This document shows, piece after piece, positions 1-49,390 of a stretch of 49,390 nt of DNA. The first letter of the stretch is position 1, and every line of letters begins with the position of its first letter. Made by a program: the position numbers and the translations under genes. Under the pieces are notes generated by a model. The model made no database searches, was not told where the DNA came from, and was given only the letters and a program-made list of their open reading frames with translations. This DNA is from Lachnospiraceae bacterium (GTDB lineage: Bacteria > Bacillota > Clostridia > Lachnospirales > Lachnospiraceae). Location of the stretch: contig JAUNDG010000004.1 of NCBI GenBank assembly GCA_030526195.1, forward strand, positions 1 through 49,390. Reading direction: 5' to 3'.

Positions 1-126
1 AGGCCGGGCGCTGATGGGCACGCTCAAATGAAGATATTGGTGCCGGGGGTGTTGCCGCCCGGGAGGCCGAGCGCTGATGGGCACACTCAAATGAAGATTT
101 TTGTGCCGGGGGTGATGTCGCCCGGG
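1..126. repeat. two 63-bp tandem direct repeats
   Basis: Positions 1-63 and 64-126 are near-identical copies, each starting AGGCCG and ending GCCCGGG, and a third copy seems to begin at 127 before decaying. The period is a multiple of three, and plus frame 1 stays open from the window edge to a TAG at 196-198, giving a 21-residue repeated peptide. No start codon or RBS is visible, so this may be the 3' end of a gene cut by the window or a non-coding repeat. I cannot decide between the two. Confidence 0.6.
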
Positions 127-813
127 AGGTCGGACCCTGACGAGGGGAAGAAAAGCAAGAATGCGGTGCCCAAAACGGGTATGGGAGAAGGTGTGTAGCA
201 CCGGCGGAAAGTAGGAAAGCAAGATTTTTGTGCCCGTCAGCGCTTGGCGGAGCGCGAAAGGGCACCGGCATCGGAGGGTAAGAAGCTTCATCGGTGTAGG
301 CCACTATTTTTGAGGCTGAAAAAGGCAAGGCTGGCAGGCCTAAAAGCAATCTCGCGGTGCCGAGGGGTCCTGACAAATCATTCCAACGAGGGTTCGAGCA
401 CCGCTGAGGGGAGATAGGCAAGAATTTGGTGCCGAGAGCCAACTGCCCAACGTGCTATCGAGGGTTCGAGCACCGATGAGGAGGTGAAAGGAAAACAATT
501 GGTGCCCAGGAGAATCTCTTTTGGCAACGAAGGGAAAAAGCAAGAGCGCCTGCGGCGCGGTGTTCGAGGGAGATATTGAGAAGCTGTCGGGTAAAAAAGC
601 AAGTGCGCCTGCGGCGCGGGGTTGCCTGCCCTTTGAATTGGTGGTAAGGTAGATGAAATAATAGAATAGTCTAATAATTGGTAATTAAGACATTGCAAAG
701 AAACACCCGTCTTCAGCCTGAAAGGGAGAGGGGATGGAACGTCAATCTGTCTTGAAATAAGTGCGAATGACTATTGAAAAAGTACAAAAACTATTGAAGA
801 AAGGACATGACAT
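127..813. other. gene-free stretch with degenerate repeats
   Basis: I see no convincing gene. The stretch holds further imperfect repeats: a 23-bp unit beginning CGAGGGTTCGAGCACCG at 387-409 and again at 459-481 (period 72), and a 21-bp unit containing GCGCCTGCGGCGCGG at 540-560 and 599-620. Short GCAAG...GGTGCC patterns recur between them. The last 200 bases are AT-richer and should hold the promoter of the surface-protein gene, but no clear -35/-10 pair stands out. Confidence 0.5.
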
Positions 814-866
814 ATGAGAGCTAAGAAATCATGGCGCGGGCTGACCGGCCTTGTGTTGAGGCATCT
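814..866 (+). pseudogene. detached signal-peptide start of the surface protein
   Basis: An ATG at 814 lies 8 bases after AAGGA (801-805), the only good RBS here. Its frame encodes MRAKKSWRGLTGLVL, the basic n-region and start of a hydrophobic h-region of a signal peptide, and then runs into arginine-rich nonsense. The long surface-protein frame is a different one and its first ATG (831) has no RBS. The simplest reading is a frameshifting deletion at about 850-865 that removed the rest of the signal peptide. A sequencing error could mimic a pure frameshift, but the missing hydrophobic core suggests a real deletion. Confidence 0.6.
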
Positions 867-3800
867 GAAACACTTAACGGCGAAGCCAACACGGCCGACG
901 GCGAAACAGGCGATAGTGCTGACTGGGCAACGGTCACCGCTGACGCAACCCTCAACGGTACAACCGACACCTCCGACGATGAGGATTCTGAAATGGATCC
1001 TCCTTATGAGGGACCGGCGCTGGAGTCTATCATGCGGGAACAGGACAGCAATTGGGTTGGTCCGACGGATGAACGTCCGGCTGCCCTGCCGGGGGATGAG
1101 AATGAAACGGATCTTGGTTTATATATCAACGGCGCCCCTGTCAGGGAATCTCAGATTGGTGACATCTTAAATGACGGCACCTGCCGGTTTGATCCGACAA
1201 ACCGGACTCTTTATCTGTCCGGTTCAACAACCGAGCAGATCGCTTCTGACAGCAGCCTCATCATTGAACTGGCAGAAGGCACCACAAGCACCATAGCTGA
1301 ACCGCGTGTTGCCGGCATTGTGACAGACGAGAAACTGATCATCACCGGTAAAGGCAGTCTGGTCATCACAAGACCCGCAGACTCGGAGGGTGCCTATGCA
1401 CGCAAGTCTTCGGGTATTATCTCACACGGCGATATTCTCCTGGAGTCTCCGAAGATCCTGATCGACAGCTATGCTTACGGCATTTACGGCGATCAAGATA
1501 TCGTGATGAACGACTTTACAGACTATCAGATAGATAAATGTGAGTACGGGATTTACAGCAAGGGCGGGAATATTGGCATCACATCAGCCGGTGTGGAAGG
1601 CAAGCCGGGCACGCTGAGCATTGTAACCGATGACATTGCCCTGGCGGTCAACAATGGTCTTAGTCCGCTGGAAGAAGCATCAAGTCCCAGCGCCATCTTT
1701 TTGAACGGTTATACCGATGTATCATTATCGTCCAAGGACAATCCTGCTGTTATCGGTATTAACGGTACCCTGAGTATCAATGATCACGCCCGTCTGACGG
1801 CAAAAGTCAGAGAATCATCATTTAATAAGTCTATTTCCGCCGTGGCGATCGATCGGTTCAGACTGAACGGGACCGGCTCTCCTCAGCTATTTGAACCGTA
1901 TCGGTACAATGATCATGTGCCGGCCATTCGCGGCACCGGCAATCTGATCGATGTCAAAGGTGGTGACACCTTCCATCAGTACCTGCGGACCTATAACAAA
2001 CAAAATGATTTTGATACTTACGACTATTCGACGGGGCCACACATCGATCGCATCAGTCTGAGTGAAAGGTCAATTTCAATTAAAAATAATGAAAAGAAGC
2101 AGCTGACGGTAACCTTCTCTCCCAGCCATGCGGTCGGCCAGACGGTTTACTGGTCCAGCGAAAACAAGGGCGCTGCCTTAGTGGACGATACCGGTCTTGT
2201 GAGCGGTAATTATGAAGGCACCACCACCATCACAGCTGAAACAGCCAACGGCCGGAAAGCAACCTGTGAGGTGACCGTCACCTGCGCTCATGCGCGCACG
2301 ATTCATCGCACCTATATCGCCCCGACCTGCAGTAAGGACGGGCGGAAGGAATACTACATTTGCAGACGGTGTGAGCGGTATTTTGAGGATGCGGCTACGA
2401 CGAAGGAGATCACCGATAAAGAAAGTGTGACCATCCCGGCCGCCGGCCATACCTATGACAGCATCCCGGCCGTCAAAGCCACCTGCGCCAAGACCGGCAG
2501 TGTAGCCTATTGGGTCTGCCGCCAGGGCGATTCCCTTTACATTGACCCGAACACCAAACAGGAGGCCACAAAGGAACAGACCGTTCTGCCGGTGGATCCG
2601 ACCAACCATGTGGGACGTTCGGAACTCAAAAATGAAAAAGCTGCCACTTGTCTCGAGGAGGGCTACACCGGCGACATCCACTGCTCATCCTGCCAGGCGA
2701 AGCTCATTTCCGGTGAAAGCGTGCCGAAGACCGATCACGTCAAGGCCACGACCTGGTCAGGTGATGCCGATCAGCATTGGTACGGCTGTGCAACCTCGGG
2801 CTGTACATACATTTTTGAAGACACAAAAGCAGCGCATACCAAGAGCGCCTGGATTGTTGAAAAAGAGGCTACGGCCACAGAACCGGGCCGCAAGTATAAG
2901 AAATGCACGATTTGCCAGCGGGAGCTTGAATCGGAAGTGATCCCGACTCCGGGTCCGCCCCCGTACCCGACTCCGACCCCGGAACCAACCCCGACTCCCG
3001 AGCCGTCACCGGTGAAGGATAAGGTGAAACGCATCGGCGGTCAGGACCGTTACGCCACCGCTGCCCTCATTGCAAAGGAAGCCTTTGCGGGCGAAGAGGT
3101 GAAGCAGGTGGTCATCGTTACCGGCCGGAACTTCCCGGATGCTCTGTCCGCCGGCGGTTTTGCCGGTTTCTGCGACAGCCCGATCCTCATTTCCAATGAG
3201 ACCAGGCTGAACGCACAGACAAAAGCCCTGTTGAAGAGTTACAAATCCCTGGAGAAGGTCACCGTCATCGGCGCCACCTTCAGTGACAACTTCTATCAGG
3301 AACTGGCCGCGGCCACCGGTCTTACCAGACAAGAGGGCTTCGACTGGAAGGGCACCGGCATTTACACCCTGGCCGGCAAGGATCGCTACGATACCTCAAA
3401 GGCCGTGCTGGAAGCGCTTCTTGAAAATGAGTCATTTAAGCCGGATTACGTTTTCGTTACCACCGGCAAGACACCGGCGGATGCCCTGTCTGCATCAGCT
3501 GCCGCTTATCGCTATGGGTATCCCATCGTGCTGAGCCGCAAAAATGGTCTGACGGAAGACGTGCGCAGCATCATTTCCGAAAGAGGCCTTCGGGTCGTGA
3601 TGCTGGGCGGCGCGGAAGCCGTTAATGATCCGAACCTTAACATTTACAAGCGTCTGGAGGGCAGCAACCGCTACGCCACCTCTGTGGCCATCGCCCGGTT
3701 CTGCGCCAATACGCTGGATTCCGACGGTTATGGCAACGTGGCCATCGCCTCCGGTGCGGATAAGAATTATCCGGATGCGCTGGTGGGCGGCATGTTGCTG

Positions 3801-3986
3801 GGCCGCAAGGGTGGTCAGATGATCCTCGTGCGTGGTCTGCAGCCGGACAACAACCCGTACCCGGCTGAGTACTTCAAAGAGAAGAAGACCGCTTACACCG
3901 CCGGCCTTCAGAATGTCTACATTCTGGGCAGCGAAGAGGCGGTAAAGGACGACACGGTGAACAAGATCATCAAGGTACTGTCCTGA
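831..3986 (+). CDS. CWB2-repeat cell-surface protein (5' end frameshifted)
   Basis: A 1051-codon frame for a modular wall protein. In order: residues about 80-400 form a beta-rich region with repeated GIYG/GIYSKGGNI-type turns, resembling clostridial carbohydrate-binding or beta-helix domains; about 405-480 is a Big_2-like Ig domain (LSERSISIKNNEKKQLTVTF); about 480-700 are Cys-paired repeats (ATC-x-G...C..C); about 704-726 is a Pro/Thr linker; from about 730 to the end there are three CWB2 repeats (GGQDRYATA, GKDRYDTSK, GSNRYATSV), which in this family bind anionic wall polymers non-covalently. The chosen start is only the first ATG of the frame; the native start is probably 814 in another frame. 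As it stands the product would lack a signal peptide and may not be exported. Function beyond surface attachment is unknown. Confidence 0.8.
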   Translation: MARADRPCVEASETLNGEANTADGETGDSADWATVTADATLNGTTDTSDDEDSEMDPPYEGPALESIMREQDSNWVGPTDERPAALPGDENETDLGLYINGAPVRESQIGDILNDGTCRFDPTNRTLYLSGSTTEQIASDSSLIIELAEGTTSTIAEPRVAGIVTDEKLIITGKGSLVITRPADSEGAYARKSSGIISHGDILLESPKILIDSYAYGIYGDQDIVMNDFTDYQIDKCEYGIYSKGGNIGITSAGVEGKPGTLSIVTDDIALAVNNGLSPLEEASSPSAIFLNGYTDVSLSSKDNPAVIGINGTLSINDHARLTAKVRESSFNKSISAVAIDRFRLNGTGSPQLFEPYRYNDHVPAIRGTGNLIDVKGGDTFHQYLRTYNKQNDFDTYDYSTGPHIDRISLSERSISIKNNEKKQLTVTFSPSHAVGQTVYWSSENKGAALVDDTGLVSGNYEGTTTITAETANGRKATCEVTVTCAHARTIHRTYIAPTCSKDGRKEYYICRRCERYFEDAATTKEITDKESVTIPAAGHTYDSIPAVKATCAKTGSVAYWVCRQGDSLYIDPNTKQEATKEQTVLPVDPTNHVGRSELKNEKAATCLEEGYTGDIHCSSCQAKLISGESVPKTDHVKATTWSGDADQHWYGCATSGCTYIFEDTKAAHTKSAWIVEKEATATEPGRKYKKCTICQRELESEVIPTPGPPPYPTPTPEPTPTPEPSPVKDKVKRIGGQDRYATAALIAKEAFAGEEVKQVVIVTGRNFPDALSAGGFAGFCDSPILISNETRLNAQTKALLKSYKSLEKVTVIGATFSDNFYQELAAATGLTRQEGFDWKGTGIYTLAGKDRYDTSKAVLEALLENESFKPDYVFVTTGKTPADALSASAAAYRYGYPIVLSRKNGLTEDVRSIISERGLRVVMLGGAEAVNDPNLNIYKRLEGSNRYATSVAIARFCANTLDSDGYGNVAIASGADKNYPDALVGGMLLGRKGGQMILVRGLQPDNNPYPAEYFKEKKTAYTAGLQNVYILGSEEAVKDDTVNKIIKVLS

Positions 3987-4090
3987 CAACCAAGACGCAG
4001 TCCTGAAGTCCAAGATACTGTATGGAAACCAAGGCGCTGTCCTGAAAATCAAGATGATATCCTGAGTCCCAGGGTACTGTCCTGACAGCC
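3972..4090. repeat. six tandem 20-bp repeats overlapping the surface gene's stop
   Basis: Units start at 3972, 3992, 4012 (19 bp), 4031, 4051 and 4071, with consensus AAGnnnCTGTCCTGAnnnCC. The first unit contains the last sense codons and the TGA of the surface-protein gene; most later units keep the TCCTGA core. The array ends just before the terminator. It looks like slippage or duplication of the gene's 3' end followed by drift. Confidence 0.75.
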
Positions 4091-4100
4091 AACAAAAATA

Positions 4101-4133
4101 ACCCCCGCATCACGATCGTGGTGCGGGGGTTTT
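4101..4133 (+). terminator. rho-independent terminator
   Basis: ACCCCCGCA pairs with TGCGGGGGT around a palindromic CACGATCGTG, followed by TTTT. It closes the surface-protein gene and may also serve the convergent dehydrogenase gene. Confidence 0.85.
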
Positions 4134-4174
4134 ATCATAGACTTTTATGTTAGGGATTATCGTCAGACGAAGAA

Positions 4175-5263
4175 TCAGTCAAACATTTTGTGACCCAGCT
4201 TATCGGCTGTGATCATAGCGTTGTACAGCTGAACCGGTGTGACATCGCCAACCATGTTGTGGATGGATTCGCCCGGAGCGCAGGCAGCTTCGCAGGCCGG
4301 CATCAGACGTGTGGCATCTGTGATACCCATTTCAGCCAGAGTGACCGGCAGACCGACTTCGTGGCAGAAGTTGAAGACTTCTTCAATTTCAGCCTTCGGA
4401 GCACCTTCGATGATCAGCTGAGTCAGAGTACCGTAGGCTACGCATTCGCCGTGCATAGCGGTCAGTTCATCAAGAACTGTCAGACCGTTGTAGACAGAGT
4501 GAGCCACAGCCAGACCGCCGTTGTCGGCGCCGACACCTGACAGATAAGTGTTGGCTTCGATGATGGCATCAAGAGCCGGTGTGACAGCATTCAGGTCAGA
4601 AGACTGAACAGCGGCATAGCCGTATTCGCGCAGTGTCTTGTAGCACAGTTCGCAAAGCGCCATGGCAGAACGTGTGATACCGCCATTTTCCAGAGACGGA
4701 GAGTCATTGCGGTTGCAGTGACGGGCTTCGAAATAAGTACCCAGAGCATCGCCCATACCGGAAACCAGGAAACGAGTCGGCGCCTTGGCAATGATAGCGG
4801 AGTCGACCAGAACGAATTCCGGATTTCTCGGATAGAAGAGATAGCTGTTGAAGGTGTGGTCATCGTTGTAGATAACAGACAGACCTGTGCACGGTGCGTC
4901 AGTGGCGCAGACAGTCGGTACGATGGCGACCGGTTTCTTTTCATAGTAGGCTGTGGCCTTGGCTGTATCGATGGCAGAACCGCCGCCGACACCGACAACG
5001 ACATCAATGTTGTCTTCACGGACGATGGCTCTCATACGTTCGATTTCACCGACAGAGCTGATGCCCTTGAATACTTCATAACGGCGATAGGCATCTGTGC
5101 CTTCGAAACCCTCTTCCAGGCCTTCCTGGCAACCCTTCAGACCGCTGTTGGAGCAGACGAAGAGGTAACGCTGACCAAGATCGGCAGATTCAGCAGCAAA
5201 TTCCTTCAGACTGCCTTCAGCCTGGATGTATTTGAGCGGAGCGCGCATAAGTTTTGTTCTCAT
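4175..5263 (-). CDS. gldA: glycerol dehydrogenase (iron-type family)
   Basis: A 362-residue member of the GldA branch of the metal-dependent alcohol dehydrogenases, which oxidise glycerol to dihydroxyacetone with NAD+ in the cytosol. Visible features are the dinucleotide-binding GVGGGSAIDTAKA, the family stretch PTVCATDAPCTGLSVIY, and the three expected metal ligands (Asp in GMGDALGTYFEAR, His in AVAHSVYNG, His in TAMHGECV). Length matches the family. The start at 5263 sits 8 bases after AAAGGAG; an upstream in-frame start would add 14 residues without an RBS. It is a single-gene unit with its own promoter, and no dihydroxyacetone kinase is adjacent. Confidence 0.93.
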   Translation of the reverse strand: MRTKLMRAPLKYIQAEGSLKEFAAESADLGQRYLFVCSNSGLKGCQEGLEEGFEGTDAYRRYEVFKGISSVGEIERMRAIVREDNIDVVVGVGGGSAIDTAKATAYYEKKPVAIVPTVCATDAPCTGLSVIYNDDHTFNSYLFYPRNPEFVLVDSAIIAKAPTRFLVSGMGDALGTYFEARHCNRNDSPSLENGGITRSAMALCELCYKTLREYGYAAVQSSDLNAVTPALDAIIEANTYLSGVGADNGGLAVAHSVYNGLTVLDELTAMHGECVAYGTLTQLIIEGAPKAEIEEVFNFCHEVGLPVTLAEMGITDATRLMPACEAACAPGESIHNMVGDVTPVQLYNAMITADKLGHKMFD

Positions 5264-5320
5264 AATGGATTCTCCTTTATTGTAAGATTGTAAAATAATT
5301 AACAAGCCCGTTACGTTCTT

Positions 5321-5348
5321 ATCATAGTCTTATTTTTGAAAATATCAA
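5321..5348 (-). promoter_or_regulatory. sigma-A-type promoter for the glycerol dehydrogenase gene
   Basis: Read on the minus strand: TTGATA (5348-5343), a 16-bp spacer, TATGAT (5326-5321), about 55 bases before the ATG. Confidence 0.6.
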
Positions 5349-5534
5349 GAGCCATTTATTATGAATGGTCACACTAATAAAATATGATGAAACGATGTAT
5401 CAAGTGGATTCGAATAATAAGGTGAAAACCAACCGATGGTCAGGGGAACAGAAGTGACCGTGACTTCCATACCGGATAAAGCGTATGAAATCACTGCCGT
5501 TCAATTGTCCGAAAAAATCATGGGTAATTTGTCA

Positions 5535-5553
5535 CAATTTGTCTGACAAATTG
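5535..5553. promoter_or_regulatory. 19-bp inverted repeat, possible operator
   Basis: CAATTTGTC-T-GACAAATTG is a perfect 9+9 palindrome with one central base, and an extra half-site AATTTGTCA lies just upstream (5527-5535). It ends 11 bases before the putative -35 of the sensor-kinase gene, where a dimeric regulator could bind. The binder is unknown. Confidence 0.5.
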
Positions 5554-5564
5554 TTGAGACTGAA

Positions 5565-5594
5565 TTGATTTCATTTCTAAAAAAGTGATATTAT
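5565..5594 (+). promoter_or_regulatory. probable promoter of the sensor kinase
   Basis: TTGATT (5565-5570), 18-bp spacer, TATTAT (5589-5594), about 50 bases before the ATG. Confidence 0.4.
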
Positions 5595-5644
5595 TCACAT
5601 GAATATGTTCTTTTTTAGAAAATGATCTTTTCGAGGTTAAACGT

Positions 5645-8600
5645 ATGCTCAAACGATTAACTGATTTAAAAAATAAAGGAAGAATAGCCCTGTTTGCGGC
5701 CTGCCTGATGACCATCGGTTTGGTGGCGATGCTGGTGGCCCTTCTTCCCGAAAATGTGCAGGCCGCCGGCTCCGAGACGAAGATCGTGCGTGTCGGCTAT
5801 GTCAATGCCGAGAACTACGAGGAGGGCGGCCCCGGCGAATATAAGCGCGGCTTCGGCTACGAGTATTTCCAGAAGATCGCCTCCATTACGGGCTGGAAGT
5901 ATGAGTACGTTTACGGCAGCTTCGCGGAATGCTATGAGATGCTGGAAAATGGCGAGATCGACCTTTTCGGCAATGTATCCGTTAAGCCGGAGCGTATCGG
6001 CAAGGTGCTGTTCTCCGACTATCCGCAGGGCAAGGATACCTACTGGCTGTATGCCGGTGCCCATCGCCAGGACCTGCTGACCAAGGATATGACAAAGCTG
6101 AACGGCACCCGCATCGGTGTCACCCGTGGCAGTTTCCAGGAAACACTGCTCAATGACTGGATCGAGGAACGTGAGCTGACCGATATCGAGGTGGTGGGGT
6201 GTGACGGTTTCAACGACATGATGACCCGCCTCGACAATGCGGAACTGGATGCCATCGCCGCACCGGACCTGTCCACCAATTACGGTTACAAGATCATCAC
6301 CATGCTGGGAACCAGCGATTATTACTTCGCTGTTTCCAAAGACCGGACCGATATTCTGGAAGAATTAAATGAAGCGTTATACGAGATCCAGACGGCCGAG
6401 CCGGAATACAACAGCCTGCTGGCCAATCGTTATTATTACAAGGTGGCCAGCGGTCTTATCGTAAATGAAGATGAGGAAGCCTGGCTGTCCGCGCATAACA
6501 ACACCCTGCGCATGGGCTGCCAGTCCGATTATCTGCCCTTCATCGGCGAAAAGGACGGTCAATATGTCGGTGTTATCATGACCATCGTGGAAGCTCTGGA
6601 GCAGGAATACGGCATCAATGTGGAGCTTTCCCTGTATCCGGATCTTGATGCCATGAAGACAGCGGTCCGCAACAACGAGATCGATATTATCGGCCCTGTT
6701 GTCGGCGATTTCTATCTGGCTGAGCAGGATGATCTGGTGCTGACAGAAGCCATCGTTCAGACAACACCGGTCATTTTCTATCGCGGCAATGATTACAATG
6801 CCAGTATTCAAACCATCGCCGTCACCGATAAATCCGTTTTCAACTCCGATGTGGTCGGTGTTCTTTTCCCGGAATCGGAGATCCTTGAATGCAGCGCTCC
6901 GGATGACTGCCTGGCTGCCGTTGAATCCGGCAAGGCCGGCTGCACCATTGTGCCGGCGGCCCGGATCAATATCGTCAAAAAGAATCCGGTGACCGACAGT
7001 CTGACCACCGTTGAAATGACAAAGCGACTGGACATCCGTCTTCTGGCCACCAGAGACAATCGTCGTGCCGCCACCATCGTCAACAAAGCTATCCTGCATT
7101 CTTCTGTGGCGCTGAGTGGTATGGCTCTGGCCGAAAATGCCAATTCAGAACTGAAGACAACGGTACTGGATATCCTGAAGCGCTACACGCTGCCGATCCT
7201 TATTGTCATCGGTTTGATCATTCTGGCGCTTTTGTACCTGAGTATCTCTCTGTATAAAAACAGAAAGAAGGTCGTCGAAGCGTTGGAAGCCGCCAACATG
7301 GCCAATGAGGTGGCGGCCGATTCCAACACGAAGCTCCAGAAATCCAATGAGCAGCTGACATCACAGCTTGGTATCATCAATTCTGTGGCCGGTGTCTATG
7401 TCTCGTTGTTTTACATTGATCTTAAGACGGGTTCCTTTGAATCCTTCGGTGAGAATATGGAACCGGTGGAAGAGGTTATCCGGAAAAGCCACAATGCCAA
7501 AGAAGCTTTCTTCCACATGTGCGAAAGCTCTGTTGATCCGCAGTATATTGAGAGTGTGCTGACCTTTACGGATGTTGAGACTTTGCCCGAGCGTCTTAAG
7601 GGACAGCCCTGGATCAGCATCCAGTTCCCCACACCTGCCGGTCGCTGGGCTGAAGGGATGTTTATTCCGGTCGACTATGAAGATGATGGCGACGTCCGTC
7701 ATGTGATGTGGGGTATCCGCAGCATCAATGAGCAGAAGGAAAAAGAACTGGCTTATCAGCATGAGCTGCAGGCTCTGGCTGACAGAGCGCAAAGCGCCAA
7801 TAAAGCCAAGACCGACTTCCTGTTTAATATGTCCCATGACATCCGGACTCCGATGAATGCCATCATCGGCTACACGGAGCTGTTAAAGCGTCATCATGAT
7901 GATGAGGCGGCTGTGACGGATTATATAGAGAAAATCGAAAACTCCAATGCGTTCCTGCTGTCCCTCATAAACAACGTTCTGGAAATGGCCCGTATCGAAA
8001 GCGGTAAGGAGCGTCTTGATGAGCGCATCTGCAATCTTAACGATATCAGCATTTCTTTGTTCTCTGTTTTCGAAGAACAGTTTAAAGAGAAGAACATCGA
8101 GGTCGTTAAAGGCTCTGACATTCAGCACAGCATTTTCTGGGCTGATGACACGAAACTGAGCGAGATCCTGCTCAACCTGATGAGCAATGCCGTCAAATAC
8201 ACGCCGGCCGGCGGCCGTATCACCATGACGATAAAAGAACTGCCGCCGGAACGTGAAGGTTGGGTAACCTTTAAAACGGTTCTGTCAGATACCGGTATCG
8301 GTATGTCCGGGGACTTCCTGCCGCATATCTTTGATGAATTTGCCCGTGAGCAGAACACCACCTCCAGCGGCATCATGGGCACGGGCCTTGGTATGCCGAT
8401 CGTGAAGCGTCTGGTGGAACTGATGGGCGGCTCAATCGAGGTCGAAAGTGAATTGGGCGTCGGCACCACATTTACGCTGATCCTGTCTCACCGCATCGCC
8501 TACGATGGCCAGGATGCGACGGAAAGCGAGATGGAAATGGTCTTCGACGACGCCATTTTCAAAGGAAAACGCATTCTGATGGCCGAGGACAATGACCTGA

Positions 8601-9379
8601 ATGCCGAGATCGCCACCATGATCCTGGAGGAGGAAGGCTTCCTGGTCGAGCGGGCCGAAGACGGTATCGTTTGCATCGATAAGCTTAAGAAGGCACCGGC
8701 CAATTATTACGATCTTATCCTTATGGATGTTCAGATGCCCAACATGGACGGTTACAAAGCCACGAAGCTGATCCGTAAGTTCGAAGATCCGGAGAAGGCC
8801 AACATCCCGATCATTGCCATGACGGCCAACGCCTTCGAGGAGGATAAGATCAATGCGTATGCGGCCGGCATGAACGCGCATCAGGCAAAACCCCTTGAGA
8901 TCGTCAGCCTGAAAAATACACTGGGCCGTATCTTGACCCACTCGGCTCTGAGCCGTGACACCTTCGCCAACTGGCGTGAACGCTTCCGGGAATGCGAAGA
9001 ATTCATGGAATTTGAGGAAAAGTATCGCGAGCGGGGCATTCCCTGTGGATGTCTGGTTTACGAGGCCCACGGCGCCGGCAATATCCTTTACGCCGATGAC
9101 ACGCTGCTGAAGATTTTCGGCTGCGACAGCTTCGAGGAATTTAAGGAAATGGTCGGCGGTTCCTTCAAAAATGTGGTTCATCCCGATGACATCGCCCGTA
9201 TCGAGGGCGAGATTCAGGACCAGATCAAGGTATCGCCCCAGAATATCGACCGCGTGCAGTACCGCATCGTGAGAAAAGACGGCAAGGTGCTCCGGGTCGA
9301 TGATATCGGCCGCAAGCTGTACATTCAGAACGGCAAGGCCATTTACTACGTTTTCGTGGTCGATACGGAAGAGTGGTAA
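5645..9379 (+). CDS. hybrid sensor histidine kinase with two solute-binding domains
   Basis: A 1244-residue membrane phosphorelay protein. Order: N-terminal signal or membrane anchor (18-40); two SBP_bac_3-like amino-acid-binding domains outside the cell (about 45-270 and 280-505); membrane helix (about 516-538); a coiled segment and PAS-like region (545-710); HisKA with SHDIRTPMNAI, phospho-acceptor His731; HATPase_c with NAVKYTPAGG, DTGIGM and GTGLGM boxes; a receiver domain with Asp1028 in ILMDVQMPNMDG; and a C-terminal PAS domain (about 1100-1244). GAGGTT precedes the ATG. No partner response regulator or HPt gene is adjacent, so the output is unknown; the binding domains suggest it senses an amino acid or similar small solute. 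A PAS domain after the receiver is unusual. Confidence 0.9.
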   Translation: MLKRLTDLKNKGRIALFAACLMTIGLVAMLVALLPENVQAAGSETKIVRVGYVNAENYEEGGPGEYKRGFGYEYFQKIASITGWKYEYVYGSFAECYEMLENGEIDLFGNVSVKPERIGKVLFSDYPQGKDTYWLYAGAHRQDLLTKDMTKLNGTRIGVTRGSFQETLLNDWIEERELTDIEVVGCDGFNDMMTRLDNAELDAIAAPDLSTNYGYKIITMLGTSDYYFAVSKDRTDILEELNEALYEIQTAEPEYNSLLANRYYYKVASGLIVNEDEEAWLSAHNNTLRMGCQSDYLPFIGEKDGQYVGVIMTIVEALEQEYGINVELSLYPDLDAMKTAVRNNEIDIIGPVVGDFYLAEQDDLVLTEAIVQTTPVIFYRGNDYNASIQTIAVTDKSVFNSDVVGVLFPESEILECSAPDDCLAAVESGKAGCTIVPAARINIVKKNPVTDSLTTVEMTKRLDIRLLATRDNRRAATIVNKAILHSSVALSGMALAENANSELKTTVLDILKRYTLPILIVIGLIILALLYLSISLYKNRKKVVEALEAANMANEVAADSNTKLQKSNEQLTSQLGIINSVAGVYVSLFYIDLKTGSFESFGENMEPVEEVIRKSHNAKEAFFHMCESSVDPQYIESVLTFTDVETLPERLKGQPWISIQFPTPAGRWAEGMFIPVDYEDDGDVRHVMWGIRSINEQKEKELAYQHELQALADRAQSANKAKTDFLFNMSHDIRTPMNAIIGYTELLKRHHDDEAAVTDYIEKIENSNAFLLSLINNVLEMARIESGKERLDERICNLNDISISLFSVFEEQFKEKNIEVVKGSDIQHSIFWADDTKLSEILLNLMSNAVKYTPAGGRITMTIKELPPEREGWVTFKTVLSDTGIGMSGDFLPHIFDEFAREQNTTSSGIMGTGLGMPIVKRLVELMGGSIEVESELGVGTTFTLILSHRIAYDGQDATESEMEMVFDDAIFKGKRILMAEDNDLNAEIATMILEEEGFLVERAEDGIVCIDKLKKAPANYYDLILMDVQMPNMDGYKATKLIRKFEDPEKANIPIIAMTANAFEEDKINAYAAGMNAHQAKPLEIVSLKNTLGRILTHSALSRDTFANWRERFRECEEFMEFEEKYRERGIPCGCLVYEAHGAGNILYADDTLLKIFGCDSFEEFKEMVGGSFKNVVHPDDIARIEGEIQDQIKVSPQNIDRVQYRIVRKDGKVLRVDDIGRKLYIQNGKAIYYVFVVDTEEW

Positions 9380-9427
9380 TAGAGAAAACAGGCACCGGCA
9401 GCGGTGCAGATTCTTTTGAGGCAACAC

Positions 9428-10312
9428 ATGACGTTAAGACATTTGCAAATTTTCCTCATGGTCTGCGAAAAAGGCAACATGACAGAGGCGGCCAACACAC
9501 TTTTCATGACCCAGCCCTCTGTCAGTCAGGCCATCAAGGAACTGGAAACCCATTACGAGGTGCGGCTTTTCAACCGCGCCGGCAGAAAAATCTCATTAAC
9601 CCGCTCCGGTGAGATCCTCCGCAGCTATGCGGTGCACATCACCAACAGCTTTGCGGAACTGGACAAAAAGCTGCGCTCCACAGCCCAGAGCCATGCCCTG
9701 CGCATCGGCGCCAACGTGACGGTGGGGGTGACCATGATTCAGTCCCTGATCTGCCGTTTTAAGGAGATGTTCCCCGGCATCCGGGTTGAGATTTTCGTCA
9801 ACAACTCGAAAGCCATTTTAGAGCGCATCGACCGGGACGAACTGGATCTGGCGCTGGTGGAAGAGTTTGCCGGTATGGAAAATTACATCACAGAGCCATT
9901 TTTTAATGACCGCAGCATCGTGGTGGCTCCCATCGGCCATCCGCTTCTTGAAAAAAAGGAGGTGACGGCCAAGGACCTGACGGAGACGGAGCTTTTGCTT
10001 CGGGAATCCGGCAGCGGTGTGCGGAACCTCTTCGATGCGGTGATGTTCGCCAAGGGGCTGGTGGTGCATCCCATCTGGGAAAGCTACACATCGGACGCGG
10101 TGATCGAGGCTGTCCGCGCCAACATCGGCGTGGCGGTTCTGCCGGAGCGCATCGCCCGGCCTCATATCCGCAATAAGGAAATGAGTGAGCTGCCGATCCG
10201 GGATCTTGACCTTAGCCGCCGGCTGGTGATCCTTCGGCACAGAAGCAAAATCCTGTCACCGGAAGGGGAGGCCTTTGCGGAACTGGTCAGAACATCTGAC
10301 TGGGATGTGTGA
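9428..10312 (+). CDS. LysR-family transcriptional regulator
   Basis: 294 residues. The N-terminal winged helix (MTLRHLQIFLMVCEKGNMTEAA, TQPSVSQAIKELE) is typical of LysR; the rest is a LysR-substrate effector domain starting near residue 90. The start at 9428 follows TGAGG by 6 bases; an upstream in-frame start would add eight residues without an RBS. It begins 48 bases after the sensor-kinase stop and could be co-transcribed with it. It ends at its own terminator. The effector and targets cannot be read from sequence. Confidence 0.9.
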   Translation: MTLRHLQIFLMVCEKGNMTEAANTLFMTQPSVSQAIKELETHYEVRLFNRAGRKISLTRSGEILRSYAVHITNSFAELDKKLRSTAQSHALRIGANVTVGVTMIQSLICRFKEMFPGIRVEIFVNNSKAILERIDRDELDLALVEEFAGMENYITEPFFNDRSIVVAPIGHPLLEKKEVTAKDLTETELLLRESGSGVRNLFDAVMFAKGLVVHPIWESYTSDAVIEAVRANIGVAVLPERIARPHIRNKEMSELPIRDLDLSRRLVILRHRSKILSPEGEAFAELVRTSDWDV

Positions 10313-10391
10313 TTCAGGCAGCAGATGGACATCGCCCCTCATGGGACTGCGCACTTAAAAATGTTGGGACATAATACGAATTAATAATAGT

Positions 10392-10435
10392 ACCGCAGTT
10401 AGTATAGGTAATTACCTATGGTAACTGCGGTTTTT
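10392..10435 (+). terminator. rho-independent terminator after the LysR gene
   Basis: ACCGCAGTTA pairs with TAACTGCGGT, extended inside by ATAGGTA/TACCTAT, followed by TTTTT. Confidence 0.85.
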
Positions 10436-10441
10436 AACAAT

Positions 10442-10471
10442 TTTACAGCCTGCCGGCGGGTGGTCTATAAT
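10442..10471 (+). promoter_or_regulatory. promoter of the Mop-domain gene
   Basis: TTTACA (10442-10447), 18-bp spacer, TATAAT (10466-10471). Predicted transcription starts near 10478, leaving an untranslated leader of about 124 bases. Confidence 0.6.
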
Positions 10472-10477
10472 TAGGTC

Positions 10478-10601
10478 ATGCAAGAGAGAGACCTCCGGCG
10501 GACATCTGATTCAGGAAAAGGTTGTCAAAATCGGAGGCTGACACATTAAGAAAATGGCGCTTCCTCAAGCCGCCGCGTTATAGAAAAGGAGAATTCGTCT
10601 T
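10478..10601 (+). promoter_or_regulatory. structured leader, possible molybdenum-cofactor-type riboswitch
   Basis: CCTCCG (about 10492) can pair with CGGAGG (about 10531) around a G/A-rich interior, and GGCG (about 10556) with a downstream GCCGCC just before the RBS AAAGGAG (10586-10591). A 124-base leader with such pairing in front of a molybdate-binding protein suggests cis-regulation. Moco/Tuco RNA is the obvious candidate, but I cannot align it to the consensus by eye; it may be an ordinary 5' UTR. Confidence 0.35.
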
Positions 10602-11015
10602 ATGAAAATCAGTGCAAGAAATCAGATCAACGGTATCATCACAGCTGTCGAAAAGGGTGCTGTCAACGGCATCGTGAAAATGAGCTTCGGCGATAACAAG
10701 GTTTCCTCAACAATCTCCCTGAGCGCCATCGAAGAGCTTGGCCTGGTGGAAGGCAAGGAAGCTGTTGCCATCGTGAAGGCTACAGAAGTGATGATCGGTG
10801 TTGGCGAAATCGGCCGCATCAGCGCCAGAAACATCTGGAAGGGTGTTGTGGCTGACATCCAGGAAGGTGCTGTTAACGGCATCGTGAAGCTGGACATCAA
10901 CGGTGTGATGATCTCTGCCACCATTTCCATGAACGCTATTGCTGATCTGGAACTGAAGGTTGGTATGGAAGCCAGCGCTATCGTGAAGTCAACATCTGTC
11001 ATGATGATGGCGTAA
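10602..11015 (+). CDS. molybdate-binding molbindin-like protein (two Mop/TOBE domains)
   Basis: A 137-residue cytosolic protein made of two tandem Mop units, about 1-68 and 72-137. Both start ISARNxxxG and share AVNGIVK and a late AIVKxTxVM strand. Mop/TOBE domains bind molybdate or tungstate oxyanions and assemble into small rings that store or buffer the metal (family knowledge). No ModE-type DNA-binding domain and no ModC ATPase is attached. AAAGGAG lies 10 bases before the ATG. The codon choice (GTT, GCT, GGC, ATC) resembles that of the abundant binding-protein gene at 28.2 kb. It is monocistronic, and no mod or moa genes lie in the window. Confidence 0.92.
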   Translation: MKISARNQINGIITAVEKGAVNGIVKMSFGDNKVSSTISLSAIEELGLVEGKEAVAIVKATEVMIGVGEIGRISARNIWKGVVADIQEGAVNGIVKLDINGVMISATISMNAIADLELKVGMEASAIVKSTSVMMMA

Positions 11016-11354
11016 TCGCACAACAAACGGTTGCGATATGAGCTGCCGGCCCAATGGGTAGACGCAGGCTCTGTGGTTCACGAGCAAGTAGCGAAGCGGA
11101 CATCGTGCCCTGCGGGTATTGCGAGTGTCCGCTTTACACAAAAACAAAAAAGCATTCCCACACGGACGAGGTAATGATCCGGGGGAATGCTTTTTTTCTG
11201 CACTATTATGGCAACAGTTGTTCACGAGAAGATTGAGGTGCGGACATCGATCTTACGGGCTTGCGTGTCCGCTTTGCCGATATCCAGTGGTGGAATGGAT
11301 ATCAGGCACCGGGGCCTTGTGCGAGTCCGCTTTACTTTGGCAAGGTTGCCTTAA
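11016..11354. other. gene-free region with terminator and TGTCCGC hairpins
   Basis: No gene seen. Two related palindromic units, GCGGACATCG...GTGTCCGC, lie at about 11098-11134 and 11240-11272, and a third half (GAGTCCGCTTTAC) at about 11324-11336. An intrinsic terminator lies between them at 11150-11197. Confidence 0.6.
11150..11197 (+). terminator. rho-independent terminator after the Mop gene
   Basis: AGCATTCCC pairs with GGGAATGCT over a long loop, preceded by an A-run and followed by seven T. It could work in both directions. Confidence 0.75.
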
Positions 11355-12113
11355 TTAGAGAGATGCGCCGTAATCGCTGACCAGGATCTGACCTGTGAGC
11401 GGGGCGGATTTGTCGGAGGCCAGGAATTCGATGATGTTGGCCACGTCTTCTGCTTTGCAGGGTTTGATCTTCAGATCGGCATGGCGACTCATGGCACCCA
11501 TAATGCGCATATCCAGCGCTTCCGGTTTCATGCCGGCAGTCATCGGTGTCAGGATGGTGCCCGGGCAGACCGCATTGCAGCGGATATACTGATCAGCCAG
11601 AAGAAGAGCAGTATGCTTTGTCACACCGATGATGGCTGACTTGGTGGCCACATAAGCGGCACCGCCGCCACCATTTACACCGGCCACAGAGGCCACATTG
11701 ACGATGGAGGCACCGGCTGTCATGTGCGGAATAGCCGCCCGCATACACTGCATGGTGCCGACTTCGTTGATGGCGATGAGCTTAGAGGCTTCTTCATCGC
11801 TGAATTTATCGATGGGGGCCAGACCGGTGTCAAGCACACCCGCATTGTTGACCAGAATATCAATGCTGCCGAAGGCTTCGATAGCGGCATCCATCAGGGC
11901 AAGACAATCTTCATTTTTGGAAATGTCAACGGCCACGGCCAGTACCTGACCGCCTTCTGCTTTGATCTTTTCGGCGACATCATCCAGCGCGGCTTTCCGT
12001 CTGGCACTGATGACAACGTTCGCACCGCAACGGGCGAAAAGCATGGCAGTGGCGGCGCCGACACCTGAGTTGCCGCCGGTGATGATAGCTGTTTTACCTT
12101 TAAGTGAGCTCAT
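11355..12113 (-). CDS. short-chain dehydrogenase/reductase (SDR)
   Basis: A classical 252-residue NAD(P)-dependent SDR. It has the cofactor loop TGGNSGVG (12-19), NNAG (89-92) and a catalytic Ser-Tyr-Lys set (Ser142, Tyr154, Lys158 in YVATK). The C-terminus (LASDKSAPLTGQILVSDYG) is the usual SDR end. Arg38-Arg39 after the second strand favour NADP(H), as an inference. AAAGGGA precedes the ATG. It stands alone with a strong promoter; the substrate cannot be named. Confidence 0.92.
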   Translation of the reverse strand: MSSLKGKTAIITGGNSGVGAATAMLFARCGANVVISARRKAALDDVAEKIKAEGGQVLAVAVDISKNEDCLALMDAAIEAFGSIDILVNNAGVLDTGLAPIDKFSDEEASKLIAINEVGTMQCMRAAIPHMTAGASIVNVASVAGVNGGGGAAYVATKSAIIGVTKHTALLLADQYIRCNAVCPGTILTPMTAGMKPEALDMRIMGAMSRHADLKIKPCKAEDVANIIEFLASDKSAPLTGQILVSDYGASL

Positions 12114-12166
12114 AATTCTGATCCCTTTCTATTGTCTGAAATTTAAGTGCTTCTGAATTGAAATTG

Positions 12167-12196
12167 ATTATAGTGCACAAATATTTGGCGTGTCAA
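12167..12196 (-). promoter_or_regulatory. strong sigma-A promoter of the SDR gene
   Basis: On the minus strand: consensus TTGACA (12196-12191), 18-bp spacer, consensus TATAAT (12172-12167), about 53 bases before the start codon. Confidence 0.8.
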
Positions 12197-12291
12197 TGGA
12201 TATTTTTTAGACAATATTGTTATATAATTCACTATTAAGAATGGTGAAAATTCAAATGTGACAGTTATCTGAAAATATCTCGCATTGCACA

Positions 12292-12343
12292 ATATCCGCC
12301 TGTGATATCAGCCTGTGTTATACGCCCGTGATATCCGTCTGTG
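12292..12343. repeat. four tandem 13-bp repeats
   Basis: Units at 12292, 12305, 12318 and 12331 follow ATATCCGCCTGTG with one to three changes each. The array sits about 140 bases before the CinA-like gene. Confidence 0.75.
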
Positions 12344-12481
12344 ATAACTAAAGCCATCAACAATGCATCGGAGCCATGATGAAAACATGAAATTCGATGC
12401 CCGCCTTCTTTCGGCCTGATTTCAGAAAAGAAATGTAGTATGATGATAGCAAGAATAAGAAGCGGTAATGGGAGAGACAAA

Positions 12482-13129
12482 ATGAGCACATACCGGGAAT
12501 CGGAAGTCCGGGACAACTACCGGAAACTGACAAAAACTTTGATCGAGAGGGGGCTGACCATCAGCACCATGGAATCCGCCACCGGCGGGCAGATTGCCTC
12601 TCTCATCACCGATACGGAAGGTTCCTCCGCTGTGCTGAAGGGAGCCTTCGTCACCTATTGCAACGAAGCGAAGATCATGCAGGGGGTGCCGGCGGCAACC
12701 ATCGAGCGATACACCGTGTATTCAGAGGAAACGGCAGCGGCCATGGCCATGGCCTGCGCGGCAGCTTATCAGGCTGACATCGGCATCGGTGTCACCGGCA
12801 CCATGGGCAATGTGGACCCCGCGAACCCCGAAGCCTCGGAGCCCGGAGAGGTTTACTTCGCGGTTGCCTTGAGTAAGGCGGTGCCAGTGAATGAGGTGGC
12901 GGTGAATGATGAGGCGTCTGTGAAAGGGGTATCAAATAGACCGCCTGTTTCCGAGTGGTCGAAAGAGGATTATGAGGAAATGGCCTCCCTGACGGATGAG
13001 TCTGTAAGCGGAGAGCGGCAAGTAGTGACCTGTCACATCTCCCTCCCGCCGCAGCCGACCCGACTGGCTTATAAAATGGCCGTGGCGGCGCATATTTATG
13101 AGACATTGGCCCGGATACTCAGGAAGTAA
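12482..13129 (+). CDS. CinA C-terminal family amidase (PncC-like) with an insert
   Basis: 215 residues related to the C-terminal CinA domain, which hydrolyses nicotinamide mononucleotide to nicotinate mononucleotide in pyridine-nucleotide salvage. The core motifs are present: ESATGG (catalytic Ser), SSAVLKGAFVTYCNEAK and GIGVTGTMG. Single-domain PncC proteins are about 160 residues; here roughly 45 hydrophilic residues (about 140-185) sit between the EVYFAVAL strand and the C-terminal HISLPPQPTRLAYKMAV helix. The molybdopterin-like domain of full CinA is absent. The start at 12482 follows GGGAGAG; a longer in-frame start lacks an RBS. The loop usually reading GIAGPxGG is GTMGNVDP, so catalysis should be tested before assuming it. 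Confidence 0.8.
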   Translation: MSTYRESEVRDNYRKLTKTLIERGLTISTMESATGGQIASLITDTEGSSAVLKGAFVTYCNEAKIMQGVPAATIERYTVYSEETAAAMAMACAAAYQADIGIGVTGTMGNVDPANPEASEPGEVYFAVALSKAVPVNEVAVNDEASVKGVSNRPPVSEWSKEDYEEMASLTDESVSGERQVVTCHISLPPQPTRLAYKMAVAAHIYETLARILRK

Positions 13130-13205
13130 TCGACACACAACAGGTCAAACGAGCGGCAGAAAAAATGCCTCTCATCAAATAGTTGACATAATATTAATCA
13201 CAAAA

Positions 13206-13225
13206 AAGGCTGCTTCGGCAGCCTT
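13206..13225 (+). terminator. intrinsic terminator, weak T-tract
   Basis: AAGGCTGC-TTCG-GCAGCCTT is a perfect 8-bp stem with a stable UUCG loop, but what follows is CAATTATTGTT rather than a clean T-run. Confidence 0.6.
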
Positions 13226-13258
13226 CAATTATTGTTAAGAATAATTAAGAAAATTGTC

Positions 13259-13288
13259 TTACATATGAGAGGGGTTTTTGGGTAATAT
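13259..13288 (+). promoter_or_regulatory. possible promoter of the dlt-like cluster
   Basis: TTACAT (13259-13264), 18-bp spacer, TAATAT (13283-13288), 36 bases before the first gene. Confidence 0.35.
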
Positions 13289-13324
13289 ATACGTGGACGA
13301 TTATTTTTTTGAGGTAACACGCTT

Positions 13325-14872
13325 ATGATTTTTAACGTGCTTGACTATCTGGAACGCAGCGCCGCTTCATTTCCTGAAAAGACGGCGGTTGTGGACGATA
13401 TCAAAGCTTATACTTACAGCCAGCTGTTGCGCCTGTCAAAACGCATCGGCAGTGCCGTGGCAAGATTTGCAGCCCAGGGCACACCGGTGGCGGTGCTGGC
13501 CGATAAAAGTGCCGATACACTGGCCATTTTCATGGGTATTGTGCAGGCCGGCTGCTGTTATTCCCTGATGAATCCGGACCTGCCGGAGGGCCGTCTTGGC
13601 CAGATTCTGTCTGTGCTCAAGCCGGCACTTGTCATCACCGATGAAGCCAATGCGGAGCTGGCCGAGAAGCTGATTGCTGCGGCTGGCGCAATTCCCGCAC
13701 CGGCGCCCACAATCCTGCTTTACGACGAGCTGATGCACCACCCGCTGGACGAGGCTCTCCTGAAAAAAGTGCGGAGCCGGGCCATCGACCAGGATCCGCT
13801 TTACATCAATTTCACCTCCGGTTCCACCGGCGTGCCCAAGGGCGTGGCCGTGGGGCAGCGGAGCGTCATCGACTTCATTGACATTTTCGCCGAGACATTC
13901 GGTTTTGACGAAAATGACCGGATCGGCAACCAGGCACCTTTCGATTTTGACGTGTCGGTGAAGGACATTTACACCGCCCTCAAGGTGGGGGCTACCCTGG
14001 TGGTCATCCCGAAGGCTCTGTTCTCAAAGCCGGCGGAGCTCCTTGATTTCATCTGCGATCAGAAGGTCACCAATATGACCTGGGCCGTTTCCGCCATCTG
14101 TCTCATCAGCGCCTGCCACGGTCTTGACTACCGCACACCCGACACGGTGAAGCGGGTGCTGTTCAGCGGCGAGGTCATGCCGCTCAAGCATCTGAAGACC
14201 TGGATGGAGCATTTGCCTGAGGCCGAATTTGTCAACCTTTACGGCCCCACGGAGATCACCTGCAACTGCACCTATCATCGGGTCGACCGGTCCCGTGATT
14301 ACGAAAATGGCATGCCCATCGGCCGCCCATTTCCGAATGAGGATGTGTTCCTGCTGAACAAAAATGGTGAGCGCATCGAGGAAGCGGGTGTCACGGGCGA
14401 AATCTGTGTCCGGGGCACGGCCCTGGCGCTGGGTTATTATGCGGCGGAGGCTGAGACAGCCAAAGCATTTCCGCAAAATCCGCTGCAAAAGGCCTATCCG
14501 GAACGCATTTACCGCACCGGCGATTTGGGAAAATATGATGACGCCGGCGAACTCATTTTCTGCGGACGGGAGGACTTCCAGATCAAGTACATGGGTCACC
14601 GCATCGAGACCGAGGAGATCGAAAAGGCCATCGCGGCGCTGCCGGAGATCGAGCGTTGCTGCGTGCTGTTCAGCGAGAAGAAGCAGAAGCTGTACGGGTT
14701 CTATGCCGGGGACATCGACAAGCGAGCCCTGCACGCGAAACTGAAGGAGACACTGCCGGTGTACATGGTGCCCGGGGCCTTCCGCCAGCTGGAGCAGTTC
14801 CCGCTGACGAAGAACGGGAAAATTGATCGCAAACTGCTGCTGTCTGAGGTGGAAACCCGCAGCAAACGCTAA
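13325..14872 (+). CDS. DltA-like amino-acid adenylating ligase
   Basis: A 515-residue stand-alone adenylation domain with the length and layout of D-alanine:carrier-protein ligase (DltA). Motifs: INFTSGSTGVPKG (ATP loop), NLYGPTEITCNCTYH, YRTGDLGKYDDAGELIFCGR, IKYMGHRIETEEIE and the C-terminal lysine motif LTKNGKIDRKLL. It should form an aminoacyl-AMP and load the small carrier protein encoded at 16455. Substrate specificity cannot be read off: the family uses D-Ala, but the decarboxylase next door makes another amino acid or amine possible. GAGGTAA lies 10 bases before the ATG. First gene of a five-gene same-strand cluster. Confidence 0.88.
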   Translation: MIFNVLDYLERSAASFPEKTAVVDDIKAYTYSQLLRLSKRIGSAVARFAAQGTPVAVLADKSADTLAIFMGIVQAGCCYSLMNPDLPEGRLGQILSVLKPALVITDEANAELAEKLIAAAGAIPAPAPTILLYDELMHHPLDEALLKKVRSRAIDQDPLYINFTSGSTGVPKGVAVGQRSVIDFIDIFAETFGFDENDRIGNQAPFDFDVSVKDIYTALKVGATLVVIPKALFSKPAELLDFICDQKVTNMTWAVSAICLISACHGLDYRTPDTVKRVLFSGEVMPLKHLKTWMEHLPEAEFVNLYGPTEITCNCTYHRVDRSRDYENGMPIGRPFPNEDVFLLNKNGERIEEAGVTGEICVRGTALALGYYAAEAETAKAFPQNPLQKAYPERIYRTGDLGKYDDAGELIFCGREDFQIKYMGHRIETEEIEKAIAALPEIERCCVLFSEKKQKLYGFYAGDIDKRALHAKLKETLPVYMVPGAFRQLEQFPLTKNGKIDRKLLLSEVETRSKR

Positions 14873-14948
14873 GCGCGTGTGAATCTGTGAGATCGCAGGG
14901 CGCATACATCGCGCGTGTGAATCTATGAGATCGCAGCGCACAAATAAC
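14873..14948. repeat. two 38-bp tandem repeats inside the dlt-like cluster
   Basis: 14873-14910 and 14911-14948 both begin GCGCGTGTGAATCT and continue with a GAGATCGCAG core; a third copy starts at 14949 (GCGCGTGTTATG) and fades. They begin immediately after the ligase stop codon. Confidence 0.75.
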
Positions 14949-15032
14949 GCGCGTGTTATGCCGCACGGCATCAGCCTGTGTGGCGAAAAACATCGCTTAT
15001 ACGAGAAGAGAAGAATTAGAAAAGACAAATAT

Positions 15033-16277
15033 ATGACAGACGATAAAATAAAAGCTTTGCTGGCGACGGAGACCACACCCCTTTACGTGTACGACACCGC
15101 TGTGCTGAAAAATCGGGTGGCATACCTGAAGGCGCAGCTGCCGGAGCGGGTGAGTCTCTGCTATGCCATGAAGGCCAATGCCTTCATCATCAAGGCGCTG
15201 GAAGGACAGGTGGATTATTTTGAAATCTGCTCGCCGGGGGAATACCGCATTTGCGAAAATGTGGGGCTGCCCCGGGAGAGCTATGTCATTTCCGGTGTCA
15301 ATAAATCACAGGCCCTCATTGAGGAACTGGTGAACGGTGAGACCCTGCCCAACTGCCTGACCGTGGAATCGCTGCATCATTTTCATATGATCCGCGAGGC
15401 GGCACATAAGGCCAGACGTCGGGTGCCGGTGCTCCTGCGGGTGACCACATCCAGCCAGTTCGGCCTGGATAAAGCCGACCTTTGCAGCCTGGTGGCAGAG
15501 TATCAGGCCGATGAATGGCTCGACATTGTGGGCATTCAGCACTTTTCCGGGACGCAGAAAACATCTCTTAAGAAGGTGGCTCGGGAGCTCAAATCCGTGG
15601 ACGCGCTGATCCGCGAACTGGCCGAGGATTACCACTTTGAGGTGAAAAAACTGGAATACGGCGGCGGTTTCCCGGTGGCGTATTTTGAAGGGGAGACCTT
15701 CGACGAGGAAGCGTATCTTGCCGGCTTTTCAGATCTCCTTTCGGAAATGAGTTATCAGGGCCCGATCGTTCTTGAGCTTGGCCGCAGCATCGCCGCTTCC
15801 TGTGGGACTTATCTCACCGGGGTGGTGGATGTGAAATATAACGACGGTGTGCACTATGCCATCGTGGACGGCGGCATGCATCAGATGAATTATTTCGGTC
15901 AGTTCATGGCCATGAAAATGCCTGCGATGCACCTGGTCGGGGCAAAAAAGCGGTTAGCCGATGCAGACAATGCAGCCGACCCGGACAACGCGGGTCTCGA
16001 GGCCGGTTCTGACGGCACAGACACCCGTCAGCCCTGGCACATCTGCGGCTCCCTTTGCACCACCAATGACATCCTGGTGAAGCAGGCCATGCTGCCGGAT
16101 CTGGCCATCGGTGATGTGCTGGCCTTCGAAAATACGGGGGCCTATTCCGTCACGGAGGGCATGGCGCTTTTCCTCAGCCGTGACCTGCCGGCGGTCATTC
16201 TGGCGAACGAAAATGGTGTGTTTAAAAAAGTTCGTGATCATATTGAAATTGCGGACCTCAACACGCCACAGTTGTGA
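15033..16277 (+). CDS. fold-type III PLP-dependent amino-acid decarboxylase
   Basis: A 414-residue enzyme of the alanine-racemase-fold group that includes diaminopimelate, ornithine and carboxynorspermidine decarboxylases. PLP-binding Lys47 lies in CYAMKANAF; YGGGFPVAYF is the glycine loop for the cofactor phosphate; ELGRS replaces the usual EPGR; CGSLCTTNDIL supplies the active-site Cys and Asp; FENTGAYS follows. A charged low-complexity insert (about residues 303-335, DADNAADPDNAG-like) precedes the Cys motif. The start at 15033 was chosen because 36 upstream in-frame residues are repeat-encoded; the RBS (AAAAGA) is weak. Its place between the ligase and carrier genes suggests it makes or alters the group to be transferred. 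Confidence 0.85.
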   Translation: MTDDKIKALLATETTPLYVYDTAVLKNRVAYLKAQLPERVSLCYAMKANAFIIKALEGQVDYFEICSPGEYRICENVGLPRESYVISGVNKSQALIEELVNGETLPNCLTVESLHHFHMIREAAHKARRRVPVLLRVTTSSQFGLDKADLCSLVAEYQADEWLDIVGIQHFSGTQKTSLKKVARELKSVDALIRELAEDYHFEVKKLEYGGGFPVAYFEGETFDEEAYLAGFSDLLSEMSYQGPIVLELGRSIAASCGTYLTGVVDVKYNDGVHYAIVDGGMHQMNYFGQFMAMKMPAMHLVGAKKRLADADNAADPDNAGLEAGSDGTDTRQPWHICGSLCTTNDILVKQAMLPDLAIGDVLAFENTGAYSVTEGMALFLSRDLPAVILANENGVFKKVRDHIEIADLNTPQL

Positions 16278-16373
16278 TAGAATACATCTACCATCCACAG
16301 AGAAGCGGCCATCATGCCCTGAAGGGATCGCATGTGTCCGCCTGACAGAGATGGCCTTCTGTGCTGAAGCAGC

Positions 16374-16397
16374 CTCATTTTCGAAAGAGAAAATGAG
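16374..16397 (+). other. stem-loop in the decarboxylase-carrier gap
   Basis: CTCATTTTC-GAAAGA-GAAAATGAG is a perfect 9-bp hairpin without a T-run, about 57 bases before the carrier-protein ATG. It is not a terminator; it may mark an RNA processing site that lets the carrier be expressed at a different level. That role is inference. Confidence 0.5.
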
Positions 16398-16454
16398 CGA
16401 AGGCTGATGTGGCATGGGGAATCTAAACATAAACATATGAGGGGTATTACAAAA

Positions 16455-16685
16455 ATGGACGAAAGATTACTTGAAATTCTGGAAGATATTGAACCGGGTG
16501 TTGATTATGAACACTGCGACACGCTGGTGGACGATCACATTCTGACATCCCTGGCCATCATTTCACTGATCGCTGAGCTGGAAGAGGAGTTTGACATCAC
16601 GATCCCGACAACGGAGATCATTCCCGAAAACTTCAATTCCGCAGCCGGTATGTGGGAAATGATCGAGCGGCTTGGAGAGGAGTAG
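16455..16685 (+). CDS. DltC-like acyl carrier protein
   Basis: A 76-residue acidic carrier protein. LTSLAIISLIAELEEEFDI is the phosphopantetheine helix: Ser32 is the expected attachment site, with Thr in place of the usual Asp before it. GAGGGG (16440-16444 region) lies about 9 bases before the ATG, fixing the start. It would carry the aminoacyl group made by the upstream ligase to the membrane acyltransferase encoded next. The downstream start codon lies 4 bases after its stop, and this gene's last codons supply the next gene's RBS. Confidence 0.9.
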   Translation: MDERLLEILEDIEPGVDYEHCDTLVDDHILTSLAIISLIAELEEEFDITIPTTEIIPENFNSAAGMWEMIERLGEE

Positions 16686-16689
16686 GCCC

Positions 16690-18291
16690 TTGTTTTACAT
16701 CATGACCTATTTTTCATTTGATTTCCTGATTCTGGTGCTGACGGCGGTGTTGCTCTACACGATCCTGCCGCAGAAGGCCCGGCGCTTTGTCCTGCTGATT
16801 TTCAGTTACGCCTTTTTCTGGGCGATCAGCGGGAAGCTGGTCATTTATCTGGCGGCGACGACGCTGCTGACCTATCTTTTCGGCCTGAAACTGGATGCGC
16901 TTCAAAAAGAAGAGAAGCGTCTGAAGGGCGAGGAGACGGATCGGGAGAAGAAAAAAGCCATCGGTAAGACATATACCGCCAAAGCCCGCCGGGTCCTTAT
17001 CCTGGCGGTGCTTGTTTTTGTGGGCACTCTGGCGGTGGTGAAATACACACCCTTTGCCCTGGGCAACATTAATAAGATCCTGGCCCTGTGCGGCTCAAGC
17101 CTCGTGATCGAGGTGCCGCTTATCCTGGCGCCCATCGGGATCTCATTTTACACGTTGCAGGTGGTGGCGTATCTGGCCGACGTCTACTGGAAGAAAATCC
17201 CGGCGGACCACAACCTTCTGCGTCTGGCGCTCTTTATCAGCTTTTTCCCTCAGATCATGGAGGGACCCATCTGCCGCTACACCGATACGGCGGAAGCCAT
17301 TTGGGAGGCCAAGCGTACCACCTGGCACAATTTCATTTTCGGATTCGAGCGGATTCTCTACGGTGTCATGAAGAAGATCATCGTGGCGGATCGCCTCAAT
17401 CTCTTCATTCAGGAAATATTTCTGAATTACCAGAATTACGACGGCGGCATCATCCTGCTGGCATCGGTGGGGTACACACTGCAGCTTTACATGGACTTCT
17501 CCGGGACCATGGACCTGGTCATCGGGACGGCCCAGATCTTCGGCGTTACTTTGCCGGAAAACTTCCGTCAGCCGTTCTTCGCGAAAACCATTTCCGAATT
17601 CTGGAAACGCTGGCATATCACACTGGGCACCTGGTTTAAGGATTACATTTTCTATCCGGTGTCCATGACGAAACCCATGAAAAAGCTGACCTCCAAGGCC
17701 CGCAAAACCATGGGCAACCGCTTCGGTCCTCTGGTGACCGGCGGCATCGCACTCTTCGTGGTCTGGCTGTGCAACGGTATCTGGCACGGCTCCGGCTGGC
17801 ATTATATTGCCTTCGGTATGTACCACTTCTTCTTCATTCTGCTGGGCAGCTTCCTGGAACCGGTGGTGGCGAGCTTCACCGAGAAGCACAACATCAACCG
17901 TGGCCACAAACTGTACCGGGCTATGCAGATCGGCCGGACCTGGATCCTCATCTGCATCGGCGAACTCATTTTCAGAGCGGAAAGTCTGTCCTATGCTTTT
18001 GGCATGCTCAAAAAGATTGTGACGGGCTTTACGTTAGAAGCTTTCAAAAATGGGTCTGCGTTCACCCACGACCTCGACAAATTTGACCTTCTGGTCCTCG
18101 TTGTCGTGTGCGTGGTGCTGCTGGTGATCGGCCTTATCAAGGAGCGGAAGATCGAGATCCGCGCGGCGATCGCCCGGAAACCGGTGGTTGTGCAGTGCGC
18201 CATTTTCTTAGGTTTGCTGACGATCCTTTTGATCTTTGGGGCCTACGGACCCGGCTATTTGCCGTTGGATCCCATTTACGCCGGATTCTAG
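16690..18291 (+). CDS. MBOAT-family acyltransferase (DltB-like)
   Basis: A polytopic membrane O-acyltransferase of about 533 residues. Many hydrophobic helices surround the family core (KRWHITLGTWFKDYIFYP; CNGIWHGSGWHYIAFGMYHF) with the expected catalytic His366 in GIWHGS. DltB moves D-alanine from its carrier across the membrane toward teichoic acid; a similar job is inferred here. I chose the TTG at 16690 because GGAGAGGAG (16674-16682) is 7 bases upstream; the first in-frame ATG (16702) is 19 bases from it. An in-frame TTG at 16672 overlaps the carrier gene and lacks an RBS. Confidence 0.9.
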   Translation: MFYIMTYFSFDFLILVLTAVLLYTILPQKARRFVLLIFSYAFFWAISGKLVIYLAATTLLTYLFGLKLDALQKEEKRLKGEETDREKKKAIGKTYTAKARRVLILAVLVFVGTLAVVKYTPFALGNINKILALCGSSLVIEVPLILAPIGISFYTLQVVAYLADVYWKKIPADHNLLRLALFISFFPQIMEGPICRYTDTAEAIWEAKRTTWHNFIFGFERILYGVMKKIIVADRLNLFIQEIFLNYQNYDGGIILLASVGYTLQLYMDFSGTMDLVIGTAQIFGVTLPENFRQPFFAKTISEFWKRWHITLGTWFKDYIFYPVSMTKPMKKLTSKARKTMGNRFGPLVTGGIALFVVWLCNGIWHGSGWHYIAFGMYHFFFILLGSFLEPVVASFTEKHNINRGHKLYRAMQIGRTWILICIGELIFRAESLSYAFGMLKKIVTGFTLEAFKNGSAFTHDLDKFDLLVLVVVCVVLLVIGLIKERKIEIRAAIARKPVVVQCAIFLGLLTILLIFGAYGPGYLPLDPIYAGF

Positions 18292-18306
18292 GAGGACATG
18301 AGTGCT

Positions 18307-19272
18307 ATGACATATTTGAAACGTATCATAGGGACCGTCCTCTTTGCGCTGGCCTTTTGTCTGATCATGCGGGTGCTGTCACCCATTTTCGAACCGAAAA
18401 ATAACGATCCCCAGAGCGGGATCGAGGAGGTGGAGGCCAGCGGGATTCTCGGCGAGCCGGACAACTCCATCGATGTGGTGTTCTTCGGTGACAGTGTGGC
18501 CTTCTGTGCCTTCAATCCGCTGGAAATCTGGAAGACCCATGGATACACCAGTTACATGTGTGCTACCAGCGGTCAGACCATGGACTACGCCAAGATCAGC
18601 CTGAAGCGCCTCTTAAAGAAGCAGGCGCCCAAGCTTCTGGTGGTGGAGACGGATACCTTTTATCGGGAGCAGGACCTGACGGATCGGGTCTATTCCGATG
18701 TGCGGGAGGCATTTACGGTGGTGCGCTACCACAATCGCTGGAAAATGCTGAGCGCCGCGGATTTCACGACTGCTCCTAACTACACCTGGAAAGAGGACTA
18801 CAAGGGTTATCATTTAAAGACCGACCGCCAGGCGGCCACAAATCCGAACTATATGGCCCCCACCGATGAGGTGGAGCAGGCTTCATTCTTCAATCGGGAT
18901 TCCTTCCTGGCCATCAAAAAGGTCTGCGACGACAATGGCATTGCGCTTGTGCTCATCAGTGCCCCCAGCGCGACAAACTGGAATTATGCCCGGCATAATG
19001 CTCTGGTGAAGATCGCGGAAGAGGCCGGCGTCGAGTTCTATGATCTCAACCTCATGACAGAGGAAGTGCCCATCGACTGGGCCAATGACAGCCTGGATGG
19101 TGGGGATCACCTCAACATCTTCGGCACCCGCAAGGTGGATGCCTGGTTTGTTGAGTACCTCGCCTCGACCGGTCTTGTTGACAGCCGCCGGGATGACCCG
19201 AACCTCAGACACTGGGACGAAGCCCTGGGCCGCTACGAAAATGCCCTGCCCGAAGGCGTGCCGGTGGTGTAG
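18307..19272 (+). CDS. DltD/SGNH-like membrane-anchored protein
   Basis: 321 residues with one N-terminal membrane helix (about 6-24) and an extracellular SGNH-type domain. FFGDSVAF holds the presumptive nucleophile Ser63 and the DGGDHLNIFG block holds the Asp/His end of the triad. DltD proteins act outside the membrane with DltB in the last transfer step, and MBOAT-SGNH pairs are common in polymer acylation; this gene probably has that role. The ATG at 18307 is 11 bases after AGGAGG; an ATG at 18298 is only 2 bases from it and less likely. Last gene of the cluster. Confidence 0.8.
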   Translation: MTYLKRIIGTVLFALAFCLIMRVLSPIFEPKNNDPQSGIEEVEASGILGEPDNSIDVVFFGDSVAFCAFNPLEIWKTHGYTSYMCATSGQTMDYAKISLKRLLKKQAPKLLVVETDTFYREQDLTDRVYSDVREAFTVVRYHNRWKMLSAADFTTAPNYTWKEDYKGYHLKTDRQAATNPNYMAPTDEVEQASFFNRDSFLAIKKVCDDNGIALVLISAPSATNWNYARHNALVKIAEEAGVEFYDLNLMTEEVPIDWANDSLDGGDHLNIFGTRKVDAWFVEYLASTGLVDSRRDDPNLRHWDEALGRYENALPEGVPVV

Positions 19273-19383
19273 AGGACGATGAATCAGTCAAGAAGAGTCA
19301 GGGGAGATAGATCAGGCAAGAATGAACAAACCAAATCTATCACTGGCCTGCTGGCTGAATAAAACATGATAAGAATGCTTGTC

Positions 19384-19425
19384 AGGCATCGGACAGACGC
19401 AAAAGCGTCTGTGCCGATGCCTTTT
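19384..19425 (+). terminator. terminator at the end of the dlt-like cluster
   Basis: AGGCATCGG...CAGACGC-AAAA-GCGTCTG...CCGATGCCT, a long stem with one small internal loop, followed by TTTT. The AT-rich segment begins about 5 bases later. Confidence 0.85.
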
Positions 19426-19429
19426 CAGC

Positions 19430-19900
19430 ATGCTTATTACAGCTGCATATGCGATGTACACTTTAAGATTAATATATACAAATCTTATTTTCGCCGCAGG
19501 AAAGTTTAAAGAAACGCAAAAATACTGTATCATCGAGTGTGCTATTAATATTATCATTTCGTTTGGATTGGTAAGAATCTTGGGGATTGTTGGTGTCGCT
19601 GTTGGTACAGTGGTTTCATCGGCATATCGCATGGTTGCTTCTGCTTATTATTTATCGAAAGATATTGTTTTTACTCCATCGAAACGATTTGTTAAACATA
19701 TTGTTGTGGATTTGATTTGTGTTTTAATTTCTATATTATTATTTTCTTTTTTTTCATTTAAGGTTGACAATTTCGGAGTATGGGCATTACTAGCATTGTT
19801 TTCAATGTTGATTAGTTCTGCTATTTGCTGTTTTGTAAATGCAGTTGCATATGAAGAGTTTCGAAGTATTATTAAATCAATAATTGAAAGGTGTAGATAA
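19430..19900 (+). pseudogene. C-terminal remnant of a polysaccharide flippase (Wzx-like)
   Basis: From 19430 the frame encodes about 156 residues resembling the last third of oligosaccharide flippases, with hydrophobic helices and the conserved stretch LIFAAGKFKETQKYCIIECAINI followed by GLVRILGIVGVAVGTVVS. Such proteins are normally about 450-500 residues, so the first two-thirds are missing. Homology begins right after the upstream terminator, so the break coincides with the edge of the AT-rich block. No RBS precedes the ATG at 19430. The stop is 2 bases before the glycosyltransferase start, an intact operon-like junction. Confidence 0.75.
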
Positions 19901-19902
19901 AA

Positions 19903-20988
19903 GTGGTTATTTCTTTTACTTGCAACAATATTGGGACTGGTGGAGCTGAAAGAGTGATTTGCAATTTGGCAAATAGAATGGCAAAAGATGGTCATTCTAT
20001 TAGGATAATATGTTATGAGAAGTTAAAATCATTCTATTATGAGTTGGAAGAGAATGTTGAGGTAATAGAACTAGATTCCAAAATAAATCAAAGATCATCA
20101 TTCATAAGTCGAAAATTAGTGGGCTTTGTTAATTTAGCAAGGCTATTTTGTGCTGTAAAAGGTTCTGATCGTGTAGTGTCCTTCTACTCTAGACAAAACT
20201 GTTATAGTATTTTAGTTTGTAATTTGCTCAGAATACCTGTGATTTGTGCGGAAAGAGATCATTTCTTTATGAGTGATGGAAAAGCTAATCATATACTCAG
20301 AAAGCTGTTCTACCCCCATGCTAATGGATTTATTCACCAGACAAATATGGCAAGGGATTTTTTGCGGAAAAATGAGGGGGTTTGTTGTGAGGATATAGTT
20401 ATTCCGAATCCAATATGGATGACTTCTTTTTCTGAACGAAACCCAATTTCAGGGAATATCATTGCTGTAGGACGTTTAGAAGAACAGAAGAATTATAAGG
20501 GGATGCTCAATGCATTTTCTTTAGTTGTAAAAAAAGAACCTAGGGCGATATTAAGTATTTATGGAGATGGTACACAAAAGGAAGAACTAATAAAACTCGT
20601 TCAAGACTTGCATATAGAACAAAATGTTATATTTAAAGGAATGACAAAAAACGTAATCGAGGCATATCGTACTGCTGATATTTACATATTATTCTCACAT
20701 GGAGAAGGGTATCCAAATGCCTTAATGGAAGCTTTGGCAATGGGGGTGCCATCTGTATCTAGTGATTGTCCGGTAGGTGGACCAAGAGATATGATTAAAG
20801 ATGGAATTAATGGTTTTTTAGTTCCATGTGACGATGAGGTGGCATTAGCTGATCGTATTATTAAACTGTTCGGTGATAGTTCGCTGAAGAAACGGTTTTC
20901 TGATGAGTCAAAGGTTATTCGTTCAAGCAACCAGTTTGATACAATATATAATAAATATATGAAGTTTATTATTTCGGTTTCGCGGTGA
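19903..20988 (+). CDS. GT4-type glycosyltransferase
   Basis: A 361-residue retaining GT-B glycosyltransferase. N-terminal GTGGAERVICNLA is the acceptor-side signature and HGEGYPNALMEALAMGVPSVSSD is the nucleotide-sugar EX7E region. It should add a sugar to a lipid-linked surface polysaccharide on the cytoplasmic face; donor and linkage are unknown. The GTG start lies 2 bases after the flippase-remnant stop, with AAAGG 11 bases upstream. The gene is strikingly AT-rich with AT-ending codons, unlike the dlt-like genes before it and the dehydrogenase after it, pointing to horizontal acquisition. Confidence 0.9.
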   Translation: MVISFTCNNIGTGGAERVICNLANRMAKDGHSIRIICYEKLKSFYYELEENVEVIELDSKINQRSSFISRKLVGFVNLARLFCAVKGSDRVVSFYSRQNCYSILVCNLLRIPVICAERDHFFMSDGKANHILRKLFYPHANGFIHQTNMARDFLRKNEGVCCEDIVIPNPIWMTSFSERNPISGNIIAVGRLEEQKNYKGMLNAFSLVVKKEPRAILSIYGDGTQKEELIKLVQDLHIEQNVIFKGMTKNVIEAYRTADIYILFSHGEGYPNALMEALAMGVPSVSSDCPVGGPRDMIKDGINGFLVPCDDEVALADRIIKLFGDSSLKKRFSDESKVIRSSNQFDTIYNKYMKFIISVSR

Positions 20989-21124
20989 ATGGTTTTACAA
21001 AAAGGAATTCAATGCAGTGGGCTTTTCATTGCGAAGGAGATAATAGTTATATATAGATAAGATTTGCGTGAAATAATTGTTGAGTGAATGAATTCAATTT
21101 TAGAGGACAGAATTAAGAGGGCAA

Positions 21125-22177
21125 ATGAGAATTAAATTGAACAACAAAGTAGTTTTAGTTACCGGCGCGGCAGGATTTATTGGAAGTAACCTGGTAAAGC
21201 GTCTACTTCAAGAATCTGATAGCGTTTCGGTAATCGGTATTGATAACTTAAATGATTACTATGATGTTCGCTTAAAAGAATATCGCCTGGCGGATCTGTA
21301 TCAGTACGAAGGTTTCAAGTTTGTTAAGGGAAGCATTGCGGATAAAAAACTGATCACAGAGGTGTTTGAGCAATACAAACCGGACATCGTAGTGAATTTA
21401 GCTGCACAGGCGGGTGTCAGATATTCAATTACTAACCCGGATGCTTACATAGAAGCCAACATCATCGGGTTCTACAACATCTTGGAGGCTTGCCGTCATT
21501 ATCCGGTGGAGCATCTTGTGTATGCCTCCAGCTCATCAGTGTATGGATCCAACAAAAAGGTACCTTACTCAACAGAGGATAAGGTTGATAATCCGGTATC
21601 CCTTTATGCTGCGACAAAGAAGAGTAATGAACTGCTGGCACATGCCTATAGCAAGCTTTACAATATTCCGTCAACAGGCCTTCGGTTCTTTACGGTTTAT
21701 GGTCCGGCGGGGCGGCCGGATATGGCCTATTTTGGCTTTACAAATAAACTGAGAGAAGGAAAGACAATTCAGATTTTCAATTACGGGAATTGTCAGAGAG
21801 ACTTTACCTATATTGATGATATTGTTGAAGGTGTGATCCGTGTGATGCAGAAAGCACCGGAAAAGGCTACAGGTGAAGACGGATTGCCGTTACCGCCGTA
21901 TGCAGTTTATAACATCGGTAATAGTCATCCGGAAAACTTGCTGGATTTTGTCGACATCCTTCAGCAGGAACTGATTCGGGCCGGCGTTTTATCAAAAGAT
22001 TATGATTTTGATGCTCATAAAGAACTTGTTCCGATGCAGCCGGGGGATGTTCCGGTTACCTATGCGGACACAAGCGCGTTAGAACGCGATTTCGGTTATA
22101 AACCGTCTACGCCTCTTCGCGAAGGGTTGAGAAGGTTTGCGGAATGGTATAAAAAATTTTATATGTCAGATAATTAA
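21125..22177 (+). CDS. UDP-glucuronate 4-epimerase-like SDR epimerase
   Basis: 350 residues of the extended-SDR epimerase family. VTGAAGFIGSNL binds NAD; YASSSSVYG and YAATK carry the catalytic Ser/Tyr/Lys; NLAAQAGVRYSITNP and GLRFFTVYGPAGRPDMA match UDP-glucuronate 4-epimerases rather than GalE. Predicted reaction: UDP-glucuronate to UDP-galacturonate. AAGAGGG precedes the ATG. It fits with the convergent UDP-glucose dehydrogenase gene, which would supply UDP-glucuronate. Its composition is intermediate between the AT-rich glycosyltransferase and the flanks. Confidence 0.88.
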   Translation: MRIKLNNKVVLVTGAAGFIGSNLVKRLLQESDSVSVIGIDNLNDYYDVRLKEYRLADLYQYEGFKFVKGSIADKKLITEVFEQYKPDIVVNLAAQAGVRYSITNPDAYIEANIIGFYNILEACRHYPVEHLVYASSSSVYGSNKKVPYSTEDKVDNPVSLYAATKKSNELLAHAYSKLYNIPSTGLRFFTVYGPAGRPDMAYFGFTNKLREGKTIQIFNYGNCQRDFTYIDDIVEGVIRVMQKAPEKATGEDGLPLPPYAVYNIGNSHPENLLDFVDILQQELIRAGVLSKDYDFDAHKELVPMQPGDVPVTYADTSALERDFGYKPSTPLREGLRRFAEWYKKFYMSDN

Positions 22178-22181
22178 TAGA

Positions 22182-22222
22182 AAATCCCTCGATGAGCCAC
22201 AGGCGGGCTCGTCGAGGGATTT
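22182..22222. terminator. bidirectional terminator between convergent genes
   Basis: AAATCCCTCGATGAGCC pairs with GGCTCGTCGAGGGATTT (one wobble position), a 17-bp stem with A/T runs on both sides. Confidence 0.85.
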
Positions 22223-22238
22223 GATGGTTTAGGGTTTA

Positions 22239-23768
22239 TCAGTCTCTCATGAAAATGTCTCTTGTATATACCTTGTCCATGACATCGTCAAGGCAGGGGT
22301 CATATCTGTTGGCAATGATTGCCTGGCTCTTCTTTTTGAATTCTTCCAGATCATTGACAATGACAGAACCGTAGAAGGTTTCGCCGTTCTTCAGAGTGGG
22401 TTCGTAAATGATGATTGTAGCACCTTTGGCTTTGATACGTTTCATAACACCCTGGATAGAAGACTGACGGAAGTTGTCTGAATTGCTCTTCATTGTCAGT
22501 CGGTAAACACCAATGATGACTTCTACTTCTTTGCTGGGATCCCAGGAACTATTGGCTTCATAGGCACCGGCCATTTCAAGAACCTGATCAGCAATATAAT
22601 CTTTTCTTGTTCTGTTACTTTCAACGATGGCAGAAATCATGTTCTGCGGAACATCATTGAAATTCGCCAGCAACTGTTTGGTGTCCTTGGGCAGGCAGTA
22701 ACCGCCGTAGCCGAAGGAGGGGTTGTTGTAATGGCTGCCGATGCGGGGATCGAGGCACACGCCGTCGATGATGTCCCGGGTACAGAGGCCCTTGCTTTCG
22801 GCATAGGTGTCCAGCTCATTGAAGTAGCTCACACGCAGGGCCAGATAGGTGTTGGCGAAGAGCTTGACGGCCTCGGCTTCCGTGAAACCCATGAAGAGGG
22901 TCGGGATGTCTTCCTTGATGGCCCCCTGGCGGAGCAGTGCGGCAAAATGCGCCGCCTTATCCTTTGTGGCCTCGTCGCAGGAGACGATGATGCGGGAGGG
23001 ATACAGGTTATCATAGAGCGCTTTGGATTCCCGCAGGAATTCAGGGCTGAAAATGATGTTCCCGGTGTTATATTTTTTCCGAACGGAGGCTGTGTACCCC
23101 ACCGGGATGGTGGATTTGATGATCATGGTGGCGGTGGGATTAACCTTCAGCACCAGCTCGATCACGGCTTCCACGGCGGAGGTGTCGAAATAGTTTTTCT
23201 GGCTGTCGTAGTTGGTGGGGGCGGCGATGACAATGAAATCCGCGTCCCGATAGGCCATTTCCCCATCCAGTGTGGCGGTGAGGTCAAGGTCCTTTTCGGC
23301 CAGGTATTTTTCAATGTAGTCATCCTGAATGGGAGACTTCCGGTTATTGATCATGTCCACCTTTTCGGGAATGATGTCCACGGCGGTGACGTGGTTGTGC
23401 TGGGCCAGCAGTGTGGCGATGGACAGACCCACGTAGCCGGTGCCCGCCACTGCGATGCGACAGGGAGCCGGGGCATTTTCGTTAGTATCAGAAGAAGCAG
23501 AGGCTGAAGCAGCGCCATTTTCTAAGGAGGAAATGGGGCTGTTTTTTGATGCCTCGGTTTCCACGTAGAGCTTAGTGATGTCGAAATCAAGGGCTTCGGC
23601 CAGGGCTTCCAGCTGATCGGTGGAAGGCTTGAAAGTGGCATTTTCGATGCGGCCGATGAGAGAGCGGTTGATACCGGTCTTTTCGGCCAGGTCGGCCTGG
23701 GTGAGTTTGAGAGCCTTGCGGTTGGTCAGAACCATTTCCGCAAGGAGAGCGGCGGATAATCTTTTCAT
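22239..23768 (-). CDS. ugd: UDP-glucose 6-dehydrogenase fused to an N-terminal XRE DNA-binding domain
   Basis: 509 residues. Residues 8-66 are an XRE/Cro-type helix-turn-helix ([21 protein letters not shown]). About 70-102 is a Ser/Ala/Asn-rich linker. From 103 a full nucleotide-sugar dehydrogenase follows: [27 protein letters not shown], and [10 protein letters not shown] with catalytic Cys358, plus the C-terminal domain. It should oxidise UDP-glucose to UDP-glucuronate with two NAD+. Both parts lie in one frame, and an RBS (AAGGAT) precedes only the HTH start, so the fusion is genuine in this sequence. Ordinary Ugd is about 390-450 residues without HTH. The HTH could bind the gene's own promoter or other polysaccharide genes, coupling expression to substrate state (inference). 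The last 450 bases of the gene look AT-richer than the rest. Confidence 0.92.
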
Positions 23769-24082
23769 AATGGTATCCTTTTGTAGGGGCCTTGGGTTGA
23801 TTGTTGGGTGCTGTGAACCGTGCGTGTCAGTTGGCGCACCGCTGTGTTAACAAAAATGATGGCGAAAGTATCATTTTGGGTGCGCGTAGACCGAATAGAC
23901 ACGTGATGTCTGTTGAGATGATAACATGAGAATCATTTTCCGTAAAGATACCAGATATAGGCAATTGGCGTTGATAAATCCATGGAGCGAAACTATAATA
24001 TGGTTACAAGGAAACAAGGAAAACAAGTGAATTGGTAAACAAGGAAACAAGGATAATATAGAAGAGAGTAAAAGGGGCAATC
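23769..24082. other. intergenic region between divergent ugd and antitoxin-like gene
   Basis: 314 bases. It contains a good plus-strand promoter (23971-23999) and, after it, AAACAAGGA-type direct repeats (about 24006-24055) in the 5' leader of the AbrB-like gene, which could be autoregulatory sites. No gene seen. Confidence 0.5.
23971..23999 (+). promoter_or_regulatory. promoter of the AbrB-like gene
   Basis: TTGATA (23971-23976), 17-bp spacer, TATAAT (23994-23999). Confidence 0.7.
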
Positions 24083-24448
24083 ATGGAGACAACAATTAAT
24101 CAAAAGATGGAGCAGAAAAGAGTGGCCATTTCATCGAAACGACAGTTTACAATTCCGCAGAAATTTTACAGTGCTTTAAACTTCGGAAAAGAAGCTATCT
24201 GTACATTGGTCAATGGAAAGCTGATCATTGAACCGGCACCGCAGATGTCCGGCGGGGAGTTTGCTGAACAGATCCTGGCAGAGTTGTTGGCAGAGGGCTA
24301 TCAGGGTGATGCTTTGCTGCAGGAATTCCGTGTGCGTCAGAGTAGAATTCGCCCGGCGGTAGAAGCTATGTTGGACGAGGCGCGAAATGTCGCACAGGGT
24401 AAGGGCGAGTATGCAACCTTTGAGGATGTATTCGGATCGGAGGACTGA
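24083..24448 (+). CDS. SpoVT-AbrB-type DNA-binding protein, probable antitoxin
   Basis: 121 residues. About 12-52 (VAISSKRQFTIPQKFYSALNF...NGKLIIEPA) is a swapped-hairpin AbrB/MazE-like domain; the acidic helical C-terminus (FAEQILAELLAEGYQGDALLQEF) is the kind of tail that wraps a toxin. AAAGGGG lies before the ATG. Two bases after its stop comes the start of a RelE/ParE-like toxin frame that ends after 26 codons. It is therefore read as an antitoxin whose toxin has decayed; a plain transcription regulator is the alternative. Confidence 0.8.
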   Translation: METTINQKMEQKRVAISSKRQFTIPQKFYSALNFGKEAICTLVNGKLIIEPAPQMSGGEFAEQILAELLAEGYQGDALLQEFRVRQSRIRPAVEAMLDEARNVAQGKGEYATFEDVFGSED

Positions 24449-24450
24449 GG

Positions 24451-24531
24451 ATGCCGGAATTGAGAATTCTGCCACCAGCGGCAAAATTCATAAAAAAGAT
24501 TAAAGACAAAAAACTAAGGTACTGGAAATAG
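24451..24531 (+). pseudogene. truncated RelE/ParE-like toxin (26 codons)
   Basis: The ATG at 24451 follows GGAGGACTGAGG and encodes MPELRILPPAAKFIKKIKDKK, then LRYWK and a TAG. This matches how RelE/ParE-family toxins paired with AbrB-type antitoxins begin (full toxins are about 100-120 residues). After the stop I find no continuation in any plus frame before the lipoprotein gene, so the rest appears deleted. Too short to act as a toxin. Confidence 0.65.
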
Positions 24532-24578
24532 GTCTCTTGAGATATCCGCCGAATGGCAGATGTTCTCCTGACAGGGGT

Positions 24579-24596
24579 ATGGTTAAATATAACCAT
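24579..24596. promoter_or_regulatory. 18-bp inverted repeat before the lipoprotein gene
   Basis: ATGGTTA-AATA-TAACCAT, 7+7 bp arms around a 4-base centre, 60 bases before the start codon. Possible operator; no partner known. Confidence 0.4.
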
Positions 24597-24656
24597 CAGC
24601 AGAGCTATCATATCTGCAAGTTCAGATGAGATGAAAAGAAAAAGGAGACCATGAAT

Positions 24657-25403
24657 ATGAAGAAAATGAGTAAATTAGTTTGCGCGCTCATGCTTGTGAT
24701 CGCGATGCTGGCGGCCGTCGGTTGCGGCGGTGGCGGCGGCAGTAGCAGTGGTGGCGGTGCCGCAGCAGACCCGAATGAAGGCAAATACATTGCCATGTCT
24801 GCTGAAATGTGGGGCATCCAGACACCGGTTACTGATATCTATGAAAATGGCTTTACTTTCGATCTGTCCGGCGGCAAGGTTACCATGGATGCCGATGGTT
24901 CCACAGCAAAGGGTAAATACACCATCGAAGGTGACACCATTAAGATGGATATCGATGGCGTTGAAATGGTCGGTACGATCGGCAATGACCTGATGACCAT
25001 CGATGATCTTCTGGGCATGGGTCTCAAGATGGTCTTCGCTAAGGAAGGCACAGATGCTGCTAACCCGGAAAACTTCATTCCGGAAGAAGAGAAGGCTCTG
25101 ATCGGTGACTGGTCATCCGAATCTGTATTACCGATTATGGAAGAGGAACCGTATACATCTATCGAAGGTCTTGATGACATCCACGATGCTCTGCGTGTTT
25201 CCTTCTATGAAGACCATACTTGTTCTATCACATTCTTCGGTGAAGATCTGGGCACTTATGATTGGGATAATTCCTTTGGTCTGAACATTGATTGTGATCT
25301 TGATTCCGTGTCCATTTATCCGACACTGGCGGATGACGGCTCACTGTCCATCGACATTTCCACAGAGGATGACTATGTGACATACAACATGGTGAAGGAT
25401 TGA
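24657..25403 (+). CDS. lipoprotein of unknown function
   Basis: A 248-residue secreted lipoprotein. The signal peptide (KKMSKLVCALMLVIAMLAAVGC) ends in a lipobox with Cys23, followed by a Gly/Ser-rich spacer. The mature part has repeated short beta-strand patterns (FTFDLSGGKVTMDADG, GKYTIEGDTIKMDIDG, VGTIGNDLMTI), suggesting a small beta-sandwich or lipocalin-like fold, then an acidic C-terminal half. No enzyme motif seen. The ATG at 24657 is 9 bases after AAAGGAG; an ATG at 24651 is only 3 bases from it. Probably displayed on the outer face of the membrane. Confidence 0.85.
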   Translation: MKKMSKLVCALMLVIAMLAAVGCGGGGGSSSGGGAAADPNEGKYIAMSAEMWGIQTPVTDIYENGFTFDLSGGKVTMDADGSTAKGKYTIEGDTIKMDIDGVEMVGTIGNDLMTIDDLLGMGLKMVFAKEGTDAANPENFIPEEEKALIGDWSSESVLPIMEEEPYTSIEGLDDIHDALRVSFYEDHTCSITFFGEDLGTYDWDNSFGLNIDCDLDSVSIYPTLADDGSLSIDISTEDDYVTYNMVKD

Positions 25404-25455
25404 TCGGAAGCGACTGAGAACAGCGGATCGCAATAATTAAAAAATGATACGTTTC

Positions 25456-25486
25456 GGGGGCTGGCATTCGTGTCGGCCCTCTTTTT
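25456..25486 (+). terminator. terminator after the lipoprotein gene
   Basis: GGGCTGGC pairs with GTCGGCCC including two G-U wobbles, followed by CTTTTT. Confidence 0.6.
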
Positions 25487-25567
25487 ATGATATAAAAATC
25501 GGGAGCGCCGTAAGTGGCTGCTCCCGATGATCGTTATGTGATATTTGTTTTTAGAAAGGCAGGCCCA

Positions 25568-26926
25568 TCACCCAATCAGCCCCTGCACCAGGATGACCAC
25601 GATGAGGATCGGCACGCCGATGAGGAAGTACCATTTCATCCAGTTGCGGATCTTGAGGCCCTTGCCGGTGTTGGCTTCGGCCTGGTAATTCTTGAAGCCC
25701 CAGCCCCACTTGGTGACGCAGAAGAGCAGGTAGATGAGAGACCCCAGGGGCAGCAGCAGGTTGCTGACGATGAAGTCCTCGCTGTCCAAGATGTCCCGGC
25801 CACCGATGAGGTGGAGGTCGCTGAGGACGTTGTAGCCCAGCAGGCAGGGGAGACTCAGCAGGAGGATGGCCACACAGTTGATGATACCGGCCTTTTTACG
25901 GCTCCAGCCGAAGGTGTCCATGCAGAAGGACGAAATATTTTCGAAGACAGCCAGAACGGTTGAGAAGCTGGCGAAGGTCATGAAGAGGAAGAAGAGGCTT
26001 CCCCAGATGCGGCCGCCGGGCATATTCACAAAGACGTTCGGCAGAGTGACGAAGATGAGGCTCGGGCCGGCATTGACTTCGACGCCGTAGCTGAAGCAGG
26101 CCGGGAAAATGATGAGGCCTGAGCAGATGGCCACGAAGGTATCCAGCAGACAGATCTGCATGCCTTCGCCGGCCAGTGTGCGTTCGCGGCTCATGTAGCT
26201 GCCGAAGATTTCCATGGCGGCCACGCCGAGGCTCAAAGTGAAGAAGGCCTGATTCATGGCGGCGGTGACCACGTTGCGGAGGCCGACGTTCGCCACATTT
26301 TCGACATTCGGGACCAGGTAGAAGCGTAAGCCTTCGCCGGCACCGGAAAGGGTGATGCTGTGAATGGCCAGCACCACGATGAGGATGAGCAGGGCGCTCA
26401 TCATGACCTTACTGATCTTTTCAAGCCCCTTCTGGAGGCCGCGGCTGACGATAATGAAGCCTGCAATAACCGTGAGGGCCATCCAGAACGCCATTTCCTT
26501 AGGATTGGCGAGAAGGTTGCCAAAGACGGCGCCGGTGGCCTCGGTATCCATCCCAGGGGTGAAGACGCCGTTGATGAATTTGGAGAGGTAGGCGGTCATC
26601 CAGCCGGCTACGGTGGTGTAGTACATCATCAGCAGGTAGCAGCCTGCCATGGCGATCCAGCCGTGGAGGTGCCACTTGTGGCCCGGCTTTTCCAGGGCCC
26701 GATAACCTTCGACGGCGCTCTTGCGGCTGGCACGGCCGACGGCCAGCTCCATGGTGAGCACCGGGAGGCCCATGATGAACAGGAAGATCAGGTACAGCAA
26801 AACGAAGATACCGCCGCCGTTCTGACCCACCACAAAGGGGAAGCGCCAGACGTTGCCGATGCCGATGGCGCAGCCGGCACTGACCAGGATGAATCCCAGA
26901 CGGGATCCGAATTTTTCTCTTTGCAT
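25568..26926 (-). CDS. Na+-dependent transporter, neurotransmitter:sodium symporter family
   Basis: A 452-residue polytopic membrane protein of the NSS family (LeuT/MhsT-like). The N-terminus REKFGSRLGFILVSAGCAIGIGNVWRFPF is the family's unwound helix 1 with its sodium and substrate site; about 11 helices follow, as in prokaryotic short NSS proteins. Expected substrate is an amino acid taken up with Na+. The start at 26926 follows AGGAA; upstream in-frame residues are promoter sequence. Divergent from the LysR gene at 27183, which is the likely regulator. Confidence 0.92.
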   Translation of the reverse strand: MQREKFGSRLGFILVSAGCAIGIGNVWRFPFVVGQNGGGIFVLLYLIFLFIMGLPVLTMELAVGRASRKSAVEGYRALEKPGHKWHLHGWIAMAGCYLLMMYYTTVAGWMTAYLSKFINGVFTPGMDTEATGAVFGNLLANPKEMAFWMALTVIAGFIIVSRGLQKGLEKISKVMMSALLILIVVLAIHSITLSGAGEGLRFYLVPNVENVANVGLRNVVTAAMNQAFFTLSLGVAAMEIFGSYMSRERTLAGEGMQICLLDTFVAICSGLIIFPACFSYGVEVNAGPSLIFVTLPNVFVNMPGGRIWGSLFFLFMTFASFSTVLAVFENISSFCMDTFGWSRKKAGIINCVAILLLSLPCLLGYNVLSDLHLIGGRDILDSEDFIVSNLLLPLGSLIYLLFCVTKWGWGFKNYQAEANTGKGLKIRNWMKWYFLIGVPILIVVILVQGLIG

Positions 26927-27011
26927 AGTTGGTTCCTCATAATATAAGAAAGATTTGCCCTTCGAAAATGGGGCTGTCGCGGTCGATAGGCTGACTATCA
27001 TAACCTTTCTT

Positions 27012-27040
27012 ATTATATGAAGGGGCATTTTCGTTGACAA
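27012..27040 (-). promoter_or_regulatory. promoter of the NSS transporter
   Basis: On the minus strand: TTGTCA (27040-27035), 17-bp spacer, TATAAT (27017-27012). Its -35 shares bases with the -35 of the divergent LysR promoter. Confidence 0.7.
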
Positions 27041-27061
27041 TGGGGGTTTGTGACATGATAA
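27034..27061 (+). promoter_or_regulatory. promoter of the divergent LysR gene
   Basis: TTGACA (27034-27039), 16-bp spacer, TGATAA (27056-27061). Confidence 0.5.
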
Positions 27062-27182
27062 GATAAGGAAAACTTATGATGTAAAAACAAGATGCTGCCG
27101 GAAGGCGGTGGTGGACTCCCGGGCGATCGAGGCCGGGGCATAATAACAGGCTTTTTATGAGAAAGGCAAGAGGACGTGAACG

Positions 27183-28097
27183 ATGAATCAGAACCAGCTG
27201 GAATACTTTGTGGCGGCAGCGGAGACCTTGAGTTTTACGAAAGCGGCGGAGCGGTTTTTTGTGTCCCAGACGGCCATTTCCCAGCAGATCGGGCTGCTGG
27301 AACAAAGCCTGGGGGCCCAGTTGTTTGACCGGTCCACGCGGCCTGTGACCCTTACCAGCGCCGGACAGACATTTTTAATAGAAGCAAGAGCGATTCTCGA
27401 GCGCATGCAGCGGTCCGTGGATCTGGTGCACGAGGCCTCGGTGGGGCTGACCGGCACCCTGCGCATCGGCTATGTGAGCGGTTATGAACGAAGCGATTTG
27501 TCGGTGTGGGTAAGGTATTTTCATCGGGAGAATCCCAATTTGCTCATCACGTTTTATCGGAGCTCCACGGACATTCTGGCAGCGGGACTTCTGTCTGGGG
27601 AGACGGACATCATTTTCACCTGGGACAGCACCAACATCCGGCAGACCTCGGATATCGAGCACCGTATGGTGGAGAAAGCCAAGCTGGTGGTGGCGCTTTA
27701 CAACCGGCACCCGCTGGCCCAGCGCCTCAGCATTTCCCGGCAGGAGCTGCTCAATGAAAATATCATTTACATGTCCCCCAGTGCGGTGATGGATTCCTAC
27801 GGGGATGCTTTATTTATGGAAAAATACACAGCCGCGGGGTACCGGCCGAATATTATTTTCAGATCCTCGGACACAGAGAGCGTGCTCATGATGGTGGCGT
27901 CGGAGGAGGGGGTATCTATTCTGCCGGATTATTGCACCACGAAGCTGGCCAATGCGGATAATCTCACCTTTGTGCCCCTGGCCGGGGAGGATGAGGTGGA
28001 AGAGGTGATCGCCGCCTGGAGTGTGGCCAATCACAATCCGGCTCTCAGACGTTTCATTGAGTTTATGGAGGAAATGAGGGCGCGGGGAGAGGTGTAG
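27183..28097 (+). CDS. LysR-family transcriptional regulator
   Basis: 304 residues. The winged helix (MNQNQLEYFVAAAETLSFTKAAE, VSQTAISQQIGLLE) and the substrate-binding domain from about residue 90 are canonical. GAGG precedes the ATG. It is divergent from the NSS transporter with overlapping -35 elements, the usual arrangement for a LysR protein controlling its neighbour and itself, so it probably senses the transported amino acid (inference). Confidence 0.92.
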   Translation: MNQNQLEYFVAAAETLSFTKAAERFFVSQTAISQQIGLLEQSLGAQLFDRSTRPVTLTSAGQTFLIEARAILERMQRSVDLVHEASVGLTGTLRIGYVSGYERSDLSVWVRYFHRENPNLLITFYRSSTDILAAGLLSGETDIIFTWDSTNIRQTSDIEHRMVEKAKLVVALYNRHPLAQRLSISRQELLNENIIYMSPSAVMDSYGDALFMEKYTAAGYRPNIIFRSSDTESVLMMVASEEGVSILPDYCTTKLANADNLTFVPLAGEDEVEEVIAAWSVANHNPALRRFIEFMEEMRARGEV

Positions 28098-28111
28098 CGA
28101 TTTCAACAAAA

Positions 28112-28127
28112 ATGAAACGTGTTTCAT
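28112..28127. promoter_or_regulatory. 16-bp palindrome upstream of the ABC importer
   Basis: ATGAAAC-GT-GTTTCAT, 7+7 bp arms, ending 29 bases before the putative -35. It resembles LacI-family operators, but the central CG is shifted relative to a CcpA cre site. Confidence 0.45.
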
Positions 28128-28156
28128 GTCGAATTTATGGAAGATGCATAATAGAG

Positions 28157-28185
28157 TTGACTTTTACCTACCGGTTGGCTATCTC
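28157..28185 (+). promoter_or_regulatory. promoter of the ABC importer operon
   Basis: TTGACT (28157-28162), 17-bp spacer, TATCTC (28180-28185). Confidence 0.5.
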
Positions 28186-28229
28186 TTATGAAAGAGAAAC
28201 AATCAGTTTCTTTGTAAAGGAGGAAAAAA

Positions 28230-29312
28230 ATGAAGAAGAAAGTTTTAGCACTTGTCATGGTAGCCGCTATGGCTCTTGGCATGACAGCCTGCGGTGCCAA
28301 GCAGGAAGCTCCGGCCGCCGATGAACCGGCTAAGGAAGAAGCCGCTGTAGAAGAAGCGACAGAAGAACCGGCTGCTGAAGAAGATGCAGCAGAAGCTCCG
28401 GCTCCGTCAAGCGATTATGAAATCGCTGTTGTTGTTAAAGTTGTCGGTATCGACTACTTCAACGTATTCGAAGATGGCGTTAAGAACTTCGCCGATGAAT
28501 ACGGTGTCAATGCTTACGTAACAGGCCCGTCAACAGCTGACGCTGCTGAACAGGTTAACATCATCAACGACCTTGTCAGCTCAGGTGTTGACGCTCTCGT
28601 TGTTGTTCCGAACGATGCCACAGTTCTTGAAAGCGCCCTTCAGGCTGCTCAGGAAAAAGGCGTTGTTGTTGTCACAACAGAATCTCCGGCTCAGGTCGGT
28701 GCTGACTATGACGTCGAGCTGATCATCAATGATGCTTTCGCTGAACTGGTGGCTGAAGATGCCGCTAAGGCTTGCAACGGCACAGGCGAATATGCTCTGT
28801 ATGTTGGTGGTCTGACAGTTCCGCTTCACAATGCATGGGCTGATCACGTAGAAGAATATCTGGGTGAAAACTATCCGGAAATGAAGCTGGCTACAGATCG
28901 TATCGCTTGCGGTGAAGATGCTGCTCTGGCTCGTGAAACAACTCTGGATCTTATGAAGACATATCCGGATCTGACATGCATCATCGGCTTCGGTTCTCAG
29001 GGCCCGATCGGTGCTGCTGAAGCTCTGACAGAAGAAAACAAGATCGGTGAAATCGCTGTTCTTGGTAACATCATCCCGAGCGAAGGTTCTTCTTACCTTG
29101 AAAGCGGCGCTATCACATCCGGTTATCTGTGGAGCCCGTTCGATGCCGGTATGGCTAGCTGCTACATCGCCAAGACTCTGCTTGACGGCGAAACAATCGA
29201 CGAAAACTTCAAGATCCCGAACATGGGTGACATCGCCTTCGAAGGCACAACACTTTGGATCGACAACCCGATCGTCATTACAGCTGATAACTGGGAATCC
29301 TTCGGCTTCTAA
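28230..29312 (+). CDS. ABC importer solute-binding lipoprotein (sugar type)
   Basis: 360 residues. The signal peptide ends in a lipobox with Cys21; residues about 24-68 are an Ala/Glu/Pro-rich tether; the rest is a periplasmic-binding-protein-like domain of the ribose/AI-2 class (YEIAVVVKVVGIDYF, VSSGVDALVVVPND, GFGSQGPIGAAEAL). AAAGGAGG lies before the ATG. Codon choice is strongly biased (Pro CCG, Thr ACA, Ala GCT), as expected of an abundant binding protein and unlike the following ATPase gene. It captures a sugar or sugar-like ligand and delivers it to the permeases encoded downstream; the ligand cannot be named. Confidence 0.92.
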   Translation: MKKKVLALVMVAAMALGMTACGAKQEAPAADEPAKEEAAVEEATEEPAAEEDAAEAPAPSSDYEIAVVVKVVGIDYFNVFEDGVKNFADEYGVNAYVTGPSTADAAEQVNIINDLVSSGVDALVVVPNDATVLESALQAAQEKGVVVVTTESPAQVGADYDVELIINDAFAELVAEDAAKACNGTGEYALYVGGLTVPLHNAWADHVEEYLGENYPEMKLATDRIACGEDAALARETTLDLMKTYPDLTCIIGFGSQGPIGAAEALTEENKIGEIAVLGNIIPSEGSSYLESGAITSGYLWSPFDAGMASCYIAKTLLDGETIDENFKIPNMGDIAFEGTTLWIDNPIVITADNWESFGF

Positions 29313-29327
29313 TTTATTGGTAAATAC

Positions 29328-29365
29328 AGGGTGGAGGCTTTAGGGCCTCCACCCTATTTCTTTTC
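29328..29365 (+). terminator. hairpin between binding protein and ATPase genes
   Basis: AGGGTGGAGGC-TTTAGG-GCCTCCACCCT is a perfect 11-bp stem followed by ATTTCTTTTC. The imperfect T-run suggests partial termination, giving more binding protein than transporter. It may also stabilise the upstream message. Confidence 0.75.
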
Positions 29366-29469
29366 TGGAGAAAAGTTGGGGTGCAAGGGGAGCGCGTCAT
29401 CGCTTCAAACACTTAGAGGGACTTTTCTGTTGGGAAACAGTCTGAGTATTGTACTTTGAGAGGAAAGTC

Positions 29470-30963
29470 ATGGGAGATAAGATTATTGAATTAAAACAGG
29501 TCAATAAGCATTACGGCGGTGTTCACGCGCTGAAGAATGCTGATTTTGATCTTGAACGTGGTGAGATCCACTGCCTCATCGGCCAGAACGGCTGCGGCAA
29601 GTCCACCATGATCAAAGTCATTTCCGGTGTCATCGAAGTTGACCCCGGTAGTGAAGTTTACATTGACGGGAAGAGAGCCAGCGGTAAATCCACCAAGCTG
29701 TCCATGGACAGCGGTGTCCGCGTCATCTATCAGGATCTGAGCCTTTTCCCGAATCTGACGGTTACGGAAAATATCGCCTTTGATATGTATTCTGATAAGA
29801 AGGTCAAGGGCGTTAACTGGAAGAAGATGCGTCAGATCGCCGAGGAAGTCACGGAGCGTATGGGTGTGTCCCTGAATCTGGATGCCCTGGCAGAAGAGCT
29901 TTCCATCGCCGATCGTCAGCTGGTGGCCATCGCCCGTGCCCTGGCCACAAATGCCCGTCTCATCATCATGGACGAGCCCACCTCTTCACTGACCCGTAAA
30001 GAGGTTAACGCACTTTTTGCCATTATCAAGAGCCTTCAGGCAAAAGGCATCACCATCATGTTCGTCAGCCATAAGCTGGACGAGATCATCGAGATCGCCG
30101 AACGGATCACCGTTATGCGTAACGGCGAGATCATCAAGACCATCGTCAATGACAACATCGATGAGACCAAACTGGCTGAGCTGATCAGCGGTCAGGAAAT
30201 CACCTATCATCAGGATTTCGTGCCTCACAGCGACGAAGAGATCCTGCGTGTTGAGAACCTGTCCTGTGGTCGTCAGTATCAGGATGTGTCCTTCTCCTTA
30301 AAGAAGGGTGAGATCCTGGGCATCATCGGCCTTCTGGGCGCCGGCCGGACTGAGCTGGCCAGCACCATTTTTGGTATGAACCCGGCTGACTCCGGTAAGA
30401 TCTTCCTGCATGGCAAGGAAGTGTCCTTCAAGAAGAACACAGATGCCATCGCTCATAAGATCGCGTATGTACCGGAAGACAGACTTCTGCAGGGTCTCGT
30501 TCTGGATCAGAGTATCGAGAACAACACCATCATTTCCGTTATCGATACCCTGAAGACCAAGCTGGGCCTTCTCGATAAGAAGACAAGCCGTGATCTTACA
30601 ACAAAATGGATCGATGAGCTGCACATCAAGAGTGCCGTGCCGGATATCAACGCATCCGCTATGTCCGGTGGTAACCAGCAGAAGATTGTTATTTCAAAAT
30701 GGCTGTCCACCAAACCGGACATCCTGATCCTGGATCAGCCCACCAACGGTATCGATATCGGCGCCAAGAGCACCATTTACGATCTGATCCGTGAACTGTC
30801 CAGACAGGGCATGAGCATTATCCTCATTTCCGATGAAGTGCCGGAAATCTACTACAACTGTCCGCGGGCGCTTGTGATGCATAAGGGTCACATCGTTCAG
30901 GAACTGGATTGCAGCAGCATTTCCGAAAAAGAATTTGCTCAGGAGGTGCTCAATGAACAGTAA
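29470..30963 (+). CDS. sugar ABC transporter ATPase (RbsA/MglA-like, two domains)
   Basis: 497 residues with two nucleotide-binding domains. First: GQNGCGKST (Walker A), ELSIADRQLVAIARAL, LIIMDEPTSSLT. Second: degenerate Walker A (GLLGAGRTEL), MSGGNQQKIVISKWL and LILDQPTNGID. One intact and one degenerate site is normal for carbohydrate importers of this class. GAGAGGAAAG sits just before the ATG at 29470; an in-frame TTG at 29449 has none. The last 11 bases overlap the first permease gene. Confidence 0.94.
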   Translation: MGDKIIELKQVNKHYGGVHALKNADFDLERGEIHCLIGQNGCGKSTMIKVISGVIEVDPGSEVYIDGKRASGKSTKLSMDSGVRVIYQDLSLFPNLTVTENIAFDMYSDKKVKGVNWKKMRQIAEEVTERMGVSLNLDALAEELSIADRQLVAIARALATNARLIIMDEPTSSLTRKEVNALFAIIKSLQAKGITIMFVSHKLDEIIEIAERITVMRNGEIIKTIVNDNIDETKLAELISGQEITYHQDFVPHSDEEILRVENLSCGRQYQDVSFSLKKGEILGIIGLLGAGRTELASTIFGMNPADSGKIFLHGKEVSFKKNTDAIAHKIAYVPEDRLLQGLVLDQSIENNTIISVIDTLKTKLGLLDKKTSRDLTTKWIDELHIKSAVPDINASAMSGGNQQKIVISKWLSTKPDILILDQPTNGIDIGAKSTIYDLIRELSRQGMSIILISDEVPEIYYNCPRALVMHKGHIVQELDCSSISEKEFAQEVLNEQ

Positions 30964-31933
30964 ATCCAAAAAGAAAAGCTTCTTTAAGAGCTACGAGTTC
31001 ATGCTTCTGTGCGTGGTCGTGGTTCTCATGGTGGTCCTGTCCATCGTGACACAGGGCAAGTTCATCAAGCCCGATAACCTGATCGACGTCATCACCAGCT
31101 ACTCCGCATACGGCATCATCACCGTGGGGTGCTTGTTCGTCATTATTTCCGGCGGTATCGATATTTCCTTCATGGCCGTAGGTGCGGTGGCCCAGTATCT
31201 GGCCGCCCTCTACATGCTCAACAATGGCGGCAATTTCGTTATCATCTATGTGATCTCCATCGTGACCGGTATGGTCCTGGGCTTCGGTAACGCGATCCTC
31301 GTGAATAAGCTGAAGGTGCCCACACTGATCATCACCATCGCCACGATGAACATCATTTACGGTCTTATCATGAAGCTGTCAGGCGGTGTCCGTCTTCACG
31401 GTTTCCCGAAGTGGTTCTCTCAGAAGACAGATGTCTCTCTGTTCTGCGTCGCTGTCGGGACTCTGGTGGTGGTGCTGATTCTGGCCGGTTTCATCCTGAA
31501 GAAGACTAAGATCGGTCGTGAGATCTACGCCATCGGCGGCAATATGGAAGCGGCCAAGCGCTGCGGCGTCAACGTGCTGAAGGTCCATATGTTCGTGTAC
31601 GGCTTTGCCGGTGCTATGGCCGGTCTGGGCGCTCTGGTCAAATGCTACCTGTCTCAGCAGGCGGCCACAGAGGCGCTGTACGGCAATGAAATGGATGTCC
31701 TTTCCATGGTTGTTCTGGGCGGTGTCTCCCTTTCCGGTGGTAAGGGTAACATCTTCGGGACTGTCCTTGGTATCATCCTGATCGGTATCCTCAGCAACGG
31801 TATGATCCTGATGGGTGTTTCTTCCTATTGGCAGAAGCTGGTCATCGGTATCGTTATCCTCATCAGCTTCTGTATCACAGGCTGGCGAGTTGAGAGAATT
31901 GCCAAGAAAGAACAGAAAGGAGAGGCTATCTGA
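30953..31933 (+). CDS. sugar ABC transporter permease 1 (RbsC-like)
   Basis: A 326-residue membrane protein with about 8-10 helices and the family stretch MEAAKRCGVNVLKVHMFVYGFAG (contact to the ATPase) and VVLGGVSLSGGKGNIFGTVLG. AGGAGGTG inside the ATPase gene precedes the ATG. It forms the channel together with the next gene's product; its stop overlaps that start by one base (TGATG), indicating translational coupling. Confidence 0.93.
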   Translation: MNSKSKKKSFFKSYEFMLLCVVVVLMVVLSIVTQGKFIKPDNLIDVITSYSAYGIITVGCLFVIISGGIDISFMAVGAVAQYLAALYMLNNGGNFVIIYVISIVTGMVLGFGNAILVNKLKVPTLIITIATMNIIYGLIMKLSGGVRLHGFPKWFSQKTDVSLFCVAVGTLVVVLILAGFILKKTKIGREIYAIGGNMEAAKRCGVNVLKVHMFVYGFAGAMAGLGALVKCYLSQQAATEALYGNEMDVLSMVVLGGVSLSGGKGNIFGTVLGIILIGILSNGMILMGVSSYWQKLVIGIVILISFCITGWRVERIAKKEQKGEAI

Positions 31934-32898
31934 TGAAAAAGAATTCGGTTAAATCATTTTTCAAATCAGACAATGCGCTCCTCATTGTTCTGATCGTGAT
32001 CTGCGTGATCATTTTCTCAGCCATTAAGTCATCATTCCTGTCCTTTGACAGCTTTGAATCCATCGCGAAGCAGTTGCCGGAAATCGGTCTCTTTACCTTC
32101 GCTATGATGATCCCCATGCTGGTGGGCGGCATCGACCTGTCCATCATCAGCTCCGCTAACTTGTCGGCGATCCTCATGACCATGTACATGAACGCCAACA
32201 GCGTGGATGGCACCTACAGCGCCATGACCATGATCATCGGTCTTATCATCTGTATGGCGGTCTGTATCCTGGTCGGTTTCCTCAACGGTGTCATCATCGC
32301 CAAGTTCAAAATCCCGGCTATGCTGGTGACTCTTGGTATGCAGATGGCCCTGACAGGTATCGCCCTTGGTATCACAAAGGGCGGGACACTGTCCGGTTAC
32401 TCACCGGCCTTCAAGTTTATCGGCAACGGTATGGTGGGTCCGGTCCCGATGCAGTTCATTCTGTTCATCATCGCCGCCCTTGTGCTCATCGTCGTGATGC
32501 AGAAGACTTCCTTCGGTATCAAGCTGCAGATGTACGGCTCCAACAGCGTGGCTACTCAGTATTCCGGTATCCGTGAAATGGGTCTGCTCATCAAGACTCA
32601 CATGCTGTCCGGTGTCTTTGTCGGTCTGGCGGCCATCATCATGACATCCCGTCTGACATCCGCCTCTGCCGGTACTGCCGGCAACTACCTGATGCGGACC
32701 ATCCTCATCGCCGTTCTCGGCGGTGTCGACCCGAACGGTGGTAAGGGCCGCGTCTCAGGTGTGCTCTGGGCGGTTATCCTGTTCCAGATCGTGGCCACAG
32801 GTCTTAACATCCTGAAGGTCAACGCCTACATCGTCATCGCACTGTACGGCGTCATCCTGCTCCTGGCTGTGCTCCTTCGCACACGCCGCACAAAATAA
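31933..32898 (+). CDS. sugar ABC transporter permease 2 (RbsC-like)
   Basis: 321 residues, paralogous to permease 1: VGGIDLSIISSANLSAI near the N-terminus and AVLGGVDPNGGKGRVSGVLWA near the C-terminus. Two different permease genes imply a heterodimeric channel, as in AI-2, rhamnose and similar importers. AAAGGAGAGG at the end of the preceding gene is the RBS. Last gene of the operon. Confidence 0.93.
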   Translation: MKKNSVKSFFKSDNALLIVLIVICVIIFSAIKSSFLSFDSFESIAKQLPEIGLFTFAMMIPMLVGGIDLSIISSANLSAILMTMYMNANSVDGTYSAMTMIIGLIICMAVCILVGFLNGVIIAKFKIPAMLVTLGMQMALTGIALGITKGGTLSGYSPAFKFIGNGMVGPVPMQFILFIIAALVLIVVMQKTSFGIKLQMYGSNSVATQYSGIREMGLLIKTHMLSGVFVGLAAIIMTSRLTSASAGTAGNYLMRTILIAVLGGVDPNGGKGRVSGVLWAVILFQIVATGLNILKVNAYIVIALYGVILLLAVLLRTRRTK

Positions 32899-32922
32899 GG
32901 CAGGAGAATTTAAGAAAAAATG

Positions 32923-32966
32923 AAAGCCCCCGGGTTCTGCTTGATGCGGTGCCCGGGGGCTTTTTT
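32923..32966 (+). terminator. terminator of the ABC importer operon
   Basis: AAAGCCCCCGGG pairs with CCCGGGGGCTTT over a 17-base loop, followed by a T-run. Confidence 0.9.
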
Positions 32967-32987
32967 GAACGGCAGCAACCCATTTTT

Positions 32988-33030
32988 AAAAAAGAGAAAG
33001 CCCCCGGCCTGACGAGGAACCGGGGGCTTT
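32988..33030 (-). terminator. terminator of the YgjV-like gene
   Basis: On the minus strand AAAGCCCCCGG pairs with CCGGGGGCTTT, followed by CTCTTTTTT. It has nearly the same arms as the facing terminator 20 bases away. Confidence 0.85.
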
Positions 33031-33058
33031 CCCAATAGAAAGGAGATTGTGCGCAGAA

Positions 33059-33616
33059 CTAATTCTGAAATTCGGAGTTGGGGTCTCCCAGATTCTTCCA
33101 GCCGAAGCGGACGATGGAGACGATGACGGAGATCATGGAAATGATTTCCATGGCGACACCCGGGATGGAGCGGATCAGGAAGTTGTACACCAGCCAGACC
33201 GGCAGGATGACAAACAGGTTGGCGACCCGGATCAGACGGGCGTTGTTGCTCCACATGGCCAGCATGGTGACGAAGGACGCCACGAAAGCGAGCCCCGCCA
33301 AGAGGCCGTCCCAGTAAATGACGGTGATGGCAATATGACCGGCGATGAACAGCACCAGGAAAATCTTGTTTTTAAGCTTCGGATACTTCTTCGCCAGGAA
33401 GAGCAGAAGGAACTCGCCCATGCTGACGAACTGAAGGGCCACGCCGCTGATGGCGCCCAGCAGGAAGAGATGGATCGCCATGATGAAGCCGCCCACGGTC
33501 TGGGCCAGATAAAGCCGGGTGTTGTTTTTCACCTGGAAGGCCACAATATAGGAAATGAGGCTGCCGACGCCGACAAGCTGGGCGATCCAGTAAATGGTGG
33601 GTTGGTTCAGGAACAT
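33059..33616 (-). CDS. YgjV-family inner membrane protein
   Basis: A 185-residue protein with about six membrane helices, resembling the YgjV/Imp family (IAQLVGVGSLISYIVAFQVKN at the start; AMWSNNARLIRVANLFVILP later). The family's function is not established. AAAGGAG precedes the ATG. Convergent with the ABC importer operon and monocistronic. Confidence 0.85.
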   Translation of the reverse strand: MFLNQPTIYWIAQLVGVGSLISYIVAFQVKNNTRLYLAQTVGGFIMAIHLFLLGAISGVALQFVSMGEFLLLFLAKKYPKLKNKIFLVLFIAGHIAITVIYWDGLLAGLAFVASFVTMLAMWSNNARLIRVANLFVILPVWLVYNFLIRSIPGVAMEIISMISVIVSIVRFGWKNLGDPNSEFQN

Positions 33617-33870
33617 GCTGTTTCTCCTTTGCAGGGGACGGCGTTATCCATGATCACGTCGTGAAGGTAGTGGGCAGGCCGGGGATTATATCCTGACACC
33701 GGCTATTGTATTCAAGAAAGCGTGCATCTTTGCGCATCACGATGTGTGGGCCATGAGCGTTGAGAGGTGCCTTCTGGAACCATCATACCAAATATACTTA
33801 TGAATTTGTACAATTGTTTTATTATCGGCGGGCTTTTTTTCGTATTTCCCGGCAAATTTTCCATTTCATC

Positions 33871-33898
33871 TTTCCAAAATGCATCTGCGTGCTATAAT
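33871..33898 (+). promoter_or_regulatory. promoter upstream of the permease-like gene
   Basis: TTTCCA (33871-33876), 16-bp spacer, TATAAT (33893-33898). Confidence 0.5.
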
Positions 33899-33930
33899 AA
33901 GAGCGAACTGAAAAAGGTGTCTGATTATTG

Positions 33931-33989
33931 TGGGACTATTGATTTTCCTGTTTCTGAATATAAACAGGGCAATCATAGTCCCATTTTTT
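33931..33989 (+). terminator. terminator-like hairpin inside a 5' leader (attenuator)
   Basis: TGGGACTATTGATT...CCTGTTT pairs with AAACAGG...AATCATAGTCCCA and is followed by TTTTTT. It lies between the promoter and the coding region, with only about 25 bases before it, so a large aptamer is not possible; a protein or small-RNA antiterminator is more likely. Confidence 0.65.
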
Positions 33990-34076
33990 CGGAAATGATT
34001 TTCTGCGGGGGAAGACACTGTGGTTTGCCGGAGAGGAGGAGGCCGGCAGGTTGTCTTAAAAAAGGAGGTAATCACT

Positions 34077-35132
34077 ATGTTTCAAAACATCATGGGCGCA
34101 TTGGGCGGCACCTTAAATGGTGTGGCAGCGATGCTGCTGGCTGTGTCACTGGGGTTCGGCTCTGTGCCGACGGCGATGCTCTTTATCGTGGGGGGCATCG
34201 GCATGGCCATTTTCGGAGAAATCACACCGGTGCTGATCCAGTCGGAGCTTATTGTGCTGGCGGCAGCCTTCGGCAAGGACCGGGATGAGCGGCTGAGCAT
34301 CTGCGTCTGGGCCGGCGTTATCACCACGATCCTGGGTGTCACAGGGGTTGTGGAACGTGTCGTCAATTTCATCGGCGACAATATTTTATACGGCATCATG
34401 GCCGGCGTAGGCATCATGCTGGTGAAGGTGTCCTTTGACATGATCAAGTCCAATAAGGTGATCGGTGTCCTGACGCTGGTGCTGGGCATCATCGCCTATG
34501 TGCTGACCGAGAGCCTCATTTACACCAGCATCTTCACCATCATTCCGGCCGGCATCGTCTGGAACGTGCTGAAGCGGAAGAGAAGCGAGGAGACGAAGCC
34601 GGTGGATATGACCAACGAGCGGTTCCGCCTGACGAAACTGTCGTTCCATCCTTCCATGCTGCGGGCATCCTTTGCTATTGTAACGCTCCTTATGGGTGGT
34701 ATCATTTCCGAGGCTCCGATCAATTCGGCGCTGGCCGGTGGGGTCACCACCCAGTTTAATGCCATTACCACTTACGCCGGTATTGCCGGTATCTTAAGTC
34801 CGCTCTTTGGCGGTGCGCCGGCGGGCGTCGTCATCACCTGTACGGCCAGTGCGCCGCAGCCGATCCTGGCCGGCGTGCTTTTGATGGCGGTGCTGGCCGT
34901 GCTGATGCTGCTTAAGGTGGTGCCGCGGTGCCTCAAGATCCTGCCCAGCGAGTGTGTGGCCGGTCTGCTCTTTACCATGGGCGCGTTGGTCATCTTCCCG
35001 CCGAATGCCGCCATCGCGCTGCAGGGCAATCCTATTATTGGTGGTGTGACCATGCTGATCGCGGCGCTCGTCGATCCCTTCAGCGGGATGGTGGCCGGTC
35101 TGGCGGCACGTTACCTGGTACTTCTTATGTGA
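34077..35132 (+). CDS. NCS2-like membrane permease, possibly for nucleobases
   Basis: 351 residues with about 10-11 hydrophobic helices. Patterns such as FGGAPAGVVITCTASAPQP and EITPVLIQSELIVLAAAFG recall the half-helix regions of NCS2/SulP-type transporters, though the protein is about 80-120 residues shorter than standard NCS2 permeases. AAGGAGGTAA lies 6 bases before the ATG at 34077; upstream in-frame codons belong to the leader. The next gene is a clear NCS2 permease, which supports but does not prove a purine or pyrimidine substrate. Confidence 0.65.
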   Translation: MFQNIMGALGGTLNGVAAMLLAVSLGFGSVPTAMLFIVGGIGMAIFGEITPVLIQSELIVLAAAFGKDRDERLSICVWAGVITTILGVTGVVERVVNFIGDNILYGIMAGVGIMLVKVSFDMIKSNKVIGVLTLVLGIIAYVLTESLIYTSIFTIIPAGIVWNVLKRKRSEETKPVDMTNERFRLTKLSFHPSMLRASFAIVTLLMGGIISEAPINSALAGGVTTQFNAITTYAGIAGILSPLFGGAPAGVVITCTASAPQPILAGVLLMAVLAVLMLLKVVPRCLKILPSECVAGLLFTMGALVIFPPNAAIALQGNPIIGGVTMLIAALVDPFSGMVAGLAARYLVLLM

Positions 35133-35526
35133 TGATATTTGTGATGGGGGTTGTGAGAGAACAACCCCCTTTTTTTATCATGTGCAGGATAACTGCGGAT
35201 AACATGACGTATACAAAATGTTTTAGGATTTTATAAGATTGCTCAAAATTAGTTTTTTCAGTTATTTCAGAAAATGAAATAAATTAGAGCAGATGACCTG
35301 AATAATGGGCTTGTTCACCCTGTTGAAGGTGATAATAGAACATAAATGTCACATATATAAGAGTATAATTCGAAAAAGTTTTTAATAAACTATTAAAATA
35401 GTATGTTTTTATACTTTTTTTATAAATAATGGTTGTTTTTACTAAAAACATAGGTTAGTATAGTCAAAACCTTGTGCAACATAGCACGGGGAGGTAACGA
35501 GTTGTTCAACAATGAGGAGGTTTTCT
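35133..35526. other. AT-rich intergenic region and structured leader of the NCS2 permease
   Basis: After the terminator come a TATAAT (35364-35369) without a clear -35, an inverted repeat TTTTAATA-AAC-TATTAAAA (35380-35398) at the likely transcription start, a weak AGTAT/ATACT hairpin with a T-run (about 35400-35421), and short hairpins GTGC/GCAC and TTGTT/AACAA just before the RBS. I do not see the conserved loops of a guanine/adenine riboswitch. Confidence 0.45.
35146..35176 (+). terminator. terminator after the NCS2-like gene
   Basis: GGGGGTTGT pairs with ACAACCCCC, then TTTTTTT. Confidence 0.9.
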
Positions 35527-36945
35527 ATGTCTAATCAAACTCAACCGAAGGTAAGTGTTTCGGTAGAAAACATTTACCAGCTTGACGGCAGAGTGCCGGT
35601 AGGTAAGGCGATCCCGTTTGGTCTGCAGCACGTGCTGGCTATGTTCGTCTCTAACCTGGTGCCGGTTCTGATTGTCGCCAGTGCCGCCGTAGTCGGCGGT
35701 GTCGGCCCCGCAGATGGCGGCGGCCTCTCAGGTCACGAAATTGCTCAGCTGCTTCAGTGCGCTATGTTTGTGGCCGGTATCGGTACGATCGTTCAGCTGT
35801 ATCCGGTCTGGAAGGTCGGTTCCAAGCTTCCGGTCGTCATGGGCGTCAGCTTCACATTCCTGGGCTCTCTGCTCACAGTCGCCACTAACCCGGAATGGGG
35901 TTACGAAGCTATGATCGGCGCGATCATCGTCGGTGGTATCTTCGAAGGCTGCCTGGGTCTGACAGCCAAGTACTGGAGAAAATTCATCCAGCCGGTCGTT
36001 TCAGCCTGTGTTGTTACCACCATCGGTTTCTCACTGCTGTCAGTTGGTATGAACTCCTTCGGTGGTGGCCAGGGTGCTGCTGATTTCGGTGCCTGGTATA
36101 ACATCACGGTTGCTTTCATCACTCTGGTGTCCTGCCTCATCTTCAAGATCGTGGCTAAGGGCGTCTGGAAGAACCTTAATGTTCTTTTCGGTCTGGCTGT
36201 CGGTTATGTTGTTTCCGTCATCTTCACCGTCACAGGTGTGGCTCAGATGGTTAACTTCGCTTCCTTCCAGAGCACAGTTTCCGAACTTGGTTTCTTCAGC
36301 TTACCGCTTCCGGTATTCTTAAGGGGTCATATGCCGACATTCCACATCGGTGCTATCATCACTGTCGGTATCGTCTTCCTGGTTTCCGCTGCTGAAACTA
36401 TCGGTGATACAACAGCTGTCTGCACCGGCGGTCTTGGCCGTGACATCACAGAACGTGAGGTTCAGGGTTCTCTGGCCTGCGACGGTTTCTGCTCAGCTCT
36501 GTCTGGTGTGTTCGGCTGCAACCCGATCACATCCTTCAGCCAGAACGTTGGTCTTGTGGCCATGACAAAGGTTGTTAACCGCTTCACCATCCTGATGGGT
36601 GCTCTGGTCCTGGTGCTTTGCTCCCTGTTCCCGCCCATCGGTGCTTTCTTCAACTCTCTGCCGAACGCCGTTCTTGGTGGCTGCACCGTTATGATGTTCG
36701 GTTCCATCATCTTCAGTGGTGTCAGAATGATCGCTGACTGTGGCCATTCAGATCGCAACATGATGATCGTAGCCCTCAGCTTCTGCATCGGTATCGGTGT
36801 CACAATGGTTGACTCCGCTATCCTGTCATCCTTCCCGCCGATCATCAGCGGCATCTTCGCCGGTAACCCGGTAGCCGGTGTCTTCGTGATCTCCATGATC
36901 CTGAGCCTTGTGCTTCCGAAGGATAAGGAAGAAAAGAAGGCCTGA
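35527..36945 (+). CDS. uracil/xanthine permease (NCS2 family)
   Basis: A 472-residue, roughly 12-14-helix nucleobase:cation symporter. The signature NVGLVAMTKVVNR, preceded by NPITSFSQ, and the helix VSAAETIGDTTAVC carry the family's substrate-binding residues; the N-terminal PFGLQHVLAMFVSNLVPVL is typical of xanthine/uric-acid-type members. GAGGAGG lies 6 bases before the ATG at 35527. Codon usage is of the highly expressed type. Substrate (xanthine, urate or uracil) is not determined. Confidence 0.93.
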   Translation: MSNQTQPKVSVSVENIYQLDGRVPVGKAIPFGLQHVLAMFVSNLVPVLIVASAAVVGGVGPADGGGLSGHEIAQLLQCAMFVAGIGTIVQLYPVWKVGSKLPVVMGVSFTFLGSLLTVATNPEWGYEAMIGAIIVGGIFEGCLGLTAKYWRKFIQPVVSACVVTTIGFSLLSVGMNSFGGGQGAADFGAWYNITVAFITLVSCLIFKIVAKGVWKNLNVLFGLAVGYVVSVIFTVTGVAQMVNFASFQSTVSELGFFSLPLPVFLRGHMPTFHIGAIITVGIVFLVSAAETIGDTTAVCTGGLGRDITEREVQGSLACDGFCSALSGVFGCNPITSFSQNVGLVAMTKVVNRFTILMGALVLVLCSLFPPIGAFFNSLPNAVLGGCTVMMFGSIIFSGVRMIADCGHSDRNMMIVALSFCIGIGVTMVDSAILSSFPPIISGIFAGNPVAGVFVISMILSLVLPKDKEEKKA

Positions 36946-36990
36946 TAAAGGCTCGATAAACATTTTCAGAATTTAATAATGAAGGTATTG

Positions 36991-37025
36991 GCCCCGTGGG
37001 ATGTGATATCTCACGGGGCATTTTT
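36991..37025 (+). terminator. terminator of the NCS2 permease gene
   Basis: GCCCCGTG pairs with CACGGGGC around an 11-13-base loop, followed by ATTTTT. Confidence 0.85.
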
Positions 37026-37118
37026 GTAAGGTTTTAGTTAAAGGCGGGTAAAATGAGGCATTTTCTTGCCGTGCTCATTGAAAAAAATACATTTTCACAG
37101 TCCTTTCACATCTTTTTG

Positions 37119-37128
37119 GTGTTATAAT
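37119..37128 (+). promoter_or_regulatory. extended -10 promoter of the LCP gene
   Basis: GGTGTTATAAT contains TGn plus consensus TATAAT (37123-37128); a TTTCAC upstream is too close for a normal -35, so this looks like an extended -10 promoter. Confidence 0.45.
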
Positions 37129-37170
37129 CGTGTATTAGCAATTTCATTTTCAAAAGAGGATATATCAAAA

Positions 37171-38397
37171 ATGAAAAAGAAGAATATCATTCTGATCGTG
37201 CTGATCGCACTGGTTGTTCTGGCGGCAGCAGCTTTCATTTTCATTTATTCGAAGCTGTCGCTCATCAAGAAGACAAAGGTAGAAAATGTTGAAGTTTCCG
37301 AGATCTTCAAGAAACCGCCTGTGGACGAAAATGGCAAGGAGATCGAGGGCTGGGATCCGGCTGATTATGACGGCTATGAGATCGTGGCATTGGTGGGGCT
37401 TGACACCCGTGATGCCTCCGCTTATGCCAACAGCGATACCATGATCCTGGCTTGCGTGAATCATGACGAGAAGACCATCAAGCTGGTGTCCCTTTACCGC
37501 GATACCTATCTCAACATTGGTGGCGGCAAGTATTCCAAGTGTAATGCGGCGTACTGCTCAGGCGGTCCGGAGCGCTTCCTGTCCATGATCAACACAAACC
37601 TGGACCTTAACGTGACCAAGTTCGTGACCACCAATTTCAATGCCCTGGCCAAGACCATCGACATTCTGGGCGGCCTTGATATTGAGATGACCCGTCAGGA
37701 GCTGATCCACATGAACAATTACAATGTGGAAACATCCAAGGTCTGCGGTGTGGAATATCAGGCTGTTGAGGTACCGCCGGCAGAAGAGTTCGACGGTGTT
37801 ATGCTGCGCAACTTCCATCTGACCGGGACTCAGGCTGTGTCCTATGCCCGTATCCGTTACACAGAGGGCTGGGATTACCGCCGGACAGAGCGCCAGAGAC
37901 TGGTGCTGTCCAAGATCAAGGATAAGGTGAAGGAAGCCGGCCCGAGCCAGCTACTGAGCCTGGTGGACACCATTTTCCCGGAAGTGACCACAAACCTCTC
38001 CAGCATGGAGATCATCGATATGGCTAAGACCGTTGTCACTTATGACATCGTGGATCAGAGCGGCTTCCCCTTCGATAAGAAGGGTGTGATGATCGCCGGG
38101 CTTGACGCTGTTGTGCCGGTGACTCTGAGATCCAATGTGGTCAAGCTTCACGAGTTCCTGTATCCGGGTATCGCTTACTCACCCTCCGGCAAGGTCTGTG
38201 AGATCAGCGATTACATCGTGGCTAAGGAAAATGAACCGGCGCCCACACCGTCTCTGACGCCCGAGCCGACACCGACCGCCACACCCACACCGACCCCGAC
38301 TATGACACCGACCAATACGCCGACCCCGATTCCGGAGCCGACGGCCACGCCCACCCCCGAGCCCGAGCCGGAACCCGAACCGGAACCGGGTGTGTGA
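37171..38397 (+). CDS. LytR-CpsA-Psr family phosphotransferase with Pro/Thr-rich tail
   Basis: 408 residues: short cytoplasmic N-terminus, one membrane helix (about 5-25), then an extracellular LCP domain (about 75-310). Conserved LCP residues appear in NSDTMILACVNHDEKTIKLVSLYRDT and YARIRYTEGWDYRRTERQR. LCP enzymes attach teichoic acids or capsular polysaccharides to peptidoglycan from lipid-linked precursors. The last ~50 residues are a Pro/Thr/Glu repeat (PTPT, then PEPEPEP), a wall-spanning type of tail not usual for the family. AGAGGA lies before the ATG at 37171; upstream in-frame residues overlap the promoter. It could process the polysaccharide made by the 20-23 kb genes (inference). 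Confidence 0.93.
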   Translation: MKKKNIILIVLIALVVLAAAAFIFIYSKLSLIKKTKVENVEVSEIFKKPPVDENGKEIEGWDPADYDGYEIVALVGLDTRDASAYANSDTMILACVNHDEKTIKLVSLYRDTYLNIGGGKYSKCNAAYCSGGPERFLSMINTNLDLNVTKFVTTNFNALAKTIDILGGLDIEMTRQELIHMNNYNVETSKVCGVEYQAVEVPPAEEFDGVMLRNFHLTGTQAVSYARIRYTEGWDYRRTERQRLVLSKIKDKVKEAGPSQLLSLVDTIFPEVTTNLSSMEIIDMAKTVVTYDIVDQSGFPFDKKGVMIAGLDAVVPVTLRSNVVKLHEFLYPGIAYSPSGKVCEISDYIVAKENEPAPTPSLTPEPTPTATPTPTPTMTPTNTPTPIPEPTATPTPEPEPEPEPEPGV

Positions 38398-38588
38398 TAG
38401 CGCGTGCTAATGCGGTTTAGGAGTAAGTAGCAAAGCGGTCCGTGCCTGTTGTGTCAGGCAGGTGTCCGGAAGCAAAGGGACCAGCGTCTGTTGTGAGAAG
38501 TTGTTGTCCGGGCGGCTTTGAGATAGCGCATGTTGCGCATAGTTTGTAATTAAGTGTTAGTATTACGTATTTGAGAGGAGATTTTGTT
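38398..38588. other. spacer with short repeats
   Basis: No terminator with a T-run is visible after the LCP gene. The spacer has a TGCCTG/CAGGCA hairpin and two TCTGTTGTG/CCTGTTGTG copies, and its start (AGTAAGTAGCAAAGCGG) resembles 11085-11100 (AGCAAGTAGCGAAGCGG). Confidence 0.4.
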
Positions 38589-39842
38589 TTGGCAGACTCA
38601 TGGGGGCTAATGATAGCCATCATCATTCTGATTATGCTATCGGCATTCTTTTCATCAGCTGAAACGGCTTTCACCATGGTGAATGTGGTGAGACTTCAGG
38701 TCAAAGCCGATGAGGGCAACCGTCGGGCGGCCCGCGTGCTGAAGATATTAGAGAACAAAGAGGCTATGATTTCCACGATCCTGATCGGGAACAACGTGGT
38801 CAACATCGCCGCATCTTCCATCACAACGGCCTGGGCTTATGTGGCTTTTGAGAAGGCCTCTGTGGCGGTTGTGACCGGTATCTTAACCCTCGTTATTCTG
38901 ATCGTGGGTGAGATCGTACCGAAGTCTGTGGCTTCCGCCCGGGCTATGGTTCTGGCCTGTGCCTACTCCGGCGTTATCTATGTGCTGGTGGTGCTGCTCA
39001 AACCCATCACAGCTCTGTTCTTCCTGCTTCAGAAAGGGGTGCTGCGTCTTTTCAAGGTTTCGGCAGAAGACCTGATGACTGAAAAAGAACTGATGAGTCT
39101 CATCGATACCGGCCTGCGTGAAGGCGCTATCGAGGATGATGAGTTTGAAATGATCGCCAACGTGGTGGATCTTGATAAGCGGACAGCCCGCGATATCATG
39201 GTGAAGCGACCGGATATCACCTTTATTCCACAGGATGCGTCCATGAAGGAAATCGTCCAGATCTATCGGGATACCAACTACACCCGTTATCCGATCCTGG
39301 ATGAGGATGGTGAGCATGTGATCGGTACGATTAACATGAAGGATCTTCTCTTCGCAGACTGGAATAATCTGCAGCTCAGTCGACTGCTGAGAGAGCCCCA
39401 TTTCACCTTTGAACACAGAACCATCGATGACCTTCTCCATGAGATGCGTGAGCATTCTCAGAACATGATGATCGTTCTGGATGAGTACGGCATGATCGCC
39501 GGTCTCATCACCCTGGAGGATATCCTGGAAGAGATCGTGGGCGAGATCCATGATGAATATGATAAGGATGAGAAGGATCCCATCGTGGCCATCCAGCCGG
39601 GTAAGGAATACCTCATCGATGGGGCTACATCCATTCTGGATGTCAGCGATGAAACCGGTATCGCCCTGGTGTCTGAGGAATATGACTCCATCGGCGGTTA
39701 CATGATCGAACAGCTGGACCGCCTGCCGAAGAAAGGCGAAGTCGTCGAGCTGGCCGACGGATCAAGGCTTATTGCCGAAATCGTGCGGTATAACCGCGTC
39801 GAGAAAGTGCATCTGATCCTTGGAGAGAAGAGCGAGGCGTAA
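38589..39842 (+). CDS. CNNM/CorC-family membrane protein (hemolysin-like)
   Basis: About 417 residues. An N-terminal CNNM (DUF21) membrane domain with about three to four helices (LSAFFSSAETAFTMVN, IVGEIVPKSVA) is followed by two CBS domains (about 200-325: RDIMVKRPDITFI, NMMIVLDEYGMIAGLITLEDILEEIVGEI) and a CorC_HlyC domain at the end. Members act as Mg2+/divalent-cation exporters or their regulators, the CBS pair sensing nucleotides. I chose the TTG at 38589, 8 bases after GAGAGGAG; an in-frame TTG at 38571 overlaps that RBS. Confidence 0.9.
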   Translation: MADSWGLMIAIIILIMLSAFFSSAETAFTMVNVVRLQVKADEGNRRAARVLKILENKEAMISTILIGNNVVNIAASSITTAWAYVAFEKASVAVVTGILTLVILIVGEIVPKSVASARAMVLACAYSGVIYVLVVLLKPITALFFLLQKGVLRLFKVSAEDLMTEKELMSLIDTGLREGAIEDDEFEMIANVVDLDKRTARDIMVKRPDITFIPQDASMKEIVQIYRDTNYTRYPILDEDGEHVIGTINMKDLLFADWNNLQLSRLLREPHFTFEHRTIDDLLHEMREHSQNMMIVLDEYGMIAGLITLEDILEEIVGEIHDEYDKDEKDPIVAIQPGKEYLIDGATSILDVSDETGIALVSEEYDSIGGYMIEQLDRLPKKGEVVELADGSRLIAEIVRYNRVEKVHLILGEKSEA

Positions 39843-39976
39843 GCGGCCGGAAGCAAGTCATGATTGGCTAAATGCGCATTAAGATTGGCCTATGCGAGAG
39901 TTGCGGTTGTCTAAAGCGTAAGCTGTGCATAGACAATGGGAAACCGAGCTTGGTTAATCAAATAAGAGAGCAAGTT

Positions 39977-40020
39977 AAAAGCGGACAGCGTGTCCAGAGG
40001 ACGCGCGTGTCCGCTTTTTT
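39977..40020. terminator. bidirectional terminator
   Basis: AAAAGCGGACA pairs with TGTCCGCTTTT around an inner GCGTGTCC/GGACGCGC stem, with T-runs on both strands. It serves the convergent CNNM and PhoR-like genes. The GCGGACA/TGTCCGC arms recur in the hairpins at 11.1-11.3 kb. Confidence 0.85.
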
Positions 40021-41357
40021 TAGAATCTCACGGTAATGGTGGTGCCGCGGCCGATCTCGCTTTCGAGGGTGATCTCGGCGTTATGGATGTCGGCGATGTG
40101 CTTGACGATGGCGAGGCCCAGGCCGGTGCCACCGGTTTCCCGTGAGCGGCTCTTGTCGACCCGGTAGAAGCGCTCGAAGACCCGATCCTGATGCTCGGCG
40201 CTGATGCCGATGCCGGTGTCGCTGACGGCAATCACCGGATGCCCGTCTTCGATGGTGACGCGGACATACACCTGTCCGCCGTCCTTGTTGTAGCGGATGG
40301 CATTCTGCAGCAGGTTGTCGATCATTTCCCGGATCAGGGCCTGATCGGCTGTGATGCCGGCGGAAATGCCGCTGAGGCTGAGCTTAATCCCTCTGGGCTC
40401 TGCCAGTGCTTTATTGTCCTCCAGACAGATGCCGGCGATGCGGTAAAGGTCAAGAGATTCAAAACGGCGGGGGAGCTCTCGATGATCAAGCTCGGACAGC
40501 TGGATGATGTCGGTGACCAGGGACAGCAGCCGGTCCGCGTTGTGGCGGATCTGGCCGGCGATATGCGCCTCGGAATCCGGATCCAGCAGCCGATTTTCAA
40601 TGAGCTCGGCATATCCGGAAATGGCGGTGATGGGGGTCTTCAGCTCGTGGGAGACATTGGCGGTGAAATCCTGTCGGCTCTTGGCCGCGGCCAGCACATG
40701 TTCATGCTGGCTCCGGATCTTGTCCGCAAAGGGCCGCAGCTCCTTGTAGGCCGGTTCGTAGGTGGTGTCATCCAGGTGCTCCACCATGTCGGTGATGGGC
40801 CGCATCAGGAGCCGTGTCAGGAAATGGCCGATGAGGATGCATCCCAGCAGGATGATAACAGCGATGCTGATGATGACCGGCAGCGACTTCATGAGCACAG
40901 ACATGATGGTGTTGGCCTGTGTGGACACACGCAGCACCGTGCCGTTATCCAGCATGAGGGCGTAGTAGAAGGTGTTCATGTTCATGGTGTTGGAACGCCG
41001 GGTGCTCTCACCCTCGCCATTTTCGAGAGCGTCCCGGATTTCCGGTCGATCCAGATGGTTGGAGAGGCCGGCCACATTAGTGTCGTTATCAAAGAGCACC
41101 GTGCCGTCGTTATCGATCCAGGTGATGCGGAGCGTCCCGGAACTTAAATGCTCCAGCGCCTGGCCATCCCAGCTGCTGCCGGTGTTATAGGCCCGCTGAA
41201 AGACTTCGGTTTCCATGAGTAGCCGGGCGTTCTGTTTCAGATCCCGGCGCACCTGATTCTGGAACATGTTGTAGGACACCAGGATGATGCCCAGGGCTGT
41301 GGTGACGATGGCGATGAGGGCGATGAGCCCGAGCCGGAGATTGATGCGTTGTTTCAT
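40020..41357 (-). CDS. phoR: PhoR-like sensor histidine kinase
   Basis: 445 residues: membrane helix (about 10-32), extracellular sensor region (about 35-155), second helix (about 160-182), HAMP-like linker, HisKA with SHELKTPITAISGYAEL (His237), then HATPase_c with NLLQNAIRYN, VSDTGIGI and GGTGLGLAIVKHI. Layout and sensor length match Gram-positive PhoR kinases, and the gene lies in a row with a PhoB-like regulator and a phosphate transporter. GAGGAC lies 6 bases before the ATG. Expected role: phosphorylates the neighbouring regulator when phosphate is scarce. Confidence 0.87.
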   Translation of the reverse strand: MKQRINLRLGLIALIAIVTTALGIILVSYNMFQNQVRRDLKQNARLLMETEVFQRAYNTGSSWDGQALEHLSSGTLRITWIDNDGTVLFDNDTNVAGLSNHLDRPEIRDALENGEGESTRRSNTMNMNTFYYALMLDNGTVLRVSTQANTIMSVLMKSLPVIISIAVIILLGCILIGHFLTRLLMRPITDMVEHLDDTTYEPAYKELRPFADKIRSQHEHVLAAAKSRQDFTANVSHELKTPITAISGYAELIENRLLDPDSEAHIAGQIRHNADRLLSLVTDIIQLSELDHRELPRRFESLDLYRIAGICLEDNKALAEPRGIKLSLSGISAGITADQALIREMIDNLLQNAIRYNKDGGQVYVRVTIEDGHPVIAVSDTGIGISAEHQDRVFERFYRVDKSRSRETGGTGLGLAIVKHIADIHNAEITLESEIGRGTTITVRF

Positions 41358-41451
41358 GTCATGTCCTCATTTATCTTTGTTATCACGTGAGTGGGAAGGG
41401 GTATCTTCCAATAGAGCATGTTTATGTGTCTGAAAGACGTTCTGACTGCGG

Positions 41452-41505
41452 CAAAAAAGCACAAAACGGTCGGCGGCAGGTAAATCATCTGCCGGTACGA
41501 CCGTT
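41452..41505 (-). terminator. hairpin between regulator and kinase genes
   Basis: Read on the minus strand: AACGGTCG...CGGCAG...CTGCCG...CGACCGTT, then TTTTGTGCTTTTTT. It probably ends most regulator transcripts before the kinase gene. Confidence 0.7.
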
Positions 41506-41510
41506 AACCT

Positions 41511-42197
41511 TTATTCGAGAATAAGATCGGCGCCGATGCTGTAGCCCACACCCCGGACGGTGCGAATCTGGCGGCCACAATCCCCCAGCTTCTGACGCAG
41601 GGTTTTGATGTGCATGTCGACGGTGCGGCTTTCGCCCTCGAAATCCGTGCCCCAGATGGCCCGCATGATGGCCTCGCGGCTCAGCACGATATTTTCGTTC
41701 ATCATGAGATACCGCAGCAGCTCGTATTCCTTCAGGGTCAGCACCACATTTTCATCATGGGCCACCACGGTGTGACGCTCGTGGTCCAGCAGGATGTTGC
41801 CCACCTTAAGCTGGGGCGGGGCGTCCTCCTTGGCCCGGCGCAGCAGCGCCCGCACGCGGGAGAGCAGCTCCATAACCGAAAATGGCTTGCGAATGAAATC
41901 ATCCGCCCCATCATCCAGGCCCTTCACCATGTCGATCTCGGTGGTTTTGGCCGTGACCATGATGACGGGAATGCGTCTTGTGCGCGGATCCCGGCGCAGA
42001 TGCCGGACGATCTTATAGCCGTCCTCATCCGGCAGCATGATGTCCAGCAGGATAAGGTCGGGGAGAATACTCTCCATTTTTTCGTAGAAGGTGGAAGCCC
42101 GGTCAAAGGCCTGCACCATGTAATTGCTGTTTTTGAGGGCGATGGTCTCGATCTCGCGGATGCTCTGATCGTCCTCAACGATATAAATCAGGGACAT
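41511..42197 (-). CDS. phoB: PhoB/PhoP-like response regulator
   Basis: 228 residues of the OmpR/PhoB class. Receiver domain 1-118 with phospho-acceptor Asp52 (ILLDIMLPDEDG) and conserved Lys in FIRKPFS; winged-helix DNA-binding domain from about 130 (LTLKEYELLRYLM, RTVDMHIKTLRQKLG, IRTVRGVGYSI). GAGGTTAGGA precedes the ATG. It should pair with the kinase encoded just downstream and may bind the TTTACA array upstream of the phosphate transporter gene. Confidence 0.9.
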   Translation of the reverse strand: MSLIYIVEDDQSIREIETIALKNSNYMVQAFDRASTFYEKMESILPDLILLDIMLPDEDGYKIVRHLRRDPRTRRIPVIMVTAKTTEIDMVKGLDDGADDFIRKPFSVMELLSRVRALLRRAKEDAPPQLKVGNILLDHERHTVVAHDENVVLTLKEYELLRYLMMNENIVLSREAIMRAIWGTDFEGESRTVDMHIKTLRQKLGDCGRQIRTVRGVGYSIGADLILE

Positions 42198-42302
42198 TTC
42201 CTAACCTCGTTATGATTGTGTGCCTGCGCGGCACCATTTTTATAAGAAAGCGGCGAATCGCCGATGTTAATTGTCTGTTGCCGTTCCATTTTTGAAAATG
42301 AG

Positions 42303-44075
42303 TTACGGCAGGATGTAGACTTGCTTCAGGCGGTCGAATTCCCGACGGAAATGGGGATCGCTGCCTTTGACTTTGGCGTCGAGATACTGATGCATGTCCA
42401 GCATGTCTGACCGGACCTCGATCATGGTGACGGCGATATTGGAGCAGTGGTCCGCCACTCGCTCGTAGTTGGTCAGCGTGTCCTCCAGATGGATGCCTGT
42501 CTCGATGGAGCAGATGCCGCCGCGAAGACGGGCGATGTGACGCAGCTTCATTTCTTTGACCAGATCATCGATCACCTCTTCAAGAGGTTCCACCTCGCCG
42601 GCTTTGACGGTGTCACTTGTGGTGAAGGCGGTGGCGGTTATATTCATAATATCACGAATCGCAACGGAGAGAGAATCCAGTTCCGCCTTTCCCTGAGGGG
42701 AAAAGGCCAGATTCTGATCATGCATTTTCCGGGCGGTCTCGGCCAGGTTGATGGCGTGGTCAGAGATACGCTCGAAGTCGCTTAAGGAGTGGAGGAGCAG
42801 GGAGAGGAGGTGGCTGTCCTCCTTGCGGAGGTCGCGGCCGGAGAGCTTCACCAGATAGGTGCCGATGACGTCCTCAAAATGGTCAACGGTCTGCTCCAGG
42901 TGAATGACCTCGTCCACCTTCTCATCGGAATAGGTGTCGTGGACTTCCATGGCCAGGAGGATGGCCTTGCGGGAAAGCGCGGCCATTTCCACCACCGCAT
43001 TTTTACAAAGCTGGATGGTGAAGGCGGGGCTGTCCAGGAAACGTTCGTCCAGAGCGGCCAGCGGAGCCGGTTCCTCGGATTCCTCCGGCTGATCTTCCCG
43101 GGAGCGGACCGTCAGGGTGGCCAGCTTCACCAGATGGTTGGCGAAGGGGAAGAGCAGGATGACGCAGCCGATGTTGAAGAGGCTGTGGATGAGGGCGATG
43201 CTGGCGGCACTGGCAGCGGTGCTCATGAAGGCAAAATCAAGGACGCTGTTGAGGGCGTAGAAGGCGATCATGAAGACCACGGTGCCGATCAGGTTGAAAT
43301 ACAGATGGATGAAAGCGGTGCGCTTGGCATTTTTGGAGGCACCGGCTGAGGAAATGATGGCGGTGACACAGGTACCGATGTTCTGGCCCATGATGATGGG
43401 GATGGCGGTGCCGTAGCTGACAGCACCTGAGATGCACAGCGCCTGCAGGATACCGATGGAGGCGGAGGAACTCTGGATGACAGCGGTGAGAACGGCGCCG
43501 GCGATAAGGCCCAGGATCGGGTTGGAGAAGGCGGTCAGCATGCCGGTGAAGGCCGGATTGTTCTTCAGCGGTGCCACGGCGCTGCTCATCATGTCCATAC
43601 CGAACATCAGGATCGCAAAGCCTAAAAGGATGTTGCCCACGGTTTTCTTCCGGGAGCCGTCCTTGCCGGTCATGATGCAGATGATGCCGATGCCCGCCAG
43701 AATCGGTGAAAATGAGGTGGGCTTGAGCATCTGCAGGACGATGGAACTGCTGCTGATGCCGGTGAGGGACAGGATCCAGGAGGTGATGGTGGTCCCGATG
43801 TTGGCGCCCATGATGACGCCCACCGCCTGGGTCAGTTTCATAATACCGGAGTTGACGAAGCCGACCACCATGACTGTGGTGGCGGAGGAGGACTGAATGA
43901 TCGCAGTCACAAAGGCCCCCAGAAGCAGCGCCATGATGCGCTTCTCCGTCAGCTTCTCAAGAATACGCTCCAGCTTGCCGCCGGAGAGCATGACCAGGCT
44001 GTCGCCCATGGCATTCATGCCGTAAAGGAAAAGGGCCAGGCCGCCGATCATGGAAAGGATACTGAAAATGTCCAT
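42303..44075 (-). CDS. Na+/phosphate cotransporter with PhoU-like C-terminal domain
   Basis: 590 residues of the NptA/Na-Pi-II family. The N-terminal ~330 residues hold two inverted QSSSA-type repeats (AIIQSSSATTVMVVGFVN; AVIQSSSASIGILQALC), the hallmark of this cotransporter fold. The C-terminal ~220 residues are helical and PhoU-like (LLHSLSDFERISDHAINLAE, YERVADHCSNIAVTMIE), expected to regulate uptake or talk to PhoR. GAGGTAT precedes the ATG at 44075; the upstream in-frame extension lacks an RBS. First gene of the phosphate module on this strand. Confidence 0.93.
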   Translation of the reverse strand: MDIFSILSMIGGLALFLYGMNAMGDSLVMLSGGKLERILEKLTEKRIMALLLGAFVTAIIQSSSATTVMVVGFVNSGIMKLTQAVGVIMGANIGTTITSWILSLTGISSSSIVLQMLKPTSFSPILAGIGIICIMTGKDGSRKKTVGNILLGFAILMFGMDMMSSAVAPLKNNPAFTGMLTAFSNPILGLIAGAVLTAVIQSSSASIGILQALCISGAVSYGTAIPIIMGQNIGTCVTAIISSAGASKNAKRTAFIHLYFNLIGTVVFMIAFYALNSVLDFAFMSTAASAASIALIHSLFNIGCVILLFPFANHLVKLATLTVRSREDQPEESEEPAPLAALDERFLDSPAFTIQLCKNAVVEMAALSRKAILLAMEVHDTYSDEKVDEVIHLEQTVDHFEDVIGTYLVKLSGRDLRKEDSHLLSLLLHSLSDFERISDHAINLAETARKMHDQNLAFSPQGKAELDSLSVAIRDIMNITATAFTTSDTVKAGEVEPLEEVIDDLVKEMKLRHIARLRGGICSIETGIHLEDTLTNYERVADHCSNIAVTMIEVRSDMLDMHQYLDAKVKGSDPHFRREFDRLKQVYILP

Positions 44076-44284
44076 TGAAGATACCTCGTTTCTTTTTCTC
44101 TGACATGCGAACACTCACGCGATTTGCAGGGGAATGTCTGGTTCCACGCGTTCTGTCATTTGAAGCGCAGCCATCGGACAACCCGCAGCGGCGTGTTCGC
44201 CTCGCCGCCTGCTCGCGGACCACAGAATGTTTACCGAAATCATCTGTGGGATTTTACATTTTTTACATTTCCGGTTCGATTGCC

Positions 44285-44339
44285 ATACTAAACGAGGTGT
44301 GTAAAGTCTTAAGAGAGTGTTGTGTAAAGTCTTTGTAAA
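44285..44339 (-). promoter_or_regulatory. Pho-box array and promoter of the Na/phosphate gene
   Basis: On the minus strand TTTACA occurs at 44339-44334, 44328-44323 and 44305-44300; the first two are exactly 11 bases apart and the third is 23 from the second. Firmicute PhoP binds TT(A/C/T)ACA-like direct repeats with 11-bp period. A TAGTAT -10 (44290-44285) follows the last box by 9 bases and no good -35 is present, as expected for an activated promoter. Confidence 0.6.
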
Positions 44340-44411
44340 ATTTTGCCCTGACCGGTTTGCTGCATCGAAAACACCGTCATTCTTTCTCCCCGATGCCCCA
44401 TGAACGTATTA

Positions 44412-44476
44412 TCGAAAATGAGTCATTCGCAGCCTGCAGGTTTTTTTCGAAAATGAGGCATTCGCAGCTTGCCGGT
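44412..44476. repeat. direct repeat, 35-bp period
   Basis: TCGAAAATGAG(T/G)CATTCGCAGC at 44412 and again at 44447, each continuing CTGC/TTGC and GG. Confidence 0.7.
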
Positions 44477-44542
44477 TTTCGTCGATATGTGTTCCGGCAT
44501 CGGGGATTCCGTGAAAATAAAGATTCCTGCCGTTTGGAGTAT

Positions 44543-44570
44543 TTGAGGAATCAAGTTTTTCTAATATAAT
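44543..44570 (+). promoter_or_regulatory. promoter of the amino-acid transport operon
   Basis: TTGAGG (44543-44548), 16-bp spacer, TATAAT (44565-44570). Confidence 0.5.
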
Positions 44571-44653
44571 AACGTAAGGACTGTGTCCTGGATACAGGAA
44601 ATGGTGAGAGCCGTTCAAAATCTCAAATACCAAGAATCAGGAGGACTTCCTAA

Positions 44654-47206
44654 TTGATTAAGATAAAACGATTGACCAGGCCCCTGGGGCTTTTGCTGTG
44701 CGCCCTGATGCTGACAGTGTCAGCCCCGCTCACAGCACTCGCCGCTCCGGAGCCCCCCACCGATGCCGCCGCGCCCACAACAAAAGCCACTTTCGATGAT
44801 CTGGCGGGCAAGAGGGCTGCGGTTATGACGGGCACGCCCCAGGCGGATTTCGTCCAGGCTAACATCAAGGACGTGCAGCTGAGCTTCTACAACAGCATGA
44901 CCGACATGGCCATGGCGGTGGACCAGGGCCGGGAGGATTTCTTCGTGAACTCCACGGTGGCCTTCCGGATCCTGTCGGAGAACTATCCCGATCTGGGGTA
45001 CGTGGACCAGGTGCTCATTCATTTTGATATGGGCGCCATTTTCCCTATGTCGGACAAGGGCGAAGCCCTGAAGGCTGAATTTGATGCTTTTGTGAATCAG
45101 ATTAAAGCGGATGGCACCTTGGATGAGCTGTCGAATTATTGGCTTTACCCGAAGCAGTGGCAGCCGGTGGACCTGCCCGCAAGCGGCGACAAGGGCACCC
45201 TCCGCATGGCCCTCTCATCTGCCATGAAGCCCTATGCCTTTGTGCTGGACGGCGGGTATGCGGGACTTGATGTGGCGGTCGTGGCCGCTTTCTGTCGCGA
45301 AAATGGGTATGCGCTCGAAATCACAGATCTTGACTTTGCCGGTGTTATCAGCGGCATCGCAGCGGAGAAATTCGACCTGGCCGCAGGACAGATTTCCTAC
45401 ACCGCGGACCGGGCCAAGAGCGTCTTATTCTCCGAATACTATGCCGCTCAGGAAATGGTGCCCGTCGTTCGGGCCGATGCATTTCCGGAAGGCGCGGTGG
45501 TCACCGGGAAAGCCATTTCCGAAGGAGAAGGCGACAATGCCATTCTCAACGGGACAGCCGGCGGCAGCGGCAACCCCATTTCCGAAAATGGCACATCGCT
45601 TCTTTACAACAATCTTGATGAGCTGAGCAAGTGTGGACATTTTGCCAACATCACCGGCACATCCTTTGATATCTACATCAAGGAAATCAATCCGAACGCC
45701 AGGATCAGCTATTACGACGGCATCATCGATGCGGTGATGGCGGTGGCGAAGGGTAAGGCCGAGGCGTGTCTGGCGGACGAGCCCATCGGGCAGTACGCGG
45801 TGGCCTGCTACGACAATCTGGCCATCGTGCCGGAGAAGGTCCGGGCGGAGAGCCATTATTTTGTGACTCAGAAGAGTCCGGCGGGCGAGGCCCGGGCGGC
45901 GGATTTCAATGCCTGGCTGGCGGAGCGGAAGGCGGACGGCACGCTGGATGAAATGAAGGCGTTCTGGTGCAGCACCGCGGATCCCACGGGCCGCATCGAT
46001 TACAGTGCCCTGACCGGCGAAAATGGCACGTTGAAGGTCTCGGTGATTCTGGAATCCCGCCCCGGGACTTACATCTTCAATAATGAAATCTATGGTTATA
46101 CCGCCGAGTTGCCCTACCGCTACGCGCTGGATCGGGGGTATGACCTGGAGTTCACGCTCATCAACCCCGGCGCACTGGCTTCTGCGGTGGCTTCCGGTAA
46201 GGCGGATTTTGTGAGCGGCTTCCTGTCTAAGACGGAGGAGCGGGCCGAGACCATGCTGTTCACGGACAGCATTTACGAAGGCGGCATTGTCTGTCTGACC
46301 CGGAAGGTTGACGCGGCGGCCACCTCCGGCAGCGGGCTGCTCAACAGCATTCGTCGCACGCTGATCGATGAGGATCGTTGGAAAATGGTGCTCTCGGGCG
46401 TCGGTGTCACACTGGTGATCACCATTTTCGGGTTTGCGCTGGCCAACATCCTGGGGGCCCTGTTCTGCGCCATGATGTTGTCAAAGAACCGGGCGCTGCG
46501 GGTCATCGCGGATGCGTATTCCCGGATCATGCAGGGCACGCCCATGGTGGTCATCCTGATGATCCTGTACTACATTGTGTTCGGGAAGTATCAGATTTCC
46601 GGCATCATCGTGTCGATCCTGGGCTTTGGTATTGCCAGTGGCGCTTATATGGCGCAGACCTTTGCCGGTGGTATCATGGGCATCGACCACGGCCAGACGG
46701 AAGCGGCGCTGGCGCTGGGCTTTACGAAACGCCAGGCATTTTTGGATATCGTGCTGCCCCAGGCCGTGCGGATCATGCTGCCGGGGTATTTCAGTCAGCT
46801 CATCAGCCTCATGAAGGGCACCGCCGTCGTGGGTTACGTGGCGGTGGCCGACCTCACCAAGGTGGGGGACATCATCCGCAGCAGCACCTTTGAGCCTTTT
46901 GTGCCGCTCATTCTGGTGGCGCTCATTTACTTCAGCATCGCCTGCATCCTATTGTCGATTTTGAAGGCTATTCAGAAAAGGCTGGCGCCGAAACGGATGA
47001 CGGAAAAAGCGGCCGAGAATGCCGAGCCATCACAGCCCGTAACCATCAGGGCTGCAGTGGATGGCGAGAGTGAGGCACAGCCGAAGACTCAGCCGGCAAC
47101 CGAAAGAGCGGCGGGAGACAGCGAGAACGCTGCGGAGCCGCAGAACCATTTTCATAAAGACATAACTGACAACGAAAACACAGGCAAGGGAGGTGAGCGG
47201 TCATGA
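44654..47206 (+). CDS. fused amino-acid-binding/permease protein of an ABC importer
   Basis: 850 residues. After a signal peptide (about 1-30) come four half-domains of SBP_bac_3 type in the order lobe 2 (about 46-175), lobe 1 (about 180-290), lobe 2 (about 310-440), lobe 1 (about 455-555), then a GlnP/HisM-type permease (about 560-780) with the ATPase-contact loop [27 protein letters not shown], and a hydrophilic, Glu/Ala-rich tail to the end. Such fusions tether binding domains to the channel; here the lobe order is shifted relative to intact binding proteins. The TTG start lies 8 bases after AGGAGGA; the signal peptide begins there. The gene overlaps the ATPase gene by four bases (ATGA). 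Probably imports polar amino acids. Confidence 0.9.
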
Positions 47207-48294
47207 TCAAGGTCAGACATCTGGTGAAAAAATACCCCAATGCCACGCCCTCAAATGATGTGAATGTGGACATTCATAAGGGGGATGTGATCGCCATCAT
47301 CGGGCCCTCAGGCACCGGCAAATCCACATTTTTGCGGTGCCTCAACATGCTGGAGACCCCCACCTCCGGGGACATCATCGTGGACGGTGTCAACATCACC
47401 GATAAGAATTGTAAGATCCATGAGGTCCGCCAGAAAATGGGCATGGTGTTCCAGTCTTTCAATCTGTTCAACCACATGAACGTGATCGACAATATCGCCT
47501 ATGCCCCCATGAAGCTTTTGGGGCTGTCAAAGGAGAAGGCTTACGATCGGGCCCGGAAGCTTCTGAAGACGGTGTGTCTGTCCCAGAAGGAGCTGAATTA
47601 CCCGGACGAGCTGTCCGGCGGGCAGAAGCAGCGCATCGCCATTGCCCGCACGCTGGCCATGAATCCGGATATCGTGCTTTTCGACGAGCCCACATCGGCG
47701 CTGGATCCCACCATGGTGGGGGAGGTGCTGGCGGTCATCAAGGCGTTGGCGGCACATGGCATGACCATGGCGATCGTGACGCATGAAATGAAATTCGCCC
47801 GGGAAGTGTCGAACCGCATTTTCTATATGGATCAGGGCGGGATTTACGAGGACGGGCCGCCGGAGCAGATTTTCGAACATCCGCAGAAGGAACTGACGCG
47901 GCGCTTTGTAAAGCGGCTGTGCATCTTTGAGAAAATGATCGATGCGGCGGGCTTTGATTTTCTGGCGCTTCGTTCGGAAATGGAGCAGTTTGGCCGGAAA
48001 CATGGTCTGTCCCATAAAGCGGCCCACGGGCTTGACGTGGTGATCGAGGAGTTCCTTCTGGCCACGGTGGCCCCGCAGCTGAAGGACGGGGAGACACTGC
48101 GTTTTGCCGTTGAGTACTCGGAGCAGGATTACGGCGTGACCGTGAGCTTTGAGTATCCCGGTGTGCGGGCCATGTATGAAGCCATGGATCCGCTGGCCCG
48201 GAAGCTTGTGGAACATGTGGCCACGGTGGCGGAGACGAGTGAGGAGAAGCAGAGCGGCGAGCCGGAGAAGCTGGTGCTGACGTTACTGAGCTGA
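47203..48294 (+). CDS. glnQ: amino-acid ABC transporter ATPase with extra C-terminal domain
   Basis: 363 residues. About 1-240 is a standard GlnQ-type ATPase: GPSGTGKST (Walker A), [18 protein letters not shown] (signature), [14 protein letters not shown] (Walker B), [15 protein letters not shown]. Typical GlnQ ends there; here about 120 residues follow ([66 protein letters not shown]), whose pattern recalls degenerate RsbW/HATPase_c_2 domains, without the usual N-box Asn. It is translationally coupled to the permease gene through ATGA. The extension may gate transport or bind a regulator (inference). Confidence 0.92.
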
Positions 48295-48323
48295 TGCCAC
48301 CGCAACAAAAATCATCGAAATAA

Positions 48324-48363
48324 AAGGAGCTGCCGCAGATTTGCGGCAGCTCCTCATTTTTTA
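48324..48363 (+). terminator. terminator of the amino-acid importer operon
   Basis: AGGAGCTGCCGCA pairs with TGCGGCAGCTCCT, followed by CATTTTTT. A perfect 13-bp stem; it may also serve the convergent lipoprotein gene. Confidence 0.9.
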
Positions 48364-48390
48364 CATATGAAAGATGTTGACTTCAATGGC

Positions 48391-49185
48391 TTATGCGTTG
48401 TAGTCAGCCAGGTTGATGGTGTAAGCGTTTGTCAGTTCGGCAGCTTCATCGCCAACCGGAGCGTAAACATAAGCAACAACCAGGTGAGCTGTGGCTTCAG
48501 CATCCATCAGAGTCTGTTTGCACAGGATAGCGTAATTTGTACCGGCAACAACCTGTGTGCCCAGAAGAGCGATCGGTTCGTAAGTAGCACCTGTCATATC
48601 GGCTGTGGCATCTGTTAAAGCCTTTTCAGCATTGGCATCGATGGCAGCGGCCGGCTGATCTGTGTTGACTGTCCAGCCACCGGCCAGATCTTCGCCTTCA
48701 GCAGCGCCGTCTTCTTCAGCGTAAACGCCCAGATCGAAGTCAGCAACGGAAAGGACTTCAGCATTGCCGTCAAGGTCAGCGTAGATTGTGGCGACCTTCA
48801 GTTCAACAACCGGTTCAGCTACAACAGCAGCGCCTGTGCAAAGCACCTGATAGTTTGTGCCGGCAACAACCTGGCTGCCAAGGTAAGCCACCGGTGTCAG
48901 AGCCATACCTGTGAAAGATTCCATAGCTTTGTCGAAAGCTTCCTGAACTTCAGCCGGGATTTCAGCTTTGGATTCGCCTTCAACGACTGTCCAGCCACCT
49001 GTCACAACATCAGCCGGTTCGTCAACAGCTTCGCCAAGTTCTTCTTCGACAGCTTCTTCGAGTTCGTTAACAGCTTCTTCGATCTTTTCATCAGCGACTT
49101 CTTCGACTTTCTTTTCGCCGCAGCCGACCATCATGGTGCCGACCAGGGCAACGCTCAGCATAAGAGCCAATACTTTCCTTTTCAT
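48391..49185 (-). CDS. lipoprotein with two cystatin-like domains
   Basis: 264 residues. The signal peptide ends in MMVGC (lipidated Cys22); 25-60 is a Glu/Ala-rich helical tether. Two homologous units follow, about 63-155 and 169-262. Each has an N-terminal GGWTV, a helix with acidic/Ala residues (PAEVQEAFDKAM; DANAEKALTDAT), then QVVAGTNY (105-112 and 211-218) and further strands. GG at the N-terminus plus QVVAGTNY in the first hairpin are the two papain-contacting elements of type-1 cystatins (stefins). It may be a surface-anchored inhibitor of cysteine proteases. AAAGGAGG precedes the ATG at 49185; upstream in-frame residues have no RBS. The third contact loop is not obvious. Confidence 0.8.
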   Translation of the reverse strand: MKRKVLALMLSVALVGTMMVGCGEKKVEEVADEKIEEAVNELEEAVEEELGEAVDEPADVVTGGWTVVEGESKAEIPAEVQEAFDKAMESFTGMALTPVAYLGSQVVAGTNYQVLCTGAAVVAEPVVELKVATIYADLDGNAEVLSVADFDLGVYAEEDGAAEGEDLAGGWTVNTDQPAAAIDANAEKALTDATADMTGATYEPIALLGTQVVAGTNYAILCKQTLMDAEATAHLVVAYVYAPVGDEAAELTNAYTINLADYNA

Positions 49186-49390
49186 GCGTGTTCCTCCTTT
49201 TATGTTAAGAAATGTATTATTTCTAACGTTTCGGTCATTATAATCTTTAGTTTTTTGACAAGCAAGAGGGTGAAGGGGTTTTGTTTGGTGTTTCACAGAA
49301 AATACACTTTTATTATGGGGATATAAACTTTTGGCAGGAATTGGAAAGGACAGGGCAAGGACAAGAAAGTGGATGAGGAGAGGATGAGGA

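Follow-up and report, generated by a model that had tools for sequence, protein, structure and literature searches.

The standard case of envelope acylation that depends on a carrier protein is D-alanylation, and the butirosin route is a pathway that uses an ATP-grasp ligase (compare our locus L130). In the latter route, the substrate of the decarboxylase BtrK is an amino acid bound to a carrier (PMC7857480), and in the vicenistatin pathway thioester formation comes before decarboxylation (PMC11284099). Polymer O-acetylation by MBOAT-SGNH systems, according to PMC12148441, uses acyl-CoA, without a carrier protein, and the shuttle tyrosine of PatA described there serves us as a precedent.

The window, a stretch of 49,390 nucleotides of contig JAUNDG010000004.1 from a Lachnospiraceae bacterium, contains five intact open reading frames in one run on the + strand (13325..19272), coding for an adenylating ligase, a fold-III PLP decarboxylase, a carrier protein, an MBOAT, and a putative SGNH-type protein. 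The initial annotation had described these genes as a single same-strand run closed by a strong terminator, and this description holds. Folding confirms the terminator-type hairpin 3' of the run (19384..19422, + strand), the stretch reaching -36.6 kcal/mol (z -7.4) and 0 of 200 shuffles being as stable, though the T run that follows it is short and a simple hairpin scan did not list it. On the other side, a hairpin with T runs (13206..13225; 8 pairs with 5 G-C as read on the + strand, and detected on the - strand too), probably the end of the upstream gene, sets the run apart from the preceding sequence. We propose that the run encodes a carrier-dependent envelope acylation in which the carried amino acid would be decarboxylated before export, a reading for which we see about an even chance and whose substrate, polymer, and activity we infer.

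The ligase (13325..14872, + strand) matches PF00501 and TIGR01733 (343.7 bits, cut-off 317.4). Its pocket residues are D209, V210, K213, S256, L279, S281, L305, C313, N314, and K499, a code that is unlike the pocket of DltA; it may resemble a serine code, a likeness to which we give no weight. One code is common to 41 of the 42 decarboxylase-linked ligases; the ligase of L076, decarboxylase-linked yet with the code IARSCSQASK, counts against our reading. Ser281 is found in 42/42 linked ligases and is replaced in 16 of the 18 unlinked ones. Position 213 is basic throughout the linked ligases (42/42), but Lys213 is also seen in 10/18 unlinked ligases, which again speaks against us. This comparison leaves out the partial or split ligases L031, L043, L060, and L074, NRPS domains, and three VinN-type references; L063, L078, L079, and L082 contain no ligase. 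The ligase does not follow the VinN type as a whole. Of the VinN substrate site, Asp230 and Ser299 are kept as D209 and S281, the latter aligned by a constant offset, while Arg331 is replaced by C313. This loss and the position of the ligase outside the VinN lineage in the tree both count against the proposed reading.

The decarboxylase (ATG 15033..16277, + strand, in a frame that opens at 14925) matches PF02784/PF00278, with K47, C342, T343, and D346 conserved, and its best solved relative is BtrK, an L-glutamyl-ACP decarboxylase. In a tree of 49 rows, it falls in a group of 36 (100/99), apart from 13 diaminopimelate-type rows; the group holds BtrK-like and VinO-like enzymes and also siderophore-context enzymes. 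Inside the group, the latter are nearest, at 89/85 and with a long-branch warning, so that the closest partner is unsure. The residue following the catalytic Cys is Thr in 43/44 cases and Glu in the 13 diaminopimelate-type rows; given the weak placement, this Cys-Thr loop is no proof of a carrier-bound substrate. An ordinary lysA is ruled out by the TIGR01048 score (166.2 bits, cut-off 297.9), by the tree, by Thr343 where the lysA type has Glu, and by a separate lysA elsewhere in the same genome. Nor does the enzyme live apart from its neighbors, as a lysA-type gene might: every one of the 43 relative loci with enough contig has a same-strand ligase gene no more than 4 kb away. By kinship, the decarboxylase belongs with the carrier-acting BtrK/VinO type and may act on an aminoacyl-S-carrier.

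Gene context points in the same direction. In the window, the decarboxylase gene adjoins the carrier gene. S. meliloti has a ligase-decarboxylase-carrier trio whose ligase-decarboxylase pair exceeds the cut-offs of both exosortase A-associated models, TIGR03098 and TIGR03099, and our reading suggests that the exosortase A-associated trio may make a beta-aminoacyl carrier. A related trio occurs on a Streptomyces plasmid, an ATP-grasp-decarboxylase-carrier trio is also seen among the relatives, and in further regions a ligase-decarboxylase pair stands beside methylaspartate mutase and PKS genes. Not every relative of the decarboxylase is in a trio, since of seven annotated plasmid regions (L135-L137, L141-L144) three have a carrier gene immediately after the decarboxylase and four an adenylating ligase immediately before it; L138, L139, L140, and L145, which have no annotation, were left out of this count. 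In L129, the decarboxylase is followed by a small gene that matches no Pfam family. L044 and L045, from Methylopumilus and a betaproteobacterium, were considered as exosortase-type relatives and rejected for their lysA-type CESGD loop and their grouping with lysA.

The carrier (ATG 16455..16685, + strand, frame opening at 16407) matches PF00550 weakly (21.4 bits, cut-off 20.8). Its phosphopantetheine serine (codon 16548-16550) is Ser in 40/40 aligned sequences and is correctly numbered Ser32 when counted from ATG 16455. The MBOAT (PF03062, + strand) probably starts at TTG 16690, after GGAGAGGAG, and ends at 18291, in a frame running from 16672. Its conserved His (codon 17785-17787, 35/35) is His366 from the TTG, as first numbered, and His372 in the longer frame. 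The C terminus, PIYAGF, carries a tyrosine (codon 18277-18279) that is Tyr in 35/35 sequences; the first position of the motif is Phe in 19/35 and Pro in the window protein. The MBOAT therefore appears, from its sequence, to have both the catalytic His and the C-terminal shuttle tyrosine of MBOAT-SGNH polymer acyltransferases. The nearest solved structure in the PDB is DltB, and the true DltB proteins of two relatives end without the shuttle-tyrosine motif. For the fifth protein (18298..19272, + strand), neither Pfam nor NCBIfam has a matching model at E 0.001, but G-D-S66, D267, and H271 are invariant in 13 aligned sequences, a motif that makes it a putative SGNH protein. The initial annotation had called it DltD/SGNH-like; the DltD half of this label finds no support in the sequence, as profile comparison with two DltD proteins gives a probability of 2%, both profiles being shallow, and a PDB sequence search found no DltD kinship.

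Among 47 relative loci having this decarboxylase, 34 hold all five genes and 30 show the exact order ligase-decarboxylase-carrier-MBOAT-SGNH. As the ligases of the compared loci are 35-98% identical, the arrangement is more than chance. The carrier gene lies within 4 kb of the decarboxylase in 45/47 loci, the exceptions being L053, at a contig end, and L063, without a carrier. Of the 30 loci with the exact order, 16 have an SGNH gene that scores only 28-63 bits, which weakens our reading. The decarboxylase clade is found in 37 of a sample of 145 genomes, the genome of the window not counted, and DltA above cut-off in only one, suggesting that the system may replace Dlt in some of these bacteria. 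The flanking genes show no conservation among 29 loci compared and point to no polymer, which we also count against our reading; the largest recurring flank group (14 proteins) comprises response regulators and histidine kinases (Pfam, five members).

We propose the following route. The ligase would adenylate an acidic amino acid at its side-chain carboxyl, most likely L-Asp, otherwise L-Glu, and load it onto the carrier; judging from the pocket, Asp209 may hold the amine, and Lys213 and Ser281 the alpha-carboxylate. The PLP decarboxylase, by its kinship and gene context, would then strip the alpha-carboxyl on the carrier, giving a beta-alanyl- or gamma-aminobutyryl-S-carrier. The MBOAT, with its conserved His and motif, would pass the acyl group across the membrane onto the tyrosine at its own C terminus, from which Ser66 of the SGNH-like protein would accept it and hand it to a hydroxyl of a surface polymer. 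The polymer would thus bear cationic aminoacyl esters, with an effect like that of D-alanylation. Two roles had initially been offered for the decarboxylase, namely making a substrate for the ligase or processing a carried residue so that an amine is transferred. We favor processing on the carrier, given the BtrK/VinO-like kinship, the similar trios elsewhere, and the conserved ligase pocket, but the transferred group must still be an acyl group, that is a beta- or gamma-aminoacyl residue and not just an amine.

If the run were a canonical dlt operon into which a lysA-type gene had strayed, this would account for the recognizable similarity to DltA, DltB, and DltC and for DltB as the nearest MBOAT structure. 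We regard this reading as barely credible, since the run scores below the cut-offs of the models for DltA (TIGR01734, 284.8 bits, cut-off 559.85), DltB (TIGR04091, 156.7, cut-off 375), and DltC (NF003464, 32.4, cut-off 68) and has no match to that for DltD (TIGR04092), whereas the dlt operon of a relative, genome G073, passes those for DltA (566.8), DltB (489), and DltD (347.2, cut-off 150). Together with the ligase pocket and the recurring order with the decarboxylase, these scores lead us to reject canonical dlt membership and uphold the claim of a conserved dlt-like system with an integral decarboxylase, distinct from dltABCD.

The other alternatives turn on what the decarboxylase does. It might act on a free amino acid (e.g. 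Asp to beta-alanine or Glu to GABA), the ligase loading the product and transfer proceeding as above. Provided that the bacteria concerned obtain the product otherwise, this would account for L084 (genome G006) and L086 (G043), which have the same ligase code and no such decarboxylase nearby, a finding that counts against on-carrier decarboxylation; the best decarboxylase matches elsewhere in their assemblies (90 and 94% complete) are weak, 51.6 and 54.2 bits versus 555.3 for the window gene. The genome of the window has no PanD match, which we count for our reading but which could also mean that a source of free beta-alanine is wanted; G006 and G043, however, have no PanD match either. The BtrK-type kinship and carrier-linked trios oppose free-acid decarboxylation, and the invariably basic residue 213 suits a substrate still having both carboxyls, so that we find it unlikely. 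The same two genomes would fit a transfer of the loaded amino acid unchanged, with the decarboxylase clearing or regulating the carrier. This side role seems improbable to us, as 42 of the 44 rows of the ligase clade (98/88) are decarboxylase-linked, two of these across contig ends. Finally, the trio could serve a soluble natural product, or some other purpose in the cytoplasm, by making a carrier-bound beta-amino acid, with the MBOAT-SGNH pair a separate acylation unit that happens to lie alongside. Indeed, in 7/47 loci the decarboxylase has no MBOAT nearby, which counts against our reading; five of these are ligase-decarboxylase-carrier arrangements, three with purA upstream and a SEC-C protein downstream, and L040 and L065 have the MBOAT-SGNH pair ahead of the trio. 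Nevertheless, all five genes mostly occur together, and ligase, carrier, MBOAT, and SGNH genes are also combined in related clusters that have no decarboxylase, which makes two separate units improbable.

We therefore retain decarboxylation on the carrier as our reading. With roughly equal weight for and against, it would make beta-alanylation or gamma-aminobutyrylation a so far undescribed surface-polymer modification, in which the trick of vicenistatin and butirosin would have been independently built into export machinery of the Dlt type. Canonical DltA is mostly absent from the relatives of these bacteria, and the system would belong to a larger group of MBOAT-SGNH systems that depend on a carrier and differ in ligase code. 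Among the matches listed in the literature (bioRxiv and most subscription journals being outside the scope), there is no description of this cluster. A second conserved carrier-dependent class, marked by a distinct ligase code and a decarboxylase, would widen the known surface-polymer modifications, and the clean ligase code makes the substrate directly testable.

Compared with teichoic-acid D-alanylation by DltA, DltC, DltB, DltX, and DltD, the run is alike in its adenylating ligase, carrier, DltB-like MBOAT, and putative SGNH-type partner, and probably in leaving a surface polymer with a cationic aminoacyl ester. It differs in the decarboxylase, the ligase pocket, the gene order, and the Dlt cut-offs, all of which it misses, and its shuttle tyrosine is fused to the MBOAT, whereas in Dlt it is on the DltX microprotein. 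Vicenistatin VinN-VinL-VinO, fluvirucin FlvN (PMC11284099), and bolagladin BolO-BolC-BolN (PMC7756342) share the combination of ligase, stand-alone carrier, and fold-III PLP decarboxylase; their ligase lineage is different and their product feeds a PKS or NRPS, whereas that of the window would feed an MBOAT. Butirosin BtrK with its carrier BtrI offers the nearest solved relative of the decarboxylase, but there the product becomes an aminoglycoside side chain, unlike the polymer acylation proposed here. The exosortase A-associated genes share the ligase-decarboxylase-carrier order, as in the S. meliloti pair, with the window proteins far below their models (211 bits versus 592.35 for TIGR03098, 182.2 versus 478.45 for TIGR03099). 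PatA-PatB and other MBOAT-SGNH O-acetylation systems (PMC12148441) have the same catalytic His and C-terminal FxYxxF-type MBOAT motif and a partner SGNH protein, for which the fifth protein would be the putative counterpart, and the window run differs from them in also encoding a carrier and its ligase.

The five intact genes, all on the forward strand, are bracketed in the window by hairpins at 13206-13225 and 19384-19422, the latter being strong. They encode an adenylating ligase (13325-14872), a fold-III PLP decarboxylase (15033-16277), a small carrier protein (16455-16685), an MBOAT (16690-18291), and a protein with SGNH-type motifs (18298-19272). The MBOAT probably starts at TTG 16690, the start from which the initial annotation's numbering of His366 is obtained. 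Overlapping the terminator region, a short frame (19379-19900, +) weakly resembles MurJ-type flippases in their C-terminal part (23.2 bits, below the cut-off) and is perhaps a remnant. Elsewhere in the window, an unusual fusion joins a helix-turn-helix domain and a UDP-glucose/GDP-mannose dehydrogenase in one frame (22239-23768, -), and in front of the SDR gene at 11355-12113 the sequence at 12196-12167 (-) agrees with the sigma-70 promoter consensus (TTGACA, 18 bases, TATAAT) at 12 of 12 positions.

The initial annotation had set this run apart from canonical dlt operons, a distinction that holds: the window proteins score below the DltA, DltB, and DltC cut-offs and the DltD model finds no match in the window, while the dlt operon of a relative, G073, passes those for DltA, DltB, and DltD. 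We therefore reject canonical dlt membership. Among 145 genomes, G073 alone passes the DltA cut-off, with genome G013 close to it (532.1 vs 559.85 bits). The window ligase passes TIGR01733, the general amino acid adenylation model, and its top matches among solved structures are NRPS adenylation domains, DltA ranking lower. The source genome itself seems to carry an NRPS: close to the end of contig C29, long frames contain three adenylation-type matches (L105, G000:C29:119000-132603).

The decarboxylase has TIGR03099 as its best NCBIfam model, below the cut-off and above the lysA model, and BtrK, an L-glutamyl-ACP decarboxylase, as its best PDB match. In a 49-row tree, 36 rows (100/99) split from 13 diaminopimelate-type rows, which include the lysA of the source genome on a very long branch. 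The 36-row group unites the window clade with BtrK-like, VinO-like, S. meliloti-type, and siderophore-context enzymes, the partner of the window clade being unsure (89/85, long-branch warning). Thr follows the catalytic Cys in 43 of 44 cluster decarboxylases and in the other readable rows of this group (L140 is unreadable), whereas Glu occupies this position in the 13 diaminopimelate-type rows. By model ranking, tree, and motif, this enzyme is not lysA. According to PMC7857480, the Cys loop sets substrate specificity and BtrI-S-glutamate is the substrate of BtrK. The Cys-Thr motif is consistent with a substrate that has no free distal amine, but alone it is no proof of a carrier-bound one, since the siderophore-context enzymes share it.

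This decarboxylase clade occurs in 37 of the 145 searched genomes besides the source genome (E < 1e-37; next best genome 3e-20), 25 of the same genus and 12 of the same family, and in none of the same-order genomes among them. Across 398 phylum genomes it was found in G174, G213, and G540 plus the source genome (> 490 bits), and named records include Lachnospiraceae, Oscillospiraceae/Ruminococcaceae, and Merdibacter massiliensis. The five-gene order singled out by the initial annotation was searched for in relatives and is kept exactly in 30 of 47 loci, the SGNH gene scoring merely 28-63 bits in 16 of these 30. Four further loci (L040, L065, L068, L076) have all five genes in a different order, another six are truncated where their contig ends (L031, L053, L066, L078, L079, L082), and in seven no MBOAT was found nearby (L043, L062, L063, L071, L074, L081, L128). 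All 43 loci with enough contig sequence for the comparison have a same-strand ligase no more than 4 kb away. In L062, L071, and L128, adenylosuccinate synthetase lies upstream of ligase, decarboxylase, and carrier, which are followed by a SEC-C protein.

Pocket positions were read by the usual ten-residue code. In VinN, the vicenistatin ligase, Asp230 and Ser299/Arg331 are the proposed binders of the substrate amino and carboxyl groups (PMC7756342). These align with D199, T268, and R300 in the VinN-like ligase of L141, at a constant offset of 31, and with D209, S281, and C313 in the window ligase, where K213 possibly stands in for the arginine. Ser281 is present in 42 of 42 decarboxylase-linked ligases, C313/N314 in 41, and Lys213 in 41, the exception being L076, which has Arg. 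Of 18 unlinked ligases, by contrast, 16 have G, C, A, or V at position 281 and two have Ser, while Lys213 recurs in 10; thus Ser281 tracks the decarboxylase and Lys213 alone does not. The two unlinked Ser281 ligases, L084 and L086, have a code identical to the linked ones; such a decarboxylase was not found nearby, and the rest of their genomes gave merely weak matches (51.6 and 54.2 bits). Both branch within the linked ligases or next to them, in a 44-row clade (98/88; 42 of 44 linked, the linkage of L091 and L102 spanning contig ends), a position compatible with two losses or with assembly gaps. Neither canonical DltA nor the VinN type belongs to this clade, so the pairing of ligase and carrier-type decarboxylase looks independently assembled.

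Decarboxylase-free sister clusters (L085, L087-L090, L096-L099, L101) contain ligase, MBOAT, and SGNH-like genes, mostly with a carrier gene. Their ligase codes differ, e.g. DAKSAGLGMK, or SMTSLALDIK, in which the amine-binding Asp is missing, and their MBOATs bear the shuttle motif. These clusters appear to represent a broader family of carrier-dependent MBOAT-SGNH systems that differ in their acyl groups.

Similar trios occur elsewhere. In S. meliloti, ligase, decarboxylase, and carrier lie amid glycosyltransferases, the first two scoring above the cut-offs of TIGR03098 and TIGR03099. In this trio (L135:5313-8442, CP050561.1), the three VinN substrate positions of the exosortase A-associated ligase (TIGR03098) are occupied by Asp, Thr, and Arg, a hint that the trio may yield a beta-aminoacyl carrier for polysaccharide. 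A Streptomyces plasmid trio adjoins two acyl-CoA dehydrogenases, L130 combines ATP-grasp, decarboxylase, and carrier, and among seven annotated plasmid regions the carrier directly follows the decarboxylase in three and the ligase directly precedes it in four. In two of these seven, the ligase-decarboxylase pair has a type I PKS and methylaspartate mutase next to it, an arrangement shared with vicenistatin clusters. In vicenistatin biosynthesis, decarboxylation requires prior thioester formation (PMC11284099), and for bolagladin, beta-alanine does not rescue a bolN deletion (PMC7756342).

From these sequence comparisons, we give about even chances to a pathway in which an acidic amino acid would be loaded on the carrier and decarboxylated there, and the resulting beta- or gamma-aminoacyl group exported. 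Asp would be the favoured substrate, because the Asp209/Ser281 pair matches VinN, with Glu as the alternative. PanD has no match in the source genome, the neighbouring genes give no indication of the target polymer, and no description of this cluster appears among the literature matches listed.

The nearest solved structure to the window MBOAT is DltB. Both its catalytic-type His and a shuttle tyrosine are present in 35 of 35 sequences, the motif reading PIYAGF in the window and FIYANF or similar in about half; DltB of L093 and L094 is without it. In the fifth protein, which has no detectable DltD profile similarity, Ser66, Asp267, and His271 are invariant in 13 sequences. Three more MBOAT genes on contigs C23 and C29 of the source genome (L147-L149) are 32-33% identical to that of the window. 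According to PMC12148441, PatA acetylates the motif Tyr and the acetylated peptide serves the SGNH partner, the Dlt shuttle motif is borne separately by DltX, and other MBOAT-SGNH pathways have no carrier protein. The present system differs from Dlt in bearing the motif on the MBOAT itself, and from PatA and the other MBOAT-SGNH pathways in having a carrier; it would thus, by analogy, join Dlt-type loading with PatA-type shuttling.
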